Shown one piece after another: positions 1 through 64,000 of a stretch of DNA of 64,000 nucleotides. Position 1 is the stretch's first letter; each line of letters opens with the position of its first letter. Source of the DNA: Komagataeibacter xylinus (GTDB lineage Bacteria > Pseudomonadota > Alphaproteobacteria > Acetobacterales > Acetobacteraceae); assembly GCF_004302915.1 (NCBI RefSeq), contig NZ_QQBI01000005.1, positions 62,001 through 126,000 on the forward strand, given 5' to 3'. A program made the position numbers and the translations under genes. A model generated the notes under the pieces. That model saw only the letters and a list, made by a program, of their open reading frames with translations. It had not been told where the DNA came from and ran no database searches.

Positions 1-1227
1 GTGCTCGGCTCGCTGCTCACCGGCTGGCTGTCGGAGCATTATGGCCGGCGCAAATCGGTCATGATCGTCACGGCGGTGTTCGTGCTTGGCGCGCTGGCCT
101 GCGCGTTTTCACCCGATGTCTATACGCTCATCGCGGCGCGCGTGTTCCTCGGGCTTGCAGTCGGCGGCTCCACGCAGGTGGTGCCGATGTACATCTCGGA
201 ACTCGCCCCCGCGCACAAGCGCGGCCACATGGTCACGATGTTCAACATCGCCATCGGCATCGGCATCTTTGCCGCCAACATCATAGGCTTTGCCGCGCGT
301 GATGCGTGGGGCTGGCGGCCGATGGTGGCCATTGCGGCCATTCCGGCGGCGGGCGTGTTCATCTCCATGTTCTTCCTGCCCAAGAGCCCGCGCTGGGCGG
401 CGGAGCATGAAAGCCTGGATTCCGCCCTTGAGCAGCTCCAGCGCATCCGCACCTCCGAGCGCGAGATCCGCCGCGAGATGCGCCGCATCCACGCCAACGC
501 CAATGAAGAGACCGACCCGCGCGACATCGGCTGGCGCGGCATCCGCCAGCCCTGGGTGCGCCCCGCACTCGTGGCCGCCCTTGGCGTCGCGTTCTTCACG
601 CAGGCAGGCGGGCTGGAGATGATGATCTACTACGCGCCGACCTTCCTGTCGGATGCGGGGTTTGGCAGCTCATCGGCGCTGATGGCCAGCATCGGCATTT
701 CCATCATCTACCTGGTCATGACCGTGCTGGGCTCGAACATTGTCGACCGCATCGGCCGCCGCCGCCTTGTGCTGGTCATGGGGCCGGGCAGCGTGCTGAG
801 CCTGATCGGGCTGGGCATCATGTTCCTCGCCCACCCGCAGCCGGGCAGCATGGGCAGCTGGCTGATCATTGTGTTCATGCTGCTGTTCATGGTGTTCAAC
901 GCCGGTGGCATTCAGGTGGTGGGCTGGCTGCTCGGTGCCGAGATGTTCCCGCTCTCCATGCGCGGCAACGCCACCAGCCTGCATTCGGCCATGCTGTGGG
1001 GCAGTGACCTGCTGGTCACCAGCACGGCACTCACGCTGGTCACCAAGATCACGCTGGGGGGCACCATGTGGTTCTATGCCGGGGTGAACCTGCTTTCGGT
1101 GCTGTTCGTGTATTTCATGGTGCCTGAAACACGCGGCGCCTCGCTTGAGGATATCGAGGAGGCCCTGCGTGAAGGGCGCTTCCGCCCCACGCGCGGCAAC
1201 ACCGCGATCGTGGAGGAAGAAGAATAA
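1..1227 (+). CDS. sugar-porter family MFS transporter, 5'-truncated by window edge
   Basis: Carboxy-terminal 408 residues of a 12-helix major facilitator; the frame is open to the left edge, so the GTG at base 1 is probably an internal codon and roughly the first helix is missing. Sugar-porter signatures are visible: GRRKS after the first helix seen, RVFLGLAVGG, PMYISELAP, PKSPRW at the start of the central loop, the second-half repeat DRIGRRR near residue 248, and PETRG at the C-terminus. The likely role is proton-coupled sugar or polyol uptake at the inner membrane; the substrate cannot be read. A 3'-UTR repeat starts inside the stop codon, and the gene converges on the S9 peptidase. Confidence 0.85.
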   Translation: MLGSLLTGWLSEHYGRRKSVMIVTAVFVLGALACAFSPDVYTLIAARVFLGLAVGGSTQVVPMYISELAPAHKRGHMVTMFNIAIGIGIFAANIIGFAARDAWGWRPMVAIAAIPAAGVFISMFFLPKSPRWAAEHESLDSALEQLQRIRTSEREIRREMRRIHANANEETDPRDIGWRGIRQPWVRPALVAALGVAFFTQAGGLEMMIYYAPTFLSDAGFGSSSALMASIGISIIYLVMTVLGSNIVDRIGRRRLVLVMGPGSVLSLIGLGIMFLAHPQPGSMGSWLIIVFMLLFMVFNAGGIQVVGWLLGAEMFPLSMRGNATSLHSAMLWGSDLLVTSTALTLVTKITLGGTMWFYAGVNLLSVLFVYFMVPETRGASLEDIEEALREGRFRPTRGNTAIVEEEE

Positions 1228-1270
1228 AAGTTTGTTTCTGGGTGCCGCCTTTTTTCAAAAAGGCGGCATT
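1226..1270 (+). repeat. 3'-UTR hairpin repeat, partial copy (first hairpin only)
   Basis: Begins in the stop codon of the sugar transporter with the lead AAAAGTTTGTTTCTGGGTG, followed by a perfect hairpin with arms GCCGCCTTTTTT and AAAAAGGCGGC. The second hairpin and closing arm of the full element are missing. Confidence 0.8.
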
Positions 1271-1275
1271 CTGCC

Positions 1276-3252
1276 TTACGCCTTCAGTTCAACTGACAGG
1301 GCAGGGGTCACGGGCAGGCGCAGCACCTGCTGGTAGAAGGCCAGTTCCAGCTCCCAGGCCTGCCGTATGGTCGCCTCCTGCCGGAAACCGTGGCCCTCGC
1401 CTGCAAATTCATACAAGGCACACGGCACGCCCTGCCCCCGCAGCGCAGTAACCATGGAGCGCGCCTGCGAGGGCGGCACCACCTTGTCATCCAGCCCCTG
1501 CAAAAACAGCACCGGCGCCTTGATGTGCGCGACCTGCGTAATGGGGGAGCGGGCCAGATAGGTCGCTTCATCGGCAGGGTAGGGGCCAACCAGCGTATCA
1601 AGATAGCGTGACTCGAACTTGTGGGTATCGGTTGCCAGCGCCCGCAGGTCGGTCACGCCATACAGGCTGGTGCCCGCGGCAAACAGGTCGGAGCGCGCCA
1701 GCGCCAGCAGCACCGTCAACCCGCCAGCACTGCTGCCGCGTATGACGATGCGGGTGGGGTCGACCAGCCCCTGCGCCGCCAGATAATGGCAGGCGGCGAT
1801 GCAGTCATCCACATCCACCACGCCCCACTGGCCCTCAAGCCGCTGGCGGTAGGCACGGCCAAAGCCGGTCGAGCCGCCATAATTGACATCAACGACCGCA
1901 AAGCCCCGACTGGTCCACCACTGCACCTTGAACGAGAAGGCGGCACTTGCCCGCCCGGTCGGCCCGCCATGGGCCATGACCACCAGCGGCGGCTTTTCAC
2001 CCGCAGGCCCGCCGCAGCGGCTGCTGGCAGGCGCATAGAAAAAGGCCTGGCCCGTGCCCTCGCCCGCAGGCAGGGGAAAGGTGATGGCGCGCGGCAGGGC
2101 AATATCAGCGGGTGCAAGCGGCAGGTCGGTTGCACGGCGCAGCACATGCGTCTGCCCCGGGCTGCCTGTCACCACCGCCGCCGCGTTGTCAGGCGGCGCG
2201 TCAAGCCACGCGAAGCCGCCGCCTTCCACCGGCACGGGGCAGCCGGCGGGGTGGCCAAGGGCCACGGGTGTCGCCACGCCATCACGCAGGCAGGCCATGT
2301 GGGCTTCACCACCGCTTACGATCATGGCCAAAATCGCGCCATCGGCCAGCAGCGCGTAGCTGCGCAGGCCAAAGATCCAGTGCGGCTGGCCAATTTCGGC
2401 CTGCATGGGGGCCACCGCCACCGGGGCGGAGGATGTGGTGTCGAAACGGTAGAGGTTCCACCACCCGCTGCGGTCCGACAGGGCAAGCAGGCGACCTGCC
2501 GCATCCCAGCTTGGTTCAATGACCGATTCCGCCTGCCCATCCTCGCCCGCCAGCGTCCACGGGGCGGCGAGGCGAGGGGGGTCACAGCCTTCCTGCAGCA
2601 GGGTGGCGACCCGCAGGCGGGTGGCGTCCCACGGCATGGCGGGGTGGTCCCACTCGATCCAGGCCAGGTACCGCCCATCGGGCGAGGGCCGGGGCGAGGA
2701 CAGGAAATCCGGCCCCATCACCAGCGGGGTGCCACCATTGAAGGCAGGGTCTTCCACCACCGCCATGCAGTCGAACACCACGATGGCGGCGGCGGGCTCG
2801 CCCTCTTCCACGCCATGATCCTCACGCACGCAGAACAGGAAGCGGCCATCGGCACTGAAGGTCAGGTCGGCAAAGCGCAGGCCCGCACCTGCGGCAAGGC
2901 AGCGCGACTGCCCGCCTTCCATCAGCCACACGCTGCCATCACGCCGGTTGCTCAGTGCAATCCGGCCCTGGCAGACCGCATATGCCCCGCCGCCATATTC
3001 ATGCACGCGCGTGCCGACATCAAACGGGGCAGGGGTCATGTCCGCCACAACACCCGCGCGGGCACGCACCAGCACCCGGCGGCCGCCTTCGGCCGGGCGG
3101 CCCTCGATCCAGTAGATATCCCGCCCATCGACCCGCACATCAGACAGCGACACCGTCTGCCCCGCCACCAGCGCCGCACTGACGGGTGAGGGCCATGTGC
3201 CGTAAGGTCGTATGGCGATGTCCGCCTTGCTGCTGGTGCCGGACTGGGTCAT
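1276..3252 (-). CDS. S9 family peptidase (prolyl oligopeptidase / acylaminoacyl-peptidase type)
   Basis: 658 residues: an N-terminal beta-propeller-like half (to about 390) and a C-terminal alpha/beta hydrolase domain. The nucleophile elbow GSSAGG places the catalytic serine near residue 508. The acid lies in LQGLDDKVVPP and the histidine in GEGHGF, giving a complete Ser-Asp-His triad in the usual order. AHGGPTG supplies the oxyanion region. No signal peptide is seen, so it probably acts in the cytoplasm on short or N-blocked peptides. Length and architecture are normal for dipeptidyl/acylaminoacyl peptidases. It is transcribed alone; the ATG at 3252 is the only start that keeps the whole propeller. 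Confidence 0.88.
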   Translation of the reverse strand: MTQSGTSSKADIAIRPYGTWPSPVSAALVAGQTVSLSDVRVDGRDIYWIEGRPAEGGRRVLVRARAGVVADMTPAPFDVGTRVHEYGGGAYAVCQGRIALSNRRDGSVWLMEGGQSRCLAAGAGLRFADLTFSADGRFLFCVREDHGVEEGEPAAAIVVFDCMAVVEDPAFNGGTPLVMGPDFLSSPRPSPDGRYLAWIEWDHPAMPWDATRLRVATLLQEGCDPPRLAAPWTLAGEDGQAESVIEPSWDAAGRLLALSDRSGWWNLYRFDTTSSAPVAVAPMQAEIGQPHWIFGLRSYALLADGAILAMIVSGGEAHMACLRDGVATPVALGHPAGCPVPVEGGGFAWLDAPPDNAAAVVTGSPGQTHVLRRATDLPLAPADIALPRAITFPLPAGEGTGQAFFYAPASSRCGGPAGEKPPLVVMAHGGPTGRASAAFSFKVQWWTSRGFAVVDVNYGGSTGFGRAYRQRLEGQWGVVDVDDCIAACHYLAAQGLVDPTRIVIRGSSAGGLTVLLALARSDLFAAGTSLYGVTDLRALATDTHKFESRYLDTLVGPYPADEATYLARSPITQVAHIKAPVLFLQGLDDKVVPPSQARSMVTALRGQGVPCALYEFAGEGHGFRQEATIRQAWELELAFYQQVLRLPVTPALSVELKA

Positions 3253-3318
3253 GCTTTAGCTCCTGCCATTTGTGCGTGACAATGGTATCGGGATTGCCCA
3301 AACCGTGTTTCACGGCCT

Positions 3319-4017
3319 GTGCCCGTACCCTACATAATCTTCTTATCTGTGACAGGTAGTCCGCTGCTTCACCATCTTGAATCCCTTTTCCAGCATTACG
3401 GCTATGGCGTAATCGGCGTCATTGTCATGCTCGAGAGCATGGGCATCCCCCTCCCGGCGGAAACACTGGTCATCTCCGCAGCCCTTTACTGCGCCACCAC
3501 CCACAGACTGGACATAAGATGGGTGGCGACGGCTGCCATCATAGGCGCGATCATGGGCGACAACTGCGGCTACCTGATTGGCAAATGGCTGGGCTACCCG
3601 CTGCTCGAACGCAAGGGCGCGCGGATCGGGCTGACCGCGCGGCGGCTGCAACTGGGGCGCTTCCTGTTCCACCGGCATGGAGGCATCATCGTGTTCGTGG
3701 GGCGCTTTATCGCCATCCTGCGGGTGTTTGTTGCCCTGCTGGCGGGCGCCAACCATATGTCATGGCCCAAATTCCTGCTGTTCAATGCCATGGGGGGCAT
3801 ATTATGGGCGGGGGGCTATGCCTACGCGGCCTATTACCTGGGCAACCGCATCACGCGGCTGTCCGGCCCGGTGGGCATGACGGTCGCCATCTGTGGCGGG
3901 ATCGTGCTGGTGTGTGCCATCATCTTCCTGCGCCGCAACGAAGCACGGCTGACGGCCGAGGCGGAAGCCACTGCCGAGAAAGAAATGAACCAACCCGGAG
4001 AACAGGCTGAACCATGA
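3319..4017 (+). CDS. DedA family (VTT domain) membrane protein
   Basis: 232 residues with several hydrophobic segments and the DedA hallmarks: HYGYGVIGVIVMLESMGIPLPAE near the N-terminus, GDNCGYLIGKWLG, and the FVGRFIAILRVFVALLAGANHM block. DedA proteins are inner-membrane proteins implicated in polyprenyl-phosphate or phospholipid flipping and envelope homeostasis. The frame opens with GTG at 3319; a second GTG at 3349 would still include the first conserved block, so the N-terminus is uncertain. The stop overlaps the next gene by 4 bp (ATGA), indicating translational coupling with the SDR gene. Confidence 0.88.
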   Translation: MPVPYIIFLSVTGSPLLHHLESLFQHYGYGVIGVIVMLESMGIPLPAETLVISAALYCATTHRLDIRWVATAAIIGAIMGDNCGYLIGKWLGYPLLERKGARIGLTARRLQLGRFLFHRHGGIIVFVGRFIAILRVFVALLAGANHMSWPKFLLFNAMGGILWAGGYAYAAYYLGNRITRLSGPVGMTVAICGGIVLVCAIIFLRRNEARLTAEAEATAEKEMNQPGEQAEP

Positions 4018-4955
4018 GCAGACACTGGACCATAAAACAGGCCCCCCGCATGGACGGGCGCCTGGCCCTGGTCACGGGTGCGACCGGTGGCCTGGGCTAC
4101 CAGACCGCCCTTGGCCTGGCACGGCGCGGCGCGCGGGTCATGCTGGCGGGCCGCAACCCCGACAAGGGGCTGGCGGCACTCACGCGCCTGCAACAGGACG
4201 CACCGGGGGCCAGCGCCTCCTTCCGCCTGCTTGATGTCGCCTCGCTTGAATCCATCGCAACCTTTGCCCACGACCTCGCCGCCGAGACCGATACGCTCGA
4301 TGTGCTGGTCAACAATGCGGGCGTGATGGGCACGCCCCACCGGCTGGAAACGCGCGACGGGTTCGAACTGCAGTTCGGCACCAATTTCCTTGGCCCCTTC
4401 GCGCTCACCGCGCGGCTGCGGCCACTGCTGTGCGCGCCCCGCCATGGCGGCCGCGTGGTGACGGTGGCAAGCCTTGCGGCGCTGACCGGCCAGATCGTGT
4501 TTGACGACCTGCAGGGCCGCCGCCGCTACGCGCCGTTCCGTGCCTACCGCCAGAGCAAGCTGGCCGATCTCATTCTGGCGCTGGAGCTTGACCGGCAGGC
4601 CCGCACGCATGGCTGGAACCTGCATTCCATCGCAGCCCATCCCGGCTGGTCCATGACCGATATCGCCACCAGCCGCCTCAATACCGAACAGGGCCTGCAT
4701 GAACGCATGACCCGCTTTGGCGCGGTATGGGCGTTCCGGCTCATGGGGCAGTCCGCTGCCGATGGGGCGCTGCCCATCGAATTCGCCGCCATGGCGCCCG
4801 AGGCGCGTGATGGCGGTTACTACGGCCCCGGTGGCTGGGGCGAGCGCCGGGGGCCAGTGACCGAGGCCTTCGTGCCGCCCGCCGCCCGCGACCTGACCAT
4901 TGCCAGGCGGCTGTGGCAGGCGGCCGAACGGCTGACCGGCACGTCGCTGTCGTGA
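4014..4955 (+). CDS. SDR family NAD(P)-dependent oxidoreductase
   Basis: 313-residue classical short-chain dehydrogenase. The Rossmann glycine motif TGATGGLG sits near residue 22, NNAG near residue 101, the catalytic serine in VASLAAL and the YRQSK tetrad Tyr/Lys near residue 180. It resembles the retinol-dehydrogenase/WW-domain-oxidoreductase-like branch, but the substrate is unknown. It overlaps the DedA gene by 4 bp, so the two probably form a bicistronic unit, which hints at a lipid or isoprenoid substrate (inference only). It converges on trmB with no gap. Confidence 0.85.
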   Translation: MSRHWTIKQAPRMDGRLALVTGATGGLGYQTALGLARRGARVMLAGRNPDKGLAALTRLQQDAPGASASFRLLDVASLESIATFAHDLAAETDTLDVLVNNAGVMGTPHRLETRDGFELQFGTNFLGPFALTARLRPLLCAPRHGGRVVTVASLAALTGQIVFDDLQGRRRYAPFRAYRQSKLADLILALELDRQARTHGWNLHSIAAHPGWSMTDIATSRLNTEQGLHERMTRFGAVWAFRLMGQSAADGALPIEFAAMAPEARDGGYYGPGGWGERRGPVTEAFVPPAARDLTIARRLWQAAERLTGTSLS

Positions 4956-5660
4956 TCAGCGGCGGGTGAAGGTCCAGTACAGCGGCTGGCGACCTGCCCT
5001 GATTGCCTTGGCCTCGTACCGGGTGGGAGCCCAGCCCTCGGGCCGCACGGTGGCGGGAGGTGCGGTATCAAACAGGTCCTGCGCGCCCATCACTTCCTCC
5101 ACCCAGGCCTGATAGGTCGGGTCATCGCTGGCCACGCGCCATAGGGCGCCAGGACGCAGCACGCGGGCGACCAGCTTCACTGTCTCGGGGTGGACAAAGC
5201 GACGCTTGGCATGGCGCGACTTGGGCCACGGATCGGGGAACATGAGGAACATGCGGTCGATCGACTGGTCAGGCAGGCCACGCAGCAGGATGCGCGCATC
5301 CTCATCCCATATCCGCAGCATGTCGGGGACGGGGGCGGTGTCCTCGCCGCCATCGGGCACGACGCGCGAAAGCAGGGAACACAGGCCGTTCTCGAACACC
5401 TCGCAGGCAATATAGCCTATGTCGGGGTGAGCGGCATGCTGGGCCAGCGAATGCTCGCCCCCGCCAAAACCCACCTCAAGCCAGATCTGCGCGGGCTTAT
5501 GGCCAAAGTCCGTGGCCGGATCAGCAATGGCAGCCTCGGGAAAACGCATGCGCGGCAGCGTCTGGTCGAGCAGACGCTGCTGGCGGGGGCGCAGCGTATG
5601 GCCGCGCGGGCGTCCGTACAGTCGGTCTGGCGATGGCTTTACATCCACGGAGGCCGTCAT
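4956..5660 (-). CDS. trmB: tRNA (guanine-N7-)-methyltransferase TrmB
   Basis: 234 residues. It has the SAM-binding motif LEVGFGGGEH and the family signature MFPDPWPKSRHAKRR, followed by the Asp-containing C-terminal SDDPTYQ segment. TrmB forms m7G46 in the variable loop of many tRNAs. The start used is the ATG at 5660. It lies downstream of metK on the same strand, separated by a short hairpin repeat, and is tail-to-tail with the SDR gene. Confidence 0.94.
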   Translation of the reverse strand: MTASVDVKPSPDRLYGRPRGHTLRPRQQRLLDQTLPRMRFPEAAIADPATDFGHKPAQIWLEVGFGGGEHSLAQHAAHPDIGYIACEVFENGLCSLLSRVVPDGGEDTAPVPDMLRIWDEDARILLRGLPDQSIDRMFLMFPDPWPKSRHAKRRFVHPETVKLVARVLRPGALWRVASDDPTYQAWVEEVMGAQDLFDTAPPATVRPEGWAPTRYEAKAIRAGRQPLYWTFTRR

Positions 5661-5770
5661 CTATCCGAAAATCCTGCTCCTGCTGCCGTAATGCACGGCA
5701 TGATTGAAAAACGCATCGGGGGCCGCCACGACCCGCTTTTGCAAGCAGCCATGGCAAGCCCCCTTGATAC

Positions 5771-5822
5771 AGAAGTTTCTGGTGCAGCCTTTTTGAAAAA
5801 AAGCCGCACCCAAAAACTTTTA
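5771..5822 (-). repeat. 3'-UTR hairpin repeat, short single-hairpin form
   Basis: On the minus strand it begins 8 nt after the metK stop with AAAAGTTTTTGGGTG. A single hairpin then forms between TGCGGCTTTTT and AAAAAGGCTGCA, closed by CACCAGAAACTTCT. Its 3' end, GCTGCACCAGAAACTTCT, is identical to that of the short copy at 28173. Confidence 0.8.
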
Positions 5823-5829
5823 TTGTCTT

Positions 5830-7017
5830 TTAGCGGTTGAACGCGCCACGCAGGGCATCGACCAGATCGGTCTGCTCCCAGGTGAAGTCGTCCTTCGCCG
5901 CATCCGGCGTGCGGCCGAAATGGCCGTAGGCGGAGGTCTGGGTGTAGATGGGGCGGTTGAGGCGCAGGTGCTTGCGGATGCCGCGCGGGCTGAGGTCCAT
6001 GACCTCGCGCAGGACGCGGCCCAGCTTTGCCTCATCGATGTCCTTGCCCGTGCCATCAAGGTCCACATAGACCGAAAGCGGGTGCGAGACGCCAATGGCG
6101 TAGGAGATCTGCAGCGTGCAGCGATCGGCAAGGCCTGCGGCCACGACGTTCTTGGCCAGGTAGCGGCAGGCATAGGCTGCCGAACGATCCACCTTCGTGG
6201 GGTCCTTGCCCGAGAACGCGCCGCCGCCATGCGGGGCCGCACCGCCATAGGTGTCGACAATGATCTTGCGCCCGGTCAGGCCGCAATCGCCATCGGGGCC
6301 GCCGATCACGAACACGCCGGTGGGGTTGACGTAGAATTCATCTTCCGGCGGCATCCAGCCCTCGGGCAGCACATCGCGCACGATGCTGCCGAGTTCCTCG
6401 CGGATGGTGGCCTGGCTGGCGCCTTCCACGTGCTGGGTCGAGATCACGACCGAGGTGGCGCCCACGGGCTTGCCATCGACATAGCGCAGCGTGACCTGGC
6501 TCTTGGCATCGGGCTGCAGGGCTGCGGCGCGCGGGTCACCCGCCTTGCGCAGGTCGCGCACGCGGTGGAGGATGTCATGCGCGTAGAACAGCGGCGCGGG
6601 CATGAGGCTTTCGGTCTCGCGCGTGGCGAAGCCGAACATGATGCCCTGGTCGCCTGCGCCTTCGTCCTTCTCGCCCGCGCTGTCAACGCCCACGGCGATA
6701 TCGGCGGACTGGGCATGCAGGTAGTATTCCACCTCGGCATTGCGCCATGAGAAACCGGCCTGGTCGTAGCCGATGTCCTTCACCGCATCGCGCGCGCCCT
6801 GAATCAGCAGGTCAGGGGTTACGGAAGACGGACCACGCACTTCACCGGCAAGGATGATGCGGTTTGTGGTGACCATCGTTTCACACGCAACGCGGGATTC
6901 ACCGTCTGCTGTCAGGAATGCATCGAGAACGGTATCACTGATCCGGTCAGCGACCTTGTCGGGATGCCCTTCGGATACTGATTCCGATGTAAACAGAAAA
7001 TCGCCTTTATTGCGCAT
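5830..7017 (-). CDS. metK: S-adenosylmethionine synthetase
   Basis: 395 residues from the ATG at 7017, which gives the family N-terminus [20 protein letters not shown] with its ATP/methionine-binding His-Pro-Asp. The frame extends 45 codons further upstream, but that segment does not resemble MetK. The signature loops [12 protein letters not shown] and [19 protein letters not shown] are intact. The enzyme makes SAM and tripolyphosphate from ATP and methionine, as a cytoplasmic tetramer. The 159-nt stretch 7018-7176 upstream shows no SAM-riboswitch consensus that I recognise. Confidence 0.97.
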
Positions 7018-7176
7018 GATGGTCCTGTCTGCCTCGTATGGAGTAGAATAACGCCTGCGAAACCGGGCGTACGATCGCATGCGTTTGGCCGAAACCCGCC
7101 CAAGCGTCAAGCCATTTCCCTGAATACCACCCTCCCGGATGGCCTGCGGCACGCGGATGGTCGAAGCACTGTCATG

Positions 7177-7257
7177 AAAAAGTTTTTGGTGAAGCTTTTT
7201 TCAAAAAGCTTCAAAAGACGCCGCCCTTTTGGAAAAAGGCGGCACCCAAAAACTTTT
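7177..7257 (-). repeat. 3'-UTR hairpin repeat, full-length two-hairpin copy
   Basis: Best-preserved copy, in the minus orientation, starting 26 nt after the dapB stop. Outer arms AAAAGTTTTTGGGTG and AAAAACTTTTT flank two inner hairpins, one with GCCGCC/GGCGGC ends (7220-7243) and one with GAAGCT/AGCTTC ends (7191-7212). Predicted fold: a three-way junction closed by the outer arms, ending in a T-run. Confidence 0.88.
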
Positions 7258-7282
7258 ATCTTTTATTATCAATAATCTGACA

Positions 7283-8071
7283 TCAATCGCGCGGCAGGCC
7301 CAGCACATCTTCCATGTCATAAAGCCCCACCTCATGCCCGCGCAGCCAGTGCGCGGCGCGGACCGCGCCCGTGGCATACACCCTGCGGTCAAAGGAACGA
7401 TGGGTCAGGCTGATCTGTTCATGGCTGGAGGTAAAAATGACCGAATGCTCGCCCACGATCTGCCCGCCGCGCAGGGCCGCGAAACCGATCGCGCCATCGG
7501 CACGCGGGCCGGTATGGCCATCGCGCCCGCTTTCAATATGGTCCTCAAGCCTGATTCCCCGCCCCTGCGCCACCGCGCGGCCCATGGCCAACGCAGTGCC
7601 CGAGGGGGCATCCACTTTCTGCCGATGATGCATTTCAAGGATTTCGGCATCATACTCGCTGCCGGGCAGGACGGCACCCATCTGGCGGGCAAGGCGGGTG
7701 ACCAGCGTCACCCCGGGCGAGAAATTGGCCGCCTGCACCACGGCAATGCGGGTCGCGGCCTGATCGACCGCCTGCTGGTCGGCCACTGACAGGCCGGTCG
7801 TGCCCAGCACCCAGGCCGTGCCTGCCGTTGCCAGGGCCTGGGCATGGCCCACCACCGTGCTGGCATGGGTGAAGTCGATCACCACATCACATTCCCGCGC
7901 CAGATCAGCAATATTGGCATGCACGGGGCAGTCGATCCCCTCGACAGGGCAGCCATCGCGCGTCGTGCCACCAGCCAGCACGGCCCCCGCCGCTGGCACT
8001 TCCTGCGCCAGAAGGCGACCGACACGGCCATTAAGGCCCGTAATCCCGATCCGCAGGGGCTGCGCGTTCAT
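7283..8071 (-). CDS. dapB: 4-hydroxy-tetrahydrodipicolinate reductase
   Basis: 262 residues from the ATG at 8071 (MNAQPLRIGITGLNGRVGRL). The frame extends 34 codons upstream, but those residues lie before the nucleotide-binding strand and are not family-like. The dinucleotide motif GLNGRVGR is followed by VIDFTHAST, the GTTG loop, NFSPGV, and the substrate-binding EMHHRQKVDAPSGTAL with catalytic His-His and Lys. DapB reduces the DapA product in the diaminopimelate/lysine pathway. It follows dnaJ on the same strand across 184 bp containing a GC-rich hairpin. Confidence 0.96.
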   Translation of the reverse strand: MNAQPLRIGITGLNGRVGRLLAQEVPAAGAVLAGGTTRDGCPVEGIDCPVHANIADLARECDVVIDFTHASTVVGHAQALATAGTAWVLGTTGLSVADQQAVDQAATRIAVVQAANFSPGVTLVTRLARQMGAVLPGSEYDAEILEMHHRQKVDAPSGTALAMGRAVAQGRGIRLEDHIESGRDGHTGPRADGAIGFAALRGGQIVGEHSVIFTSSHEQISLTHRSFDRRVYATGAVRAAHWLRGHEVGLYDMEDVLGLPRD

Positions 8072-8105
8072 GCTGTCTTCTCCACCAGTACCCAGATATG
8101 CAAAT

Positions 8106-8133
8106 GGCGGCGCGACCGGGGGATCGCGCCGCC
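8106..8133 (-). terminator. GC-rich hairpin between dnaJ and dapB
   Basis: A 10-bp perfect stem (GGCGGCGCGA / TCGCGCCGCC) with an 8-nt loop. On the minus strand it is followed by ATTTGC, a weak T-tract, so termination may be partial or the hairpin may serve as an RNA-stability boundary. Confidence 0.5.
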
Positions 8134-8255
8134 TGAACTCTATCCATGGTGCAGGTTGGGGGGGATTCACCATGAATAGTGGATCGACCCTACACCTGAC
8201 CCATAAGCAATTTCAACCACCTGCAGGCCATGGTCGCCATGGCGTGAGGACAGGC

Positions 8256-9380
8256 TTATGGCTTGCCTTCAAAAAAGTCCTTCACCTTGCTGAAGAAGCC
8301 GGTGCTTTCGGGGCTGCCCTTGGCGTGGCCTACGGCATCGGCCTCGAATTCCTCCAGCAGTTCACGCTGGCGCTTGCTCAGGTGGCGCGGGGTCTCGACC
8401 ACGACCTGGATATACATGTCGCCCCTTGCGGAAGACCGCAGCACCGAGAAGCCCTTGCCACGCAGGCGGAAGTGCTCGCCCGTCTGGGTGCCTGCCGGGA
8501 TCTTGACCTTGGCGCGCGAGCCATCAACCACCGGCACCTCGATCTCGGTGCCAAGGGCGGCCTGCCCCATACGCACCGGCACGCGGCAATAGATATTGGC
8601 GCCATCACGCTGGAAAATGCCGTGCGCCTCCACCGACACATTCACATACAGGTCGCCTGCAGGCACGCCCTTGCCGCCGGCCTCGCCCTCACCACTGACA
8701 CGGATGCGCATGCCATCTTCGACGCCTGCGGGGATCGCCACCTCAATGGTGCGGTTCTTTTCCACCGTACCCGCGCCATGGCATTTCTTGCACGGGTTGC
8801 GGATCAGGCGACCGGTGCCGTGGCAGGTCGGGCAGGGAACCAGCATGGAGAAAAAGCCCTGCTGCGCACGCACCTTGCCCGCGCCGTGGCACGAGGGGCA
8901 TATTTCGGGCGCCTGGTCCTTGTCGGCGGAGCCGGAGCCATCACAGCTTTTGCAGATGACGCGGGTGGGAATGGTGATTTCCTTTTTCACCCCCACAAAG
9001 GCCTCGGTAAAGGTGATGCTGACCTGCACCTGGATATCGGCACCCGAGCGGCGGCCACCACGCCTGCCGCCCATTGCGTTGAACATTTGCTCGAAGATGT
9101 CGCCAAACCCGTCGCCACCGAAATCGAAGCCACCTGCTCCCGCGCCACCGCCCTCGAACGCGGCATGGCCAAAGCGGTCATAGGCGGCGCGCTTCTGGTC
9201 ATCCTTCAGCACGTTGTAGGCTTCATTGATTTTCTTGAAGGTGTCTTCCGCTTCCGCATCGCCCGGATTGCGGTCGGGATGGTATTTCATGGCCAGCTTG
9301 CGATATGCCCGCTTGATCTCGTCGCCGTTGGCATCGCGCGCAACCTCAAGGGTTGCGTAATAATCTATATTGGTGGCCAT
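8256..9380 (-). CDS. dnaJ: molecular chaperone DnaJ (Hsp40)
   Basis: 374 residues, a type I J-protein. It has an N-terminal J domain with YHPDRNPGD (HPD motif), a Gly/Phe-rich linker (about 75-115), and four zinc-binding CxxCxGxG repeats (CKSCDGSG, CPSCHGAG, CPTCHGTG, CKKCHGAG). C-terminal substrate-binding domains follow. It stimulates DnaK ATPase and delivers clients. It lies 189 bp downstream of dnaK, with a hairpin terminator between them that probably reduces dnaJ readthrough. Confidence 0.97.
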   Translation of the reverse strand: MATNIDYYATLEVARDANGDEIKRAYRKLAMKYHPDRNPGDAEAEDTFKKINEAYNVLKDDQKRAAYDRFGHAAFEGGGAGAGGFDFGGDGFGDIFEQMFNAMGGRRGGRRSGADIQVQVSITFTEAFVGVKKEITIPTRVICKSCDGSGSADKDQAPEICPSCHGAGKVRAQQGFFSMLVPCPTCHGTGRLIRNPCKKCHGAGTVEKNRTIEVAIPAGVEDGMRIRVSGEGEAGGKGVPAGDLYVNVSVEAHGIFQRDGANIYCRVPVRMGQAALGTEIEVPVVDGSRAKVKIPAGTQTGEHFRLRGKGFSVLRSSARGDMYIQVVVETPRHLSKRQRELLEEFEADAVGHAKGSPESTGFFSKVKDFFEGKP

Positions 9381-9462
9381 GTCGGTCCTCTAGCAAACGC
9401 GGCCGCCCGGCTTGTCGCGGCACGATCCTCGCGTTCCATCTGTCGTTGTTGGGCAGCATATG

Positions 9463-9494
9463 AAAAGCGCCCGTCTTCAAAGAAGCACGGGCGC
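9463..9494 (-). terminator. hairpin terminator after dnaK
   Basis: On the minus strand, stem GCGCCCGT / ACGGGCGC (12-nt loop) is followed directly by TTTTC. Its position between dnaK and dnaJ suggests attenuation that keeps DnaK in excess over DnaJ. Confidence 0.7.
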
Positions 9495-9569
9495 CACCTT
9501 GGTGGAAGGGGGCGCGGACCCTCAGGCCCGCGCCCCGCTTTCCGGAGCCTGTATGACGCCTTGCGGCAA

Positions 9570-11474
9570 TCAGGACTTCTTGGAGTCGTCCACGTCCTCG
9601 AAGTCGGCGTCGACAACCTTTTCGTCCTTCGGCGCGGCCTCACCAGCGGCCCCTGCGGCACCCGCGGCCTGACCTGCCTTGTGGATGGCTTCACCAATCT
9701 TCATGCCAACCTGCGTCAGGTGATCGGTCGCGGTCTTGAGCGCCTCGGCGTCCGTGCCTTCAAGTGCCTTGCGCACGGCGGCGATCGCGGCTTCGGCTTC
9801 GGCCTTTTCAGCAGCCGGGATCTTGTCGCCACCTTCAGCCAGTGACTTCTCGACCTGATGGGTCATGCCTTCGGCCTGGTTACGGGCCTCGACCTGCTCC
9901 TTCTTGGCCTTGTCGGACTCGGCATTGGCTTCGGCATCCTTCACCATCTTTTCGATGTCGGACTCGGACAGACCACCAGAAGCCTGGATCTTGATCTGCT
10001 GTTCCTTGCCGGTCGCCTTGTCCTTGGCCGAGACGGACACGATGCCGTTGGCGTCGATGTCGAACGTCACCTCGATCTGCGGCACGCCACGCGGTGCGGG
10101 TGCGATGCCGGTCAGGTCGAAGTTGCCCAGCAGCTTGTTGTCAGCCGCCATTTCACGCTCGCCCTGATAGACCTTGATGTTCACGGCGTCCTGATTGTCC
10201 GCCGCGGTCGAGAAGGTCTGGCTCTTCTTGGCCGGGATGACCGTGTTGCGGTCGATCAGGCGGGTAAACACGCCGCCAAGCGTCTCGATACCCAGCGAGA
10301 GCGGGGTCACGTCGAGCAGCAGCACGTCCTTCACGTCACCCTGCAGCACCGCACCCTGCACGGCGGCGCCAATGGCGACCACTTCGTCGGGGTTCACGTT
10401 GCGGGCGGGATCCTTGCCGAAGAACTCCTTCACCGTCTCGATCACCTTGGGCATGCGGGTCATGCCGCCCACGAGGATGACTTCATCGATCTGGCCCGCC
10501 GAGAGGGACACATCCTTCATCGCCTCGCGGCAGGGCTCGAGCGTGCGCTGGATCAGGTCATCGACCAGGCTTTCCAGCTTCGCACGGGTCAGCTTGACCT
10601 GGATGTGCTTGGGACCCGACGCGTCAGCGGTGATGAACGGCAGGTTGATCTCGGTCTCCTTGGCGGAGGAGAGCTCGATCTTGGCCTTTTCCGCCGCTTC
10701 CTTCAGGCGCTGGAGGGCCATCTCGTCCTTACGCAGGTCGATGCCCTGCTCGCGCTTGAACTCGTCGGCCAGGAAGCCGATGATGCGGGCATCGAAGTCT
10801 TCACCGCCAAGGAAGGTATCACCCTTGGAGGACTTCACCTCGACCACATCTTCGGAAATCTCAAGGATGGACACGTCGAACGTGCCGCCACCAAGGTCAT
10901 AGACCGCGACAGTGCCCTGCTTCTTCTTCTCCAGGCCATAGGCCAGGGCAGCAGCGGTCGGCTCGTTGATGATGCGCAGCACTTCAAGGCCCGCGATGCG
11001 GCCTGCATCCTTCGTGGCCTGACGCTGGGAGTCATTGAAGTAGGCCGGAACGGTGATGACGGCCTGCTTGACCGGCTCGCCCAGATAGGACTCGGCGGTT
11101 TCCTTCATCTTGCCCAGGATAAAGGCGGCGATCTGCGAGGGTGCGTATTTCTTGCCCTGTGCCTCGACCCATGCATCACCGTTGTCGCCCTTGACGATCG
11201 CGTAGGGAACAAGGGTCTTGTCCTTCTCCACGGTCGGGTCGTCATAACGGCGACCGATCAGACGCTTGACGGCATACAGCGTGTTGGCCGGGTTGGTGAC
11301 GGCCTGGCGCTTGGCGGCCTGACCCACGAGCATCTCGCCGCTGGCGGTAAAGGCGACCATCGACGGGGTCGTGCGTGCGCCTTCGCTGTTCTCGATAACC
11401 CGCGTCTCGTCGCCTTCACGCACGGCAACGCAGGAATTGGTCGTACCAAGGTCGATACCGATAACCTTGCTCAT
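9570..11474 (-). CDS. dnaK: molecular chaperone DnaK (Hsp70)
   Basis: 634 residues. The nucleotide-binding domain starts [10 protein letters not shown], with [13 protein letters not shown] and [13 protein letters not shown] at the usual positions. The linker VLLLDVTPL leads into the substrate-binding domain, and the acidic tail ends in [10 protein letters not shown]. This ATP-driven chaperone works with DnaJ and GrpE, both encoded in this block. The upstream region carries an RpoH-type promoter (11605-11633). Confidence 0.98.
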
Positions 11475-11604
11475 GTAATCTTCTCCTTTTCAGCGGCCTG
11501 TCCGGACCCGAAGCATCGGGACAGACCCTTCTTTTTTCAGTATTCCGGCGCGTGGCGTGGACTGTCTTTTTTCACATCCACCCGCACGTCGTTATCATTA
11601 TCCG

Positions 11605-11633
11605 ATGTAGGCAGCCCGTGCGTCGCTTTCAAG
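11605..11633 (-). promoter_or_regulatory. RpoH (sigma-32)-type promoter for dnaK
   Basis: On the minus strand CTTGAA, a 17-nt spacer, then CTACAT preceded by C. This fits the alphaproteobacterial heat-shock consensus (CTTGAA, 17-18 nt, CYTATnT). It is about 130 nt upstream of the dnaK ATG. Confidence 0.65.
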
Positions 11634-11660
11634 AGGATCCAGCCATGCACGGGCGGGATT

Positions 11661-12281
11661 TCACCCTTCCTGCGCCGGCCCCTTTGACACGACCACCATG
11701 GCCGGCTTGAGCAACCGCCCGTGCAGGGTCCATGACGGGGTCCAGGCGTCCAGCACGGTATCCTCGGGGTGTTCGTCGCTGTGCTGCTGGCTCATGGCCT
11801 GATGCAGGTTGGCGTCAAAGGGCTTGCCCTTCGCGTCTTCCGCCTTGATGCCGTTGCGCTCGAGAATGCCCATGAACGAACGCTCGGTGCCCTCGATCCC
11901 TTCGCGCATGCTGGTGATCAGCCTGTCCTCGCCCTCGACGGGCTTGGGCAGGCTGGCGAGCGCGCGCTTGAGGTTCTCGGCCGCCTCGACCACGTCCTTG
12001 GCGAATTTCTGCACGGCATACTGCCGGGCCTCTTCCACTTCGCGCTTTGTGCGAACGCGGAGATTCTGCATATCGGCTTCCGCGCGCATCCACTTGTCGC
12101 GCAGGGAAGCGACTTCGGCTTCAAGCTCGGCTATGCGCGGGTCGACCGTGGCTTCCGCCTCGGGCGCTGCCGCTTCATGAGCCTGCGCTTCATCATGGGC
12201 CTGCGCTTCATGCGCATCGGAGGGCGTGCCGTCGCCGTGGGGGGCGTCGGCAAAGGGGTTGGGGTCTGTGTTCTCGCTCAT
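11661..12281 (-). CDS. grpE: nucleotide exchange factor GrpE
   Basis: 206 residues from the ATG at 12281 (MSENTDPNPF); a GTG-type start 12 codons upstream is less likely. It has an acidic, Ala/Glu/His-rich N-terminal region (to about 70), a long coiled coil (about 70-130, RDKWMRAEADMQNLRVRTKRE) and the C-terminal beta domain ending near TLHGRLLKPAMVVVSKG, the GrpE signature. It releases ADP from DnaK. It lies directly upstream of dnaK with its own promoter-like element. Confidence 0.96.
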   Translation of the reverse strand: MSENTDPNPFADAPHGDGTPSDAHEAQAHDEAQAHEAAAPEAEATVDPRIAELEAEVASLRDKWMRAEADMQNLRVRTKREVEEARQYAVQKFAKDVVEAAENLKRALASLPKPVEGEDRLITSMREGIEGTERSFMGILERNGIKAEDAKGKPFDANLHQAMSQQHSDEHPEDTVLDAWTPSWTLHGRLLKPAMVVVSKGPAQEG

Positions 12282-12289
12282 GCTCTTAC

Positions 12290-12318
12290 AAGTAGGTAAC
12301 GACTGACCGATGGACAAG
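12290..12318 (-). promoter_or_regulatory. possible RpoH-type promoter for grpE
   Basis: On the minus strand CTTGTC, 17 nt, CTACTT preceded by C. It resembles the dnaK heat-shock promoter. The -10 element ends only 8 nt before the ATG at 12281, so the mRNA would be almost leaderless, which lowers confidence. Confidence 0.4.
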
Positions 12319-12525
12319 GCACTGCGCTCCCGGCAGGCATGCCGATTTTGCGCAACGTCCCTGCCGTGAACGGAGCAGCCGGAATGACGTTATCATTCCA
12401 GTGGATCCCGGCACCCGCATCCCCTCATGACATGCGGGCGGTTATGACGCTATGCTGCGCGCGCCTGCCAGGCAAGGTGCTGGCGGTCATGCCCGGATCG
12501 GCGAAGGAGCAAAAAGAGAGCCCCC

Positions 12526-13236
12526 ATGGAGCCAACGAAACAGACGATCGTGCTGGTTGATGATGACAGGAACATCCTGACCTCCGTGCAGATGACACTG
12601 GAGGCGGAAGGCTTCATCGTCCGCACCTATACCGATGGGGAGAGCGCGCTGCATGGTCTGTCATCGCGCCCGGCCGACCTGGCGGTACTTGATATCAAGA
12701 TGCCGCGCATGGACGGGATGGAACTGCTCCAGCGCCTGCGCGCGCGCTCGCAGCTGCCGGTGATCTTCCTGTCTTCCAAGGATGAGGAGGTGGACCAGCT
12801 CATGGGCCTGCGCCTGGGGGCGGATGACTACATCACCAAGCCGTTCTCGCAGCGCCTGCTGCTCGAGCGCATCCGCGCGCTGCTGCGCCGCAACGAGGTC
12901 AGCCGCAGCGAGGCGGCGGGCATCAGCCCCACCGGCACCATGGTGCGCGGCGGCCTGTCGCTGGATGAAACCCGCCACCAGTGCCTGTGGCACGGGCGCG
13001 ACATCCAGCTTACGGTCACCGAGTTCCTGCTCGTCAAGGCGCTTGCCGCGCGCCCCGGCCTGGTCAAGTCACGTGACCAGCTGATCGATGCGGCCTATGG
13101 CGAGAACATCTATGTGGATGACCGCACCATCGACAGCCACATCAAGCGCGTGCGCAAGAAGTTCCGGCAGGTGGATGACGAGTTCAACCAGATCGAGACG
13201 CTGTACGGCATCGGCTACCGCTACAAGGAGGAATGA
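12526..13236 (+). CDS. chvI: response regulator, OmpR/ChvI type
   Basis: 236 residues. An N-terminal receiver domain has the acidic pocket VDDD (12-14), the phospho-acceptor Asp56 in [12 protein letters not shown] and the Lys in the KPF loop. The C-terminal half is an OmpR/PhoB winged helix ([29 protein letters not shown]). Adjacent ChvG and the sequence type identify the alphaproteobacterial ChvG/ChvI (ExoS/ChvI) envelope- and acid-stress system. The stop overlaps the kinase start by 4 bp. Confidence 0.88.
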
Positions 13237-15017
13237 CCACGCCGGTGTCCCGTCTCCTCCTGTCTTCCCTGCCGCTTCCCCGCCCGCTGCGCCGCCTGCT
13301 GCCCCGGCGGTGGAGCGGGGAGCGGCAGAACGCGGTCGCGGAATTCATGGAATACCGCACCCGGCTGGTCTCGCCGCTCATGCGGCGCATCCTTCTGGTC
13401 AATACGCTGCCGCTTGGCCTGCTGGCGCTGACGCTGCTCTACCTGACCCAGTTCCAGAACAGCCTGCTCGAGGCCGAGGTCTCGGCCCTGCGCGAGCAGG
13501 CGCGCATCTATGCCGGCGCGCTGGGGCAGAGTGCCGTGATCGTGTCGCGCCGCGACGTGACCCTGGCGCCTGACCTCGCGGGCCCGCTGCTGCTACGCCT
13601 GACCGAGCCCAGCCCGAGCGCCCATGCCCGCCTGTTTGCCCCCGATGGCCAGGTCGTGGCCGACAGCCGCGTGGAACAGGCTGGCTTCGGCATCAAGGCC
13701 ACGCCTTTGCCACCGGCGGAGGAAGACGAGCACGCAAGCCCGCCCCACGGCACATCGATCAATATGGGCGAACGGCTGTATAACTGGCTTCTGGCGCAGT
13801 TGCCCACCCTCTCGGGCGAGCGGATCATGACGCTGGACACGCCGGATTCAGACCCGTCGATCCAGCCCGTGACCCAGCCCGATGGCACGCGGGTGATGGA
13901 GATCCCGCCCTATATCCGCCGCAACGCCGACCACCAGCTCATGGTGACCGTGGCCGAGCCGGTCATGCATGCGGGGCAGACCACGGTGGGCATCATCCAG
14001 CTTACGCGCGAGGCGAGGGATGTCGATCGCTCGCTGTTTGCGGTGCGCTCGTCCATCCTGTCGCTGTTCCTCATGGCGCTGGCGCTGACCATCCTGCTCT
14101 CGTGGTATCTGTCGCTCACCATTGCGCGCCCGCTGCTGCGGCTGGCCGCCTCGGCCCATACCATGCGCGAATCCTCAGACCGCACCGACATGGTGCCCGA
14201 GCGCCTGCTGGCCCGGCGCGACGAGATTGGCGAGGTCGCCCGCGCATTGCAGGACAGTGCGAGCGCGCTGTGGGCCCGCATGGACGCCATCGAGCGCTTT
14301 GCCGCCGATGTCAGCCACGAGATCAAGAACCCGCTCTCCTCCATCCGCTCGGCCATTGAAAGCCTGCTGCGCATCGATGACCCCGAGCGCCAGCGCCGCC
14401 TGATGTCCATCATCAATGACGACGTGCGCAGGCTCGACCGGCTGATTACCGATATTTCCGACGCCAGCCGCGTGGATGCCGAACTCTCGCGCACCCGCGC
14501 CGAGCCGGTGGCCATCGTGCCGCTGCTGTCCGTGCTGGCCGAAATCCATCAGGCCACGCGCCAGCCGGGCCAGCCCTTCATGGCGGTGGCCAGCAGCGGC
14601 GACAGCCCGGAGCGCAGGCTGGTGGTGCTGGCGGTGGAGGACCGGCTGGTGCAGGTGCTGCGCAACCTGATCGGCAACGCCATCTCGTTCTCGCCGCCTG
14701 ATGGCAAGATCCTGCTCAGCGCGGTGCCCGCGGGCGGCATGGTGGAGATTGCGGTCAGCGATGAAGGGCCCGGCATTCCGCAGGCCAAGCTCGACAACAT
14801 TTTCGACCGCTTTTATTCCGAGCGGCCGAGCAGCGAGAATTTTGGCCAGCATTCCGGCCTGGGCCTGTCCATCAGCAAGCAGATCATCGAGGCCCTGCGC
14901 GGCACCATCAGCGCCGAAAACCGCGTGGATGCCGATGGCCACGTGCAGGGTGCGCGCTTCGTGATCTGCCTGCCACGCGTGGACGTGAAGGGCGAGGTCA
15001 GCCGACCTCATCCGTAG
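13233..15017 (+). CDS. chvG: sensor histidine kinase, ChvG type
   Basis: 594 residues. It has a cytoplasmic N-terminus, TM1 around 50-70, a roughly 220-residue periplasmic stimulus-sensing domain, TM2 around 275-295 and a HAMP linker. The dimerisation/phosphotransfer helix [15 protein letters not shown] carries the phospho-His at residue 362, and the HATPase domain has N, G1 (DEGPGIP) and G2 (GLGLSIS) boxes. It phosphorylates ChvI. The gene's last 20 bp overlap the 3' end of pqqE on the opposite strand. In many alphaproteobacteria hprK and PTS genes follow chvG; here they lie about 21 kb away. Confidence 0.88.
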
Positions 15018-16104
15018 CGCGCGCGTAACGCCGGTAGCGAAAGGGCGGCGGCTCGGCAGGCAGGGTGTCGAGCACGGCCTTGACCCGCTCATGGTCGGGT
15101 GCGCGCGAACACACCGGGTCGGTCGCGGCGGCATTGCCCGCCAGCGCCAGGGCCTGGCAGCGGCAGCCGCCCCAGTCCTTCTCACGCTGGTCGCAGCTCC
15201 GGCAGGGCTGGGGCATCCAGTCCGTGCCGCGGAACATGGTAAAAAGCGGGGCCTCACGCCAGATATGGTCCAGCGTGTCATGCCTTACGTCAGGGAAGGC
15301 GACGTTGGGGATGGTCTCCGCCGCATGGCACGGCAGCACCCGGCCCGAGGGCGAGATGTTGATGAACCGCCGCCCCCAGCCGCCCATGCACGGCTTGGGC
15401 CGATCGGCATAGTAATCGGGGGTGACGTAATCGATGGTCAGGCGGCCTTCGTATTTTTTCCGCGCGGCTTCCACCGCCTCGGTGGTCTGCTCAAGCTGGG
15501 CGGCGGTGGGCATGAGGGCCTCGCGGTTGGCCAGCCCCCAGCCATAATACTGCGTATGGGCGATCTCGACCCGGCGCGCGCCCATCTGCAGCGCCGCTTC
15601 AAGCATCTGCGGCACGCGATCTGCATTTTCGCGGTAGATGACGAAGTTCAGCGTCAGCGGCATGCCGTCGGCTGCAACCAGCCGCGCCGCCTCGATCTTG
15701 CGGGCCTGCGCGCCCTTCATGCCGCCGACAAGCTCGGCATTCGCCGTATCGATATCCTGAAACGAAAGCTGGACGTGATCGAGTCCCGCCGCCACCAGCG
15801 CGGGAAAAGTCTTCTCGTTGAGCAGTACGCCGGAGGTGATGAGGTTGGTGTACAGCCCCAACCCCACGGCATGGCGGATGAGTTCGGGCAGGTCGGGGCG
15901 GCTCATCGGCTCGCCGCCCGAAAAATGCACCTGCAGCACCCCCATCTCGGCAGCCTGGTCGAGCACGCTGATCCACTCGGCGGTGGAAAGCTCGTTTTTA
16001 CGTGGCTCCAGCGCCAGCGGGTTGGAACAGTACGGGCACTGCAACGGGCAGCGATGCGTGAGTTCCGCCAGCAGGCTCATGGGCGAGAGAATGGTTTCGG
16101 TCAT
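14998..16104 (-). CDS. pqqE: PQQ biosynthesis radical SAM peptide cyclase PqqE
   Basis: 368 residues. The radical-SAM cluster motif CPLQCPYC contributes Cys19, Cys23 and Cys26, followed by SGGEPMSRPD. The C-terminal SPASM-type region carries further cysteines (CMGGWG, PCHAAET, PCRSCDQREKDWGGCRC). With PqqD it forms the Glu-Tyr carbon-carbon crosslink in PqqA. It overlaps pqqD by 4 bp. Its 3' end overlaps chvG. Confidence 0.97.
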   Translation of the reverse strand: MTETILSPMSLLAELTHRCPLQCPYCSNPLALEPRKNELSTAEWISVLDQAAEMGVLQVHFSGGEPMSRPDLPELIRHAVGLGLYTNLITSGVLLNEKTFPALVAAGLDHVQLSFQDIDTANAELVGGMKGAQARKIEAARLVAADGMPLTLNFVIYRENADRVPQMLEAALQMGARRVEIAHTQYYGWGLANREALMPTAAQLEQTTEAVEAARKKYEGRLTIDYVTPDYYADRPKPCMGGWGRRFINISPSGRVLPCHAAETIPNVAFPDVRHDTLDHIWREAPLFTMFRGTDWMPQPCRSCDQREKDWGGCRCQALALAGNAAATDPVCSRAPDHERVKAVLDTLPAEPPPFRYRRYARATDEVG

Positions 16105-16382
16105 GCCACCAGCACCTGTCGGGTCATGAGGTCACTGACCATGACATGGACATCGCGCCCGATCACATCAACCGGGGCGGCAAAGCGGCTGGCCAGATCG
16201 GCAATGATCTGGCCCAGCGTGCGCGTGCCATCGACCAGTCTGAGCACTTCGGCTGCGATGGGGTCGGGAATGAAGGCCCGCTCCGGCGCCTGGATGATCC
16301 AGCGCTCGCGCACGCGGTCATGCTGCAGCCGCACTCCGCGCGCGAAGCGGATGACCGTCTCGTCGGTAAGGGCTGCGCTCAT
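16101..16382 (-). CDS. pqqD: PQQ biosynthesis peptide chaperone PqqD
   Basis: 93 residues, the usual size, with the typical RFARGVRLQHDRVRERWIIQAPER opening strands and the DGTRTLGQIIADLASRF helix of a RiPP recognition element. It binds the PqqA leader and presents it to PqqE. It overlaps pqqC and pqqE by 4 bp each, so the three are translationally coupled. Confidence 0.96.
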   Translation of the reverse strand: MSAALTDETVIRFARGVRLQHDRVRERWIIQAPERAFIPDPIAAEVLRLVDGTRTLGQIIADLASRFAAPVDVIGRDVHVMVSDLMTRQVLVA

Positions 16383-17116
16383 GCCGCATCCGGGCGGAAC
16401 GCACCAGGGGGGATGCGGCCGGGATTGACGTAGGCATATTCCAGCTCATCCAGCATGGCCCACAGCACGCCACACTTGAACTTGAGCGCGCCGAGCACGG
16501 CCTGCTGCTGCTCGGGCGTGCGGGCATGTTCCTTCACGTAACCCAGCGCGAAATCGGAATCACGCGGGGCCTGTGTCAGGCGCGGCTGGAAGTAGGCGAG
16601 TGTTTCAGGCGTGATGAAGTCGTAATGGCGCAGCATGCCCGCCACACGCTCGCTGATGATGGTGGGCGAGAACAGCTCGGTCAGCGAGGAGGCGATGGCC
16701 TCGAGGATGGAGCGGTCGCGCACGAAGGCCACATACGCATCCACCGCAAAGCGGGTGGCGGGCAGCAGCCCTTCGAGCGACTCCACATAGGCGCGGTCCA
16801 GCCCCAGCCCGTCGGTCAGCTTGAGCCAGCGCGCGACACCACCGGTGCCCGGTGCATCGCCATCATGGTCAACCAGCCGCCGGCGCCATTCGCGCCGCAG
16901 CTCCGCCGTGGGCAGGCGGGCGAGCAGCGTTGCGTCCTTGGCGGGAATGCTGGCCTGGTAATAATAGCGGTTCAGCGCCCAGGCCTGCACCTGCGCACGG
17001 TTGAGCCTGCCATCATGCAGCGCACGGTGGAAGGGGTGCAGGTTGTGGTAGCGTTCCGCCCCGATGGCGCGGAGTGCGGCTTCAAGTTCATCGGGGGAAA
17101 GCAGGGGTGCGCTCAT
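16379..17116 (-). CDS. pqqC: pyrroloquinoline-quinone synthase PqqC
   Basis: 245 residues. It is an all-helical cofactorless oxidase with conserved YHNLHPFHRALHDG near the N-terminus, NRYYYQASIPAKDA, and ELFSPTIISERV. PqqC catalyses the last step, ring closure and eight-electron oxidation to PQQ. It overlaps pqqB and pqqD by 4 bp on each side. Confidence 0.97.
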   Translation of the reverse strand: MSAPLLSPDELEAALRAIGAERYHNLHPFHRALHDGRLNRAQVQAWALNRYYYQASIPAKDATLLARLPTAELRREWRRRLVDHDGDAPGTGGVARWLKLTDGLGLDRAYVESLEGLLPATRFAVDAYVAFVRDRSILEAIASSLTELFSPTIISERVAGMLRHYDFITPETLAYFQPRLTQAPRDSDFALGYVKEHARTPEQQQAVLGALKFKCGVLWAMLDELEYAYVNPGRIPPGAFRPDAA

Positions 17117-18036
17117 GCCGTAATCCTCATCCCGTCATGGGAGATTTCCCACCCTGCGGCCTCGACGGCGGCGCGCTCGGGCGTATCCGCCAGCAGCACA
17201 GGGTTGGAATTGTTGATGTGTATGAAAATCCTGCGCTTGATGCCCAGGTCACGCAGGGCGGCGATGGTGCCGTCCATCCCGTCCATGGACATGTGGCCCA
17301 TGCGGCGGCCGGTCTTCTCGCCCAGGCCCGCGCGCACCATCTCGTCATCCACCCACAGCGTGCCGTCAAAGAACACGGCATCCGCCCCGCGCAGGCGCAC
17401 GCGCAGGTTATCGGTCATGCGCGCGCAGCCGGGCACGAAGCACACGCGGTGGCTGCCATCGGAAATTTCGAGGCCGATCGTCTCGCCATTTTCACAGATG
17501 GCCGCAGGGTCAGGGCCGGACTCGGCATAAAGCGGCACCTTGCCGGGCACGGCAAAGGGCACGATGGTCAGGCCCGCGGGCGCGCCATCGGTCAGCTTCA
17601 GCGCCACGGGCTGGTCCAGTCCCATCGGTTCACGGGTCACGACCGCGCGGTTCAGGGCCTCAAAAATGGGGTTGGCATCCAGCATGGACAGCACTTCGGG
17701 CGTAGCCAGAAGGGTAAAGGGCTGTCGCTCGCGCAGGGTGAGCAGGCCGGTGATGGTATCCACCTCGCCGCCTGTCAGGATCACGCCAGCGATGGGCGTG
17801 GAGCGCAGGCCCTCGCTGGGGTGGAGGGCAGGGGTCTGGTTGATCTGGGTGCGCAGGTCAGGTGATGCGTTGACCACGAACCAGTTCTTTCCATCTCCGC
17901 TGATGGCGATGGAAGCCTGTGTGCGGGGCAGGGCTGCCGGATCGCCGGCCCTGGCCCGCCTGCAACCGGGAGCGTTGGAGTTCCATTGGGGAAATCCGCC
18001 GCCCGCCGCCGCGCCGAGAACGATAATGTCGATCAT
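17113..18036 (-). CDS. pqqB: PQQ biosynthesis protein PqqB (metallo-beta-lactamase fold)
   Basis: 307 residues. It opens IIVLGAAAGGGFPQWN, the PqqB signature, and has the CRRARAGD segment and a diverged MBL metal site (LTGGEVDTITGL in place of the usual HxHxDH). PqqB is thought to hydroxylate the crosslinked tyrosine product. It is separated from pqqA by a 59-nt gap containing a strong hairpin. Confidence 0.96.
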   Translation of the reverse strand: MIDIIVLGAAAGGGFPQWNSNAPGCRRARAGDPAALPRTQASIAISGDGKNWFVVNASPDLRTQINQTPALHPSEGLRSTPIAGVILTGGEVDTITGLLTLRERQPFTLLATPEVLSMLDANPIFEALNRAVVTREPMGLDQPVALKLTDGAPAGLTIVPFAVPGKVPLYAESGPDPAAICENGETIGLEISDGSHRVCFVPGCARMTDNLRVRLRGADAVFFDGTLWVDDEMVRAGLGEKTGRRMGHMSMDGMDGTIAALRDLGIKRRIFIHINNSNPVLLADTPERAAVEAAGWEISHDGMRITA

Positions 18037-18047
18037 GGACGCAGAGT

Positions 18048-18084
18048 GTAAAAGAAAATCGCCGCCTGTGCGAGACAGGCGGCG
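18048..18084 (-). terminator. hairpin between pqqA and pqqB (attenuator-like)
   Basis: A 10-bp perfect stem (CGCCGCCTGT / ACAGGCGGCG, 5-nt loop), followed on the minus strand by ATTTTCTTTT. It looks like a partial terminator that would favour pqqA mRNA over pqqBCDE. Confidence 0.7.
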
Positions 18085-18095
18085 ATGTTTCCATC

Positions 18096-18176
18096 TTACT
18101 TCTTTTCGCCGCAGACGTAGCTGTTGATCTCGGCGCCCAGGGGGACTTCAACGATCTTGGGGGTATTCCAGGCCAT
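18096..18176 (-). CDS. pqqA: PQQ precursor peptide PqqA
   Basis: 26-residue peptide MAWNTPKIVEVPLGAEINSY followed by VCGEKK. The Glu and Tyr that become PQQ are separated by three residues (E-I-N-S-Y). The ATG at 18176 gives the usual MxW N-terminus; an ATG four codons upstream is possible. It is the ribosomally made substrate for PqqE/PqqD, then PqqB/PqqC, whose genes follow. Acetic acid bacteria use PQQ for periplasmic alcohol and glucose dehydrogenases. Confidence 0.96.
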   Translation of the reverse strand: MAWNTPKIVEVPLGAEINSYVCGEKK

Positions 18177-18461
18177 GGGACTCTCCATCTGATTGTATGC
18201 GAAAGGCAGGAACCTTCGTCTAAGGTGTATTTGAGCCCGGTCTCCCGCCACTTTCAAGTCGTGTGTGGGGGCATATGGGGCCTGAAAATTCACGTTAGCG
18301 TGTACCATGCCGCCCCCTGCAATGGCTGCGTAGCGGGAATGTGCCAAAATCCTTGGTCCTGCCTGCCCGATACCGCCATAAGAAGCGGGTTGGCACGGAA
18401 ACGCGGACGACAAGCCCCCCGGCCATACGGGCCAAGCCAGCACAAGCCAGGACCTGAACCG

Positions 18462-19736
18462 ATGCCGCCCGAGACACCGCCACCGCCGCCACCATCCTAC
18501 GAGCAGGTCCAGCAGCAGCGCGCCATCGAGGTCATGCGCCACAGCCGCATCGACACCCGCACGGCCTGCCTGCTGCTGCTCAGCGTGCTGGCGGTGTTCT
18601 ATACGCTATATTTCGCCTCGGCCATCATCCTGCCCATGATCCTGGCGCTGGTGGTCAACCTCCTGCTGTCCTCGCCGCTGCGCTTCCTGCACACGCGGCT
18701 GCACCTGCCCAAGCCACTGGCGGCGCTGTGCCTGATCCTGTGCGTATTTGGCGTGGTGGGGGCGGTGGGCACCGCCATTTCCGTGCCCGCCACGGGCTGG
18801 CTGGAGCGCGCGCCCGATGCCATCAATACATTGCAGGAGCGCCTGGCCTTCCTGCGCGGGCCGTTCCAGCTCCTGACCGGGGCTTCGGACCGGATCCACA
18901 ATTTCCTCACCATCGCAGGCGGCCATGCCGCCGCCAGCACAGAACAGCAGACGCCGGACGGGCATGTCATCATCGTCTCCACGCCCGCAGGCGGTGGCGG
19001 GGTGGCGGGGCTGGACCGCTTTTCCTCCTCCATCCTGCTGGGCACGCAGGCCTTCATGGGCCAGTTCTTCACCATGATCCTGATGCTGTTTTTCCTGCTC
19101 GCGCAGGGGGACAGCCTGCTCAGGCGCTTTGTCGAGATCATGCCCACCTTCGCCGACAAGCGCCGCACGGTGCAGATCGCCTATCAGATCGAGCGCAACG
19201 TGTCGGAATACCTGGCCACCATCACCATCATCAACAGCCTCGTGGGCATGGTGAACATGGTGCAGTGCTGGCTGCTGGGCATGCCCAACCCGCTGCTGTG
19301 GGGGGTTGTGGCGTTCCTGCTCAACTACATTCCCATCATCGGGCCGATGATGGGCATCATCATCTATTTCCTGGTGGGGCTGTTCGTCTATCCGTCGGTG
19401 TGGCAGGCGCTGCTGCCCCCGGCCATCTACCTGTGCATTCACCTGACGGAAGGCGAGACCATAACCCCCATGGTGCTGGCGCGGCGCTTTACGCTCAACC
19501 CGGTGCTGGTCATGGCGTCACTCATGTTCTGGGACTGGCTGTGGGGCATTTTCGGGGCGTTCCTGTCAGTGCCCCTGCTGGCAGTATTCAAGATCATCTG
19601 CGACCATGTGGAAATCCTGACCCCGCTGGGTCACATCGTCGGTGGCCCGGCCCATCCCGCGCCACAAAAACCGCTGTTTAGCGAAACGCCCGACAGCGCC
19701 ACGCCGGATGAAGACCCCGACCGGCTGGAAGACTAG
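18462..19736 (+). CDS. AI-2E (PerM/TqsA) family transporter
   Basis: 424 residues from the ATG at 18462, chosen because the longer frame (GTG at 18225) adds 79 residues unlike the family. A Pro-rich cytoplasmic N-terminus is followed by paired hydrophobic segments (TACLLLLSVLAVFYTLYFAS onwards), a soluble region at about 110-180, and the conserved NYIPIIGPMMG and EGETITPMVLARRFTLNPVLV blocks. The family includes the AI-2 exporter TqsA and Na+/H+ antiporters; the function here is unassigned. It converges on fnr with a 4-bp overlap. Confidence 0.85.
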   Translation: MPPETPPPPPPSYEQVQQQRAIEVMRHSRIDTRTACLLLLSVLAVFYTLYFASAIILPMILALVVNLLLSSPLRFLHTRLHLPKPLAALCLILCVFGVVGAVGTAISVPATGWLERAPDAINTLQERLAFLRGPFQLLTGASDRIHNFLTIAGGHAAASTEQQTPDGHVIIVSTPAGGGGVAGLDRFSSSILLGTQAFMGQFFTMILMLFFLLAQGDSLLRRFVEIMPTFADKRRTVQIAYQIERNVSEYLATITIINSLVGMVNMVQCWLLGMPNPLLWGVVAFLLNYIPIIGPMMGIIIYFLVGLFVYPSVWQALLPPAIYLCIHLTEGETITPMVLARRFTLNPVLVMASLMFWDWLWGIFGAFLSVPLLAVFKIICDHVEILTPLGHIVGGPAHPAPQKPLFSETPDSATPDEDPDRLED

Positions 19737-20503
19737 CTGTTGCCTGCGGCCAGCACCTCAAGCTTGGCCGTTGACACGATGGTAATGGCGTAGCCCTTGC
19801 CCACCTCGATCATGCCCTGCCCGCGCATCCAGCTCAGCGTGCGGCTGACGGTCTCGATGGTCAGGCCGAGATAGTCGGCAATGTCGCCACGGGTCATGGG
19901 CAGGTGCAGCCGGCCCCCCGATGGCGGTGGCTGGCCGGGCAGGAGGCCTGCCTGCATCTGGTCAAGCAGGAAGCTCGCCACGCGCTCGCGCGCGGTCTTG
20001 CGGCCAAGCAGGAGCATCTGGTTCTGGGCGGCCACGAGTTCGTTGGAGGCTTCCTCGAGCAGGCGGCGCTCGAGCTTGGGAAAATCATCGAGCAGTTCGC
20101 CCATCTTCTCACGCGAGAAGCGGCATACGCGCACCGTATCGATCGCCTCCGCGCCAAAGGCGTAGCTGTCCGACACGGCAAGGCCAAGGAAATGCCCCGG
20201 CGCCGCGAAACCGGTGATCTGGCGCCGCCCGTCGGGCAGGGCCTTGAACAGTTTCACGGTGCCCGATGTCACGTTGAAGAAGTCGGTTGCGGGCGCGCCT
20301 TCCTCGATGAAGCCGCGACCGGGGGAAACGATGGTCTCCACCGCGACCTCGGCCAGGCGCGAGATATCGGAAGGTTCAATCACGCTGCAGACGCTGGTGG
20401 GGCGAACGCTGCAATTGGTGCAGAAATCCGCCTGCACGCCACCCGACCCGATCACGATACGCCGTGGCCTCGATTCAAACTGACACGAAGGCATATCCGA
20501 CAT
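19733..20503 (-). CDS. fnr: Crp/Fnr family oxygen-sensing regulator (FNR)
   Basis: 256 residues from the ATG at 20503. The N-terminal cluster has Cys28-x2-Cys31-x7-Cys39, and Cys127 (VRVCRFS) matches the internal fourth ligand of E. coli FNR, so a [4Fe-4S] site is plausible. A cyclic-nucleotide-binding-like beta roll (50-150), a dimer helix and an HTH (GDIADYLGLTIETVSRTLS) follow. The recognition helix E-x-x-S-R is that of regulators reading TTGAT half-sites. A perfect FNR box lies 127 bp upstream of its start and another precedes ompW, so autoregulation and local control are likely. Confidence 0.92.
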   Translation of the reverse strand: MSDMPSCQFESRPRRIVIGSGGVQADFCTNCSVRPTSVCSVIEPSDISRLAEVAVETIVSPGRGFIEEGAPATDFFNVTSGTVKLFKALPDGRRQITGFAAPGHFLGLAVSDSYAFGAEAIDTVRVCRFSREKMGELLDDFPKLERRLLEEASNELVAAQNQMLLLGRKTARERVASFLLDQMQAGLLPGQPPPSGGRLHLPMTRGDIADYLGLTIETVSRTLSWMRGQGMIEVGKGYAITIVSTAKLEVLAAGNS

Positions 20504-20622
20504 GATAATTTCCAATTCACTTTCAGGCGCCCGCGTTCCGGCGCCGAAGTAACCGGACATGCCCTGGCTCCCTAGAAATACAATAAATGCATTCGCCAAG
20601 AGCACCGACTATGGCTGATGGG

Positions 20623-20636
20623 TTGATGTAAATCAA
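20623..20636. promoter_or_regulatory. FNR box between fnr and the following gene
   Basis: TTGATGTAAATCAA, a perfect match to TTGATnnnnATCAA. It is centred about 127 bp upstream of the fnr ATG and 83 bp upstream of the GTG at 20713, so it could control either or both. Confidence 0.85.
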
Positions 20637-20712
20637 TGCGGTCAACCCGGAAATATAAGGTAAACACGACCGATCATAACAAAAAATTCTTAACCCGAGG
20701 AACTCCCGACGC

Positions 20713-21198
20713 GTGCAGGCCGTCCCCCCGCCCATGGTCAGACGACTGGACCCCGCCGATGTCCCGCTCCTCTATCCGCTTGTGCGCCTGTCCTTTCCAC
20801 ACCTGACGCTGCGCGAATGGATGCGGATCGGCCGCAGGCTGGCCCGCCCCGGCGCGCGGGCGCGGCAGGGCATCCTTGTCGCCCGCTATGGCGATGACAG
20901 GCCGCCCTGCGGCATGGCCACCTTCCGCCGGGGGTTTGACCTGTGTTCAGGCGATACCCTGACATCGGACTACATCATCACCCTGTCCTACACCCGCGCG
21001 CAGACCATTATCGACGCGCTGCTCCCGGCCATGGAGACACTGGCACGCGAGTGGGGATGTGACGCCATGCGCACCATTACCCACAGTAAACCCGTTGCAA
21101 AACCATACAGCCCGGTTCTGAAACTGTGTTCATCCGGCAACATTACCGAAAGAACAGTCAGGCTGGACCATAACACGCAAATAGTTCCGCGTGGTTGA
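20713..21198 (+). CDS. protein of unknown function, weakly GNAT-like
   Basis: 161 residues, no family recognised with certainty. The layout (VRRLDPADVPLLYPLVRLSFPHLTLREW, then GILVARYGDDRPPCGMATFRRG, then a helix RAQTIIDALLPAMETLAREWGCDAM) is reminiscent of a GNAT acetyltransferase, but no clear acetyl-CoA loop is visible. The GTG start at 20713 follows GAGG by 12 nt. An FNR box lies just upstream and the stop abuts the second FNR box, so it is probably oxygen-regulated. Confidence 0.6.
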   Translation: MQAVPPPMVRRLDPADVPLLYPLVRLSFPHLTLREWMRIGRRLARPGARARQGILVARYGDDRPPCGMATFRRGFDLCSGDTLTSDYIITLSYTRAQTIIDALLPAMETLAREWGCDAMRTITHSKPVAKPYSPVLKLCSSGNITERTVRLDHNTQIVPRG

Positions 21199-21212
21199 TT
21201 GATTCATATCAA
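21199..21212 (+). promoter_or_regulatory. FNR box upstream of ompW-hemN
   Basis: TTGATTCATATCAA, a perfect TTGATnnnnATCAA dyad, starting at the base after the preceding stop codon and centred 114 bp before the ompW ATG. Confidence 0.88.
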
Positions 21213-21319
21213 GGCCGAGTGCTAGGTGGCCGTGATTTCTGCACACATCAAATGAACTTGAATATTCTTAATCCTCTCGCCTGCCTGCCAGCCGGGAAAG
21301 AAACTGGGGTCTGCTTACC

Positions 21320-22120
21320 ATGAAGAACATCCGCAAACTCGCCCTGTCGGCAGTGCTCGGCGCCTCCGCGCTGGCACCGGTAGCAGGCCATGCACAGACG
21401 ACGGCGCCCTCCACCTACGTCAATGCCCCGCTGGTGGCACCCGTCGCACCCGCACGGCCCAAGGGCCACTGCGGCATCTTCGAGACCTGTGCGTCGACCA
21501 AGATCGGCCTGGGCCGCGGCGACTTCATGATCCGTCTGTCCGCCGTGGGCGTGCTGCCCGAAGATCGTGACAGCAAGGTATGGGCGAACGGCGCGGCACT
21601 GACTGGTACCCGCGTCAAGACCACCAACCAGGTCATGCCGGAGCTGACGTTCGAATACTTCGTGACCGACAACATCTCGCTGGACCTGATCGCGACCAGC
21701 ACCCGTCATGAAGTGCAGGCCAATGGCGGTGCCCTGTCCGGGCTGACCGGCGCCAGCAAGACCGATGTCGGCAGCGCCTGGGTTCTGCCCCCCACGGTCA
21801 CGGTGGCCTGGCATTTCCGCCCCCACAAGCGCCTGAACCCGTATGTGGGCATTGGTGGCACCTTCATGTGGTTCCACAACATGAATGCCAGCGGTGCATT
21901 GGGTCTGAGCAAGCTGAACTCCGGCTTTACCGGTGGCCCGTCCATCAATGCCGGTGTGGATTACCAGCTGGTTGGCAACTGGTTCTTCAACTTCGACGTG
22001 AAGCAGATGTTCGTGCGCATGCACGCCTGGGCTGAAAACAGCGACGAAAGCCTGAAGGTCAAGGCCCACGACTCTCTGGACCCGACCGTCATTTCCGCCG
22101 GTATCGCCTACCGGTTCTAA
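21320..22120 (+). CDS. ompW: OmpW family outer membrane protein
   Basis: 266 residues with a clear signal peptide (MKNIRKLALSAVLGASALAP, cleavage near HAQT). The rest fits an 8-strand barrel: FMIRLSAVGVLPED, LTFEYFVTDNISLDLIAT, LPPTVTVAWHF, LNPYVGIGGTF, and a C-terminal aromatic (YRF). OmpW channels are linked to small-molecule uptake and stress, and in E. coli are FNR-controlled. Here an FNR box lies 114 bp upstream. hemN starts 4 bp after the stop, so the two are co-transcribed. Confidence 0.9.
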   Translation: MKNIRKLALSAVLGASALAPVAGHAQTTAPSTYVNAPLVAPVAPARPKGHCGIFETCASTKIGLGRGDFMIRLSAVGVLPEDRDSKVWANGAALTGTRVKTTNQVMPELTFEYFVTDNISLDLIATSTRHEVQANGGALSGLTGASKTDVGSAWVLPPTVTVAWHFRPHKRLNPYVGIGGTFMWFHNMNASGALGLSKLNSGFTGGPSINAGVDYQLVGNWFFNFDVKQMFVRMHAWAENSDESLKVKAHDSLDPTVISAGIAYRF

Positions 22121-22124
22121 TGGC

Positions 22125-23489
22125 ATGAACGCGGCGGACAGCACCCTGCTTTCGCGCTACGGGGGCAACCTGCCGCGTTATACCAGCTACCCCACCGCAG
22201 CCCAGTTCACGGATGCGGTGGGTCCGGATGACAGCCGCAACTGGCTGTCCTCCCTCCCGGCGGACCAGCCGGTCTCCCTTTACCTGCATGTTCCCTTCTG
22301 TGACACGCTATGCCGGTTCTGCGGGTGCAATACCGCCGTGCTGCGCAATGCGGATGCGCGGGCTGCCTATGCCGCCCTGCTGCATGAGGAACTGCGCCGC
22401 ATCATTGCCCTGATCGGCCCCGGCCGCCGTGTAACCCACCTGCAATGGGGTGGCGGCACGCCCACCACGCTCCCGGCCAGTGCAATGCGCCGCGTGATGG
22501 AAGCCATCCGCCGCGACTTTGACATCGCCCCCGATGCGGAAATCAGCATCGAGGTCGATCCCCGCCATCTCCCCCCCGAATACCCGGCCCTGCTGCATGA
22601 ACTCGGCTTCAACCGCGCCAGCATGGGCGTGCAGGATCTTGATGCCAGCGTGCAGCAGGCCTGTGGCCGCATCCAGAGCTGGGAGCAGACGCGTGACTGC
22701 CTCGAGGCGCTGCGCGGCGCGGGTGTCGCCTCCATCAACATCGACCTGATCTATGGCCTGCCCCGGCAGGATACCGAGGGCGTGGCCCGCACGGCGCAGG
22801 CCGTGGCCAGCCTCAGGCCCGACCGGCTGGCCGTGTTCGGCTACGCCCATGTGCCGTGGAAGCAGAAGCGCCAGGCCCTCATGCCCGTGGGCGAGCTGCC
22901 GGGCGCACAGGAGCGTATCAGCCAGCGCGCGGCGATGGACACCGTGCTGCGCGCGGCCGGTTTCCTGCCCGTGGGGCTGGACCATTACGTCAGCCCCGAT
23001 GACAGCATGGCCCATGCCCTGCAGGCGGGCAGGCTGCACCGCAATTTCCAGGGCTATACCACTGACAGCGCGCCGGTGCTGATCGGCATCGGGGCCTCGG
23101 CCATCTCCTCGCTGCCCGGCGGCATGACGCAGAACGCCGTCTCGGCCGCAGCCTATGCCCGCCTCATGGCCCGCCCCGACAGCCTGCCCGTGGCGCGTGG
23201 CGTGCGCCTGCACGAAGATGACCGGGCCCGTGCCGACATTATTGAACAGCTCATGTGCGCCATGCAGGTCGATCTTGGAGCACTTTGTGCCCGCCACGGC
23301 CTGCCCGCCAGTCATTTCGACTCCGAACGTGACCGCCTTGCGCCAATGGTGGCTGACGGACTGCTCACCCTCACGGGCCGGACGGTGCATCTGACCGAAA
23401 AGGGGCGGCCTTTCGTGCGGCACGTCGCCGCAATCTTTGACCGTTATCTCACGGCCCAGAGCCGCACCCGCCACGCCAGCGCCCTCTAG
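22125..23489 (+). CDS. hemN: oxygen-independent coproporphyrinogen III oxidase
   Basis: 454 residues. The radical-SAM cluster region HVPFCDTLCRFCGCN gives Cys59, Cys63, Cys66 and the HemN-specific Cys68. WGGGTPT, EVDPRHL and the C-terminal HemN domain with the QxLMC-like EQLMCAMQV follow. It converts coproporphyrinogen III to protoporphyrinogen IX without O2. Anaerobic haem synthesis is a classical FNR target, matching the FNR box upstream of this operon. Confidence 0.94.
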   Translation: MNAADSTLLSRYGGNLPRYTSYPTAAQFTDAVGPDDSRNWLSSLPADQPVSLYLHVPFCDTLCRFCGCNTAVLRNADARAAYAALLHEELRRIIALIGPGRRVTHLQWGGGTPTTLPASAMRRVMEAIRRDFDIAPDAEISIEVDPRHLPPEYPALLHELGFNRASMGVQDLDASVQQACGRIQSWEQTRDCLEALRGAGVASINIDLIYGLPRQDTEGVARTAQAVASLRPDRLAVFGYAHVPWKQKRQALMPVGELPGAQERISQRAAMDTVLRAAGFLPVGLDHYVSPDDSMAHALQAGRLHRNFQGYTTDSAPVLIGIGASAISSLPGGMTQNAVSAAAYARLMARPDSLPVARGVRLHEDDRARADIIEQLMCAMQVDLGALCARHGLPASHFDSERDRLAPMVADGLLTLTGRTVHLTEKGRPFVRHVAAIFDRYLTAQSRTRHASAL

Positions 23490-23556
23490 CGCCGCCTGGC
23501 GTTTTTCGGGGGAGCTCCCCGGCACGGCCCAAACCCAAAGCCAGCAGCAGACCTTC

Positions 23557-24198
23557 ATGCAAACCAACTGCGTCACCGCCGCCCTTGCCGCAAGCCCGGT
23601 CCTGCCGTGGCCCTATCCCCACTGGCAACTGCATGACGTGCTGCCCGCCTCCATTGCCGCCGCCCTGGTGCAGTGGGTGCCCGGTGCGCGGTTCATCGGC
23701 GGCGACAGCGGTGGCCAGCGCGCGGGCCGCAACGGGCACCGGCTGTTCGTAACCCCGGCCCAGCGCGCGGCCCACCCCGCACTCGACCAGCTTGCCTGCC
23801 TGTTCGATGATGCCGCCACGCGTGCGGACTTCACCCGCCAGTGCAATGCCCGGCTGGACGATGCCGCCCTGCGCCTTGAACTGTGCCTCGATACCGATGG
23901 CTTCTGGCTTGAGCCACATACCGATATCGGCGCCAAGCGGCTGACGCTTCTGGTCTCGCTCTCCATGGGCGCCGAGGCGATGGACTGGGGCACCGATATC
24001 ATGACAGCGGAGGGCACGCCGGTGGCGCGTGCCTCGGGGGTATTCAATTCCGGGCTGCTGTTCATTCCGTCCGCGCAATCATGGCATGGCTTCGTGCGCA
24101 GGCCACTGCACGGCGTGCGGCGCACGCTGATCGTCAATTACGTCAGCCCCGAATGGCGGGCGACAGAGGAACTGGCCCACAGGCCACACTCCGCCTGA
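23557..24198 (+). CDS. 2OG-Fe(II) oxygenase-like protein
   Basis: 213 residues from the ATG at 23557 (an upstream frame would overlap hemN by 53 bp and adds unlikely sequence). The iron ligands appear as His121-x-Asp123 (EPHTDIG) and His177 (QSWHGF), with Arg188/189 11-12 residues later for the 2-oxoglutarate carboxylate: the HxD...H...R pattern of the 2OG-Fe(II) superfamily. The substrate is unknown. It is probably the third gene of the ompW-hemN unit, although 68 bp separate it from hemN. Confidence 0.65.
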   Translation: MQTNCVTAALAASPVLPWPYPHWQLHDVLPASIAAALVQWVPGARFIGGDSGGQRAGRNGHRLFVTPAQRAAHPALDQLACLFDDAATRADFTRQCNARLDDAALRLELCLDTDGFWLEPHTDIGAKRLTLLVSLSMGAEAMDWGTDIMTAEGTPVARASGVFNSGLLFIPSAQSWHGFVRRPLHGVRRTLIVNYVSPEWRATEELAHRPHSA

Positions 24199-24345
24199 AT
24201 ACGGCCCGCCATGCGGCTGGACGCAACAGAATGCGCGCGCAAGGCTTTATTCGCGCATCAATCGGTTCTAGGAAACACACACTATACAGGTGTAACCCCT
24301 TTCATCCCATGTCATCCGGTCATGACGCAAGAGGACAACAGAGGT

Positions 24346-25986
24346 ATGAGCGAGACCCCGCGCGAGACTATGGAATTCGATGTCGTCATTGTTGGTGGCG
24401 GCCCGTCTGGCCTGGCCGCGGCCATCCGGCTGCGCCAGGTTGCCCCTGATGCCACCGTGTGCCTGATTGAAAAAGGCAGCGAGATTGGCGCCCATATCCT
24501 GTCCGGCGCGGTGATCGAGCCACGCGCGCTGGCGGAACTCCTGCCGCACTGGCACGAGGAAGGCGCACCGCTGAACACCCCCGTGACAGAGGAGCAGATG
24601 CTCTACCTGACACGCGACAGCGGGCTTGAAATCCCGTTTCTTGACCGCGTGATGCCGCACATGCGCAACCACGGCAACTACATCGTGAGCCTTGGCGACC
24701 TGTGCCGCTGGCTGGCGGGCCGCGCGGAAGAACTTGGCGTGGAGATCTATCCCGGATTTGCGGGTGCGGAAGTGCTGGTTGATGACAGCGGGCGCGTGGC
24801 CGGTGTCGCCACGGGCGACATGGGCGTGGGCCGCGACGGGGAGCCCACCGGCAATTACGCGCCGGGCATGGAACTGCGCGCGAAATACACCCTGTTTGCC
24901 GAAGGCTGCCGTGGCTCGCTGACCAAGCAGGTCATGGCGATGTACAACCTGCGCCAGGGCGTGGACCCGCAGACCTACGGGCTGGGCATCAAGGAACTGT
25001 GGGAAATTCCCAAGGAGATGCATCGCCCCGGCCTGATCCAGCACAGCTTTGGCTGGCCGCTTGATGACCGGACCTATGGCGGGGCGTGGATGTACCATTT
25101 TGGCGACAACCTCGTCTCCTACGGCTTCGTGGTGGGGCTGGACTACCCCAACACATGGCTCTCGCCGTTTGACGAGATGCAGCGCGTGAAGCTGCACCCG
25201 TCCTTCCGCCCGTATTTCGAGGGTGGGCGGCGCATCGCCTATGGCGCGCGCGCGCTGTCGGAAGGGGGGATCCAGTCCATCCCGCGCCTGACCTTCCCCG
25301 GGGGGGCGCTGATTGGCGATACGGCGGGCTTCCTCAACGTGCCCAAGATCAAGGGCACGCACACGGCCATGAAGTCGGGCATGCTGGCCGCCGAGGCGGT
25401 GGGCGAGGCGCTGGCCACCAGCCGCGTTGAACCGGGCTCCTATACCCGCCGCATCAAGGATTCCTGGCTGTGGGATGAACTGCGCACGGTGCGCAACATC
25501 CGCCCCGCCTTCGCCAAATTCGGCATGAAGGGCGGCGCGCTGTACGCGGGCATCGACGCCATGCTGCTGCGTGGCCGCGCGCCATGGACGCTGCACACCC
25601 GCCACGCCGATAACGAAGTGCTGGAACCGGCCTCGATCTCGCCAAAAATCGACTACCCCAAGCCCGACGGCAAGATCACCTTCGACCGCCTCTCCTCGGT
25701 GTTCCTGTCGGCCACCAACCATGAGGAGGACCAGCCCGTCCACCTCAAGGTGCGCAACATGTCGCTGTGGAAGACGGTGAACTGGGATGTGTTCCGCGCG
25801 CCCGAAAGCCGCTACTGCCCGGCGGGCGTGTATGAAGTGGCCGATGAGGCGACCGACCCGCACCTGCAGATCAACGCGCAGAACTGCGTGCACTGCAAGA
25901 CATGCGACATCAAGGACCCGGCGCAGAACATCGACTGGGCCACGCCGGAGGGGGCGGGCGGCCCGAACTATCCGGGCGGGATGTAA
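24346..25986 (+). CDS. electron-transfer flavoprotein:ubiquinone oxidoreductase
   Basis: 546 residues. It has an FAD Rossmann motif VIVGGGPSGLAAAIRL near the N-terminus, GCRGSLTKQVM, and the C-terminal ferredoxin-like site CVHCKTCDIKDP that binds [4Fe-4S]. This membrane-associated enzyme passes electrons from ETF to ubiquinone. The start at 24346 gives the family N-terminus; AAGAGG lies 11 nt upstream, and an in-frame ATG eight codons earlier is possible. etfB and etfA follow directly. Confidence 0.95.
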   Translation: MSETPRETMEFDVVIVGGGPSGLAAAIRLRQVAPDATVCLIEKGSEIGAHILSGAVIEPRALAELLPHWHEEGAPLNTPVTEEQMLYLTRDSGLEIPFLDRVMPHMRNHGNYIVSLGDLCRWLAGRAEELGVEIYPGFAGAEVLVDDSGRVAGVATGDMGVGRDGEPTGNYAPGMELRAKYTLFAEGCRGSLTKQVMAMYNLRQGVDPQTYGLGIKELWEIPKEMHRPGLIQHSFGWPLDDRTYGGAWMYHFGDNLVSYGFVVGLDYPNTWLSPFDEMQRVKLHPSFRPYFEGGRRIAYGARALSEGGIQSIPRLTFPGGALIGDTAGFLNVPKIKGTHTAMKSGMLAAEAVGEALATSRVEPGSYTRRIKDSWLWDELRTVRNIRPAFAKFGMKGGALYAGIDAMLLRGRAPWTLHTRHADNEVLEPASISPKIDYPKPDGKITFDRLSSVFLSATNHEEDQPVHLKVRNMSLWKTVNWDVFRAPESRYCPAGVYEVADEATDPHLQINAQNCVHCKTCDIKDPAQNIDWATPEGAGGPNYPGGM

Positions 25987-26058
25987 TTGCCCGGCGGGTA
26001 CGGTAATGTATCCGCCACACCGATTGCCCTTATCCGAAGACAGACAGGCAAATATGCA

Positions 26059-26808
26059 ATGAAGGTTCTTGTACCCGTTAAGCGCGTGATTGACTACAAT
26101 ATCAAACCCCGCGTGAAGGCCGACGGTTCCGGCGTGGAGACCGCTGGCGTCAAGATGTCCATGAATCCGTTTGACGAGATCGCGGTCGAGGAAGCCGTGC
26201 GCCTGAAGGAAAAAGGCGTGGTGAGCGAGATCATCGCCGTCTCCATTGGCGAGGCCAAGGCGCAGGACACGCTGCGCACCGCCATGGCCATGGGCGCTGA
26301 CCGCTCCATCCTGGTCGAGACCGATGTGGTGACCGAGCCGCTGGCCGTGGCCAAGGTGCTCAAGGCGCTGGTGGAAAAGGAAAAGCCGGAGCTCATCATC
26401 CTGGGCAAGCAGGCCATTGATGATGACATGAACGCCACCGGCCAGATGCTGGCCGGCCTGCTCGACCGCCCGCAGGCCACCTTCGCCTCGAAGGTGGAAG
26501 TGGCTGACGGCGCGGTGACGGTGACACGCGAGATCGATGGGGGATCGCAGACCGTGAAGCTGGCGCTGCCCGCCATCATCACCGCCGACCTGCGCCTCAA
26601 CGAGCCGCGCTACGCCTCGCTGCCCAACATCATGAAGGCACGCAAGAAGCCGATGGAAAAGATCACGCCCGCCGACCTGGGCGTGGACATGACCCCGCGC
26701 CTGAGCGTGATCTCGGTGTCAGAACCGGCCGAGCGCAAGGCGGGCGTAAAGCTCGACTCGGCAGCCGAACTGGTTTCGCGCCTGCGTAACGAAGCAAAGG
26801 TGATCTGA
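26059..26808 (+). CDS. etfB: electron transfer flavoprotein subunit beta
   Basis: 249 residues from [16 protein letters not shown] at 26059; the longer frame starting at the previous stop is not family-like. The ETF-beta fold has the ADP-binding [21 protein letters not shown] signature. It forms a heterodimer with EtfA, two bases downstream, and donates electrons to the oxidoreductase encoded upstream. Confidence 0.96.
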
Positions 26809-26810
26809 TC

Positions 26811-27749
26811 ATGACCGTTCTCGTTTACCTCGATCATGAAGGCGGCGTGATCCGCCAGGCTTCGCGCTCCGCCATCACGGCTGCCACAAGGCTCGGTGAT
26901 GTCGATGTGCTGGTCACCGGCCCCGATGCCGCAGCAGCAGCCAAGTCGGCTGCCGCCATTCCCGGCGTGAAGAAGGTGTTTGCCGTAACCGACACCACGG
27001 GCAACAGCGAACTGGCCGAGCCGGTAGCCGCCCTGCTGGCACAGCTTGCGGGCGGTTACACGCACATCCTGGCTGCGTCTTCCGCCACGGCCAAGAACGT
27101 GCTGCCGCGTGCGGCGGCCCTGCTCGATGTGCAGCCGATCCCCGATATCGTCGCCATCAACGATGCCGAAACCTTCGTGCGCCCCATCTATGCGGGCAGC
27201 GCGCTGGCGACCGTGAAGTCGGCTGATGCGAAAAAGGTGATCACGGTGCGCGCATCCGCCTTCGATCCCGCCCCGGCGGAAGGTGGCAGCGCCACCATCG
27301 AGGAGATCGCCCTGCCCGCAGGCCCGGGTGGCTCCACCTTTGTCGCCACCGAGCTCTCGAAATCCGAGCGGCCGGAACTGGAATCCGCCCGCGTGGTGGT
27401 TTCGGGTGGTAACGGCATGCTCAATGAAGAGAACTTCAAGCTGCTCGAGCCGCTGGCCGACCGGCTGGGCGCCGCCATTGGCGCCTCCCGCGCGGCAGTG
27501 GACAAGGGCTTTGTCTCGAACGAGTACCAGGTGGGCCAGACCGGCAAGATCGTGGCGCCGGAACTGTATATCGCCATGGGCATTTCCGGGCAGATCCAGC
27601 ATCTGGCCGGCATGAAGGACAGCAAGGTCATTGTTGCCATCAACAAGGACCCGGAGGCCCCGATCTTCCAGGTGGCGGATTACGGGATCGTGGGCGACCT
27701 GTTCACCATCCTGCCGCAGCTTGAGGCGGAACTCGACAAGGCAGGCTGA
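26811..27749 (+). CDS. etfA: electron transfer flavoprotein subunit alpha
   Basis: 312 residues. The C-terminal FAD-binding domain has [46 protein letters not shown] and a final [21 protein letters not shown], the ETF-alpha signature. Last gene of the etf unit; a strong rho-independent terminator follows 25 bp after the stop. Confidence 0.96.
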
Positions 27750-27773
27750 TCCCCTGCGGGTAAATCACAACAC

Positions 27774-27811
27774 AAAAGGGGTGCCGGGCGGTTGTCCGGC
27801 ACCCCTTTTTT
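27774..27811 (+). terminator. rho-independent terminator after etfA
   Basis: A 10-bp GC-rich stem (GGGGTGCCGG / CCGGCACCCC, 8-nt loop) followed by TTTTTT and preceded by AAAA, so it could work in both directions. Confidence 0.92.
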
Positions 27812-27822
27812 GTCATGCAGGC

Positions 27823-28026
27823 CTATTCATTTTCCAGCACGGCATGGGCGCGGGCGACCACCGTGTCATATTCCTGCTGGCTCAGGTCGCCCCGGTGCAG
27901 CATCTCGCTTGCCCGGGCCAGCGCATCACGCGCATGGGTCACGTCAGGTATGGGGTAGCGTCGGCCCGGCAGGGCAAAGGCTGAATCGGGCAGGGCATCG
28001 CGTTCGGCCGCCGTCAGTCTGGACAT
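27823..28026 (-). CDS. small DUF6582-like protein
   Basis: 67 residues from the ATG at 28026 (MSRLTAAERDALPDSAFALP). The N-terminal pattern 'LTAAxRxALPxSxFALPGRRYPIPDxxHARDALAR' resembles small proteins of the DUF6582 type often found in phages and plasmids as well as chromosomes. A second helix (LSQQEYDTVVARAHAVL) ends the protein. Function unknown. It is tail-to-tail with etfA across the shared terminator. Confidence 0.7.
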   Translation of the reverse strand: MSRLTAAERDALPDSAFALPGRRYPIPDVTHARDALARASEMLHRGDLSQQEYDTVVARAHAVLENE

Positions 28027-28172
28027 CGGTATTCCTCCCTTAATGCAGGGGTTCCTGCCACGGGCGGGAACCGGCTTTAGCGTAATGGAGGCGCCCCATT
28101 CGCGACCAGCGGTAAAAGCGCTGGTCTCCCGTGCTGCCATCACCCCTTGCCCCGATCATTGATGAAAAATGA

Positions 28173-28223
28173 TAAAAGTTTCTGCGTGCCGCCTTTTTGA
28201 AAAAAGCTGCACCAGAAACTTCT
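28173..28223 (+). repeat. 3'-UTR hairpin repeat, short form, antisense to its neighbour
   Basis: AAAAGTTTCTGCGTGCCGCC lead, a single hairpin, and the closing GCTGCACCAGAAACTTCT, which is identical to the short copy at 5771. It is the only copy not in sense orientation 3' of a gene: it lies just beyond the 3' end of the minus-strand gene at 28237. Confidence 0.78.
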
Positions 28224-28236
28224 TGTAGCAGAAAAC

Positions 28237-28872
28237 TTACAGATCCTGCTCGACCTCATGGGCCACGTGATGCCGCCCGTCAGGCGCAAGGCCACCGGGC
28301 AGGGGCTGCGCGGTCTCCACGGGGTGCATCTGCGCGCGCAGGGTCGGCATGGCTTCGATGCAATAAAAACCAAAAAGCACAACGCAGGACATCATGCCAC
28401 AATACACGCTCAGCAGCAGCCTGTGCCTGACGGGCATGAGATAGGCGGCTGTCATGCACAGCATTTCCAGCACCTCGAGGCCAAGATGGGTCGCATTGCT
28501 GTAACCCCATTGCCAGTAGGTCAACACCCCCTGCAGGCCCATGGCAACGATGAAAAACACCCCATTTTTCTGCCATGCCTGCAGCCGGGACAGGCGCCCG
28601 ATCAGCCAGTACGGCAGGCTCATGCATGCGGCATTGCCCACAAGATTGACCAGCACCACGGCGATAATCCCTATAAGCAACACAAGGACCATGAACCCCT
28701 CGGCCCCAAGGATGCCCGACAGGTGGTGCAGGGTATGCTGCATCTGCGGGCTGCCGAAGGCTTTGATAAAGGGGTTTTCCGGCTCAAGCAGCACATCCAC
28801 CGCGCCAGACAGCATGCCCATGCCGCCAGCCAGCAGGTAGGGGTGTTTTTGCAGCAAGGACAGTCTGTTCAT
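28237..28872 (-). CDS. multipass membrane protein of unknown function
   Basis: 211 residues from the ATG at 28872 (MNRLSLLQKHPYLLAGGMGM). About five hydrophobic segments are visible, including GFMVLVLLIGIIAVVLVNLV and LLLSVYCGMMSCVVLFGFY. The C-terminal 40 residues are hydrophilic and His-rich. I do not recognise a family. Its promoter (28927-28955) carries a palindromic operator in the spacer, and a predicted structured RNA ends 168 nt further upstream. Confidence 0.7.
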   Translation of the reverse strand: MNRLSLLQKHPYLLAGGMGMLSGAVDVLLEPENPFIKAFGSPQMQHTLHHLSGILGAEGFMVLVLLIGIIAVVLVNLVGNAACMSLPYWLIGRLSRLQAWQKNGVFFIVAMGLQGVLTYWQWGYSNATHLGLEVLEMLCMTAAYLMPVRHRLLLSVYCGMMSCVVLFGFYCIEAMPTLRAQMHPVETAQPLPGGLAPDGRHHVAHEVEQDL

Positions 28873-28926
28873 GGGGGGCGGCACTCTGACAGATCGGGTT
28901 ACACGGCAGCCAAGGCTGCGATTTTT

Positions 28927-28955
28927 TAAATAGACTGGTACAGTCCAATTTGTAA
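28927..28955 (-). promoter_or_regulatory. promoter with embedded palindromic operator
   Basis: On the minus strand TTACAA, a 17-nt spacer, TATTTA. The spacer contains the dyad GACTG-TAC-CAGTC (28933-28945), placed where a dimeric repressor would block polymerase. It is 55 nt upstream of the membrane-protein ATG. A near-identical dyad lies at 52470-52484. Confidence 0.55.
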
Positions 28956-29040
28956 CCCGGCTTGACGCCTCCCATCGTGGCACCAGCGCAGCCTGCAACC
29001 ATTGCGGCCTGCAGGACATTATACGAGAAGGGCAGGGAAC

Positions 29041-29076
29041 AAAAAAAGACAGGGCCTCCCATAGGGCGACCCTGTC
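29041..29076 (-). terminator. rho-independent terminator with no gene upstream
   Basis: On the minus strand a 7-bp outer stem GACAGGG / CCCTGTC encloses a second short stem and is followed by seven T. There is no minus-strand gene in the 395 bp before it, which points to a non-coding transcript. Confidence 0.8.
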
Positions 29077-29165
29077 AGTGGAACGTCGATACCGGAGGGT
29101 AACACGTCCAGCCCGGTATCATGACCGGATTTTATTGGTTTTTATGGAAGCCAGCGGCTTCGTGT
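29041..29165 (-). ncRNA. predicted structured small RNA or leader RNA
   Basis: Predicted about 125-nt minus-strand transcript between a promoter at 29171-29199 and a terminator at 29041-29076, with no coding frame. Minus-strand hairpins in order: GAAGCC-GCT-GGCTTC, then CCGGT-CATGAT-ACCGG. The latter's 3' half can instead pair as GATACCGG with a downstream CCGGTATC (8 bp), so two mutually exclusive folds exist. The terminator hairpin comes last. It could be a free sRNA or a conditional leader for the membrane-protein gene at 28237-28872. No Rfam family is recognised. Confidence 0.5.
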
Positions 29166-29170
29166 AACCC

Positions 29171-29199
29171 CTTATGCCATTCTCCTATTTAAACGTCAA
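29171..29199 (-). promoter_or_regulatory. sigma-70-like promoter for the structured RNA
   Basis: On the minus strand TTGACG, a 17-nt spacer, CATAAG. The -35 matches 5 of 6 and the -10 matches 4 of 6 consensus bases. Transcription would start near 29164. Confidence 0.5.
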
Positions 29200-29232
29200 C
29201 AATAAATATAAATAAAAATTCGATTTTACTTT

Positions 29233-29276
29233 TTTTGCACTGCACAATCGATATGGTTATTTTGCACTGCACAATC
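29233..29276. repeat. two direct 17-bp repeats, possible operators
   Basis: TTTTGCACTGCACAATC occurs exactly at 29233-29249 and 29260-29276, a 27-bp period. They lie in an AT-rich stretch upstream of both the MATE gene and the predicted RNA promoter. Spacing close to 2.5 helical turns suggests paired protein binding sites. Confidence 0.7.
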
Positions 29277-29436
29277 AAATTTTATTATATACAGCAATAA
29301 CACGGTCATTTTCTCCCCGGCAGCCAGGACAGGCCGGGCGGGGGGTCTTGTGCCCGGTTTCAATGCCCCGCATCATGGGGCGTGACCATGGCGGCACCGG
29401 CCAGGCCGCCCCCACTGCAGCAGACAGGACACCCGA

Positions 29437-30870
29437 ATGGGGGGACAACCCGCGACCCGACCCAAAGCCGCATTCTGCACAGGCAGCATTGTCCGCCATG
29501 TGGTGGTCATGGCCGGTACGGGTGCCATTGGCCTGATGGCGGTGTTCCTGGTTGACCTGCTGAACCTTTTCTACATTTCATGGCTTGGTGACCCCGCGCT
29601 GACGGCGGCCATCGGCTTTTCCGGCGTGATCAGCTTCGTGCAGATCGCGGTTTCCATCGGGCTGTCGATTGGCATCGGCGCCATTACCGGCAGGCTGATC
29701 GGCGCGGGCAAGATGGAGCAGGCGCAGCGGGTCGCGTCATCGTTCGGCATTGTCATGCTCGCCTTCTGCCTGCTCATCGGGGTGTTCACCGCATGGCTCG
29801 CACCGCTGCTGCTGGCCCTGCTCGGGGCACAGGGGAATGCGGCACGGCAGGCGGCCACGTTCCTGCGCATCATCTCGCCCGGCCTGCCGCTGATCGCAGC
29901 GGGCATGGGGTGCTCGGGCCTGCTGCGCGCCATCGGGGCCGCACGCATTTCCATGAACGTGACACTGATCGGCGCCATGATCTCGGCCATCGCCGACCCC
30001 GTGCTGATCTTGATCCTCGGGCTGGGGCTGAAGGGGGCGGCGATCAGCACCATTCTCTCGCGCGGGATCGTGGCGCTGATGGGCTTTCGCTGCGCGCGCC
30101 GTCATGGCCTGCTGGCCTGGCCCGTGCGCACCCATGTCGTGGCGGACACAAGGCTGGTTGGTCAGGTGGCCATGCCCGCCATCCTGACCAACCTGGCAAC
30201 GCCGGTGGGCAGCGTGTTCGTAACGCATGCCATGGCGGGGTTCGGGCTGGCGGCAGTGGCAGGGCAGGCGACCATCGAGCGGATCGTGCCGGTGGCCTTC
30301 GCCTTTGTGTTTGCCCTGACGGGATCGGTAGGACCGATCATGTCGCAGAACCTTGGCGCAGGTAAACTCGAGCGCGTGCGGGCAACACTCGTGGCCTCGC
30401 TGTGGCTGGTGGCAGGCTGCGTGGCGCTCACATGGGTCATCCTGTTCCTGACCCAGGACCTGGTGGTGCGGGTGTTTTCAGCGCAGGGCACGGCGGCGAT
30501 GCTGATCCACCTGTTCTGTAACTGGACCATTGCGGGCTACGTGTTCATCGGCATGCTGTTCGTGGCGAATTCCGCCTTCAACAATCTGGGCCACCCGCTG
30601 TATTCCACGCTGTTCAACTGGGGGCGGGCGACACTGGGCACCATTCCGTTCGTGTGGATTGGCATGCGTTACGGGCCGGGCGGCGTGCAGGTGGGGCAGG
30701 TGCTGGGCAGCGTGCTGTTTGGCTCCTGCGCGGTGCTTACCGCCTTTTCCGTGGTGCGGCGCCTGCACCCGGGCGACCAGGCCACGCAGCAGGCCATGCC
30801 GGTCATTCCCCCGCCCCAGACCGGCGAAGCGGGCCTGATCGAACTCGACGAACTCGACCACTCGGCCTGA
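29437..30870 (+). CDS. MATE family efflux transporter
   Basis: 477 residues, about 12 hydrophobic segments in two homologous halves. MATE features include VFLVDLLNLFYISWLGDPALTAAIGF near the N-terminus, GIGAITGRLIGAGKMEQA and, in the second half, TGSVGPIMSQNLGAGKLERV. The role is cation-coupled export of drugs or metabolites across the inner membrane; the substrate is unknown. Transcribed alone, with an unusually AT-rich 564-bp region upstream and a 3'-UTR repeat downstream. Confidence 0.9.
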   Translation: MGGQPATRPKAAFCTGSIVRHVVVMAGTGAIGLMAVFLVDLLNLFYISWLGDPALTAAIGFSGVISFVQIAVSIGLSIGIGAITGRLIGAGKMEQAQRVASSFGIVMLAFCLLIGVFTAWLAPLLLALLGAQGNAARQAATFLRIISPGLPLIAAGMGCSGLLRAIGAARISMNVTLIGAMISAIADPVLILILGLGLKGAAISTILSRGIVALMGFRCARRHGLLAWPVRTHVVADTRLVGQVAMPAILTNLATPVGSVFVTHAMAGFGLAAVAGQATIERIVPVAFAFVFALTGSVGPIMSQNLGAGKLERVRATLVASLWLVAGCVALTWVILFLTQDLVVRVFSAQGTAAMLIHLFCNWTIAGYVFIGMLFVANSAFNNLGHPLYSTLFNWGRATLGTIPFVWIGMRYGPGGVQVGQVLGSVLFGSCAVLTAFSVVRRLHPGDQATQQAMPVIPPPQTGEAGLIELDELDHSA

Positions 30871-30921
30871 TCAAAGCGCGATGCCGCATGGCATGAAAAT
30901 AACCATTTGATATAAAATGAT

Positions 30922-31002
30922 AAAATTTTTTAGCGCTGCCTTTTTTTCCAAAAGGCGGCATTCTTGGAAGCTTTTTGAGAAAAGCTTCACCCAAAACTTT
31001 TT
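30922..31002 (+). repeat. 3'-UTR hairpin repeat, full-length copy
   Basis: It starts 51 nt after the MATE stop. First hairpin GCTGCC/GGCGGC, second GAAGCTTTTTG/GAAAAGCTTC, closing arm CACCCAAAACTTTTT. Confidence 0.82.
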
Positions 31003-31084
31003 CTGGATTCCAGAACGCATAATGCCCTCATGCAGCACATGAAGGCCTTAACGAGAAAGGGTGGGGGTACCAGATCAAGGAATC

Positions 31085-31160
31085 TGGTGGAGCCAAGGGG
31101 AGTCGAACCCCTGACCTCCTGAATGCCATTCAGGCGCTCTCCCAACTGAGCTATGGCCCC
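31085..31160 (-). tRNA. tRNA-Ala (anticodon GGC)
   Basis: A 76-nt cloverleaf with encoded CCA. Acceptor GGGGCCA/TGGCTCC, D arm GCTCAGTTGGGAGAGC, anticodon stem CCTGA/TCAGG around loop ATGGCAT, T arm with GGTTCGA. Confidence 0.97.
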
Positions 31161-31257
31161 ACTGTTCCGACGGTGCAGGCCATCTTCATGGCCACCGTGG
31201 TCCGGTGACGGGGGTATAACCGCAAGCGCAGACCGATGCAACCCCCCTTGAACCGAT

Positions 31258-31902
31258 TCAGGGCAAGATAATGCCATGCGTGCGCAGGGCGGCGAGAAGG
31301 GGCAGCAACGGCAGGCCCATGATGGCCGACTGTTCCCCCTCGATGCGGGAGAAAAGCTGGATTCCACGCCCTTCAAGCCGATAGCACCCCACGCAGGACA
31401 GAATCGCCTCGCCCTCGGTGGCCAGATACCATTCAAGAAAGGACTCGCTGAAGGCACGCATATGCAGCACCGGGCAGCTGACATGGTGCCAGAGCTCGCG
31501 GCCATCGTGCAGCAGGCTCACCGCCGTATGCAGCACATGCGCGCGGCCGCGCAGGTGCCGCAACTGCGCGCGGGCCGTGCCGCGGTCAGCAGGCTTGTCG
31601 AACCATTCCTCCCCGCACGACAGGATCTGGTCCGCGCCGATCACCACCGTGCCGGGTGCAACCTTGACCGCGCGGGCCTTGGCGCGCGCCAGCGCAAGGG
31701 CTGCCGCGCTGGCGTCGTGCCCAGCAGTACGCATGGCCGCGCGAATGGCGTGTTCATCCACATCCGCCGCCATGAACCCGGCCGCAAGCCCCGCCGATTC
31801 CACCAATGCGCGCCGCGCGCTGGAGCCGCTGGCCAGTACTATCGGTGGCGACTCCACCTGTAATGGGGCGGGCTTTAGTACTAAACTGGAGTCGTCTGGC
31901 AT
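31258..31902 (-). CDS. Maf family nucleotide pyrophosphatase
   Basis: 214 residues from the ATG at 31902; another in-frame ATG at 31932 would add 10 residues. Maf motifs: VLASGSSARRALVESAGL (variant of LASxSPRR), VDE, and the catalytic VVIGADQIL with Asp. HVLHTAVSLL and the C-terminal GLPLLPLLAAL are also typical. Maf proteins hydrolyse non-canonical or specific NTPs and affect division. It is the left neighbour of the putative origin; the GTAC cluster begins inside its first codons. Confidence 0.9.
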   Translation of the reverse strand: MPDDSSLVLKPAPLQVESPPIVLASGSSARRALVESAGLAAGFMAADVDEHAIRAAMRTAGHDASAAALALARAKARAVKVAPGTVVIGADQILSCGEEWFDKPADRGTARAQLRHLRGRAHVLHTAVSLLHDGRELWHHVSCPVLHMRAFSESFLEWYLATEGEAILSCVGCYRLEGRGIQLFSRIEGEQSAIMGLPLLPLLAALRTHGIILP

Positions 31903-31947
31903 CGCGCTCTCCGTACTGCGGAAGTGAAACATTTAATTCGGGGCTCT

Positions 31948-31978
31948 GGAGTACTGGGGTACATGGGGACAGTACTCC
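31948..31978. repeat. inverted repeat 1 in the putative origin
   Basis: Arms GGAGTACTG and CAGTACTCC, 9 bp, perfect, 13-nt spacer with another GTAC. Confidence 0.8.
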
Positions 31979-32074
31979 AAACAATTCTGTGCCGTACCGA
32001 GTACCGTGGACAACGTGTACCCGCCCCATTTCGGTGAGTTGTACACAGCCTTATGTCGGTACATCCGGGATAAC

Positions 32075-32108
32075 TTTCCGACTCCGTGGGAATCCTTGGA
32101 GTCGGAAA
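32075..32108. repeat. inverted repeat 2 in the putative origin
   Basis: Arms TTTCCGACTCC and GGAGTCGGAAA, 11 bp, perfect, 12-nt spacer. Confidence 0.85.
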
Positions 32109-32128
32109 CGGTACACACTGTGGGGAAA

Positions 32129-32162
32129 ACGGGGTACATTTTCGGAAACATGGGTACCCCGT
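32129..32162. repeat. inverted repeat 3 in the putative origin
   Basis: Arms ACGGGGTAC and GTACCCCGT, 9 bp, perfect, 16-nt spacer. The right arm abuts a DnaA-box-like TGATCCACA. Confidence 0.8.
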
Positions 32163-32309
32163 GATCCACAGCACTAAAAGCACATCAACAAATTTCTTTC
32201 TCTTTTCTTTTATTGTTTTGAAAGGGGCGCGCGCGGTGCGTCCTGCCCGCTATCCGTCGGCTCGAAAGTACGAGATAGTCCGGCCACAACGAAACAGAAC
32301 GACGGATCG

Positions 32310-33371
32310 ATGACAGATACACGCAAACCCCTGCTCGCCACCCTGATGGGAGAGGCGACCTGGCCCCCTCCGGTATGGCTGATGCGGCAGGCGGGCCGGT
32401 TCCTGCCGGAATTCCGGGCCCTGCGTGAAAAGGCTGATTTCATAACACGCTGCATGACCCCCGACATGGCGGTCGAGATCACACTCCAGCCCATCCGCCG
32501 TTTCGGCATGGATGGGGCCATCCTGTTTTCCGATATCCTGATCCTGCCCTGGGCCATGGGGCAGTCGCTGGAATTTGTGCAAGGCCGTGGCCCCGTCCTG
32601 GGTGCCGTGCGCTCGCAGGCCGATCTCGACCGGCTTGACCCGGGCAGGGTGGCGCAGGCGGTCGAACCGGTCATGCAGGCACTGCGCAGGCTGCGGGCCA
32701 TTGTCGATGGTCCGGAGGCGATTGGCCCTGCACGACCGGGGCAGGTGACACTGATCGGCTTCGCGGGCGCACCGTTTACGGTGGCGTGCTACATGGTGGA
32801 AGGCCATGGCTCGCGTGAGTTCGAGGAAACCCGCAAGCTTGCCTATACCGATCCCGCGTTCTTTGACCGGCTGATCGACCTGCTCACCACCTCAACGGCG
32901 GATATGCTGTGCGCCCAGATCGAGGCCGGGGCCGAAGCGGTCATGCTGTTCGACAGCTGGTCGGGCCTGCTGCCGCCCTCGCAGTTCCGCAAGCATGTGA
33001 TTGAACCGGCAAAGCGCATCACCGCCATCATCAATGCCCGCCACCCTGGCGTGCCGGTCATTGGCTTCCCCCGCCTGGCGGGGCTGATGGCGATTGAATA
33101 TGGCCGTGAAACCGGCGTGAACGCGATGGCGCTCGATACCGGGGCGGACATGAAGGCCGTGGCCGACAGGGTGCCCGGCACACTGGTGCTGCAGGGCAAT
33201 CTCGACCCGATCCGCGTCCTCGCTGGCGGCGAAGGCATGCGCACCGAGGCGCGGGCCATCCGCGATGCCATGAAGGGCCGCCCGCATGTGTTCAACCTTG
33301 GCCACGGTGTTATTCCCACCACGCCACCCGAGCATGTGGGCGACCTGATCAAGACCATCAGGGAGGTCTGA
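32310..33371 (+). CDS. hemE: uroporphyrinogen decarboxylase
   Basis: 353 residues. The N-terminal signature VWLMRQAGRFLPEFR carries the substrate-binding Arg residues. LFSDILILPWAMG has the key Asp and IGFAGAPFTVACYM the second family signature. It decarboxylates uroporphyrinogen III to coproporphyrinogen III, upstream of the HemN step encoded at 22.1 kb. It is the right neighbour of the putative origin and leads the hemE-HAD-hemJ unit (3-bp gap, then 8-bp overlap). Confidence 0.97.
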   Translation: MTDTRKPLLATLMGEATWPPPVWLMRQAGRFLPEFRALREKADFITRCMTPDMAVEITLQPIRRFGMDGAILFSDILILPWAMGQSLEFVQGRGPVLGAVRSQADLDRLDPGRVAQAVEPVMQALRRLRAIVDGPEAIGPARPGQVTLIGFAGAPFTVACYMVEGHGSREFEETRKLAYTDPAFFDRLIDLLTTSTADMLCAQIEAGAEAVMLFDSWSGLLPPSQFRKHVIEPAKRITAIINARHPGVPVIGFPRLAGLMAIEYGRETGVNAMALDTGADMKAVADRVPGTLVLQGNLDPIRVLAGGEGMRTEARAIRDAMKGRPHVFNLGHGVIPTTPPEHVGDLIKTIREV

Positions 33372-33374
33372 GCC

Positions 33375-34088
33375 ATGCTGCCCTCCGCCCTGCGTCCTGA
33401 TGGCGCGCTCAGGCTGGTCATTTTTGATTGTGATGGCGTGCTGATCGATAGCGAAGGCCCGTCATGCCGCATGATCGCCCGCACCCTGCGCGATTATGGC
33501 CCCGAGATCAGCGATGAAGAGGCCGTGCACCGCTTTGCAGGCCACGCCCTGACCGCGCTCAAGCACGAGATCGAGGATGCGGAGGGCATCAGCCTGCCTG
33601 CTGACTGGCCCGCCCGGATGCAGCGCAACCTCGTCACCCTCATGCGCGATGAGGCGGAAACCATCGAGGGCGCGCCCGCCATGCTGCGTGGCGTGACAAA
33701 GCTGGGGCTGCCCTACCGTATTGGCTCCAACTCATCGGTAGAGGAAATGGAGGCCAAATTCGGCCGCACCGGGCTCGATGCACTGATTGCGCCGGCCAAC
33801 ATCCATTCCGCGCGCGACATGGGCCAGCCCAAGCCGGACCCGGCGGTCTATCTGGCGGCGGCAAAGGCGCAGGGCGTGCCGCCGGAATGCTGCATCGTTC
33901 TGGAAGATACCGATACCGGCGCCCGTGCGGCCCAGGCTGCCGGCATGGGCTGCGTGCTGCTGCGCGCGCCCGACCTGCCTGCGCCCGCATGGCCGGGACT
34001 GCTGCGGATCGCGCATCTGGATGAATTCGTGCCGCTGCTCGGCCGCATCCTGGCCAGCCAGAAGCAGGCGGGCCGCGTGAATGGGTAG
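33375..34088 (+). CDS. HAD family hydrolase (phosphoglycolate phosphatase-like)
   Basis: 237 residues. Motif I IFDCDGVLIDSE (nucleophile Asp and acid/base Asp), motif II around GSNSSV, a Lys in QPKPDPAVYL, and motif IV VLEDTDTGARAA with paired acids. The helical cap after motif I places it among class I beta-phosphoglucomutase/GPH-type phosphatases. The substrate is unknown; position between hemE and hemJ may simply reflect co-transcription. Confidence 0.87.
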   Translation: MLPSALRPDGALRLVIFDCDGVLIDSEGPSCRMIARTLRDYGPEISDEEAVHRFAGHALTALKHEIEDAEGISLPADWPARMQRNLVTLMRDEAETIEGAPAMLRGVTKLGLPYRIGSNSSVEEMEAKFGRTGLDALIAPANIHSARDMGQPKPDPAVYLAAAKAQGVPPECCIVLEDTDTGARAAQAAGMGCVLLRAPDLPAPAWPGLLRIAHLDEFVPLLGRILASQKQAGRVNG

Positions 34089-34530
34089 CTTCCTCATTCC
34101 CTTCATGCTGTGGCTCAAGGCGTTCCACATCATGTCATTCATTGCGTGGATGGCGGGGCTGTTCTACCTGCCGCGCCTGTTTGTCTATCACTGCCAGGTG
34201 GTGGCCGGCTCACCGGAATCAGCGCGCTTCAAGGTGATGGAATACAAACTGCTGCGCTTCATCATGGCGCCTGCCATGATCAGCACGTTCGTGTTTGGCG
34301 GGCTGCTGGCCGCCATACCGGGGCTGATCGACTGGCATTCCGGGTGGTGGGTGGTCAAGCTGGCCTGCGTGCTCGCCATGGCGGGCTTTCAGGGGGCGTG
34401 CGGGCGGTGGCGGCGTGACTTCGCCCATGACCGCAATACGCGGCCCGAACGCTTCTATCGCATGGCCAATGAAGTGCCGACCGTGCTGATGATGGTCATC
34501 GTCATCATGGTGGTGGTCCGCCCGTTCTGA
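34081..34530 (+). CDS. hemJ: protoporphyrinogen IX oxidase HemJ
   Basis: 149 residues with four hydrophobic segments. The first has the HemJ signature LWLKAFHIMSFIAWMAGLFYLPRLFVYH with the conserved haem-ligand His, followed by MEYKLLRFIMAPAMI with the second conserved Lys/Leu/Arg block. HemJ oxidises protoporphyrinogen IX. It overlaps the HAD gene by 8 bp. Together with hemE and hemN, three haem steps are in this window. Confidence 0.92.
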   Translation: MGSFLIPFMLWLKAFHIMSFIAWMAGLFYLPRLFVYHCQVVAGSPESARFKVMEYKLLRFIMAPAMISTFVFGGLLAAIPGLIDWHSGWWVVKLACVLAMAGFQGACGRWRRDFAHDRNTRPERFYRMANEVPTVLMMVIVIMVVVRPF

Positions 34531-34560
34531 ACCGGTCGGGCGGACCCTGTCAGTCGTGGA

Positions 34561-34998
34561 TCAGAGCAGCGACTTGCCCTGCTTGAGCACGGCGTTGCAG
34601 ACCTTGGTGGTCACTTTCTGCTTGAGGTTGCCCTTCAGCGAGGCCAGCGAGAAGGTGTTGCCGTTGCCGGTATCCAGAATGCCGTTCTGGCCGTTGGAAT
34701 ACTGGCTGCCCGAGGTATCAAGCCCGGCCTTCTGCTTGAGCGAGGACAACAGGGTGGAGGGGCTGTTGCCCTGCAGGTAGTTGTTCTGCACGCAGTAGCC
34801 CAGCAGGCCCGTGACATTGGAAGGGGCCAGCGAGGACACGGAAGGCACGCTCATGCCACTGCCCGACAGCAGGCTCGATGCGTCGCCGCCCAGGCCACCA
34901 AGCCCGCCAAAGCCTTCTGCATGCGCAGGCGCGGTGTAAAGAGCAGCTGCTACGGGCAGGGCGGCAAGAAGTGCCAGGAAACGGTTTGATTTTTTCAT
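34561..34998 (-). CDS. secreted DUF2501 (YjjA-like) protein
   Basis: 145 residues with a signal peptide (MKKSNRFLALLAALPVAAAL, cleavage near AHAEG). A Gly/Ser-rich low-complexity segment follows (25-60), then the DUF2501-like core: LLGYCVQNNYL, SSLKQKAGL, GILDTGNG and a C-terminal VCNAVLKQGKSLL. Two cysteines probably form a disulfide in the periplasm. A second protein with the same Cys/Gly pattern is at 56181. Function unknown. Confidence 0.8.
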   Translation of the reverse strand: MKKSNRFLALLAALPVAAALYTAPAHAEGFGGLGGLGGDASSLLSGSGMSVPSVSSLAPSNVTGLLGYCVQNNYLQGNSPSTLLSSLKQKAGLDTSGSQYSNGQNGILDTGNGNTFSLASLKGNLKQKVTTKVCNAVLKQGKSLL

Positions 34999-35088
34999 GT
35001 GAAGAACAACTCCTAAAAATGCAGTACGGGGAAAATCAGGCCCGTAAGGCTGTTATATCCCCGTGGGATAGGCCGGGAATAGACCACT

Positions 35089-35475
35089 TTACCTTAATGT
35101 TGTTATAATCATGTTCTCGATAAGACCCAGAATAGGCATGCCTAAATACTGGATCAGCAAGATTAACACGAGCGGGCTGAAATCCATGTTGCCAAAATTA
35201 GGCAGCACGCTGCGGATGGGGCGCAGCACCGGTTCGGTCATGCGATACAGGAAATTGCCGATTTTCCATACGATCGGGTTGCGCTGGTCGAGAATGCCGA
35301 ATGCCAGCAGGAAGCTGAACAGGCAGGAGACCAGCACCACATAGGTGTAAAGCTGTATCAGTTCAGCCAACAGTTCAAACAGCTTGAAAACAACGTGGAT
35401 CAACGTGCCAACTTTCACAGGAGCTTTAACAGAGAGCGTGGCGCAGAATCTAATGTTAGCTGTTAACGTATACAA
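35089..35475 (-). CDS. YggT family membrane protein
   Basis: Up to 128 residues. The family core runs from LFELLAELIQLYTYVVLVSCL to the end: one N-terminal helix, NPIVWKIGNFLYRMTEPVLRPIRSVLP (the YggT signature with Pro-Ile-Arg-Arg-like segment) and a second helix (FSPLVLILLIQYLGMPILGL). The first 25 residues are unlike the family, and a TTG at 35403 may be the true start. YggT proteins are linked to osmotic tolerance and to division or photosystem assembly factors. Confidence 0.82.
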   Translation of the reverse strand: MYTLTANIRFCATLSVKAPVKVGTLIHVVFKLFELLAELIQLYTYVVLVSCLFSFLLAFGILDQRNPIVWKIGNFLYRMTEPVLRPIRSVLPNFGNMDFSPLVLILLIQYLGMPILGLIENMIITTLR

Positions 35476-35530
35476 CCACCCTCAACTGCCGGTTACGGCT
35501 AAAAAGGGGGGACAATCAGAAAAAAGAGTC

Positions 35531-35558
35531 TTGACTTGCGCCGGTTGCAGGTTATCTA
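35531..35558 (+). promoter_or_regulatory. promoter of tRNA-Ala(CGC)
   Basis: TTGACT, a 16-nt spacer, TATCTA, ending 15 nt before the first base of the tRNA. Confidence 0.65.
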
Positions 35559-35573
35559 TCGCGCGAGGATTGT

Positions 35574-35649
35574 GGGGCTGTAGCTCAGATGGGAGAGCGC
35601 CTCGTTCGCAATGAGGAGGTCAGGGGTTCGATTCCCCTCAGCTCCACCA
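35574..35649 (+). tRNA. tRNA-Ala (anticodon CGC)
   Basis: A 76-nt cloverleaf with encoded CCA. Acceptor GGGGCTG/CAGCTCC, D arm GCTCAGATGGGAGAGC, anticodon stem CCTCG/TGAGG around loop TTCGCAA, T arm GGTTCGATTCC. Confidence 0.97.
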
Positions 35650-35700
35650 CGATCCCCCTCTTTCATGAAAATGACGGCACGCCCTTCGGGCCGGTGCCTT

Positions 35701-36045
35701 TCAGCCTTCCGTGTCGCCCGGCGCGGTTGCGGCCACCAGTTCGATCTCGGCAAGCTGGCCCGGCTGTTCAAACGCCTTGACCAGCCGCAGCGTGGTGGCC
35801 GGGCAGGTGCGGCCAAACAGGTCATTGAGGAGCGGGAAACAGGCGGCAAATCCTGCCGTGTCGTGCAGCATGAAGATGATGCGCGTGACGTTCTCCGCCC
35901 CCAGGCCCTGGCTGGCCAGCTGGTCCATGCCTGTCATGAGCGCCTGTCGGATCTGGCCGAACAGTTCAGGGGAGAAGTCACCGGTCTGTGCGTTGATCCC
36001 GGTCAGGTGCCGGAGGTGAAGTTCAGGCTGCGGGCGCAACGACAT
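35701..36045 (-). CDS. RidA/YjgF/UK114 family protein
   Basis: 114 residues from the ATG at 36045, preceded by GGAAG at a good distance; ATGs 4 and 9 codons further upstream are in frame. It has the RidA pattern 'QTGDFSPELFGQIRQALMTGMDQLASQGLGAENVTRIIFML' and the closing P-x-x-T-x-R-L-V and 'LAEIELVA' strands. The usual deaminase Arg lies in TTLRLV. RidA proteins hydrolyse reactive enamines/imines; some members do not. Single gene. Confidence 0.85.
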   Translation of the reverse strand: MSLRPQPELHLRHLTGINAQTGDFSPELFGQIRQALMTGMDQLASQGLGAENVTRIIFMLHDTAGFAACFPLLNDLFGRTCPATTLRLVKAFEQPGQLAEIELVAATAPGDTEG

Positions 36046-36143
36046 GTTTTCTTCCATCTGTAAAAGAATCATGAAGTCGCCATGTTTTGTCCATAAAAAT
36101 TTTTCCTTTCCCGAAACAACGCCCTGTCCGGTAAAGCACGGTC

Positions 36144-36587
36144 ATGAATGCGCCGCTCCACATCCATGCCTCCTGTGCCGCGCGCGGTGCGCAGGGCATT
36201 CTGCTCATGGGGCCATCGGGGGCGGGCAAGTCGGACCTGCTGCTGCGCCTGATCGATGCGGGCTATGCCCTCGTGGCCGATGACCAGGTCTGCCTGCGCG
36301 CCGGGTGGGCCAGCCCGCCCGCTGCCCTTGCGGGGTTGCTTGAGGTACGCGGCATCGGCATCATCCGCATGGCGTGGCAGGAGCGGGTGCGGGTGGCAGC
36401 CCTTGCAAGGCTGGTGACGCCGCCCGATCATGCCCCCCGCCTGCCACCGGCCCCCGAACCCGATGCGCTGACCGGCGTGCCCGCGTTCCGCCTCGACCCG
36501 GCCCGGCCCTCGGCCGTGGCGCGCGTGGGGCTGATCCTTGACTGTGTTGCCGGACGCAGCCAATTGCTGGATGAAAGACAGATGTGA
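36144..36587 (+). CDS. hprK: HPr kinase/phosphorylase, short alphaproteobacterial form
   Basis: 147 residues, only the catalytic domain. Walker A LMGPSGAGKSDLLLRL near residue 30 and the catalytic Asp-Asp in LVADDQV. The N-terminal domain of Bacillus-type HprK is absent, as in other alphaproteobacteria. It phosphorylates the regulatory serine of HPr, which is present in the HPr encoded 2 kb downstream. First gene of the hprK-rapZ-EIIA-HPr-EI cluster. Confidence 0.9.
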   Translation: MNAPLHIHASCAARGAQGILLMGPSGAGKSDLLLRLIDAGYALVADDQVCLRAGWASPPAALAGLLEVRGIGIIRMAWQERVRVAALARLVTPPDHAPRLPPAPEPDALTGVPAFRLDPARPSAVARVGLILDCVAGRSQLLDERQM

Positions 36588-36709
36588 TGCGGCTGCCACT
36601 TTCCATGATTGCCCTTTCGGGGGAGAATGGGTTCAGGAAAAGGTTTCGATCCCGCCATGATACAGCGATCTGTCATCCGGCAAATGGCTGAGAGAAGTCA
36701 GGGTTTTGC

Positions 36710-37693
36710 GTGACTGACACCATGCATGAAGACACACCTCTCCCCCGTCGCATCCTGCTTGTGACCGGCCTGTCCGGGGCAGGCAAATCCTCGATTCTGC
36801 GCATTCTGGAGGATCTGGGGCATGAGGTGATCGACAATCCGCCGCTGGGCATGCTCGATGAAATCGTGGCCCGTGCCGAGCGCCCGGTGGCCATTGGCGT
36901 GGATTCGCGCACGCGCGGCTTCGATGCCTCCGCCGTGCTGGCGGCCCTGGCCCGCCTGCGCGTCAACCCCGCCCTCAATGCCGAACTGATCTATGCCACG
37001 GCGGAGGAAAGCGTGCTGCTCCGCCGCTATACCGCCACCCGCAGGCGCCACCCGCAGGCCGTGCACGGCACGGTCAAGGAAGGGATCGAGGCCGAGATCC
37101 GCCTCACCTCCCCCCTGCGCGAGGCTGCCGATGTGGTGATCGACACCTCCGACCTGCCCCCGCCCGAGCTGCGGCAGCTTGTCGAGGCCCGGTTTGGCGA
37201 ATGGTCGGCAGGCGGCCTCGACGGGCTGACCGTTGCACTGATGTCGTTTGCCTTTCCCGCCGGCCTCCCGCGCGAGGCGGATATGGTGTTCGATGCCCGC
37301 TTCCTCACCAATCCGTATTACGATCCCGCCCTGTCGGCCATGACCGGGCTTGATGCGGCCGTGGCGGATTACGTGGCCAATGACCCCGATTACGCCGAAT
37401 TCCTCGACCGCATGGCCAGCCTGCTCGAGCTCGTGCTGCCGCGCTTCGTGCGCGAGGGCAAGAAATACGCCACCATCGCCATTGGCTGCTCGGGCGGTCG
37501 GCACCGCTCGGTTACCCTTGTCGAGGCACTTGCGCGGCGGCTGGCGCAGCGTGCCGACAGTGCCCACCCCCAGGATGCATGGCCCGTCGTGATCATGCAC
37601 CGTGAACTGGCCCGCCAGGGTCGCAGCAGCTGGCGCTGGGCCAACCGCCCGCGCGGGCTGGCTGAACCAACGGAGCACACGGACCCGCAATGA
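36710..37693 (+). CDS. rapZ: RNase adapter protein RapZ (YvcJ family)
   Basis: 327 residues. N-terminal P-loop VTGLSGAGKSSIL; Walker-B-like segment; C-terminal signature GCSGGRHRSVTL in the domain that in E. coli binds GlcN6P and the GlmZ/GlmY RNAs. The start is GTG at 36710 or ATG at 36722. In alphaproteobacteria its RNA partner is unknown. Its stop overlaps the EIIA start by 4 bp, tying it to the PTS genes. Confidence 0.93.
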   Translation: MTDTMHEDTPLPRRILLVTGLSGAGKSSILRILEDLGHEVIDNPPLGMLDEIVARAERPVAIGVDSRTRGFDASAVLAALARLRVNPALNAELIYATAEESVLLRRYTATRRRHPQAVHGTVKEGIEAEIRLTSPLREAADVVIDTSDLPPPELRQLVEARFGEWSAGGLDGLTVALMSFAFPAGLPREADMVFDARFLTNPYYDPALSAMTGLDAAVADYVANDPDYAEFLDRMASLLELVLPRFVREGKKYATIAIGCSGGRHRSVTLVEALARRLAQRADSAHPQDAWPVVIMHRELARQGRSSWRWANRPRGLAEPTEHTDPQ

Positions 37694-38151
37694 TCGGTCT
37701 TGTATTCGTGATGCATGGCGTTCTGGGCGAGACCCTGAAGGCGGAACTCGAACATGTGGTGGGCCCGCAGGCGCAGGCCACGGTGTTCAATGTCACGGCG
37801 GCCTCGCTGCCCGGCACCTGCCACGCGGCGCTGCGCCAGGCCATCGACTCGGTCGATAGCGGGCAGGGCGTGATCCTGCTGACCGACATGTTCGGCAGCA
37901 CGCCGTCCAATGTCGCGATTTCCGTGCTGGAGAACAACCGCGTGGAGGTGCTGGCCGGCGTCAACATGCCCATGCTGGTCAAGCTGGCGCAAATGCGCGG
38001 CCAGGTGAGCCTGCAGGACTGCCTGCGTGGCGCGGAAGAGGCGGGCAGGCGCTATATTTCGGTTGCCTCGCACCTGCCGCCTGCCTGCCTGTCGGGCGTG
38101 GGGACCTGCGTGGGCGAGGCGACGGACAGCGTTGCGGGCCATGGGGGCTGA
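37690..38151 (+). CDS. PTS EIIA component, mannose (EIIA-Man) type
   Basis: 153 residues. It opens MIGLVFVMHGVLGE, with phospho-acceptor His9, and LLTDMFGSTPSNVA is the EIIA-Man signature. No EIIB, EIIC or EIID is encoded nearby, so this is a regulatory phosphoryl acceptor, as in other alphaproteobacteria lacking sugar-transporting PTS. It overlaps HPr by 11 bp. Confidence 0.92.
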   Translation: MIGLVFVMHGVLGETLKAELEHVVGPQAQATVFNVTAASLPGTCHAALRQAIDSVDSGQGVILLTDMFGSTPSNVAISVLENNRVEVLAGVNMPMLVKLAQMRGQVSLQDCLRGAEEAGRRYISVASHLPPACLSGVGTCVGEATDSVAGHGG

Positions 38152-38440
38152 ACCCGTGGCGCAGGAGCCACCCCGGCGGGCGGATGTGGGCATTGTCAAC
38201 CAGCGCGGGCTGCATGCGCGGGCGGCGGCCAAATTCGTCACGATGGCGGAAAAATTCGATGCCACCATCGACGTGACCCATGCGGGCATGACGGTTTCAG
38301 GCCACTCCATCATGGGGCTCATGATGCTGGGGGCCGGAAAAGGCGAGACAATCGACATCACGGCCCACGGCCCGCAGGCGGAACCGGCACTCGCGGCCCT
38401 CGTGCGGCTGGTCGGGGCCGGTTTTGATGAAGACGACTGA
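38141..38440 (+). CDS. ptsH: phosphocarrier protein HPr
   Basis: 99 residues from the ATG at 38141. GLHARAAAKFV carries the EI-dependent His25, and SIMGLMML carries Ser56, equivalent to the HprK target Ser46 of classical HPr. A 15-residue N-terminal extension precedes the normal fold. Its 3' end overlaps ptsI by 14 bp. Confidence 0.93.
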   Translation: MGAEPVAQEPPRRADVGIVNQRGLHARAAAKFVTMAEKFDATIDVTHAGMTVSGHSIMGLMMLGAGKGETIDITAHGPQAEPALAALVRLVGAGFDEDD

Positions 38441-40265
38441 ACGCAGCACCTCCCGTCGCCCCCGCCCCGGTGAGGTGCGGCTTGAAGGTCAGCCCGTTTC
38501 ATCAGGCGTGGCCATTGGTTATGCCGCCATCGCGCATGATCCCGCTCTGCCGCCCATCGACACCACGCGGCGCGACTGTGATCCCGCCCATGAGCGCGCC
38601 CGCCTGCATGAGGCCATCACCCGCTCCACCGCCCAGCTGCGCCGGCTGCATGATCGCCTGGCCCTGCTGCCTGAGGATGGGCAGGTGGAAATCGGCTCCC
38701 TGCTTGAAGTCTATCGCCGCATGCTCGGCCCCTCGCGCCTGCGGCGCGGCATCGAGGCGCGGCTTGGCCATGGCATGCTGGCCGAGGCCGCGGTGCAGCT
38801 CGAGACCGAGGCCCTGGCCGCCTTCATGCTCAACCCGCCCGGCCGCCCCGCGCCCGAGGGCGAGGATGCGGTGGCGGCAAGGCGGCGGGCGGGCGAGTTC
38901 CGTGAGATCGGGCGTAGGCTGGTGCGCAACCTCAGCGGCACGCCCTACCGGTCGTTTTCCACCATTCCCGATGGCGCGATCCTTGTGGCCGAGCAGTTGC
39001 GCCCTGCCGATGCCGCCCTGATCGACCCCTCGCGCATTGCCGCCGTGGTAACGGAGGAAGGCGGCAGCACCGGGCATACCGCCATCCTGCTGCGTGCCCT
39101 TGGCATCCCCGCCGTGCTGGCCACCCACGGCCTGCTGGCGCAGATAGGGCGGCGCACGCGGCTGGTGGTGGATGGCACGACCGGGCATGTCATCATCCGA
39201 CCTTCCACCCGCACGGCGGCGGCAGCCCGGGTGGAGGTGGCGGCCTATGCGCGTGAACGCCAGGCGCTTGGCCGCCTGCGCCGCCTGCCTGCCCGCCTGT
39301 CGAGCGGGGAGGTGCTGACATTGCAGGCCAATCTGGAAATTCCGGCCGAACTGCCCATGATCGCACAGTCAGGTGCCGCCGGCATCGGGCTGCTGCGCAG
39401 CGAGTTCCTGTTCATGAATGCCGAGACCCTGCCCGATGAAGCCCGGCAGGAAGCGCTTTACCGCCCCCTTGTCGAGGCCATGGCGGGCGATCCGGTCACG
39501 ATCCGCGTGGTGGACTGGGGCAGCGAGAAGAACAGCGATGCCCTGACGCAGGCGGGCATTGGCGCGGGCAGCGATGTCAATCCGGCTTTGGGCCTGCGCG
39601 GTATCAGGCTGCTTTTGCGCCACCGCGCCTTGCTTGAAACGCAGTTCGCCGCCATTTTGCGCGCGGCCACCGCGGGTCCAGTGCGGGTGCTGCTGCCCAT
39701 GGTGTCGAGCCTGGCGGAACTGCATGAGGCACGTGAAACCTATATCCGCGTGGGGCGCAGGCTGCGGCGCAGGGGGGTGGACATACCCGACCCGCTGCCG
39801 CCGCTTGGCATCATGATCGAAACGCCAGCCGCCGCCCTCATGGCCGATGTGCTGGCGCAGGAGGCCGAGTTCCTCGCCATCGGCACCAATGACCTGACCA
39901 TGTACACCCTGGCGGCGGACCGGGCAGCAACGGATGCGGCAGGGCTGTATGACCCGCTGCACCCCGCCGTGCTGCGGCTTGTGCGCCTTGCCGCCGATGC
40001 GGGGCTGCGCCAGCGCAGGCCGGTCTCGCTGTGTGGCGAGATGGCATCCGACCCGCTGGCCGTGCCGCTGCTGGTGGGGCTCGGGGTGCGGTCGTTTTCC
40101 ATGCATGCTTCCGCCGTGCCACGCGTCAAGCGCGCGGTGCGGGCGGCAGCGATGGATGACTGCCGCCGCATGGCCTGCCGCGCGCTTGAAGCGGCCGACG
40201 GGCCGGAAGTCAGCGCCATGCTGATGGCCTATGCCGCCACCCTGCGACACCCCGGAGATGGCTAG
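38427..40265 (+). CDS. ptsI: PTS enzyme I (phosphoenolpyruvate-protein phosphotransferase)
   Basis: 612 residues. The phospho-histidine is His217 in EEGGSTGHTAILLRAL. The C-terminal PEP-binding barrel shows GIGLLRSEFLFM, IGTNDLTMYTLAADR and the SLCGEMASDP active-site cysteine. Slightly longer than classical EI and without a GAF domain, so it is not PtsP. It passes phosphate from PEP to HPr and then to EIIA. It overlaps pabB by 8 bp. Confidence 0.94.
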   Translation: MKTTERSTSRRPRPGEVRLEGQPVSSGVAIGYAAIAHDPALPPIDTTRRDCDPAHERARLHEAITRSTAQLRRLHDRLALLPEDGQVEIGSLLEVYRRMLGPSRLRRGIEARLGHGMLAEAAVQLETEALAAFMLNPPGRPAPEGEDAVAARRRAGEFREIGRRLVRNLSGTPYRSFSTIPDGAILVAEQLRPADAALIDPSRIAAVVTEEGGSTGHTAILLRALGIPAVLATHGLLAQIGRRTRLVVDGTTGHVIIRPSTRTAAAARVEVAAYARERQALGRLRRLPARLSSGEVLTLQANLEIPAELPMIAQSGAAGIGLLRSEFLFMNAETLPDEARQEALYRPLVEAMAGDPVTIRVVDWGSEKNSDALTQAGIGAGSDVNPALGLRGIRLLLRHRALLETQFAAILRAATAGPVRVLLPMVSSLAELHEARETYIRVGRRLRRRGVDIPDPLPPLGIMIETPAAALMADVLAQEAEFLAIGTNDLTMYTLAADRAATDAAGLYDPLHPAVLRLVRLAADAGLRQRRPVSLCGEMASDPLAVPLLVGLGVRSFSMHASAVPRVKRAVRAAAMDDCRRMACRALEAADGPEVSAMLMAYAATLRHPGDG

Positions 40266-41634
40266 CCCCACCCCCTGCCTGCCCGTGGCCTGGCGGCATG
40301 TGGATGACGTGCTGGCCGCATGGGGCGAGCGCCCGGGTTTTGCCTGCCTTGACAGTGGCGGCCCCGTCGGCCCCCGTGCGCGCTGGACCATCATCTGCCG
40401 CGATCCCACCCACTGGATCGAGCAGCGCGATGGCGCGTGCTGGCTGGATGGCACGCAGGTGGCGCATGACCTGCCCCACCTGCTGCGGCAGTGCGTGCCG
40501 GGTGGCGGCTGCCCGCCCGAGGTGCCTTTTGCCGGGGGGGCTGTCGGCTTTATCGGCTATGGCGCGGGCCAGCGCATGGAAGGCATCGGCACGCGCCATG
40601 AGGCAGGGGATGATGGGCCCGAGGCCGCTTTCGGCCTGTATGACCATGCCTTCGTGCTTGATCGCGAGACGGGCCGCGCCTGGCTGGCGGGCACGGGGCT
40701 TGATGCCGCGCGCGCGGCGCATCTGGCTGCGCAGTGGGCGGCGATTGGTCCGGCTGCCAAACCCACCCCCCTGCCCGTGCTGTGTTTCCGGCCCGACCAG
40801 GAGGAGGAGGCGTATCGCGCCGCCGTGGCGCAGGCCGTGGCCCGGATCGCGGCGGGGGAAGTGTTTCAGGTCAACATTACCGGGCGCATGCAGGCTAGCC
40901 GCCCGCCCGGGCTTTCGGCGGTTGATGCCTATCGCACGCTGCGCGCCACATCGCCCGCGCCGTTCGGGGCGTTTGTGGTGGGTGAGGGCGGGTTTGCGCT
41001 GCTCGGCGCCTCGCCCGAGCGTTTTTTAAGCCTTGATGGCGCGGGCAGGGTCAGCACCCGGCCCATAAAGGGCACGGCCCCGCGTGGCGCCACCGCGCAG
41101 GATGACGCCCGCCTGGCCCATGCCCTGCGGCGTGACCCCAAGGAGCAGGCCGAGAACCTGATGATCGTTGACCTCATGCGCAACGATATCGGGCGCGTGG
41201 CGCAGCTTGGCAGCATTGCGGTGCCGGAACTTTTTACGGTCGAGCAGTTTGCGCATGTGCACCATCTGGTATCCGAAATAACCGGGCGGCTGGAGCCGGG
41301 GCGCGATGCCTGTGACCTGCTGGCCGCCACCGTGCCGCCCGGCTCGGTAACCGGCGCGCCCAAGCACCGCGCCATGCAGGTGATCGATGCGCTCGAGGCC
41401 TCGCCCCGTGGGGCGTATTGCGGCGCGGTGGTGCGGATCGGCTGCGATGGCGCGATGGACAGCGCCGTCATCATTCGCACGCTGGTGTTCACGCGCGACC
41501 ACGTTACGGCGGCGGCAGGGGGCGGAATTACCGTGGAGTCCGACCCGGCGCGCGAATACCGTGAGATGCAGCTGAAAATCGCGGCCCTGCTGGCCCTGTT
41601 CGGGCCGCAGCCAAGTGAAGGAAACACGCCATGA
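40258..41634 (+). CDS. pabB: aminodeoxychorismate synthase component I
   Basis: 458 residues from the ATG at 40258, inside the end of ptsI. The chorismate-binding C-terminal half shows RIAAGEVFQVNITGRM, STRPIKGTAPRG, LMIVDLMRNDIGRVAQLGSI and PPGSVTGAPKHRAMQVI, all anthranilate-synthase/PabB hallmarks. With a glutaminase partner (pabA, not in the window) it makes 4-amino-4-deoxychorismate for folate. pabC overlaps its stop by 4 bp. Confidence 0.9.
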   Translation: MASPTPCLPVAWRHVDDVLAAWGERPGFACLDSGGPVGPRARWTIICRDPTHWIEQRDGACWLDGTQVAHDLPHLLRQCVPGGGCPPEVPFAGGAVGFIGYGAGQRMEGIGTRHEAGDDGPEAAFGLYDHAFVLDRETGRAWLAGTGLDAARAAHLAAQWAAIGPAAKPTPLPVLCFRPDQEEEAYRAAVAQAVARIAAGEVFQVNITGRMQASRPPGLSAVDAYRTLRATSPAPFGAFVVGEGGFALLGASPERFLSLDGAGRVSTRPIKGTAPRGATAQDDARLAHALRRDPKEQAENLMIVDLMRNDIGRVAQLGSIAVPELFTVEQFAHVHHLVSEITGRLEPGRDACDLLAATVPPGSVTGAPKHRAMQVIDALEASPRGAYCGAVVRIGCDGAMDSAVIIRTLVFTRDHVTAAAGGGITVESDPAREYREMQLKIAALLALFGPQPSEGNTP

Positions 41635-42440
41635 CCCCTGCTGGCCTGCCCGTCTGGCTCAATGGCCGCATCATCGATCAGGCCGAGGCCCGCATCGACC
41701 CCGCGGACCGGGGGCTGCTGCTGGGTGATGGCCTGTTCGAGACCATGCGCGTGGCGGGTGGCGTGGTCCGGCATTTCCCGCTTCATATGGACCGCTTGGC
41801 GCATGGGGCTGGCGTGCTCATGCTGCCGCCACCCGACAGGGGCCTGATTGCGCAGGCGGCGGCCGACCTGCTGGCCGCCTGCGGGGTGCAGAATGGCGCG
41901 CTGCGGCTCACGCTTACCCGTGGCCCCGGCCCGCGCGGGCTGCTGCCGCCGCCCGAGGTGCGCCCCACCGTGCTGCTGACTGCAACCGCCAGCCTGCCAT
42001 CCGCAACCCCCGTGCGGCTGGTGACAGCCAGCCACCGGCGCGATGAGGAGAGCGTGCTTTCGCGCATCAAGAGCCTGAACTATCTGCCCTCCATCCTGGC
42101 ACGGATGGAGGCGGCAGGCCGGGGGGCGGATGATGCGCTGCTGCTCAACCGGGCGGGGCATGTGGCCGAGACGAGCGCCAGCACCCTTGTCGCCATCATT
42201 GAGGGGGAAGCGCTGACGCCCCCGGTGCATGATGGCGCCTTGCCCGGCATTGCCCGTGGCGTGCTGCTGGCGGCAGGCCTGCTGCGCGAAGGTCGCCTCA
42301 GCCCTGCCATGCTGCGCGGCGCCGGGGCGGTTTTTGCCCTGAACAGCCTCTCCGCGCGGGAAGTGGTGGCAATTGACGGCCACGAACTGCCGCGCCAGCC
42401 TGCCATGCTGGCCGGGCTGGCGGCGCATCTTGAGGACTGA
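41631..42440 (+). CDS. pabC: aminodeoxychorismate lyase-like class IV PLP enzyme
   Basis: 269 residues with the fold-IV features DRGLLLGDGLFETMRV near the N-terminus, the PLP lysine in SRIKSLNYLPSILARMEA, and ETSASTLVAI. Class IV enzymes include PabC, branched-chain and D-amino-acid transaminases, which are hard to separate by eye. Overlap with pabB makes PabC (4-aminobenzoate plus pyruvate formation) the best call. Confidence 0.85.
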   Translation: MTPAGLPVWLNGRIIDQAEARIDPADRGLLLGDGLFETMRVAGGVVRHFPLHMDRLAHGAGVLMLPPPDRGLIAQAAADLLAACGVQNGALRLTLTRGPGPRGLLPPPEVRPTVLLTATASLPSATPVRLVTASHRRDEESVLSRIKSLNYLPSILARMEAAGRGADDALLLNRAGHVAETSASTLVAIIEGEALTPPVHDGALPGIARGVLLAAGLLREGRLSPAMLRGAGAVFALNSLSAREVVAIDGHELPRQPAMLAGLAAHLED

Positions 42441-42466
42441 TTTTGCGCCCGTCTGAAGGAAAGTGA

Positions 42467-42550
42467 TAAAAGTTTCCAGGTGTCGCCTTACTTTCAAAAA
42501 GGCGATGTTCGTTACGAAGCTTTTTGAAAAAAGCGTCACCAAAAACTTTC
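42467..42550 (+). repeat. 3'-UTR hairpin repeat, full-length diverged copy
   Basis: It starts 26 nt after the pabC stop. Arms AAAAGTTTCCAGGTG and CACCAAAAACTTT; inner hairpins TCGCCTTACTTT/AAAAAGGCGA and GAAGCTTTTTG/AAAAAAGCGTC. Confidence 0.8.
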
Positions 42551-42689
42551 TGGTGTTTCAAAAGCGGGCTTTTCAAACCGCGCCGGGGAAAGCCAGCCAT
42601 AACATTTCACTTATTGCCCATTCCGGCGCGGTTGGACTAATCCAACCCGCATTGGCTCATTTCCAGCTTGCGTGAAAGGTCACTTGCAG

Positions 42690-44270
42690 ATGACCCCCCC
42701 CACCACCGTGCCGGTCCGGCGTGCCCTGATTTCCGTGTCTGACAAGAAGGGGCTGCTTGATCTGGCCCGCGCGCTTGTCGCCCACGGGGCCGAGATCCTT
42801 TCCACCGGCGGCTCCGCCCGCGTCCTGCGCGAGGCCGGCATTGCCGTGCGCGACGTGTCCGAGCATACCGGCTTCCCGGAAATTCTTGATGGCCGCGTCA
42901 AGACGCTGGTGCCGCAGGTACATGGGGGCATCCTTGGCCGGCGCGACCTGCCTGCCCATGTGCAGCAGATGGAAGAGCACAAGATCGCCCCGATCGATCT
43001 CGTGGCCGTCAACCTCTACCCGTTCGAGGCCACCGTGGCCTCTGGCGCGGGGCCGGAGGACTGCATCGAGAACATCGATATCGGCGGTCCCGCCCTGATC
43101 CGCGCGGCCGCCAAGAACCATGCCCACGTGGCCATCGTGACCGACCCCGCCCAGTATGGCGAGATCATCACCGCGCTGGAAAATGGCGGCACGGATTTGG
43201 CCCAGCGCACGAAGCTGGCAGGGGCAGCCTATGCCCGCACCGCCGCTTACGATGCCGCCATCGCCGCATGGTTTGCAGGCCAGGAAGGCGAGGTGCTGCC
43301 CCCGCGCATGGTCATCGCGGGCGAAAAGCGTGAAAGCCTGCGCTATGGCGAGAACCCGCACCAGAAGGCGGCCTTCTACACCGATGGCTCGACCCGCCCC
43401 GGTGTGGCCACGGCCACGCAGATTCAGGGCAAGGCGCTGTCCTACAACAACATCAACGACACCGATGCGGCGTTTGAGGCGGTGGCGGAATTTGACGCGC
43501 CCGCCGTTGTCATCGTCAAGCATGCCAACCCGTGTGGTGTGGCTGTCGCCCCCACCCAGGCCGAAGCCTGGGACCGCGCCCTGCGCTGCGACCCGGTCTC
43601 GGCCTTTGGCGGCATCGTCGCACTCAACCGCACGCTGGAAGCCGAAGCGGCGGCGCGCATCGCTGGCATCTTTACCGAGGTGATTGTGGCCCCCGACGCC
43701 ACGGCCGAAGCGCGCGAGATCCTGTCGCGCAAGAAGAACCTGCGCCTGCTGCTGACCGGCGCCCTGCCGGACCCCGCAGCCGGGGGCGTGGTGGTGCGCT
43801 CGGTAGCTGGCGGCTTCCTGGCCCAGACGCGTGACAGCGGCCGCATCACGCCTGATGCGCTGAAGGTGGTGACCAAACGCGCGCCCACTCCCGCCGAGAT
43901 GGCGGACCTCATCTTCGCCTTCCGCGTGGCCAAGCACGTCAAGTCGAACGCCATCGTGTACGTGAAGGACCAGAGCACGGTGGGCATTGGCGCGGGGCAG
44001 ATGAGCCGGGTTGATTCCGCACGCATCGCCGCCACCAAGAGCGCCGATGCGGCGAAGGAAGCTGGGATCGACCACCCGCTGACCCAGGGCAGCGTCGTGG
44101 CATCCGATGCGTTCTTCCCGTTTGCCGACGGGCTTGAGGCCGCGATTGCAGCAGGGGCCACCGCCGTGATCCAGCCCGGCGGCTCGATCCGTGATGACGA
44201 GGTGATCGCCGCCGCCGACAGGGCAGGCATCGCCATGGTCTTCACAGGTATGCGCCATTTCCGGCACTGA
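42690..44270 (+). CDS. purH: bifunctional AICAR transformylase / IMP cyclohydrolase
   Basis: 526 residues from the ATG at 42690. The N-terminal IMP cyclohydrolase domain starts [20 protein letters not shown], with STGGSARVL and [22 protein letters not shown]. The C-terminal transformylase has [23 protein letters not shown], and ends [12 protein letters not shown]. It catalyses the last two steps of IMP synthesis. A 7-bp hairpin (GGTTGGA/TCCAACC, 42630-42647) lies in the leader. Confidence 0.97.
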
Positions 44271-44366
44271 TCCGTCGTCAAGCCCCCTTGTCTGCGGGGC
44301 GGGGATGGAATGAGATGGCACGCCCGGCAGCGTGCCGGTCAAGACAGACGAAAGACGGGTACCCGC

Positions 44367-45137
44367 ATGGACATTCATCGACGTTCCTCCTGCCGCCTGC
44401 TCGCGGGCGTGCTTGTTGCTGGCAGCCTGGCGGCGGGTAGTGCCCATGCGGCTGGCAAGACGGGCGCGCAGCCTGCTGCCGCCCCCCCTGCCGCAACGCA
44501 GATAGCCCCCGTGTTCGACCTCGCCCCGCTGCCCGTAACCAGCGGGCAGCTCGTGCAGTACATCCTCAGCCCGGCAGGGCAGGTGGCAGGGCTGCTGCTG
44601 GCCGATGGCACGCAGGTTTTCTGCCCGCAGGACCTGGGCGAGAACATGCCCGCCATCGCCCGCCCCGGTGAGCAGGTCTCGATCAGCGGGCTCAAGGGCA
44701 TTGGCCACCCCATCGTGCGGGCCTATGCCGTAACCGGCCCGCGCGGGCAGCGGATTGCCGATGTGCGCCCCGCAACGGCCCCTGCACCCTATGATTCGCC
44801 CTCCATCGGCCCCGACGTGCCGGTTGATGGCACCGTGCTCGCCCCGCTCTATGACATGCAGGGCAAGGTGCAGGGTGCGATCATGCGCGACCACAGCGTG
44901 GTGTATGTGGGTGAGGCCAACGCCGCCCGTCTTGCCGCCTGGCTCAGGCCGGGTGCGAACCTGCATGCCATCGGCATTGGCGTGAGCGGCGAGCGTGGCA
45001 CCGCCATCAACGCGCGTGAAATCGGGCCGGACGTGAACCAGGCCATTCACATCGAGCCCGCCGATGCGCCGCCGCCGGGCGCCTTTCCCGGCAGCGCGGG
45101 TTATGACGTGATTCCGGGCAGTGCCACGGCGCAATAA
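44367..45137 (+). CDS. secreted protein of unknown function with two internal repeats
   Basis: 256 residues from the ATG at 44367, with a signal peptide ending near SAHA. After a Pro/Ala-rich linker there are two similar blocks: one from about 70 (GQVAGLLLADGTQVFCP ... IARPGEQVSISGLKG) and one from about 165 (GKVQGAIMRDHSVVYVG ... WLRPGANLHAIGIGV). Both have a beta-strand, an 'x-D-x-x-x-V' turn and an 'RPGxxLxxxG' strand, suggesting tandem OB-like folds. I do not recognise the family; probably periplasmic. Confidence 0.65.
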   Translation: MDIHRRSSCRLLAGVLVAGSLAAGSAHAAGKTGAQPAAAPPAATQIAPVFDLAPLPVTSGQLVQYILSPAGQVAGLLLADGTQVFCPQDLGENMPAIARPGEQVSISGLKGIGHPIVRAYAVTGPRGQRIADVRPATAPAPYDSPSIGPDVPVDGTVLAPLYDMQGKVQGAIMRDHSVVYVGEANAARLAAWLRPGANLHAIGIGVSGERGTAINAREIGPDVNQAIHIEPADAPPPGAFPGSAGYDVIPGSATAQ

Positions 45138-45202
45138 AGGTGCGCCAAACGCACGACCGGTAAAAAAGATGCGGGGGAACCGCTTTGTTTGCCCCCCTTT
45201 GC

Positions 45203-45231
45203 TTGACAGGTTATTGCAGCCCCGTTAGCTA
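45203..45231 (+). promoter_or_regulatory. sigma-70-like promoter of the F0 operon
   Basis: TTGACA (perfect), a 17-nt spacer, TAGCTA. It lies 30 nt upstream of the first F0 gene start. Confidence 0.75.
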
Positions 45232-45260
45232 CCGCCTGCACCCTCAAGGAGGTGCGAGAA

Positions 45261-45602
45261 GTGGATAAGGATAACGATCCTTCCGGCGAGTCCTTCAACC
45301 GGCGACTGGAAGCGGCCCGCGAGCGCATGAAGCCCCGCAAGGCCGCTGAACGCGACACGGGGGGGACAATGTCCGATCTGGGCCTGGTCATCAGGTCGGG
45401 AACGGAACTGGTGTCGGCTCTTGTGGTCGGGGTTGGCATTGGCTGGGGTCTTGACCACTGGCTGGGCACAAAGCCCTGGTTCCTCATCGTCTTCTCGCTT
45501 CTTGGCGGTGTGGCAGGTGTACTTAATGTCTGGCGTCTTGTCAGGCCCGATGCCATAAGCACTAAGGCAGACGGGCCGGATGGCGGCCCCGGACGGTTAT
45601 AG
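45261..45602 (+). CDS. atpI: ATP synthase F0 assembly protein, AtpI family
   Basis: 113 residues from the GTG at 45261, chosen because AAGGAGG ends 8 nt before it; a GTG three codons earlier overlaps that site. A charged N-terminus (to about 45) is followed by two membrane helices (LVSALVVGVGIGWGLDHWLG and LIVFSLLGGVAGVLNVWRLV), the AtpI/AtpZ pattern. It helps c-ring assembly and is often first in the F0 operon. Confidence 0.87.
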   Translation: MDKDNDPSGESFNRRLEAARERMKPRKAAERDTGGTMSDLGLVIRSGTELVSALVVGVGIGWGLDHWLGTKPWFLIVFSLLGGVAGVLNVWRLVRPDAISTKADGPDGGPGRL

Positions 45603-45614
45603 GGAAGAACGAAG

Positions 45615-46364
45615 TTGGCGGCCGGATCATCTATCGACGCGCTCGGTCAGTTCGAGCTCCATCCAGTTCTGGGTGCATTGGGCGAATCCCTGCGGTTCAG
45701 CCAGTCCCCCATGATGATGATTGTGGCCGCCTTGCTGGTTCTGGCGTTCCTGTACATGGGCATGCGCCCTGCTGCAGTGGTGCCGGGTCGCCTTCAGGCC
45801 GCAGCCGAGATGTGCTACGACTTCATCTACAACATGGCGGTCGACACCATCGGCGTGGAGGGCAAGGCCTTCTTCCCGTTCGTGTTCACGCTGTTCTTCT
45901 TCATCCTGGCCGGTAACTACCTTGGCCTGCTGCCTTTCTCCTTCGCCTTCACCAGCCATATCGCCGTGACCCTGGCGCTGGCGCTGATGGTGTTCTGTCT
46001 CTCGATCATCGTATCGCTCAAGGTGCAGGGGGCGAAGTTCTTTGCCCACTTCATGCCCGCGGGCGCGCCCAAGGCGCTGGCCCCGCTGCTGATCCCGATC
46101 GAGATCCTTTCTTTTCTTTCGCGTCCCGTGAGCCTGTCGATCCGTCTGTTCGCCAACATGGTGGCGGGTCACGTGATGTTCGATATGTTTGCCGCCTTCA
46201 CGATCATGCTGGCCGGCCTGGGCTTCTTCGGTGATATCATCGCCGTTGGTCCCGTGGTCATCAATATCGCGCTGATGGCACTCGAATTGCTGGTTGGTGC
46301 CTTGCAGGCCTATGTGTTTGCAATCCTGACCTGCATCTATCTGAGGGAGGCGGTGGCCCACTAA
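45615..46364 (+). CDS. atpB: F0F1 ATP synthase subunit a
   Basis: 249 residues; apparent TTG start at 45615 (no ATG is available before the first conserved block FELHPVLG). Conserved helices include FILAGNYLGLLPF, and LSFLSRPVSLSIRLFANMVAGHVM contains the essential Arg of the proton path. IALMALELLVGALQAYVFAIL ends the protein. It forms the proton half-channels next to the c-ring. Confidence 0.95.
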   Translation: MAAGSSIDALGQFELHPVLGALGESLRFSQSPMMMIVAALLVLAFLYMGMRPAAVVPGRLQAAAEMCYDFIYNMAVDTIGVEGKAFFPFVFTLFFFILAGNYLGLLPFSFAFTSHIAVTLALALMVFCLSIIVSLKVQGAKFFAHFMPAGAPKALAPLLIPIEILSFLSRPVSLSIRLFANMVAGHVMFDMFAAFTIMLAGLGFFGDIIAVGPVVINIALMALELLVGALQAYVFAILTCIYLREAVAH

Positions 46365-46424
46365 CAGGCCGCACCCGCTTCCATCTATTTCAATCCAGAA
46401 CGTCTGAAACAAGGAAAACAAGAC

Positions 46425-46649
46425 ATGGATATCGCAGCAGCCCGTGAAATTGGTGCCGGTATCGCCGTTATCGCCCTCGCTGGCGTTGGCATTGGCCTGG
46501 GTAACATCTTCTCTACGCTGGTCAGCAGCATCGCGCGCAACCCGTCCGCACGCCCGCACGTGTTCGGCCTTGGCATGCTGGGCTTCGCCCTGACGGAAGC
46601 CGTGGCCCTGTATGCGCTGCTGATCGCGTTCCTGATCCTGTTCGTCTGA
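46425..46649 (+). CDS. atpE: F0F1 ATP synthase subunit c
   Basis: 74 residues forming a two-helix hairpin: a Gly-rich first helix ([21 protein letters not shown]), polar loop RNPS, and a second helix [20 protein letters not shown] with the proton-binding Glu. c-ring subunit, the normal size for alphaproteobacteria. Confidence 0.97.
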
Positions 46650-46665
46650 TACGCTGGAGGCGAAC

Positions 46666-47280
46666 ATGGCGCGCGCCGTGATGTATAACAACATCCGAAG
46701 GGCGAAGTCTTTCCTGGCTTCGTCCGCGCTGGCTCTGCCGCTGATGGCCATGGCAGCCCCTGGCGCGCGCGCCGAGGGCATGCCCCAGCTTGATTTTGGC
46801 AATCCTTATGTCATCGGTCAGGTGATATGGGGCGCTGGCATTTTTCTGGTTCTCTACCTGCTGCTGAGCCGTTCGGCCCTGCCCAAGGTGGAGAAGGTTC
46901 TCTCGCTGCGTCGTCAGACCATCGAGACCGACCTTGGCATCGCGCACAAGGCCAAGACCCGCGCTGATGAAGCCGTGGCCGACCTGCATGCCGCACGCCG
47001 CAAGGCGCTGGCCGACGCACAGGCCAATGTGGACAAGGTTGTCGAGGAGGCCCGCCTGGCCGCCGCCCGGCAGACCGAGGAAATGAACGCACGCCTTGCC
47101 GCCGAGATCAGTGATGCCGAGACCCGCATCGCGCAGGCCCGGACACAGGCACTGGCATCCGTTCGCGAGATTTCCACAAACACGGCGGAAACGCTGATCA
47201 ATCAGTTATCTGGCATTGCCGCCCCGGCCGATTTCGTGACGGCAAAGGTCGGTTCTGCTGCGGCAGCACGTGGTCTCTGA
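46666..47280 (+). CDS. atpG: F0F1 ATP synthase subunit b'
   Basis: 204 residues. One membrane helix (VIWGAGIFLVLYLLLSRSALP) follows a 45-residue N-terminal segment with a signal-like hydrophobic stretch. The rest is a long Ala/Arg/Glu-rich coiled coil of the peripheral stalk. Paired b' and b genes are typical of Rhodospirillales and photosynthetic bacteria. The gene symbol varies between genomes (atpF', atpX, atpG). Confidence 0.92.
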   Translation: MARAVMYNNIRRAKSFLASSALALPLMAMAAPGARAEGMPQLDFGNPYVIGQVIWGAGIFLVLYLLLSRSALPKVEKVLSLRRQTIETDLGIAHKAKTRADEAVADLHAARRKALADAQANVDKVVEEARLAAARQTEEMNARLAAEISDAETRIAQARTQALASVREISTNTAETLINQLSGIAAPADFVTAKVGSAAAARGL

Positions 47281-47310
47281 CCCGCTGCCCAAGACAGACA
47301 GGTCATAATC

Positions 47311-47805
47311 ATGTTTCATGATCCCCGTTTCTGGTCGGCTGTTGCCTTTGTCCTGTTTTTCGTCCTGTTCGGGCGTTCACTGTGGAAACCCCTGGTGAGC
47401 GCGCTCGACGGGCGGGCAGAGCGCATCCGTGCCGAGCTTGATGAGGCAGCCCGCCTGCGCCGCGAGGCCGAGCAGATGCTGGAGGACGCAACGCGCGACC
47501 GCGAGGCGGCACTCGCCGAAGCCAAGGAACTGGTCGAGCACTCCCTGCGCGAAGCTGCGAACATTGCGGAAAAAGCCCGCAAGGACGCCGAGGATATTGC
47601 CGCGCGGCGTGAGCAGATGGCCAAGGACCGGATTACATCGGCCGAGCGTTCCGCCCTGCGCGAAGTGCGTGAGACGGCTGTTGACATCGCCATCCAGGCT
47701 GCCCGCGAGACGCTGGCTGCAAGCCTGCCCGCAGATGCTGATGCCAAGATCATCGACAAGGCGATCGGCGACCTGCCGTCAGCCCTTTCCCAGCGCGCTG
47801 CCTGA
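47311..47805 (+). CDS. atpF: F0F1 ATP synthase subunit b
   Basis: 164 residues. An N-terminal membrane helix (FWSAVAFVLFFVLFGRSLW) is followed by a charged coiled coil and the typical ADKRITSAERSALREVR-like stretch. It forms the peripheral stalk with b'. F1 genes are not adjacent: a glycosyltransferase follows 21 bp later. Confidence 0.94.
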   Translation: MFHDPRFWSAVAFVLFFVLFGRSLWKPLVSALDGRAERIRAELDEAARLRREAEQMLEDATRDREAALAEAKELVEHSLREAANIAEKARKDAEDIAARREQMAKDRITSAERSALREVRETAVDIAIQAARETLAASLPADADAKIIDKAIGDLPSALSQRAA

Positions 47806-47826
47806 TTGCCTTTGCAGCCGCCCGCC

Positions 47827-48582
47827 ATGCAGGACAGCAATAACGGGGCGTCTTCACGCCCCGTTTTGTCCATTATCGCCGCCGTACTGAACGAGAGCGG
47901 CAACATCCGCCCGCTCTGCGAGGAAATCGCGGCCGTGCTCGACCGCCTGCCCCCTGCTGAAATCATCTTTGTGGATGATGGCAGCACGGATGGTACGGGG
48001 GCGGAGCTTGAAGCGGTCAGGCGTGATGGCATCCTGCCGCATCTGCGCATTCTCGGCCATGAGGCCGCCTACGGCAAATCCGCCGGGCTGCGTACGGGTG
48101 TTGAAGCCGCGCGGGGGGAATGGGTCATTCTGCTTGATGGCGATGGGCAGGATAACCCCATCGACTTCATCAACATGATGGCGCTGTGCCAGGAGGCCAG
48201 CGGGCGCGCGCCCCTGGTGGTGGGTGTGCGCACCAAGCGGCGCGATACCCTGTCGCGCAGGCTGGCCTCGCGTTTTGCCAATGGCCTGCGCCGCCGCCTG
48301 CTTGATGATGGCTGCCCCGATACGGGGGCCTCGCTCAAGGCGTTCCGGCGGGAAGATTTCCTGCCGCTGCCACAATTCGAGGGACTGCACCGTTTCCTGC
48401 CTGCCCTGATGGGGCAGCGCGGCGTGCCGCTGGTGTGCATGCCGGTTCATCACCGTAACCGGCTGCATGGTTCCTCCAAATACACCAATCTCAACCGGGC
48501 GATTGTTGGCATCCGCGATATACTGGGTGTCATGTGGCTCAATAACCGCGCCAGGATACCGAAACGCGTTACCGAACGCTGA
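47827..48582 (+). CDS. GT2 family glycosyltransferase (polyprenyl-phosphate sugar synthase type)
   Basis: 251 residues from the ATG at 47827; a TTG at 47806 is in frame. GT-A fold with LSIIAAVLNESGNI, the nucleotide site VDDGSTDGT and the metal site LLDGDGQDNP. It resembles dolichol-phosphate mannose synthase/ArnC without C-terminal membrane helices. Probably makes a polyprenyl-phosphate sugar for the GT-C enzyme encoded 12 bp downstream. Confidence 0.85.
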   Translation: MQDSNNGASSRPVLSIIAAVLNESGNIRPLCEEIAAVLDRLPPAEIIFVDDGSTDGTGAELEAVRRDGILPHLRILGHEAAYGKSAGLRTGVEAARGEWVILLDGDGQDNPIDFINMMALCQEASGRAPLVVGVRTKRRDTLSRRLASRFANGLRRRLLDDGCPDTGASLKAFRREDFLPLPQFEGLHRFLPALMGQRGVPLVCMPVHHRNRLHGSSKYTNLNRAIVGIRDILGVMWLNNRARIPKRVTER

Positions 48583-48594
48583 AGGGACCGTGCC

Positions 48595-50265
48595 ATGACG
48601 CGCCTGACACTGCGCCACTATGTTTTTGTGGCGCTGTCCGTGTTTGTCCTGTTCCTGCCCGGGCGGGCCTCGCTGCCGCCGCTGGACCGGGATGAACCCC
48701 GCTACATGGAAGCCACGGCCCAGATGCTGCACAGCGGCAATTATGTCGATGTGCGGTTTCTTGATCAGCCTCGCTACCTTCAGCCCGCTGGCATTTACTG
48801 GCTGGAGGCGGCTGCCGTAAGCCTGACCGGCATGCAGGACCGCCACGCCACGTGGCCCTACCGGATTCCGTCGCTGCTGGCCGTAACGGCCGCTGCCGTG
48901 CTCACGGCATGGATTGGCGCGGCCCTGTTCGGCCCGCAATGTGGCCTGCTGGCGGCAGCCCTGCTGGCGGTGTCGGTGCTGATGACCGCCGAAGGCCGCA
49001 TGGCCACGATTGACACCACCCTGCTGTTGTTCGTGCTGCTGGCGCAATGCGGGCTGCTGCGTGCCTATCTTGACCGCGAGCGCGATCTAGCCACGCCGCT
49101 GGCTGCAGCCCTGTTATACTGGATCGCGCTGGGCTGTGGCCTCATGCTCAAGGGGCCGGTGGTGCTGATTCCTGGCTTTGGCACGCCGCTGGCGCTGGCG
49201 CTGGTGGAGCGGCGCATTTACTGGTGGCGCCGCCTGCGCCCGGCCTGGGGCTGGCTGCTCATGCTGGCCATCGTGCTGCCGTGGTGCATTGCCATCGGGG
49301 TCATCAGCCATGGTGATTTCTTCTCGCGCGCGGTGGGGCGCAATTTTCTGGGCAAGGTGGCGAGCGGGCAGGAAACGCATGGCCTGCCGCCGGGCTATCA
49401 TCTGGCCGTGTTTGCGCTTGCCTTCTGGCCCGGCTCGCTTTTTGCCGCCATGAGCCTGCCCTTTGTGTGGGCGCAGCGTTTTCAGCCGCATGTGCGCTAC
49501 CTGCTGTGCTGGATCGTGCCGCACTGGCTGGTGTTCGAGGCCATCGCGACCAAACTGCCGCATTATGTGCTGCCGACCTATCCGGCCATTGCCATCCTCA
49601 CGGCTGCGGCCGTGGTCTCTTTTCCCACGGAGTGGGCATGGCCCCGCGCCTTGTGGGCACGCGGCCTGCTCGCGGCCTATGCGCTGATCTGGTTTACGGT
49701 CGGTTCCGTGTTGGCCTTTGCAGGGCCTGTGCTGCTGTGGCGCATGGAAGGCACGGTGTCGCCCGCTGCCATGCTGATCCCGGTGGGGGCGCTGCCGGTG
49801 CTGGGGCTGTCGGCCTATCTCATTTTGCACCGCGAGGTGTTGCGGGCGGTCATGGCGGCGGTTGCTGCAGCGGTCATCATCCATGTCGGGCTGTTTACAA
49901 CCGTCATCCCGCGCCTGCAGACCATATGGCTCAGCCCGCGGCTGGCCGCCATGGTGGATGACCATCGCCGCTGCGGAAGCGGGAGCATTGTGGCCTCGAC
50001 ATCGGATTCCGAACCCAGCCTTGTCTTTCTGCTTGGCGAAAACACCCGGTTGATCACGCCCACGGCGGCGGCTGATTTCCTGCAGCAGAACCAGAAATGC
50101 GGCATGGTGCTGGTGGGCGCGCGCGAGCTTGCGGCGTTCAGCACCCGCGCGCTGCAAGATGGCCTGGACCTGCATGAACTCGGTCAGCAGACGGGGCTGA
50201 ACTATTCAACCGGCAAGCATCTGGAAATCGGGCTGTATGTGGTGATGCCGCCCGTGGCGCCGTAA
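48595..50265 (+). CDS. ArnT/PMT-type glycosyltransferase (GT-C, family 39/83)
   Basis: 556 residues, about 12 membrane helices in the first 430, then a soluble periplasmic domain. The N-terminal loop LDRDEPRYMEATAQML contains the catalytic Asp-Glu typical of GT-C enzymes; PHYVLPTYPAIAIL is typical of ArnT-like proteins. It transfers a sugar from polyprenyl-phosphate to lipid A, another glycolipid or a protein. Pairing with the upstream GT2 gene suggests donor synthesis and transfer; the acceptor is unknown. A 3'-UTR repeat and a strong terminator follow. Confidence 0.85.
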   Translation: MTRLTLRHYVFVALSVFVLFLPGRASLPPLDRDEPRYMEATAQMLHSGNYVDVRFLDQPRYLQPAGIYWLEAAAVSLTGMQDRHATWPYRIPSLLAVTAAAVLTAWIGAALFGPQCGLLAAALLAVSVLMTAEGRMATIDTTLLLFVLLAQCGLLRAYLDRERDLATPLAAALLYWIALGCGLMLKGPVVLIPGFGTPLALALVERRIYWWRRLRPAWGWLLMLAIVLPWCIAIGVISHGDFFSRAVGRNFLGKVASGQETHGLPPGYHLAVFALAFWPGSLFAAMSLPFVWAQRFQPHVRYLLCWIVPHWLVFEAIATKLPHYVLPTYPAIAILTAAAVVSFPTEWAWPRALWARGLLAAYALIWFTVGSVLAFAGPVLLWRMEGTVSPAAMLIPVGALPVLGLSAYLILHREVLRAVMAAVAAAVIIHVGLFTTVIPRLQTIWLSPRLAAMVDDHRRCGSGSIVASTSDSEPSLVFLLGENTRLITPTAAADFLQQNQKCGMVLVGARELAAFSTRALQDGLDLHELGQQTGLNYSTGKHLEIGLYVVMPPVAP

Positions 50266-50268
50266 AGG

Positions 50269-50353
50269 ATAAAAGTTTTCGGGTGCCCCCTTTCTTCAAG
50301 AAGGTGGCGTTCTTGGTAAAGCTTTTTGAAAAAGGCTTTACCAAGAACTTCTT
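50269..50353 (+). repeat. 3'-UTR hairpin repeat, full-length diverged copy
   Basis: It starts 3 nt after the ArnT-like gene stop. Arms AAAAGTTTTCGGGTG and CCAAGAACTTCTT; the second hairpin is lengthened to GTAAAGCTTTTTG/AAAAAGGCTTTAC with compensating changes on both arms. Confidence 0.8.
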
Positions 50354-50356
50354 AAA

Positions 50357-50398
50357 CAAAAGGCGCTGCGCGGGTTCTGCCCGGCAGCGCCTTTTTTG
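50357..50398. terminator. bidirectional rho-independent terminator
   Basis: Stem GGCGCTGC / GCAGCGCC followed by TTTTTT on the plus strand and TTTT on the minus strand. It separates the convergent ArnT-like and porin genes. Confidence 0.9.
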
Positions 50399-50415
50399 TT
50401 TTTTGGGGGAGGGGC

Positions 50416-52185
50416 TCAGAACAGCAGGATCATACCGCCCGAGGCACTGTTGTCGCTTTCCTTGTAGGGGCCGTGGGCTGCGGAACTGGTATGGGCGTAT
50501 TCGGCCACAAGGTTCAGCCAGTCGGTCATCTTGTAGTAGGCGGCACCCACTTCGGATTCATTGCGGCGCACGAGGTCGGGGTCTTTCTCGCCCGGTGCCA
50601 GATACAGGTTACTGACACCATAGCTGCCCACGAGTTTGAACTTCTTGGTGAAGTTATACATCATCTGGACATAGTAGCCTTCCGATGCGCGCTTGCGGCC
50701 ATTGCTGGCCACGCCATCGAAGAACAGGCCGGTCGTGCCAAGGCCGCTGCCGCGATAGTAGTAGCCCACGAACTGCGCCGGGCCGTAGGTCAGCTTGGTG
50801 CCGATTTCGCCCGCTTCCGCCGTAACGCCACGCTTCTGGCCGGGAACAACCGGCACTGCCGTGCTGGCCTCGGTAGACAGCGTATGGGCAGCCCCATCGA
50901 TCAGGACGGAGGAAGCCGCCCCCATTGTCATCTCGTTGCGGGTCAGATCCTGCTGGTGCTGTGTCAGGAAACTGGCCCAGATGCGCGCCGTAAGGCCACC
51001 GACCTTGAAGTCGTACGTCACCTTGCCCTGGATCATGGGCGAACTGTGCTGCGTGGAGGAGGCCGAGTAGTCGTTGCCGCTGCCATCCGTGCCCGAGAAA
51101 TCGAACTCATCAAGCGGCTGCAGGATGCCGATCGTGCCCTGGAAGCCCTTGATGGTGGGCGACTGGTAGGAAATCTGCGGAATCCAGTCGGCATACACGT
51201 AACCGACGCCAATACGGCCAAGCGAGGTATTGCCCGGCGCCGAGTTGCTGCCGGTCGAGCCCACGCTGAGCAGCGTCGCGTCATCAAGGATGGCGTCGCC
51301 ACCAAAGATGCCAAGGTCACGACCGATCTTGAACGTGCCCCATTTCTTGTTGCCCGCCGTCACGTAAACCTGACGAAAATCGATGCCGGCGGTGCCAAGG
51401 CCCACCGGGCTGCCGCCGGTATTGGCGTTGAAGGCGCCGTTCTTGGCATTGTCGATACCGGGATACATGCCCATCACGGCCGCAAGGTCGATGCCGTTCT
51501 GCGTGGTTGAAAGCTTGAGGATCAGGCCCGCGGGCAGCAGGCCGTTACGCAGCGCCGAGGAATCGAACCCGCTCGATCCTGACGAGACGCCGCCCGCCAC
51601 CGGCATGCCGCCAGCGGGGCTGTTATAGGTATAGAACCCGTTGATGAAGCCCGAGAGGTTGATGTCGATCGGCCCGGCCTTGAAGGTCAGGCCCTTGCCG
51701 GGTACGTATTTCTCCATCCGCACCAGCGAGTTGCCGCCGCCAAGCCCCATGGAATGCTGGGCGGCAAGCCAGGTGGACTCAGCCGAGGCCGCGCTGGCCT
51801 GCGCGTTGGCCGCTGCCTGCTGCGCCTGGGCCAGCACATAGTCGGGGTCCATGCCGTTGCCGCCAATCTCGATCTGGCCGGGGGGCTGGACCGCCTGCCC
51901 CATGGCGGTGCGCATGGGGGCATGGCCGGCTGTCGTGCCCATGTGGCGGGCGGCAGGCACGTATTGCTGCGTGCGGGCCGCGCTGGCCGCAGCCTCATGC
52001 ACATGTTGCAGGTGATGGGCGAGCAGGCCGCGATATTCACCCTGCGTCAGGCTGCCCTTGGCCTTCAGGATATCGAGAAGTTCACTATAATCGTCAGCCC
52101 ATGCCTCATCGACATAGGCAAGCGACGCCCCCCCGCTTGCCATAACAACCACCGCGCCAATACGCGCCAATTTTCCTGCCGACAT
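50416..52185 (-). CDS. outer-membrane porin
   Basis: 589 residues from the ATG at 52185, which gives a signal peptide (MSAGKLARIGAVVVMASGGA, cleavage near AWADD). A periplasmic N-terminal part (30-160) includes SELLDILKAKGSLTQGEYRGLLAHH and an Ala/Gln-rich coiled-coil-like stretch (AQAQQAAANAQASAASAEST). The barrel follows: FINGFYTYN, GTFKIGRDLGIFG, YVYADWIPQISY, FVGYYYRG, LVAEYAHT, ending MILLF. This is a trimeric general-porin type with a coiled-coil extension; substrate unknown. An AT-rich 480-bp region with an operator-like dyad lies upstream. Confidence 0.88.
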   Translation of the reverse strand: MSAGKLARIGAVVVMASGGASLAYVDEAWADDYSELLDILKAKGSLTQGEYRGLLAHHLQHVHEAAASAARTQQYVPAARHMGTTAGHAPMRTAMGQAVQPPGQIEIGGNGMDPDYVLAQAQQAAANAQASAASAESTWLAAQHSMGLGGGNSLVRMEKYVPGKGLTFKAGPIDINLSGFINGFYTYNSPAGGMPVAGGVSSGSSGFDSSALRNGLLPAGLILKLSTTQNGIDLAAVMGMYPGIDNAKNGAFNANTGGSPVGLGTAGIDFRQVYVTAGNKKWGTFKIGRDLGIFGGDAILDDATLLSVGSTGSNSAPGNTSLGRIGVGYVYADWIPQISYQSPTIKGFQGTIGILQPLDEFDFSGTDGSGNDYSASSTQHSSPMIQGKVTYDFKVGGLTARIWASFLTQHQQDLTRNEMTMGAASSVLIDGAAHTLSTEASTAVPVVPGQKRGVTAEAGEIGTKLTYGPAQFVGYYYRGSGLGTTGLFFDGVASNGRKRASEGYYVQMMYNFTKKFKLVGSYGVSNLYLAPGEKDPDLVRRNESEVGAAYYKMTDWLNLVAEYAHTSSAAHGPYKESDNSASGGMILLF

Positions 52186-52665
52186 AGTATTAAACTCCCT
52201 ATGCGCATTCCTGTTGTATAAAACCCGGCGGGTCAATGGCCCCCGCCAGCCATGAAAGGGGGTAGCGCAGGGGCCGCAGGGCGCGGGAGCGTGCAGGGAC
52301 TCCTCCCCCAATGGTGGGAGGAACAGGGTGCTCAGGGCCGGTTCTGTTATGGATTCGTTGGTTAATCTTCCTTTTTTTTTATGCAATGTTCAAAAAATGG
52401 TCATAACGGAACACATGTGCGTTTTCGGTCTTGTGGTGTGCGACTGAGCAGTACGTCAGGGTGCCAGGTGGACTGGAACAGTCCGGTTTCGCAAGGAGTG
52501 CAAAGATCCATCAAACAATCGTGTTCGGTCCCGTTCATGGTTTCTGTTCAATAAAACGGCATGGGCAGGTCGGTTGCCGCCATAGAAATACACAGCATAT
52601 CCTCACAAAGCTGTGTTTGTATTTTATTAACTTAATTCTTGACCGTATCTTCCGTGCCCGCCGGT
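52186..52665. other. 480-bp intergenic region upstream of the porin
   Basis: No plausible gene in either direction. The only clear structure is the dyad at 52470-52484. The last 100 bp are AT-rich, with a loose inverted repeat (CACAGC ... GCTGTG, 52591-52616) downstream of the small minus-strand gene. Confidence 0.6.
52470..52484. promoter_or_regulatory. 15-bp palindrome, probable repressor operator
   Basis: GGACTG-GAA-CAGTCC, a perfect 6-bp dyad. It matches 13 of 15 positions of 28932-28946, suggesting one regulator binds both sites. The position favours control of the porin (285 bp upstream) or an unannotated transcript. Confidence 0.55.
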
Positions 52666-52905
52666 TCAGGCCAGCAGGGTGCGGGCCTGCCGCCAGGCCT
52701 GCTCCAGCGCATCGACCATGGTGGGCGCGGGCGCGGTCCAGTCCTGCGGGGGGTGTCCGGGCACGTCGAGGCGCGCGCGCCAGCATGCGGCATCAGGCGC
52801 TTCGGGCAGGCGTTCGATAGTGATGCCCCAGGGGGCGGGAATGCGCGCCAGCACGCGGGCCTGCCTTTTCTCGGGTGTAAGCGGCGTTGCGTAGTTATGG
52901 GACAT
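52666..52905 (-). CDS. small protein of unknown function
   Basis: 79 residues from the ATG at 52905 (MSHNYATPLTPEKRQARVLA). A basic helix is followed by short strands (WGITIERLP, CWRARLDVPGHPPQDWTA) and a C-terminal helix (TMVDALEQAWRQARTLLA). Reads as a compact cytoplasmic domain; family not recognised. A large inverted repeat (52926-52982) lies immediately upstream. Confidence 0.6.
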   Translation of the reverse strand: MSHNYATPLTPEKRQARVLARIPAPWGITIERLPEAPDAACWRARLDVPGHPPQDWTAPAPTMVDALEQAWRQARTLLA

Positions 52906-52925
52906 GGGTGCCTCCGTTTTTTCCA

Positions 52926-52982
52926 AAAAGCGTTCCCCACAAACGTCCTTATGAGTGCTTGATGTTTGGGGAACGCGCTTTT
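52926..52982. repeat. long inverted repeat between divergent genes
   Basis: Arms GCGTTCCCCA and TGGGGAACGC (10 bp, perfect), flanked by AAAA and TTTT with a 2-nt offset; 27-nt spacer. It is unrelated in sequence to the 3'-UTR repeat family. Confidence 0.7.
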
Positions 52983-53075
52983 CAACCACCTTCAGGGCGC
53001 AAGTCTGCCCCTTGACGGGGCGGCGGATAACCCCAAAAAACGCACGGTTGCCCGCAGCCAAGGATATGCCTGCCC

Positions 53076-53585
53076 GTGTCCCCTTTTCCCGGCCTTGTGC
53101 CTGATGAATCTGTTGATGGCGTTGCCCACCTGATCCAGACGGCGTTGACGCCGGTATTCATGCTGTCAGGCATCGGCACGCTGCTCAACATGTTCAACAC
53201 GCGGCTTGCGCGCGTCAGCGACCATATCGAGACCGTGCGCGACAAGCTGGAAAATGCCGATGACAAGAAGGGCAGTGAAAGCAGCGCCGTGCTGCTGCGC
53301 CGCCTGACCCACCTGCATTATCGCACCCTGCTGCTTGATGCCGCCATCCTGTTTGGCGGCGTGGGCGGGGCTTCGGCCTGCGGGTCGGCCTTCGCGCTCT
53401 TTCTGGGCAGCGTGCGTGATTCCGCCATTGCCTGGTGGCTGGTGCTCATGTTTGGCAATGCGCTGGTGTGCACGGTCATTGCGCTGGCCATGTTCCTGGG
53501 TGACAGCATCGTCGCGTGGCATGGCCTGCGCGTGACCACCTTCCTGCCGCACAAGCAGGAAATGCTCGAGAACCAGGTCGATTGA
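53076..53585 (+). CDS. DUF2721 family membrane protein
   Basis: 169 residues. An N-terminal helix (IQTALTPVFMLSGIGTLLNMF) runs into the conserved NTRLARVSDHIETVRDKL segment; two further helices (about 90-115 and 125-147) close the protein. This is the DUF2721 layout. Function unknown. A 3'-UTR repeat starts 2 nt after the stop. Confidence 0.85.
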   Translation: MSPFPGLVPDESVDGVAHLIQTALTPVFMLSGIGTLLNMFNTRLARVSDHIETVRDKLENADDKKGSESSAVLLRRLTHLHYRTLLLDAAILFGGVGGASACGSAFALFLGSVRDSAIAWWLVLMFGNALVCTVIALAMFLGDSIVAWHGLRVTTFLPHKQEMLENQVD

Positions 53586-53586
53586 A

Positions 53587-53642
53587 AATAAAAGTTTTTG
53601 GATGCCGCCTTTTTTCAAAAAGGCGGTGTTCCTTGAAGCTTT
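53587..53642 (+). repeat. 3'-UTR hairpin repeat, 3'-truncated copy
   Basis: Lead AAAAGTTTTTGGATG, an intact first hairpin (GCCGCCTTTTTT/AAAAAGGCGG), then the start of the second (GAAGCTTTA), where it stops at the 3' end of the convergent gene. Confidence 0.8.
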
Positions 53643-53647
53643 ACCAT

Positions 53648-54613
53648 TCAGGGTGATGCGGGACTGCTGAAGGGATCCAGCGCGTACTGTTCCAGCGCAA
53701 TGTCATGCGTCATCAGCCCGTGCGCGTGCAGGAAGGCGGCAAAGGCCTCATAGCGCGGCCGGTTGAGCAGGGCGGGCTGCTTGCACAGGCGCGGCAGCGT
53801 GGCCTGCCAGGCCGCGCGGTTGAGTGGCGTATCGAGTTCCGGGTGGTCATGAATGGCCTGGGCCAGAATGGCGTCGGGGTGGTTGATCAGCGTGTTCGTG
53901 CCCTCGGCCAGCGCCTCCATGAAGGCTTTCACCCACGCATCATGCCCATGAGAGCGGGCGGCGAGGAAAATCAGTTCATCGGCGATCGGCACGCCATGTT
54001 CCTCGGGGTAGAAGGCGGAAACCTTGATGCCCTTCTGCTGCAGGTCGAGCAGTTCATAGGTGCGCACCGCGCCGATCACGCCATCCACCGCATGGCTGAT
54101 CAGGGCCTGCTCAAGCTGGAAATTGACATTCACCTGCCTGACATCGCCCAGGCCCAGCCCCACCGAATGCAGCATGGCGTCAAGAGAGGCATCATCCACG
54201 CCGGGCATGGAAATGCCGATGGTCCTGCCCTTGAGTGCCGCAAGGTCGTGAATATCCGCGCCGGTGATGAGCACGTTCAGCGGCGTATCGATCAGCGTGC
54301 CCACGCGCACCAGCGGAATGTTCTGGTCGGCCAGCATGCCAAGCTGCGCCTGATAGGACACGGCAAGATCGGCCTGCCCGGCGGCCACCAGGCGCGGCGG
54401 TGAGCCGGGATCGGCGGGGGCGATGAGTTTGACATCCAGCCCGTGGCGGGCAAACGCCCCGCTGTACTGCGCGGCCAGCAGGCTGGCATGGTCGGCATTG
54501 AGGAACCAGTCCAGCACGACCGTGACCGGCTGCCCTGCTGCCATGGCGGGCCGGGCCATGAGCGTGCAGGCCACAATGGCCATCATGCCCAGCGCGTGCC
54601 TGAAGATGTGCAT
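53648..54613 (-). CDS. ThiY-like pyrimidine-precursor substrate-binding protein
   Basis: 321 residues from the ATG at 54613 with a signal peptide (MHIFRHALGMMAIVACTLMA, cleavage near AMAAG). NMT1/THI5-like fold: VVLDWFLNADHASLLAAQ, GLDVKLIAPADPGSPPRLVAAGQADLAVSYQ, and AFYPEEHGVPIADELIF, all close to ThiY, which binds formylaminopyrimidine. A TPP riboswitch precedes it. Unusually, no ABC permease or ATPase gene is adjacent: the next gene downstream is convergent. Confidence 0.88.
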   Translation of the reverse strand: MHIFRHALGMMAIVACTLMARPAMAAGQPVTVVLDWFLNADHASLLAAQYSGAFARHGLDVKLIAPADPGSPPRLVAAGQADLAVSYQAQLGMLADQNIPLVRVGTLIDTPLNVLITGADIHDLAALKGRTIGISMPGVDDASLDAMLHSVGLGLGDVRQVNVNFQLEQALISHAVDGVIGAVRTYELLDLQQKGIKVSAFYPEEHGVPIADELIFLAARSHGHDAWVKAFMEALAEGTNTLINHPDAILAQAIHDHPELDTPLNRAAWQATLPRLCKQPALLNRPRYEAFAAFLHAHGLMTHDIALEQYALDPFSSPASP

Positions 54614-54689
54614 GGTATCAAAGGCCCCCTGGCCAGCATGGACATGGGGCATGCGCGGCAGGCAGGGAGCGGTATCATGGCCCCCGTGG

Positions 54690-54776
54690 CGGGGCCGTGC
54701 TGTCTCCCTTCGCTGGCATGACCCAGATCAGGTTCAACGGGTATGATCTCAGCCCATCAATGGAGGGGCACCCCGG
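54690..54776 (-). promoter_or_regulatory. TPP (thi-box) riboswitch
   Basis: On the minus strand GGGGTGCCC, then GGGCTGAGATCATACCC, GAACCTGATCTGGGTCATGC and CAGCGAAGGGA. These are the conserved pyrimidine- and pyrophosphate-binding helices of the THI element. It ends about 77 nt before the ThiY-like ATG. Confidence 0.96.
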
Positions 54777-54844
54777 TCAGGCGGCACAGTGTGGGCAGGC
54801 GCAAGCTGCGTCAAGTCACGGATGCAGGACCGCGCGGGCAGGAC

Positions 54845-56056
54845 TTATGTGGCAGCCCGGTTCATTTCACGCCGCGCACAGAGCGGCAGCAGCACGAGGA
54901 AGTAGCTGAAGTAGTAAAGCGCTGCGATCCGTCCCGCGATCATCCAGCCCCCTTCGGCATGGTGGCGGCCGACCAGCCCCATCATCACGAAGGCGATGAC
55001 CAGCCCCGCCATGCCAAGGCGGCAGGCCGGGCGCTCGCGTGCCGAGCGGATGGGCGAGCGGTCAAGCCACGGCACCACGAACAGGATGAGGATGGAACCC
55101 GCAGCCGCCACCAGCCCGCCGAATTTGGAAGGCACGGATTGCAGCAGCCCGTAAAACGGCAGGAAATACCATTCCGGCTCGATATCGGCAGGCGTGTGCA
55201 TGGGGTTGGCGGGGCGGTAGTTTTCCGGCTCGCTCAACAGGTCGGGCCACAGGAAGGCAAGGGCTGCGAACACCAGCGCGAACAGCACGAGCCCGGTCAG
55301 GTCCTTGGTGGTGTAATAGGGGTGAAAGGGCACGCTCTCCTTTGCGGGCACCGGCCTGCCGCTGGGGTTGTTCGGCCCGCTCACATGCAGTGCCGCCACA
55401 TGCAGCCCCACCACCGCCACGATCGCGAACGCCATGAGGAAGTGCAGCACGAAGAAGCGGTGGATGAAGATATCGCCCAGCGTGTCGCTGCCTTCCATGA
55501 TGTGTTCAAGCATGGGGCCGATGCCCGGCACGGCGCCTACGGCCTTGCCCGCCACGTCGGCGCCCCAGTACGACATCTGCCCCCACGGCAGCACGTAGCC
55601 CGCAAACGCCGTGACCATGACCATGAGCAGCAGGCCCAGCCCGCTGAGCCACAGGATCTCGCGCGGCTGCTTGTACGAGCCGTAATACAGCCCCCGGAAG
55701 AGATGGATATAAAGGGCCGCCATGAACAGGCTGGCGCCTGTTACATGCAGCGCGCGCAGCATCCACCCGCCGGGCAGCTGGCGCTCGATCATCTCGACCG
55801 AGGCGAACGCCCCGCTGGCCGTGGGCGTGTAGTTCATGGCCAGGAAGATGCCGGTGGCCAGCATGAGCACCAGCACCGCGGTCAGGATCGCCCCGAAATT
55901 CCACAGCGCGTTGAGGTTCGCGGGCATGAGGAAATCGATATATTCCTTGCGAAACCCGCTGATGACGGGAAGCCTGCGGTCAATCCATGAAAGGACGCCA
56001 CCCGAGGCAGGCTGCGCAGGCGTGGTGCTATGTTCGGGGAGGCTGGGCCCGCTCAT
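54845..56056 (-). CDS. petB: cytochrome b of ubiquinol:cytochrome c oxidoreductase (bc1)
   Basis: 403 residues, eight membrane helices. Two histidine pairs bind haem: HVTGASLFMAALYIHLFRG and HRFFVLHFLMAFAIVAVVGLHV. The Qo-site motif PEWY is in EPEWYFLPFYG, and GYVLPWGQMSYWGA is intact. Normally it sits between petA (Rieske) and petC (cytochrome c1). Here neither is adjacent: the TPP riboswitch region follows after 68 bp and a small secreted-protein gene precedes it. The sequence shows no decay. Confidence 0.92.
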   Translation of the reverse strand: MSGPSLPEHSTTPAQPASGGVLSWIDRRLPVISGFRKEYIDFLMPANLNALWNFGAILTAVLVLMLATGIFLAMNYTPTASGAFASVEMIERQLPGGWMLRALHVTGASLFMAALYIHLFRGLYYGSYKQPREILWLSGLGLLLMVMVTAFAGYVLPWGQMSYWGADVAGKAVGAVPGIGPMLEHIMEGSDTLGDIFIHRFFVLHFLMAFAIVAVVGLHVAALHVSGPNNPSGRPVPAKESVPFHPYYTTKDLTGLVLFALVFAALAFLWPDLLSEPENYRPANPMHTPADIEPEWYFLPFYGLLQSVPSKFGGLVAAAGSILILFVVPWLDRSPIRSARERPACRLGMAGLVIAFVMMGLVGRHHAEGGWMIAGRIAALYYFSYFLVLLPLCARREMNRAAT

Positions 56057-56180
56057 TCTCGGTTCCTGAATCAGACGACGGAAAAATCAGCCCGTAGTGT
56101 AGCAGCCCGGCGGGGGCTGGGCACGCTCTCTTTTTCATCAGGTGGCGGGCGGGGCGCATGATTTTACGGCCCGCAGGTCA

Positions 56181-56576
56181 TTACGCGCCCATACCGGCTT
56201 TTTGCACGGCCTGCGCGCACAGGTCGCGGCGCTGGGGTATGTCGAGATCCGTCAGTCGTGCCCGCTCGGGCGTGCCGGGGTGCAGCACGCCTGCCGTGCC
56301 GTAGGCGTAATCCATGTTGCCTTTTTCATCGGGCGGCACGGCATGGGTCTTTTCAATCAGCGCGACCAGCAGCGGCGTTGCCTCATCATGCCGGGCAAGC
56401 CCGTTGCCGATGCAGAAATTGAGGTACCCCGCCAGCCGCGCGCCGGGTGCCGCCGCCAGGATCGCCTGCGGGTTGGGTGCTGCGGGGGTCTGCGCCATGG
56501 CCAGGGGCAGGCCCCCCATCAGGCCAAAGCCGGCGAGTGCGCCCATCATGAGTGAACGGTAGCCCATTGCCTTCAT
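56181..56576 (-). CDS. secreted DUF2501-like protein, paralogue of 34561-34998
   Basis: 131 residues with a signal peptide (MKAMGYRSLMMGALAGFGLM, cleavage near AMAQT). The mature part has GYLNFCIGNGL, LLVALIEKT, GVLHPG, and a closing LCAQAVQKAGMG. The spacing of the two cysteines and the central 'G-[IV]-L-x-x-G' matches the DUF2501 protein at 34.6 kb (YC..NN, GILDTG, VC). I infer distant homology. Periplasmic, function unknown. It precedes petB on the same strand by 124 bp. Confidence 0.65.
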   Translation of the reverse strand: MKAMGYRSLMMGALAGFGLMGGLPLAMAQTPAAPNPQAILAAAPGARLAGYLNFCIGNGLARHDEATPLLVALIEKTHAVPPDEKGNMDYAYGTAGVLHPGTPERARLTDLDIPQRRDLCAQAVQKAGMGA

Positions 56577-56751
56577 CCTTCATGCCAGAACGCAGGCATG
56601 ACCCGCCCTGCGCCACGCCGTAGAACCGCGCGTGGCGGGTGAAGTTGCATAGGGGAGGATGGATGGTGGCGCATCCGGTCACGACCGCGAAAACGCAACA
56701 GGCATCTGCCTGAGATGCCACGTTCAGCCTGACCAGATTTTTTAAGGAAAG

Positions 56752-56828
56752 TGGCGCACCCGAAAGGACTCGAACCTCTAACCCCCAGATTCGTAGTCTG
56801 GTGCTCTATCCAGTTGAGCTACGGGTGC
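56752..56828 (-). tRNA. tRNA-Arg (anticodon ACG)
   Basis: A 77-nt cloverleaf with encoded CCA. Acceptor GCACCCG/CGGGTGC, D arm GCTCAACTGGATAGAGC, anticodon stem CCAGA/TCTGG around loop CTACGAA, T arm with GGTTCGAGTCC. A34 would be read as inosine. Confidence 0.97.
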
Positions 56829-56945
56829 GCTGTGAGGCGGTTTCTAGCCGAGGTGCTTGCACCCCGCAAGCCCCTTTTTTCGCTTTGGGAAAATTTTTTT
56901 GGCGGCCTGAAATGCCATCCCAGGAATGACCTGCAATCAGGAAAG

Positions 56946-56964
56946 AGTTTCTGGTGAAGCTTTT
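56946..56964 (-). repeat. 3'-UTR hairpin repeat remnant
   Basis: On the minus strand AAAAGCTTCACCAGAAACT, the last arm of the element, 18 nt after the stop of the RND permease gene. The rest is lost. Confidence 0.6.
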
Positions 56965-56981
56965 AATGTTTAAATAAATGC

Positions 56982-59900
56982 TTATCGCCGCATCCGCGCG
57001 CGCAGGCGCTGGCCCAGCCGTCGCGTGCCGACACGGATGCACTCCATGTACAGATAGATGACCGGCGTGGTGTAGAGTGTCAGCAACTGGCTCATCATCA
57101 GCCCGCCCACCACCGTAATGCCCAGCGGGCGGCGCATTTCCATGCCGTAGCCGCTATTGGTAATCAGCGGCACGGCGCCAAGGGCTGCCGCAAGCGAGGT
57201 CATGAGAATGGGGCGGAAGCGCTGGATGCACGCCTCGCGTATGGCGGGAGCGGGGTCCATGCCCCGGTCACGCTCGGCATGCAGCGCGAAATCCACGATC
57301 AGGATGGCGTTTTTCTTCACGATGCCGACGAGCAGGATCATCCCGATCATGGTGATGAGCGAGAACTCCTGCCCCAGCGCCCACAGGGCAAGCACCGCCC
57401 CCACCCCCGCCGAGGGCAGGGTGGACATGATGGTCAGCGGGTGGATGTAGCTTTCATACAATATGCCCAGGGTCACGTAGATCGTGACAAGGGCCGCGAT
57501 GAAGATCAGCACCTCGTTGATGATGGCGGATTTGAACTGCGCCGCCTGCCCGCTGAAGCCGCCATGGATGGAGGGCGGCACATGCAGCCGGATCATGGTG
57601 TCCGCAATGGCGGCGGAGGCATCGCTCAGCGCCATGCCGGGTGCGAGGTCAAAGGAAATGGCCGCCGAGACAAACCCGTCCTGGTGCGAGACGGTGATGG
57701 GCGTGACACGCGGCTCAAGGCGCGCCACATCGGAGAGCGGGATCATGGTCTCGGTGCTTGACGAGACAGCCGACCCGTTCGAGGCCCCGGCCCCGCCTGC
57801 CAGCCGGTTGGCGATCTGGTTGCGAAAGGATTGCTGGCTGAGCTGCGTGCTGCGGCTGGCCTGCGTGGTGGTGGTCGTGCGCGCGCGCACCGTGTTCGAC
57901 ACCGTGCCACCGCCCGCACTCCCGCCGGAGGTGGAAATGCGCATGGAATTGAGGATCTCGGGGCTGGTGCGGTACGCATCCGCCACCTCCATCACCACAT
58001 GATAGGTGGTGAGCGGGGTGGAGATGTTGGACGCCGTGCGCTGGCCAAAGGCATCATACAGCGTGTTGCTGACCAGTTGCGGCGTGATCAGGTAACGCGC
58101 GGCGAGGTCGCGTATGATGTCGGCATGGATGGCGGCGCCATTGTTCATGACATCGGTCGTGACATCGCGCATCACCGGGTTCGTGCGCAGCGCAGCCGTC
58201 AGGATCGGGGCCCATTTGTACAGGTCATCGGCATTGTCGCTGGTGAGCTGGTAGCGGTAGGCGCCCTCCTTCTGCCGCCCGCCGCCGCCGCTGATGTCAC
58301 CGGCCGAGAACAGCGATATGTCCAGCCCCGGTATCGCGGCGAGGCGCTCATGCACGCGCGCGATCATGTCATCGATGCTGTCGCGGCGGCGCGTGCGGTC
58401 GTGCAACTGCGCGAAGGCCTGCCCCTCGATGTTGGTATCGCCTGAAAAGGCCACGACCTCCTCCGTGTCCGGGTCGGTCGAGAGCGCGTTGCTGATGGCG
58501 CGTATCTTTTCCTTCATGGCGGGGAACGAGGTGGTTTGGTCGGCGCGGAAGAAGCTCATGACCATGGCCACGTCCTCCTTGGGCAAGATGCCCTTGGGCA
58601 TGAGCACGATCACGCCGATCATCACCGCAAGGCTTGCGGGCAGGGTCAGGGCGGTGAGCACATGGTGGCGCAGTGCCACGTCAAGCGTGCGTTCGTAGGC
58701 ACGCAGCAGGTGCTGGTATCCCGCCTCCAGCCAGTCGCCTGCCTGGCGCGGCCACCGGCGCCACCACGGGGCGGTGGGGGGCAGGGGGGCGATCTCGCCC
58801 ACTTCAAGGAACAGGCTGCACATCATGGGGGTGAGGCTCAGCGCCAGCAGCAGCGACACCGTGACCGTGATGGCCAGCGTCATCGAAAACTCGAAGAACA
58901 CCTTGCCCGGCGTGCCCGCCAGCAAAAGCAGCGGCAGGAACACGGCCACGAGCGAGATGGTGATGGAGAGCACCGTGAACCCGATCTCGCGCGAGCCCTT
59001 CAGCGCCGCCTCGCGCCGGTTCAGCCCGGCCTCCATGTGGCGGGCGATGTTTTCCAGCACCACGATGGCGTCATCTACGACAAAGCCCGTGGCGATGGTC
59101 AGCGCCATGAGCGAGAGAATATCGAGCGAGAAGCCGAACACCGCCATCAGCGCCAGCGTGCCCGCCAGCGAGATGGGCACGGTAATGGCCGGGATCAGCG
59201 TCGAGCGCGGCGTGCGCAGGAAGGCCAGCACCACGCCCACCACCAGTACGACCGAGGCCAGCAGCGTCCATTTGGTATCGGCAAGGGAGGCGCGGATGGT
59301 GATCGAGCGGTCCATCACCGGGCTCAGTGTCACCCCGCGCGGCAGCGCCGTGCGCAGGGCGGGAATGCGGGCCTTGATGTCATCGGTCACGCGGATGACA
59401 TTCGCACCCGCGCGCGGGCGGATGATGGCCATGACCGCCTGGTGCCCGTTGAGGTAGCCGATCTGGCGTTCGTTCTCCACGCCGTTGCGCACGGTGGCGA
59501 CATCGCTCAGCCGCACGGGGCGGGTGTCGCGGTAGCCGATCACGAGCTCGCGGTACTGGGCGGCGGTGCGGGCCTGGTCATTGGTGGCCAGCATGGCGCG
59601 CGTCGTGTCGTTTTCGATGATGCCCTTGGGCGTGTTGGCATTGGCCGAGGCCAGCGCCGAGCGGATATCCTCGAACCCCAGCCCGTATTTGAACAGGGGC
59701 CAGGGGTTGATGTCCACCCGCACGGCGGGCGCGGAACTGCCCGCGATCTCGACCCACCCCACGCCCTGCACCTGCGCAAGCAGGGGTTGCAGGCGGGTCT
59801 TGGCAATGTCGTACAGCTCCGATACCGGCTGCGTGTCCGATGTGAGGGCCAGGATCAGGATCGGGTTGTCGGAGGGGTTGGCCTTCCAGTATTGCGGCTG

Positions 59901-60275
59901 GGACTGCAGGGTGGCGGGCATGTCGGCGCGGGCGGCGCGCAGGGCGGCCTCCACGTCATTGGCGGCGGCATCGATATTGGTCGATTCATCGAATATGAGC
60001 AGGATGAAGGCGCTGTCCTGGCTTGAATCCGATTCAATCGAACTCACCCCCGCCACCTGCCCCAGCCTGCGCTCGAGCGGGGTGGTGACGGATGTGGCCA
60101 TCTGCTGCGGCGAGGCGCCGGGCTGCGTTGCCATGACATAGATGACCGGCACCGCGATGTTGGGCAGGTCGCCCACCGGCAGCAGCCTGTAGGCAAACAT
60201 GCCTGAAAGCAGGATGGCCAGCGCCATGAGCGTGGTCGCCACCGGGCGCAGGATGAAAACGCGGCACAGGTTCAC
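56982..60275 (-). CDS. RND efflux permease (MdtB/MdtC-like), no adaptor gene nearby
   Basis: 1097 residues, 12 helices with two large periplasmic loops. It opens NLCRVFILRPVATTLMALAILL. FVVDDAIVVLENIARHMEAG carries the proton-relay Asp-Asp, and GVGAVLALWALGQEFSLITMIGMILLVGIVKKNAILIVDFA the TM10 Lys. About 70 residues longer than MdtC, because of a Gly/Ser/Thr-rich insertion around 780-845 in the second periplasmic loop. No membrane-fusion adaptor or TolC gene is adjacent. Confidence 0.9.
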   Translation of the reverse strand: MNLCRVFILRPVATTLMALAILLSGMFAYRLLPVGDLPNIAVPVIYVMATQPGASPQQMATSVTTPLERRLGQVAGVSSIESDSSQDSAFILLIFDESTNIDAAANDVEAALRAARADMPATLQSQPQYWKANPSDNPILILALTSDTQPVSELYDIAKTRLQPLLAQVQGVGWVEIAGSSAPAVRVDINPWPLFKYGLGFEDIRSALASANANTPKGIIENDTTRAMLATNDQARTAAQYRELVIGYRDTRPVRLSDVATVRNGVENERQIGYLNGHQAVMAIIRPRAGANVIRVTDDIKARIPALRTALPRGVTLSPVMDRSITIRASLADTKWTLLASVVLVVGVVLAFLRTPRSTLIPAITVPISLAGTLALMAVFGFSLDILSLMALTIATGFVVDDAIVVLENIARHMEAGLNRREAALKGSREIGFTVLSITISLVAVFLPLLLLAGTPGKVFFEFSMTLAITVTVSLLLALSLTPMMCSLFLEVGEIAPLPPTAPWWRRWPRQAGDWLEAGYQHLLRAYERTLDVALRHHVLTALTLPASLAVMIGVIVLMPKGILPKEDVAMVMSFFRADQTTSFPAMKEKIRAISNALSTDPDTEEVVAFSGDTNIEGQAFAQLHDRTRRRDSIDDMIARVHERLAAIPGLDISLFSAGDISGGGGRQKEGAYRYQLTSDNADDLYKWAPILTAALRTNPVMRDVTTDVMNNGAAIHADIIRDLAARYLITPQLVSNTLYDAFGQRTASNISTPLTTYHVVMEVADAYRTSPEILNSMRISTSGGSAGGGTVSNTVRARTTTTTQASRSTQLSQQSFRNQIANRLAGGAGASNGSAVSSSTETMIPLSDVARLEPRVTPITVSHQDGFVSAAISFDLAPGMALSDASAAIADTMIRLHVPPSIHGGFSGQAAQFKSAIINEVLIFIAALVTIYVTLGILYESYIHPLTIMSTLPSAGVGAVLALWALGQEFSLITMIGMILLVGIVKKNAILIVDFALHAERDRGMDPAPAIREACIQRFRPILMTSLAAALGAVPLITNSGYGMEMRRPLGITVVGGLMMSQLLTLYTTPVIYLYMECIRVGTRRLGQRLRARMRR

Positions 60276-60333
60276 TTCTGCCGCCCGGTGCCCGTGGCCA
60301 TGCTGCCGGTTCCTGTCTCGCGGGTATTGATGG

Positions 60334-61164
60334 TCATGAAGAAGGGGCGGCGTCCGGGGTCAGCCCGGTTTCGGGCATGGTGCCTGCCTGACCCGCGGGC
60401 TGGCGGAAGTAGTAATGCTCGGCAATCGAGATGGGCAGCAGGTCCATGAAGCGCGAGCCCGCCGCCAGCCACCACGGGAAGGCGATGCGCCGCTTGCCCC
60501 GTGCGATGCCGGACAGGATGGCGCGCACGGCATCATTTGTCTGGGTCAGGCCGGGCATGTGGAAATTGTTCTGAGCGGTCATGGGGGTGGCAACAAACCC
60601 GCAGCTCACACTGGTCATGACAATGCCCGCGCGCTTCATGTTCGCCCCCGTCGCCACCATGAAGCGGTCCACCGCCGCCTTGGAGGCACAATATGACGGC
60701 GTGCCCGGAAATGACACCAGCCCCGCTACCGAGGCCATGGCGCAGATGCGCCCGCGCACCCCGTCCACCCCGCGTGGCTGGCCGCGCATGACGTGCAGCG
60801 CGGGCAGCACGGTGTTCAGCACGCCATCGACATTGGTGTCGAACATGCGGCGGATCTGGGCATCGGGCTCATGGGGCGCATCCGCCCTGCCCCGGGTCGA
60901 GGCGGTAATGCCGGCACCCGCGAACACGAGGTCGAGCGTGCCTGCCTTCGTGATCCACTCTTCCATGCCGCCCGCGTCGCGCACGTCCTGCACCTTCATG
61001 CGGGCATCCGCCCCGCGCGCGATGCAGGCGGTGGCCACGGCCTCGAGGTTGCGGGCATTGCGCCCGCCAAGGTGCAGCGTGCGGCCAGGGCGTGCGAGGG
61101 CAAGGGCAAGACCGCGCCCGATTCCGGACGAGGCGCCTGTGATGAGTATCGAATCCTGTTTCAT
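60334..61164 (-). CDS. SDR family oxidoreductase
   Basis: 276 residues from the ATG at 61164 (MKQDSILITGASSGIGRGLA); ATG at 61179 is also in frame. Rossmann TGASSGIG, the AGAG variant of NNAG near residue 87, the catalytic Ser in MASVAGL and the Tyr/Lys pair in YCASKAAVDRF. A hydrophobic C-terminal stretch (FPWWLAAGSRFMDLLPISIA) may anchor it to the membrane. Substrate unknown. Divergent from gmk and upstream of the RND permease by 58 bp. Confidence 0.85.
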   Translation of the reverse strand: MKQDSILITGASSGIGRGLALALARPGRTLHLGGRNARNLEAVATACIARGADARMKVQDVRDAGGMEEWITKAGTLDLVFAGAGITASTRGRADAPHEPDAQIRRMFDTNVDGVLNTVLPALHVMRGQPRGVDGVRGRICAMASVAGLVSFPGTPSYCASKAAVDRFMVATGANMKRAGIVMTSVSCGFVATPMTAQNNFHMPGLTQTNDAVRAILSGIARGKRRIAFPWWLAAGSRFMDLLPISIAEHYYFRQPAGQAGTMPETGLTPDAAPSS

Positions 61165-61257
61165 ATTCGCAGAATACATACACCCTGTTAGAACTGCGCT
61201 ACCCCGTTTGCCTACCCGGCCTGCATTTGCACAGGACCGCCGACCAAGGAGAGCCGC

Positions 61258-61920
61258 ATGAGCCAGCCCGCCACCCCCTCCCGCCCAACCCCCGTGGCGC
61301 CGGTCAGGCGCAGGGGGGTCTGCCTGGTCATTTCCGCCCCGTCGGGTGCTGGCAAGTCCACCATTGCCAATGCCCTGCGCGCCTCCGAGCCGCAACTGCT
61401 GCACTCGGTCTCGGTCACCACGCGCCAGCCCCGCCCCGGCGAGAGTGATGGCGTGCATTACCATTTTCGCAGCATGGACGAATTCAACCGCATGGCTGCC
61501 GCAGGCGAGATGCTGGAATGGGCCACCGTGTTCGGCCGTGGCTACGGCACGCCGCGCGCGCCGGTCGAGCAGGCGCTGGCCGATGGGCGCGACATGGTGT
61601 TCGACATTGACTGGCAGGGCCACCGCCAGATCCGTGAAGCGCTGCCCGATGACGTGATCAGCCTGTTCGTGCTGCCGCCCTCGATCGAGGAACTCGAGCG
61701 CCGGCTCAACGGCCGCGCTTCAGATGAGGCCGATGAGATCGCGCGCCGCATGCAGGCCGCGCGGGACGAGATTTCGCACTGGAACGAATTCGATCACGTT
61801 ATCATCAATTCCGACCTCGATCAGGCCATTGCCGAGGCCCGCGCCGTGCTGGTCGCCGCCCGCCTCGAGCGCCACCGCCAGGTGGGGCTGATCGACCTCG
61901 TGGCCAGTTTTGGCGTGTGA
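61258..61920 (+). CDS. gmk: guanylate kinase
   Basis: 220 residues. P-loop ISAPSGAGKSTI, SVSVTTRQPRPGESDGVHYHF (GMP site), and the lid/Walker-B region FDIDWQGHRQIREALP. It converts GMP to GDP. AAGGAGAG lies 7 nt before the ATG. A 3'-UTR repeat starts 28 nt after the stop. Confidence 0.97.
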   Translation: MSQPATPSRPTPVAPVRRRGVCLVISAPSGAGKSTIANALRASEPQLLHSVSVTTRQPRPGESDGVHYHFRSMDEFNRMAAAGEMLEWATVFGRGYGTPRAPVEQALADGRDMVFDIDWQGHRQIREALPDDVISLFVLPPSIEELERRLNGRASDEADEIARRMQAARDEISHWNEFDHVIINSDLDQAIAEARAVLVAARLERHRQVGLIDLVASFGV

Positions 61921-61948
61921 GCACGCGCTTCATCGCGGGGCGTAAGGG

Positions 61949-62030
61949 ATAAAGTTTCGGTGCGCCGTCTTTTTCAGGGAAGGCGGCGTTATCGAAGCTT
62001 TTTTGAAAAAAACTTCACCAAAAACTTTTT
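61949..62030 (+). repeat. 3'-UTR hairpin repeat, full-length copy
   Basis: Arms AAAGTTTCGGTG and CACCAAAAACTTTTT; inner hairpins GCCGTCTTTTTC/GAAGGCGGC and GAAGCTTTTTTG/AAAAAAACTTC. Confidence 0.82.
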
Positions 62031-62148
62031 CAGCCCGCAATGCATGTGTTGCATGCAGCCGCACCGCATGGACAACCCGCCTGAAATACGGGGATATGCA
62101 CCGGCGCCGCCGTCGCGCGCCGTTGTGTTTCTTCCACCGTGGATTCCC

Positions 62149-63387
62149 ATGCCTGCCCGTAGCCGCCCCGCCCCCGTCATGCCGTTCTGGATGATTGCCC
62201 TGCTCGGGCTGCTTACGGCCATCGGGCCGCTGGCCACGGATATGTACCTGCCTGCCTTCCCTGTCATGGATCGTGAACTCGTGGGCGGGCATGCGGGCAG
62301 CAGCCAGGTCACGCTGGCCGCGTGGTTTGCGGGGCTGGCGGTGGGGCAGTTCAGCATGGGCCCCATCTCCGACCGGCTGGGCCGCAGGGCGCCGCTGCTG
62401 GGCGGGCTTGCGTTCTTCATCATCGGCTCGGTGGGGTGTGCGCTGGCCGGGGGCTTCGGGCTGTTCTGCCTGTGCCGGTTCATCGCAGCCCTGGGCGGGG
62501 CGGCCTGCGCGGTCATTCCGCGCGCCATCGTGCGCGACGTGGCTACGGGGGCTGCAGGCGCGCGTATCATGTCGCAGCTCATGCTGGTGTTTGGCGTCAT
62601 GCCCATCCTGGCGCCCTCGCTGGGCAGCCTCGTGCTCTCGTTCGGGCACTGGCGCTGGATTTTCTGGATTGCGGTGGGCTATGGCGTGCTGGGTCTGGTC
62701 ACGGTCATTGCAAGCCTGCCCGACACCATGCCGCCCGAGCGGCGCATCGCGTTCTCGCCCACCGGCATGATCAGCCGCTACGCAGGGCTGGTGCGCGAGC
62801 CGGTGTTCATGTCGAGCGCGCTGATCAACAGTTTCTCCTCCTTTGTCATGTTCGCCTACATCACCTCGGCCCCCATGGTGTTCGAGCACCTGCTGGGTTT
62901 TACGCCGGGGCAGTTTGGTCTGTTCTTCGGGCTCAATGCGGGGGTGTTCATCGCCTGTGCGCAGGTCAATGGGCGGCTGGTGCATCATGTCGCGCTTTCC
63001 CGCCTGCTTGATTATGGCATTCTGGCCATCGTCATCGCGGCTTCCGCCTGCCTTGCCCTGTCGCTGGCAGGCGTTGCGGGGCCAGCGCACCCGCTGCTGG
63101 TGTGCGTGCTGGTGGGCTGCATTACCGGCAGCCTCGGCTTTATCGGGCCGAACGCCACGGTGCTGGCCTTTACCCACCACGGGCATCAGGCGGGCAGCGC
63201 CTCGGCGCTGATGGGCACGATCCAGTTCTCGCTCGCCGCGGGCAGCGGCTTCATTCTGGGCCATGTCACCTTTCGCAGCCCCACGCCGCTGGCGGTAGTG
63301 GTGATGGCGGGCGTGTGCTGCACGGTGGCGTGCAATATCTGGCGCCATGCCAGCGCGCGCCGGGCGAAGGAAACTCCCGCGGCCTGA
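62149..63387 (+). CDS. Bcr/CflA-type MFS multidrug exporter
   Basis: 412 residues from the ATG at 62149; the frame runs 63 codons further upstream through the repeat and is not family-like. 12 helices. Drug:H+ antiporter (DHA1) motifs: GPLATDMYLPAFPVM in TM1, GPISDRLGRRAPLLGG in loop 2-3 (motif A), and RFIAALGGAACAVIPRAIVRD in TM4-5. The Bcr/CflA branch exports bicyclomycin, chloramphenicol and cysteine in other bacteria; the substrate here is unknown. Confidence 0.87.
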   Translation: MPARSRPAPVMPFWMIALLGLLTAIGPLATDMYLPAFPVMDRELVGGHAGSSQVTLAAWFAGLAVGQFSMGPISDRLGRRAPLLGGLAFFIIGSVGCALAGGFGLFCLCRFIAALGGAACAVIPRAIVRDVATGAAGARIMSQLMLVFGVMPILAPSLGSLVLSFGHWRWIFWIAVGYGVLGLVTVIASLPDTMPPERRIAFSPTGMISRYAGLVREPVFMSSALINSFSSFVMFAYITSAPMVFEHLLGFTPGQFGLFFGLNAGVFIACAQVNGRLVHHVALSRLLDYGILAIVIAASACLALSLAGVAGPAHPLLVCVLVGCITGSLGFIGPNATVLAFTHHGHQAGSASALMGTIQFSLAAGSGFILGHVTFRSPTPLAVVVMAGVCCTVACNIWRHASARRAKETPAA

Positions 63388-63508
63388 GGCGGCTATCAGG
63401 GTCATGCGCTTTCGCTTTGACGTGGGTGGCCTGCCGCGCTACGGCAGGGACAGGCTTGGCCGCGCCTGCTGCGTGGTCGGGCCGTTATCCTTATGCGCGG
63501 GAGGCAGG

Positions 63509-64000
63509 GTGAACGGCATTCTCGATTTTGTTGCCGGGCTGGGTAGGGCCGTTCTGGACATGGTGCGCATGGCCGGCAAGGTGGCGCTGTTCGGGGCCGT
63601 GGCGCTGTCGCATGTTGTCCGCCCGCCGTTTTACTGGCGCACGCTGTGGGGGTCGCTGGTCGAGATCGGGTATTTCTCGCTGCCCGTGGTGGCGTTGACC
63701 GCCCTGTTCTCGGGCGGGGTGATCGCGCTGCAATCCTATACCGGCTTTGCCCAGTACCATGCCCAGAACGCCATTGCGGGCATCGTGATCCTTGCGGTCA
63801 CGCGTGAACTCGGGCCGGTGCTGGCGGGGCTGATGGTGGCAGGCCGCGTGGGGGCGGCCATGTCAGCCGAGATCGGCACCATGCGCGTGACCGACCAGAT
63901 CGACGCGCTGACCACGCTTTCCACCAACCCCATGAAATACCTTGTCACGCCAAGGCTGGTGGCCGGCACGCTGGCGCTGCCCTTCCTGGTGCTGATCGCC
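63509..64000 (+). CDS. MlaE-type ABC transporter permease, 3'-truncated by window edge
   Basis: First 164 residues from a GTG at 63509, preceded by GGGAGG 8 bp upstream. MlaE features: FYWRTLWGSLVEIGYFSLPVV, LTALFSGGVIALQSYTGFAQY, and the strongly conserved VTRELGPVLAGLMVAGRVGAAMSAEIGTMRVTDQIDAL. It is the inner-membrane permease of the Mla phospholipid transport system. The ATPase (mlaF) and MCE protein (mlaD) are expected beyond the window. Confidence 0.9.
   Translation, partial: MNGILDFVAGLGRAVLDMVRMAGKVALFGAVALSHVVRPPFYWRTLWGSLVEIGYFSLPVVALTALFSGGVIALQSYTGFAQYHAQNAIAGIVILAVTRELGPVLAGLMVAGRVGAAMSAEIGTMRVTDQIDALTTLSTNPMKYLVTPRLVAGTLALPFLVLIA

Follow-up and report, generated by a model that had tools for sequence, protein, structure and literature searches.

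A conserved GTAC array at the predicted chromosomal replication origin of acetic acid bacteria and a candidate solitary methyltransferase of the RsaI type

A dense array of the palindromic tetramer GTAC, located between maf and hemE in most genera concerned, is almost certainly the chromosomal replication origin (oriC) of acetic acid bacteria. Comparison of sequences further points to an origin that is marked by methylation, which we consider probable, and to control of initiation in the manner of Dam and SeqA, for which the chances would be about even. The joint reading, namely an oriC whose GTAC sites would be methylated by a solitary M.RsaI-type enzyme such that hemimethylation times initiation, is moderately favoured.

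The window analysed is a stretch of 64,000 nucleotides from a draft Komagataeibacter genome (G000:C57:62001-126000). Among named HemE loci, that of K. xylinus is the closest (99%). The following features of this window are referred to below. R1 denotes a sequence-only model of the array.

31836..32170, no strand assigned: GTAC array with 14 sites, the outer three of which lie within the 5' end of the maf frame
31954..32171, plus strand: conserved array core, its extent given by the match to the family-wide model R1 (G000:C57:93954-94171) and by the alignment
32041..32044, no strand assigned: GTAC within TTGTACACAG, invariant in the aligned genera and overlapping a DnaA-like 9-mer (two mismatches)
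32130..32161, no strand assigned: CGGGGTAC...GTACCCCG pair, which holds the two GTAC sites with the strongest conservation (no loss in 32 of 32 representatives)
32162..32170, plus strand: DnaA-like box TGATCCACA, one mismatch to TTATCCACA
32005..32013, minus strand: DnaA-like box TTGTCCACG, two mismatches
32119..32129, minus strand: two overlapping DnaA-like boxes, TTCCCCACA and TTTTCCCCA, two mismatches each
32190..32223, plus strand: T-rich, AT-rich tract (AT about 0.6), candidate unwinding element; a pyrimidine-rich stretch is kept in other genera
31258..31932, minus strand: maf (Maf-like protein) reading frame, start position uncertain
32310..33371, plus strand: hemE (uroporphyrinogen decarboxylase)

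Within the 335 bp between positions 31836 and 32170, GTAC occurs 14 times (at 31836, 31878, 31913, 31951, 31959, 31972, 31994, 32001, 32017, 32041, 32059, 32111, 32134 and 32154) while 0.3 copies would be expected on the background of the remaining window (Poisson p ~5e-19). This recount bears out the dense cluster reported in the original prediction. No other 325-bp stretch of the window is as dense in GTAC, and 2000 dinucleotide shuffles of the array region averaged 3.1 copies and never exceeded eight. Seven of 16 genome-wide matches to a pattern of closely spaced GTAC triplets fell inside the array. One extra copy is located beyond it at 32268.

Model R1 matched an array in 73 of 299 Acetobacteraceae genomes, representing 24 of 102 genera (E<=1e-20). 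In named genomes of Komagataeibacter, Novacetimonas, Gluconacetobacter, Acetobacter, Ameyamaea and Gluconobacter, 600 bp upstream of hemE contain 10 to 16 copies of GTAC (roughly 0.2 to 1.3 expected), and the main sites keep a near-constant spacing among these genera. Lichenicoccus and some environmental genomes have six to eight copies upstream of hemE. Across 32 representatives, mean identity was 0.94 in GTAC columns vs 0.58 in other columns. Among the 16 palindromic tetramers GTAC alone was strongly enriched (332 observed vs 10.9 expected), the next being TTAA with 1.8-fold enrichment. What the sites have in common is GTAC and no longer motif, as flanks differ from site to site; at some sites the flanks are also conserved, beyond what methylation alone would need. 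The spacing pattern was matched once or twice in many of 385 alphaproteobacterial genomes, and none of the matches outside the Acetobacteraceae had the flanks of the array. A general alphaproteobacterial feature was thus ruled out. In other Acetobacteraceae the homologous maf-hemE region is recognisable and usually contains just one GTAC, adjacent to a DnaA box, for which reason the dense array looks derived. Many Acetobacteraceae that are not acetic acid bacteria have their oriC marked by such a GTAC-poor homologue (L340-L359), with GGGTACCCC next to a DnaA box and with GGGGATAAC repeated.

Three perfect inverted repeats bearing GTAC had been described in the array, together with the suggestion that GTAC-centred dyads are bound by a clade-specific regulator. 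Two of the repeats exist: that at 31947-31979 has 10-bp arms, and that at 32075-32108 has 11-bp arms and contains GANTC and no GTAC. The third, near 32129-32162, forms the centre of a pair of 17-nt arms that is imperfect, with 82% complementarity. In the cross-species alignment the GTAC tetramers were kept and the repeat at 32075-32108 was lost, and hence the dyads are not the defining feature and were rejected as the functional unit. The suggestion of a dyad-binding regulator is thus supported in part only, as the sites have GTAC in common and no longer palindrome; the comparison of related genomes that the original prediction had called for showed conservation of the GTAC cluster but not of the dyads as such.

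Five 9-mers with at most two mismatches to TTATCCACA are present in the array region vs 0.7 expected, so that the degenerate DnaA boxes noted earlier are real. In 28 arrays, DnaA-like boxes with at most one mismatch numbered 40 vs 1.4 expected. The region thus has the cluster of degenerate DnaA boxes that is typical of a bacterial oriC, binding of DnaA itself being predicted. The T-rich tract at 32190-32223, which may serve as the unwinding element, would complete the usual arrangement of an oriC. Sites of the CtrA type (TTAA-N7-TTAA) are absent from the array region even if one mismatch is allowed, in agreement with the earlier statement; the region lacks in this respect the sites of a CtrA-controlled origin of the Caulobacter type. 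GANTC, the CcrM-type site, is about fourfold enriched in the arrays (60 observed vs 14.7 expected) at positions that are not fixed.

The location of the origin was further analysed by GC skew, sampled in 20-kb stretches. In the window, the cumulative skew minimum lies at 29,497, which is 2.4 kb from the array. The array of Acetobacter G565, at 2,488,512, lies between a stretch of negative skew (2,465,001-2,485,000) and one of positive skew (2,492,001-2,512,000); the opposite switch is found at around 1.0 Mb, roughly half a chromosome from the array. In G545 and in Komagataeibacter G014 the array is near a contig end where the sign of the skew changes. A change from negative to positive skew at the array, as is characteristic of oriC, was thus found in G565, G545, G014 and the Bombella-like genome B3987. 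With a skew minimum at the array and a cluster conserved in relatives, the assignment as oriC passed both of the tests by which the original prediction had beforehand agreed to be refuted.

The most stringent test was provided by the Bombella group, in which the array is separated from maf and hemE. Bombella, Parasaccharibacter and B3987 possess an intact maf-hemE locus devoid of the array, which is found elsewhere, about 21-32 kb away, on contigs equal in length to those that bear hemE. A scan upstream of hemE had suggested loss of the array in Bombella; this was wrong. In B3987 the array occupies 887,196-887,403 and hemE is situated at about 912,000, i.e. about 25 kb apart. The cumulative skew minimum of this genome (886,445) is less than 1 kb from the array and not at hemE. 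As the minimum is at the array despite the distance of hemE, the origin signal tracks the array and not hemE. The array of the Bombella group (L252-L255) has been moved away from maf-hemE by local rearrangement.

By the usual convention, the GC-skew maximum marks the terminus. Published oriC positions in the genus Acetobacter are predictions. For A. pasteurianus 386B the origin was put close to dnaA (PMC3751514), and for A. cerevisiae KSO5 it was assigned to the GC-skew maximum (PMC13209655). The array of Acetobacter cerevisiae (L063) adjoins hemE, in conflict with the latter position. No GTAC cluster was evident near dnaA, where six copies were counted in 3.5 kb.

Matches to PF01555 in a sample of 33 genomes comprised two widely conserved methyltransferases. 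One is CcrM-like and present in all 33 genomes. The other, of about 280-300 amino acids, was found in every array genome of the sample and carries the motifs TSPPY and DPFMGTG; its nearest solved relatives include N4-cytosine methyltransferases. Judged by gene names assigned from sequence inspection, its gene adjoins mltA and a gene for an Smr-domain protein, and no gene for a partner endonuclease lies beside it in the loci read. The enzyme, encoded within a cluster of housekeeping genes, is thus a conserved methyltransferase without a partner endonuclease in these loci, as in systems of the Dam type. In the genome from which the window was taken, its gene occupies G000:C13:112902-113702 on the minus strand. 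In-frame stops that had been flagged in some array-bearing species fall at the normal C terminus, and truncation of the gene was dismissed. In Acetobacter G565, a second, longer copy of the putative GTAC methyltransferase is encoded near an integrase gene (L220:3346-4476).

In a profile search the enzyme was detected in 130 of 299 Acetobacteraceae genomes, including all 73 with the array. At the level of genera, enzyme and array occur together in 24, the enzyme alone in 27 and neither of them in 51, and there is no genus with the array alone (Fisher p ~2e-9, with kinship ignored); shared ancestry alone could explain this co-occurrence. The 57 genomes with the enzyme and without a dense array mostly have one to three copies of GTAC in the homologous origin, which shows that the enzyme is not sufficient for the array. 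At most it is necessary. Outside the family, no such methyltransferase was detected in 367 alphaproteobacterial genomes at E<=1e-40; a relative with about 53% identity is located on a Paracoccus plasmid.

RsaI cuts GTAC, and ScaI cuts AGTACT. Homologues of the second methyltransferase in the cyanophages Syn19 and ACG-2014j (43-45% identity) overlap a gene annotated as R.RsaI endonuclease; PADLOC classifies this neighbour as a type II restriction enzyme and not specifically as RsaI, which is the annotation. The phage and Acetobacteraceae methyltransferases have the same best PADLOC model (PDLC03295). They also have in common the segment GHFKP(V/I)NS, which is absent from a distant homologue paired with a ScaI-family endonuclease, and they are set apart from that homologue in a tree of which only the broad split is safe because branches are long. 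The enzyme therefore appears to belong to a family of methyltransferases paired with annotated RsaI endonucleases, with M.RsaI itself reached via the phage proteins as proxy. SMRT data have shown that M.RsaI generates m4C at GTAC (PMC6256690). In acetic acid bacteria the enzyme likely methylates GTAC, and the methylated base is probably N4-methylcytosine.

In the proposed mechanism, DnaA would bind to the degenerate boxes in the array and open the adjacent T-rich tract. The GTAC sites would be methylated, probably to m4C, by the solitary and vertically inherited M.RsaI-type methyltransferase. Passage of the replication fork would leave them hemimethylated for a time, and reading of this state may limit or time re-initiation, as with GATC, Dam and SeqA in E. 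coli. In its most specific form, with m4C at GTAC controlling initiation through a solitary RsaI-related writer and a postulated SeqA-like reader of the hemimethylated form, alongside CcrM and GANTC, the proposal is a tentative one, with the odds slightly against it.

Several other explanations of the array were considered. It is unlikely, though deserving of attention, that the region is oriC and its GTAC sites are bound by a dedicated protein (an origin regulator or architectural factor) with methylation uninvolved. Such a protein would be in line with the near-constant spacing of the sites, the conserved flanks at several of them (e.g. GGGGTACATTTT and GGGTACCCC) and the occurrence of the methyltransferase in genomes devoid of the array. 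However, flanks vary, it would be unusual for a protein to recognise a target as short as GTAC alone, the analysis yielded no candidate protein, and an enzyme with fitting predicted specificity is present in every array genome. A methyltransferase target also fits better than a dyad regulator because a tetranucleotide palindrome is clustered at the origin and a matching solitary methyltransferase exists. Less probable still is that the GTAC sites are lineage-specific weak DnaA boxes read by DnaA alone. The invariant TTGTACACA is indeed only two mismatches away from TTATCCACA, but most sites (GGGGTACATTTT, GGGTACCCC and GAGTACTGGGG) do not resemble DnaA boxes, and recognisable DnaA-like boxes are found beside them.

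One might take the array for a regulatory element of maf or hemE and not for an origin, as it is positioned between these two divergent genes in most genera. Its persistence about 21-32 kb from this locus in Bombella, Parasaccharibacter and B3987, together with the skew minimum that follows it in B3987, rules out such an element for practical purposes. Least credible is chance clustering or an assembly artefact, given the background probability (p ~5e-19) and recurrence in 24 independently assembled genera.

Methylation-marked origins of this general kind are known. The oriC of E. coli is associated with GATC sites, Dam and SeqA. The origins described here resemble it in that one 4-bp palindrome is clustered across the origin and interspersed with DnaA boxes, and in that every genome with the cluster has a solitary methyltransferase; they differ in the tetramer (GTAC), in the enzyme (TSPPY, RsaI-like family) and in the base, probably m4C and not m6A, with methylation being predicted here. 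In Caulobacter and Rickettsia, oriC is linked to hemE and has CtrA sites. Proximity to hemE and degenerate DnaA boxes are shared with these origins; the GTAC array, the absence of TTAA-N7-TTAA sites of the CtrA type and the separability of the array from hemE are not. Enrichment of GATC at origins has been documented by Blow et al., who established origin clusters of motifs of solitary methyltransferases as a pattern, e.g. TTAA in Arthrobacter, CTCGAG in Nocardiaceae and an m4C motif in Haloarchaea (PMC4752239). Here, too, a motif cluster is conserved at a putative origin and occurs together with a solitary methyltransferase that is itself conserved. It differs in motif, enzyme family and lineage, in the occurrence of the enzyme also without the cluster, and in being a prediction from sequence while those cases were measured methylomes. 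Origins of Burkholderia cenocepacia, methylated at CACAG and GTWWAC (PMC7364216), similarly have many sites for solitary methyltransferases adjacent to DnaA boxes, with other motifs in another lineage and with measured instead of predicted methylation. M.RsaI of Rhodobacter blasticus (CP020470, locus 04320; PMC6256690) has the same predicted target and, by the phage proxy, the same family, but is part of a restriction-modification system, whereas the acetic acid bacterial gene has no adjoining endonuclease gene. The kind of system is known, and what is new is the motif, the family of the enzyme, the base expected to be methylated and the lineage. The literature searched, which left out most subscription papers, contained no account of GTAC origins or of GTAC methylation in acetic acid bacteria.

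For bacteria used industrially in the production of vinegar and cellulose, in which the published oriC positions are predictions, the array provides a concrete origin. It further provides an enzyme and a motif with which control of initiation by methylation can be tested, in a lineage where a CcrM-like enzyme is already present. If true, a bacterial m4C case would join the short list of origin-marking methyltransferases, and there would be a bacterial Dam/SeqA-like system based on m4C.

The origin region of the window is flanked on both sides by genes for tRNA-Ala, at 31085-31160 and 35574-35649 (anticodons ggc and cgc).
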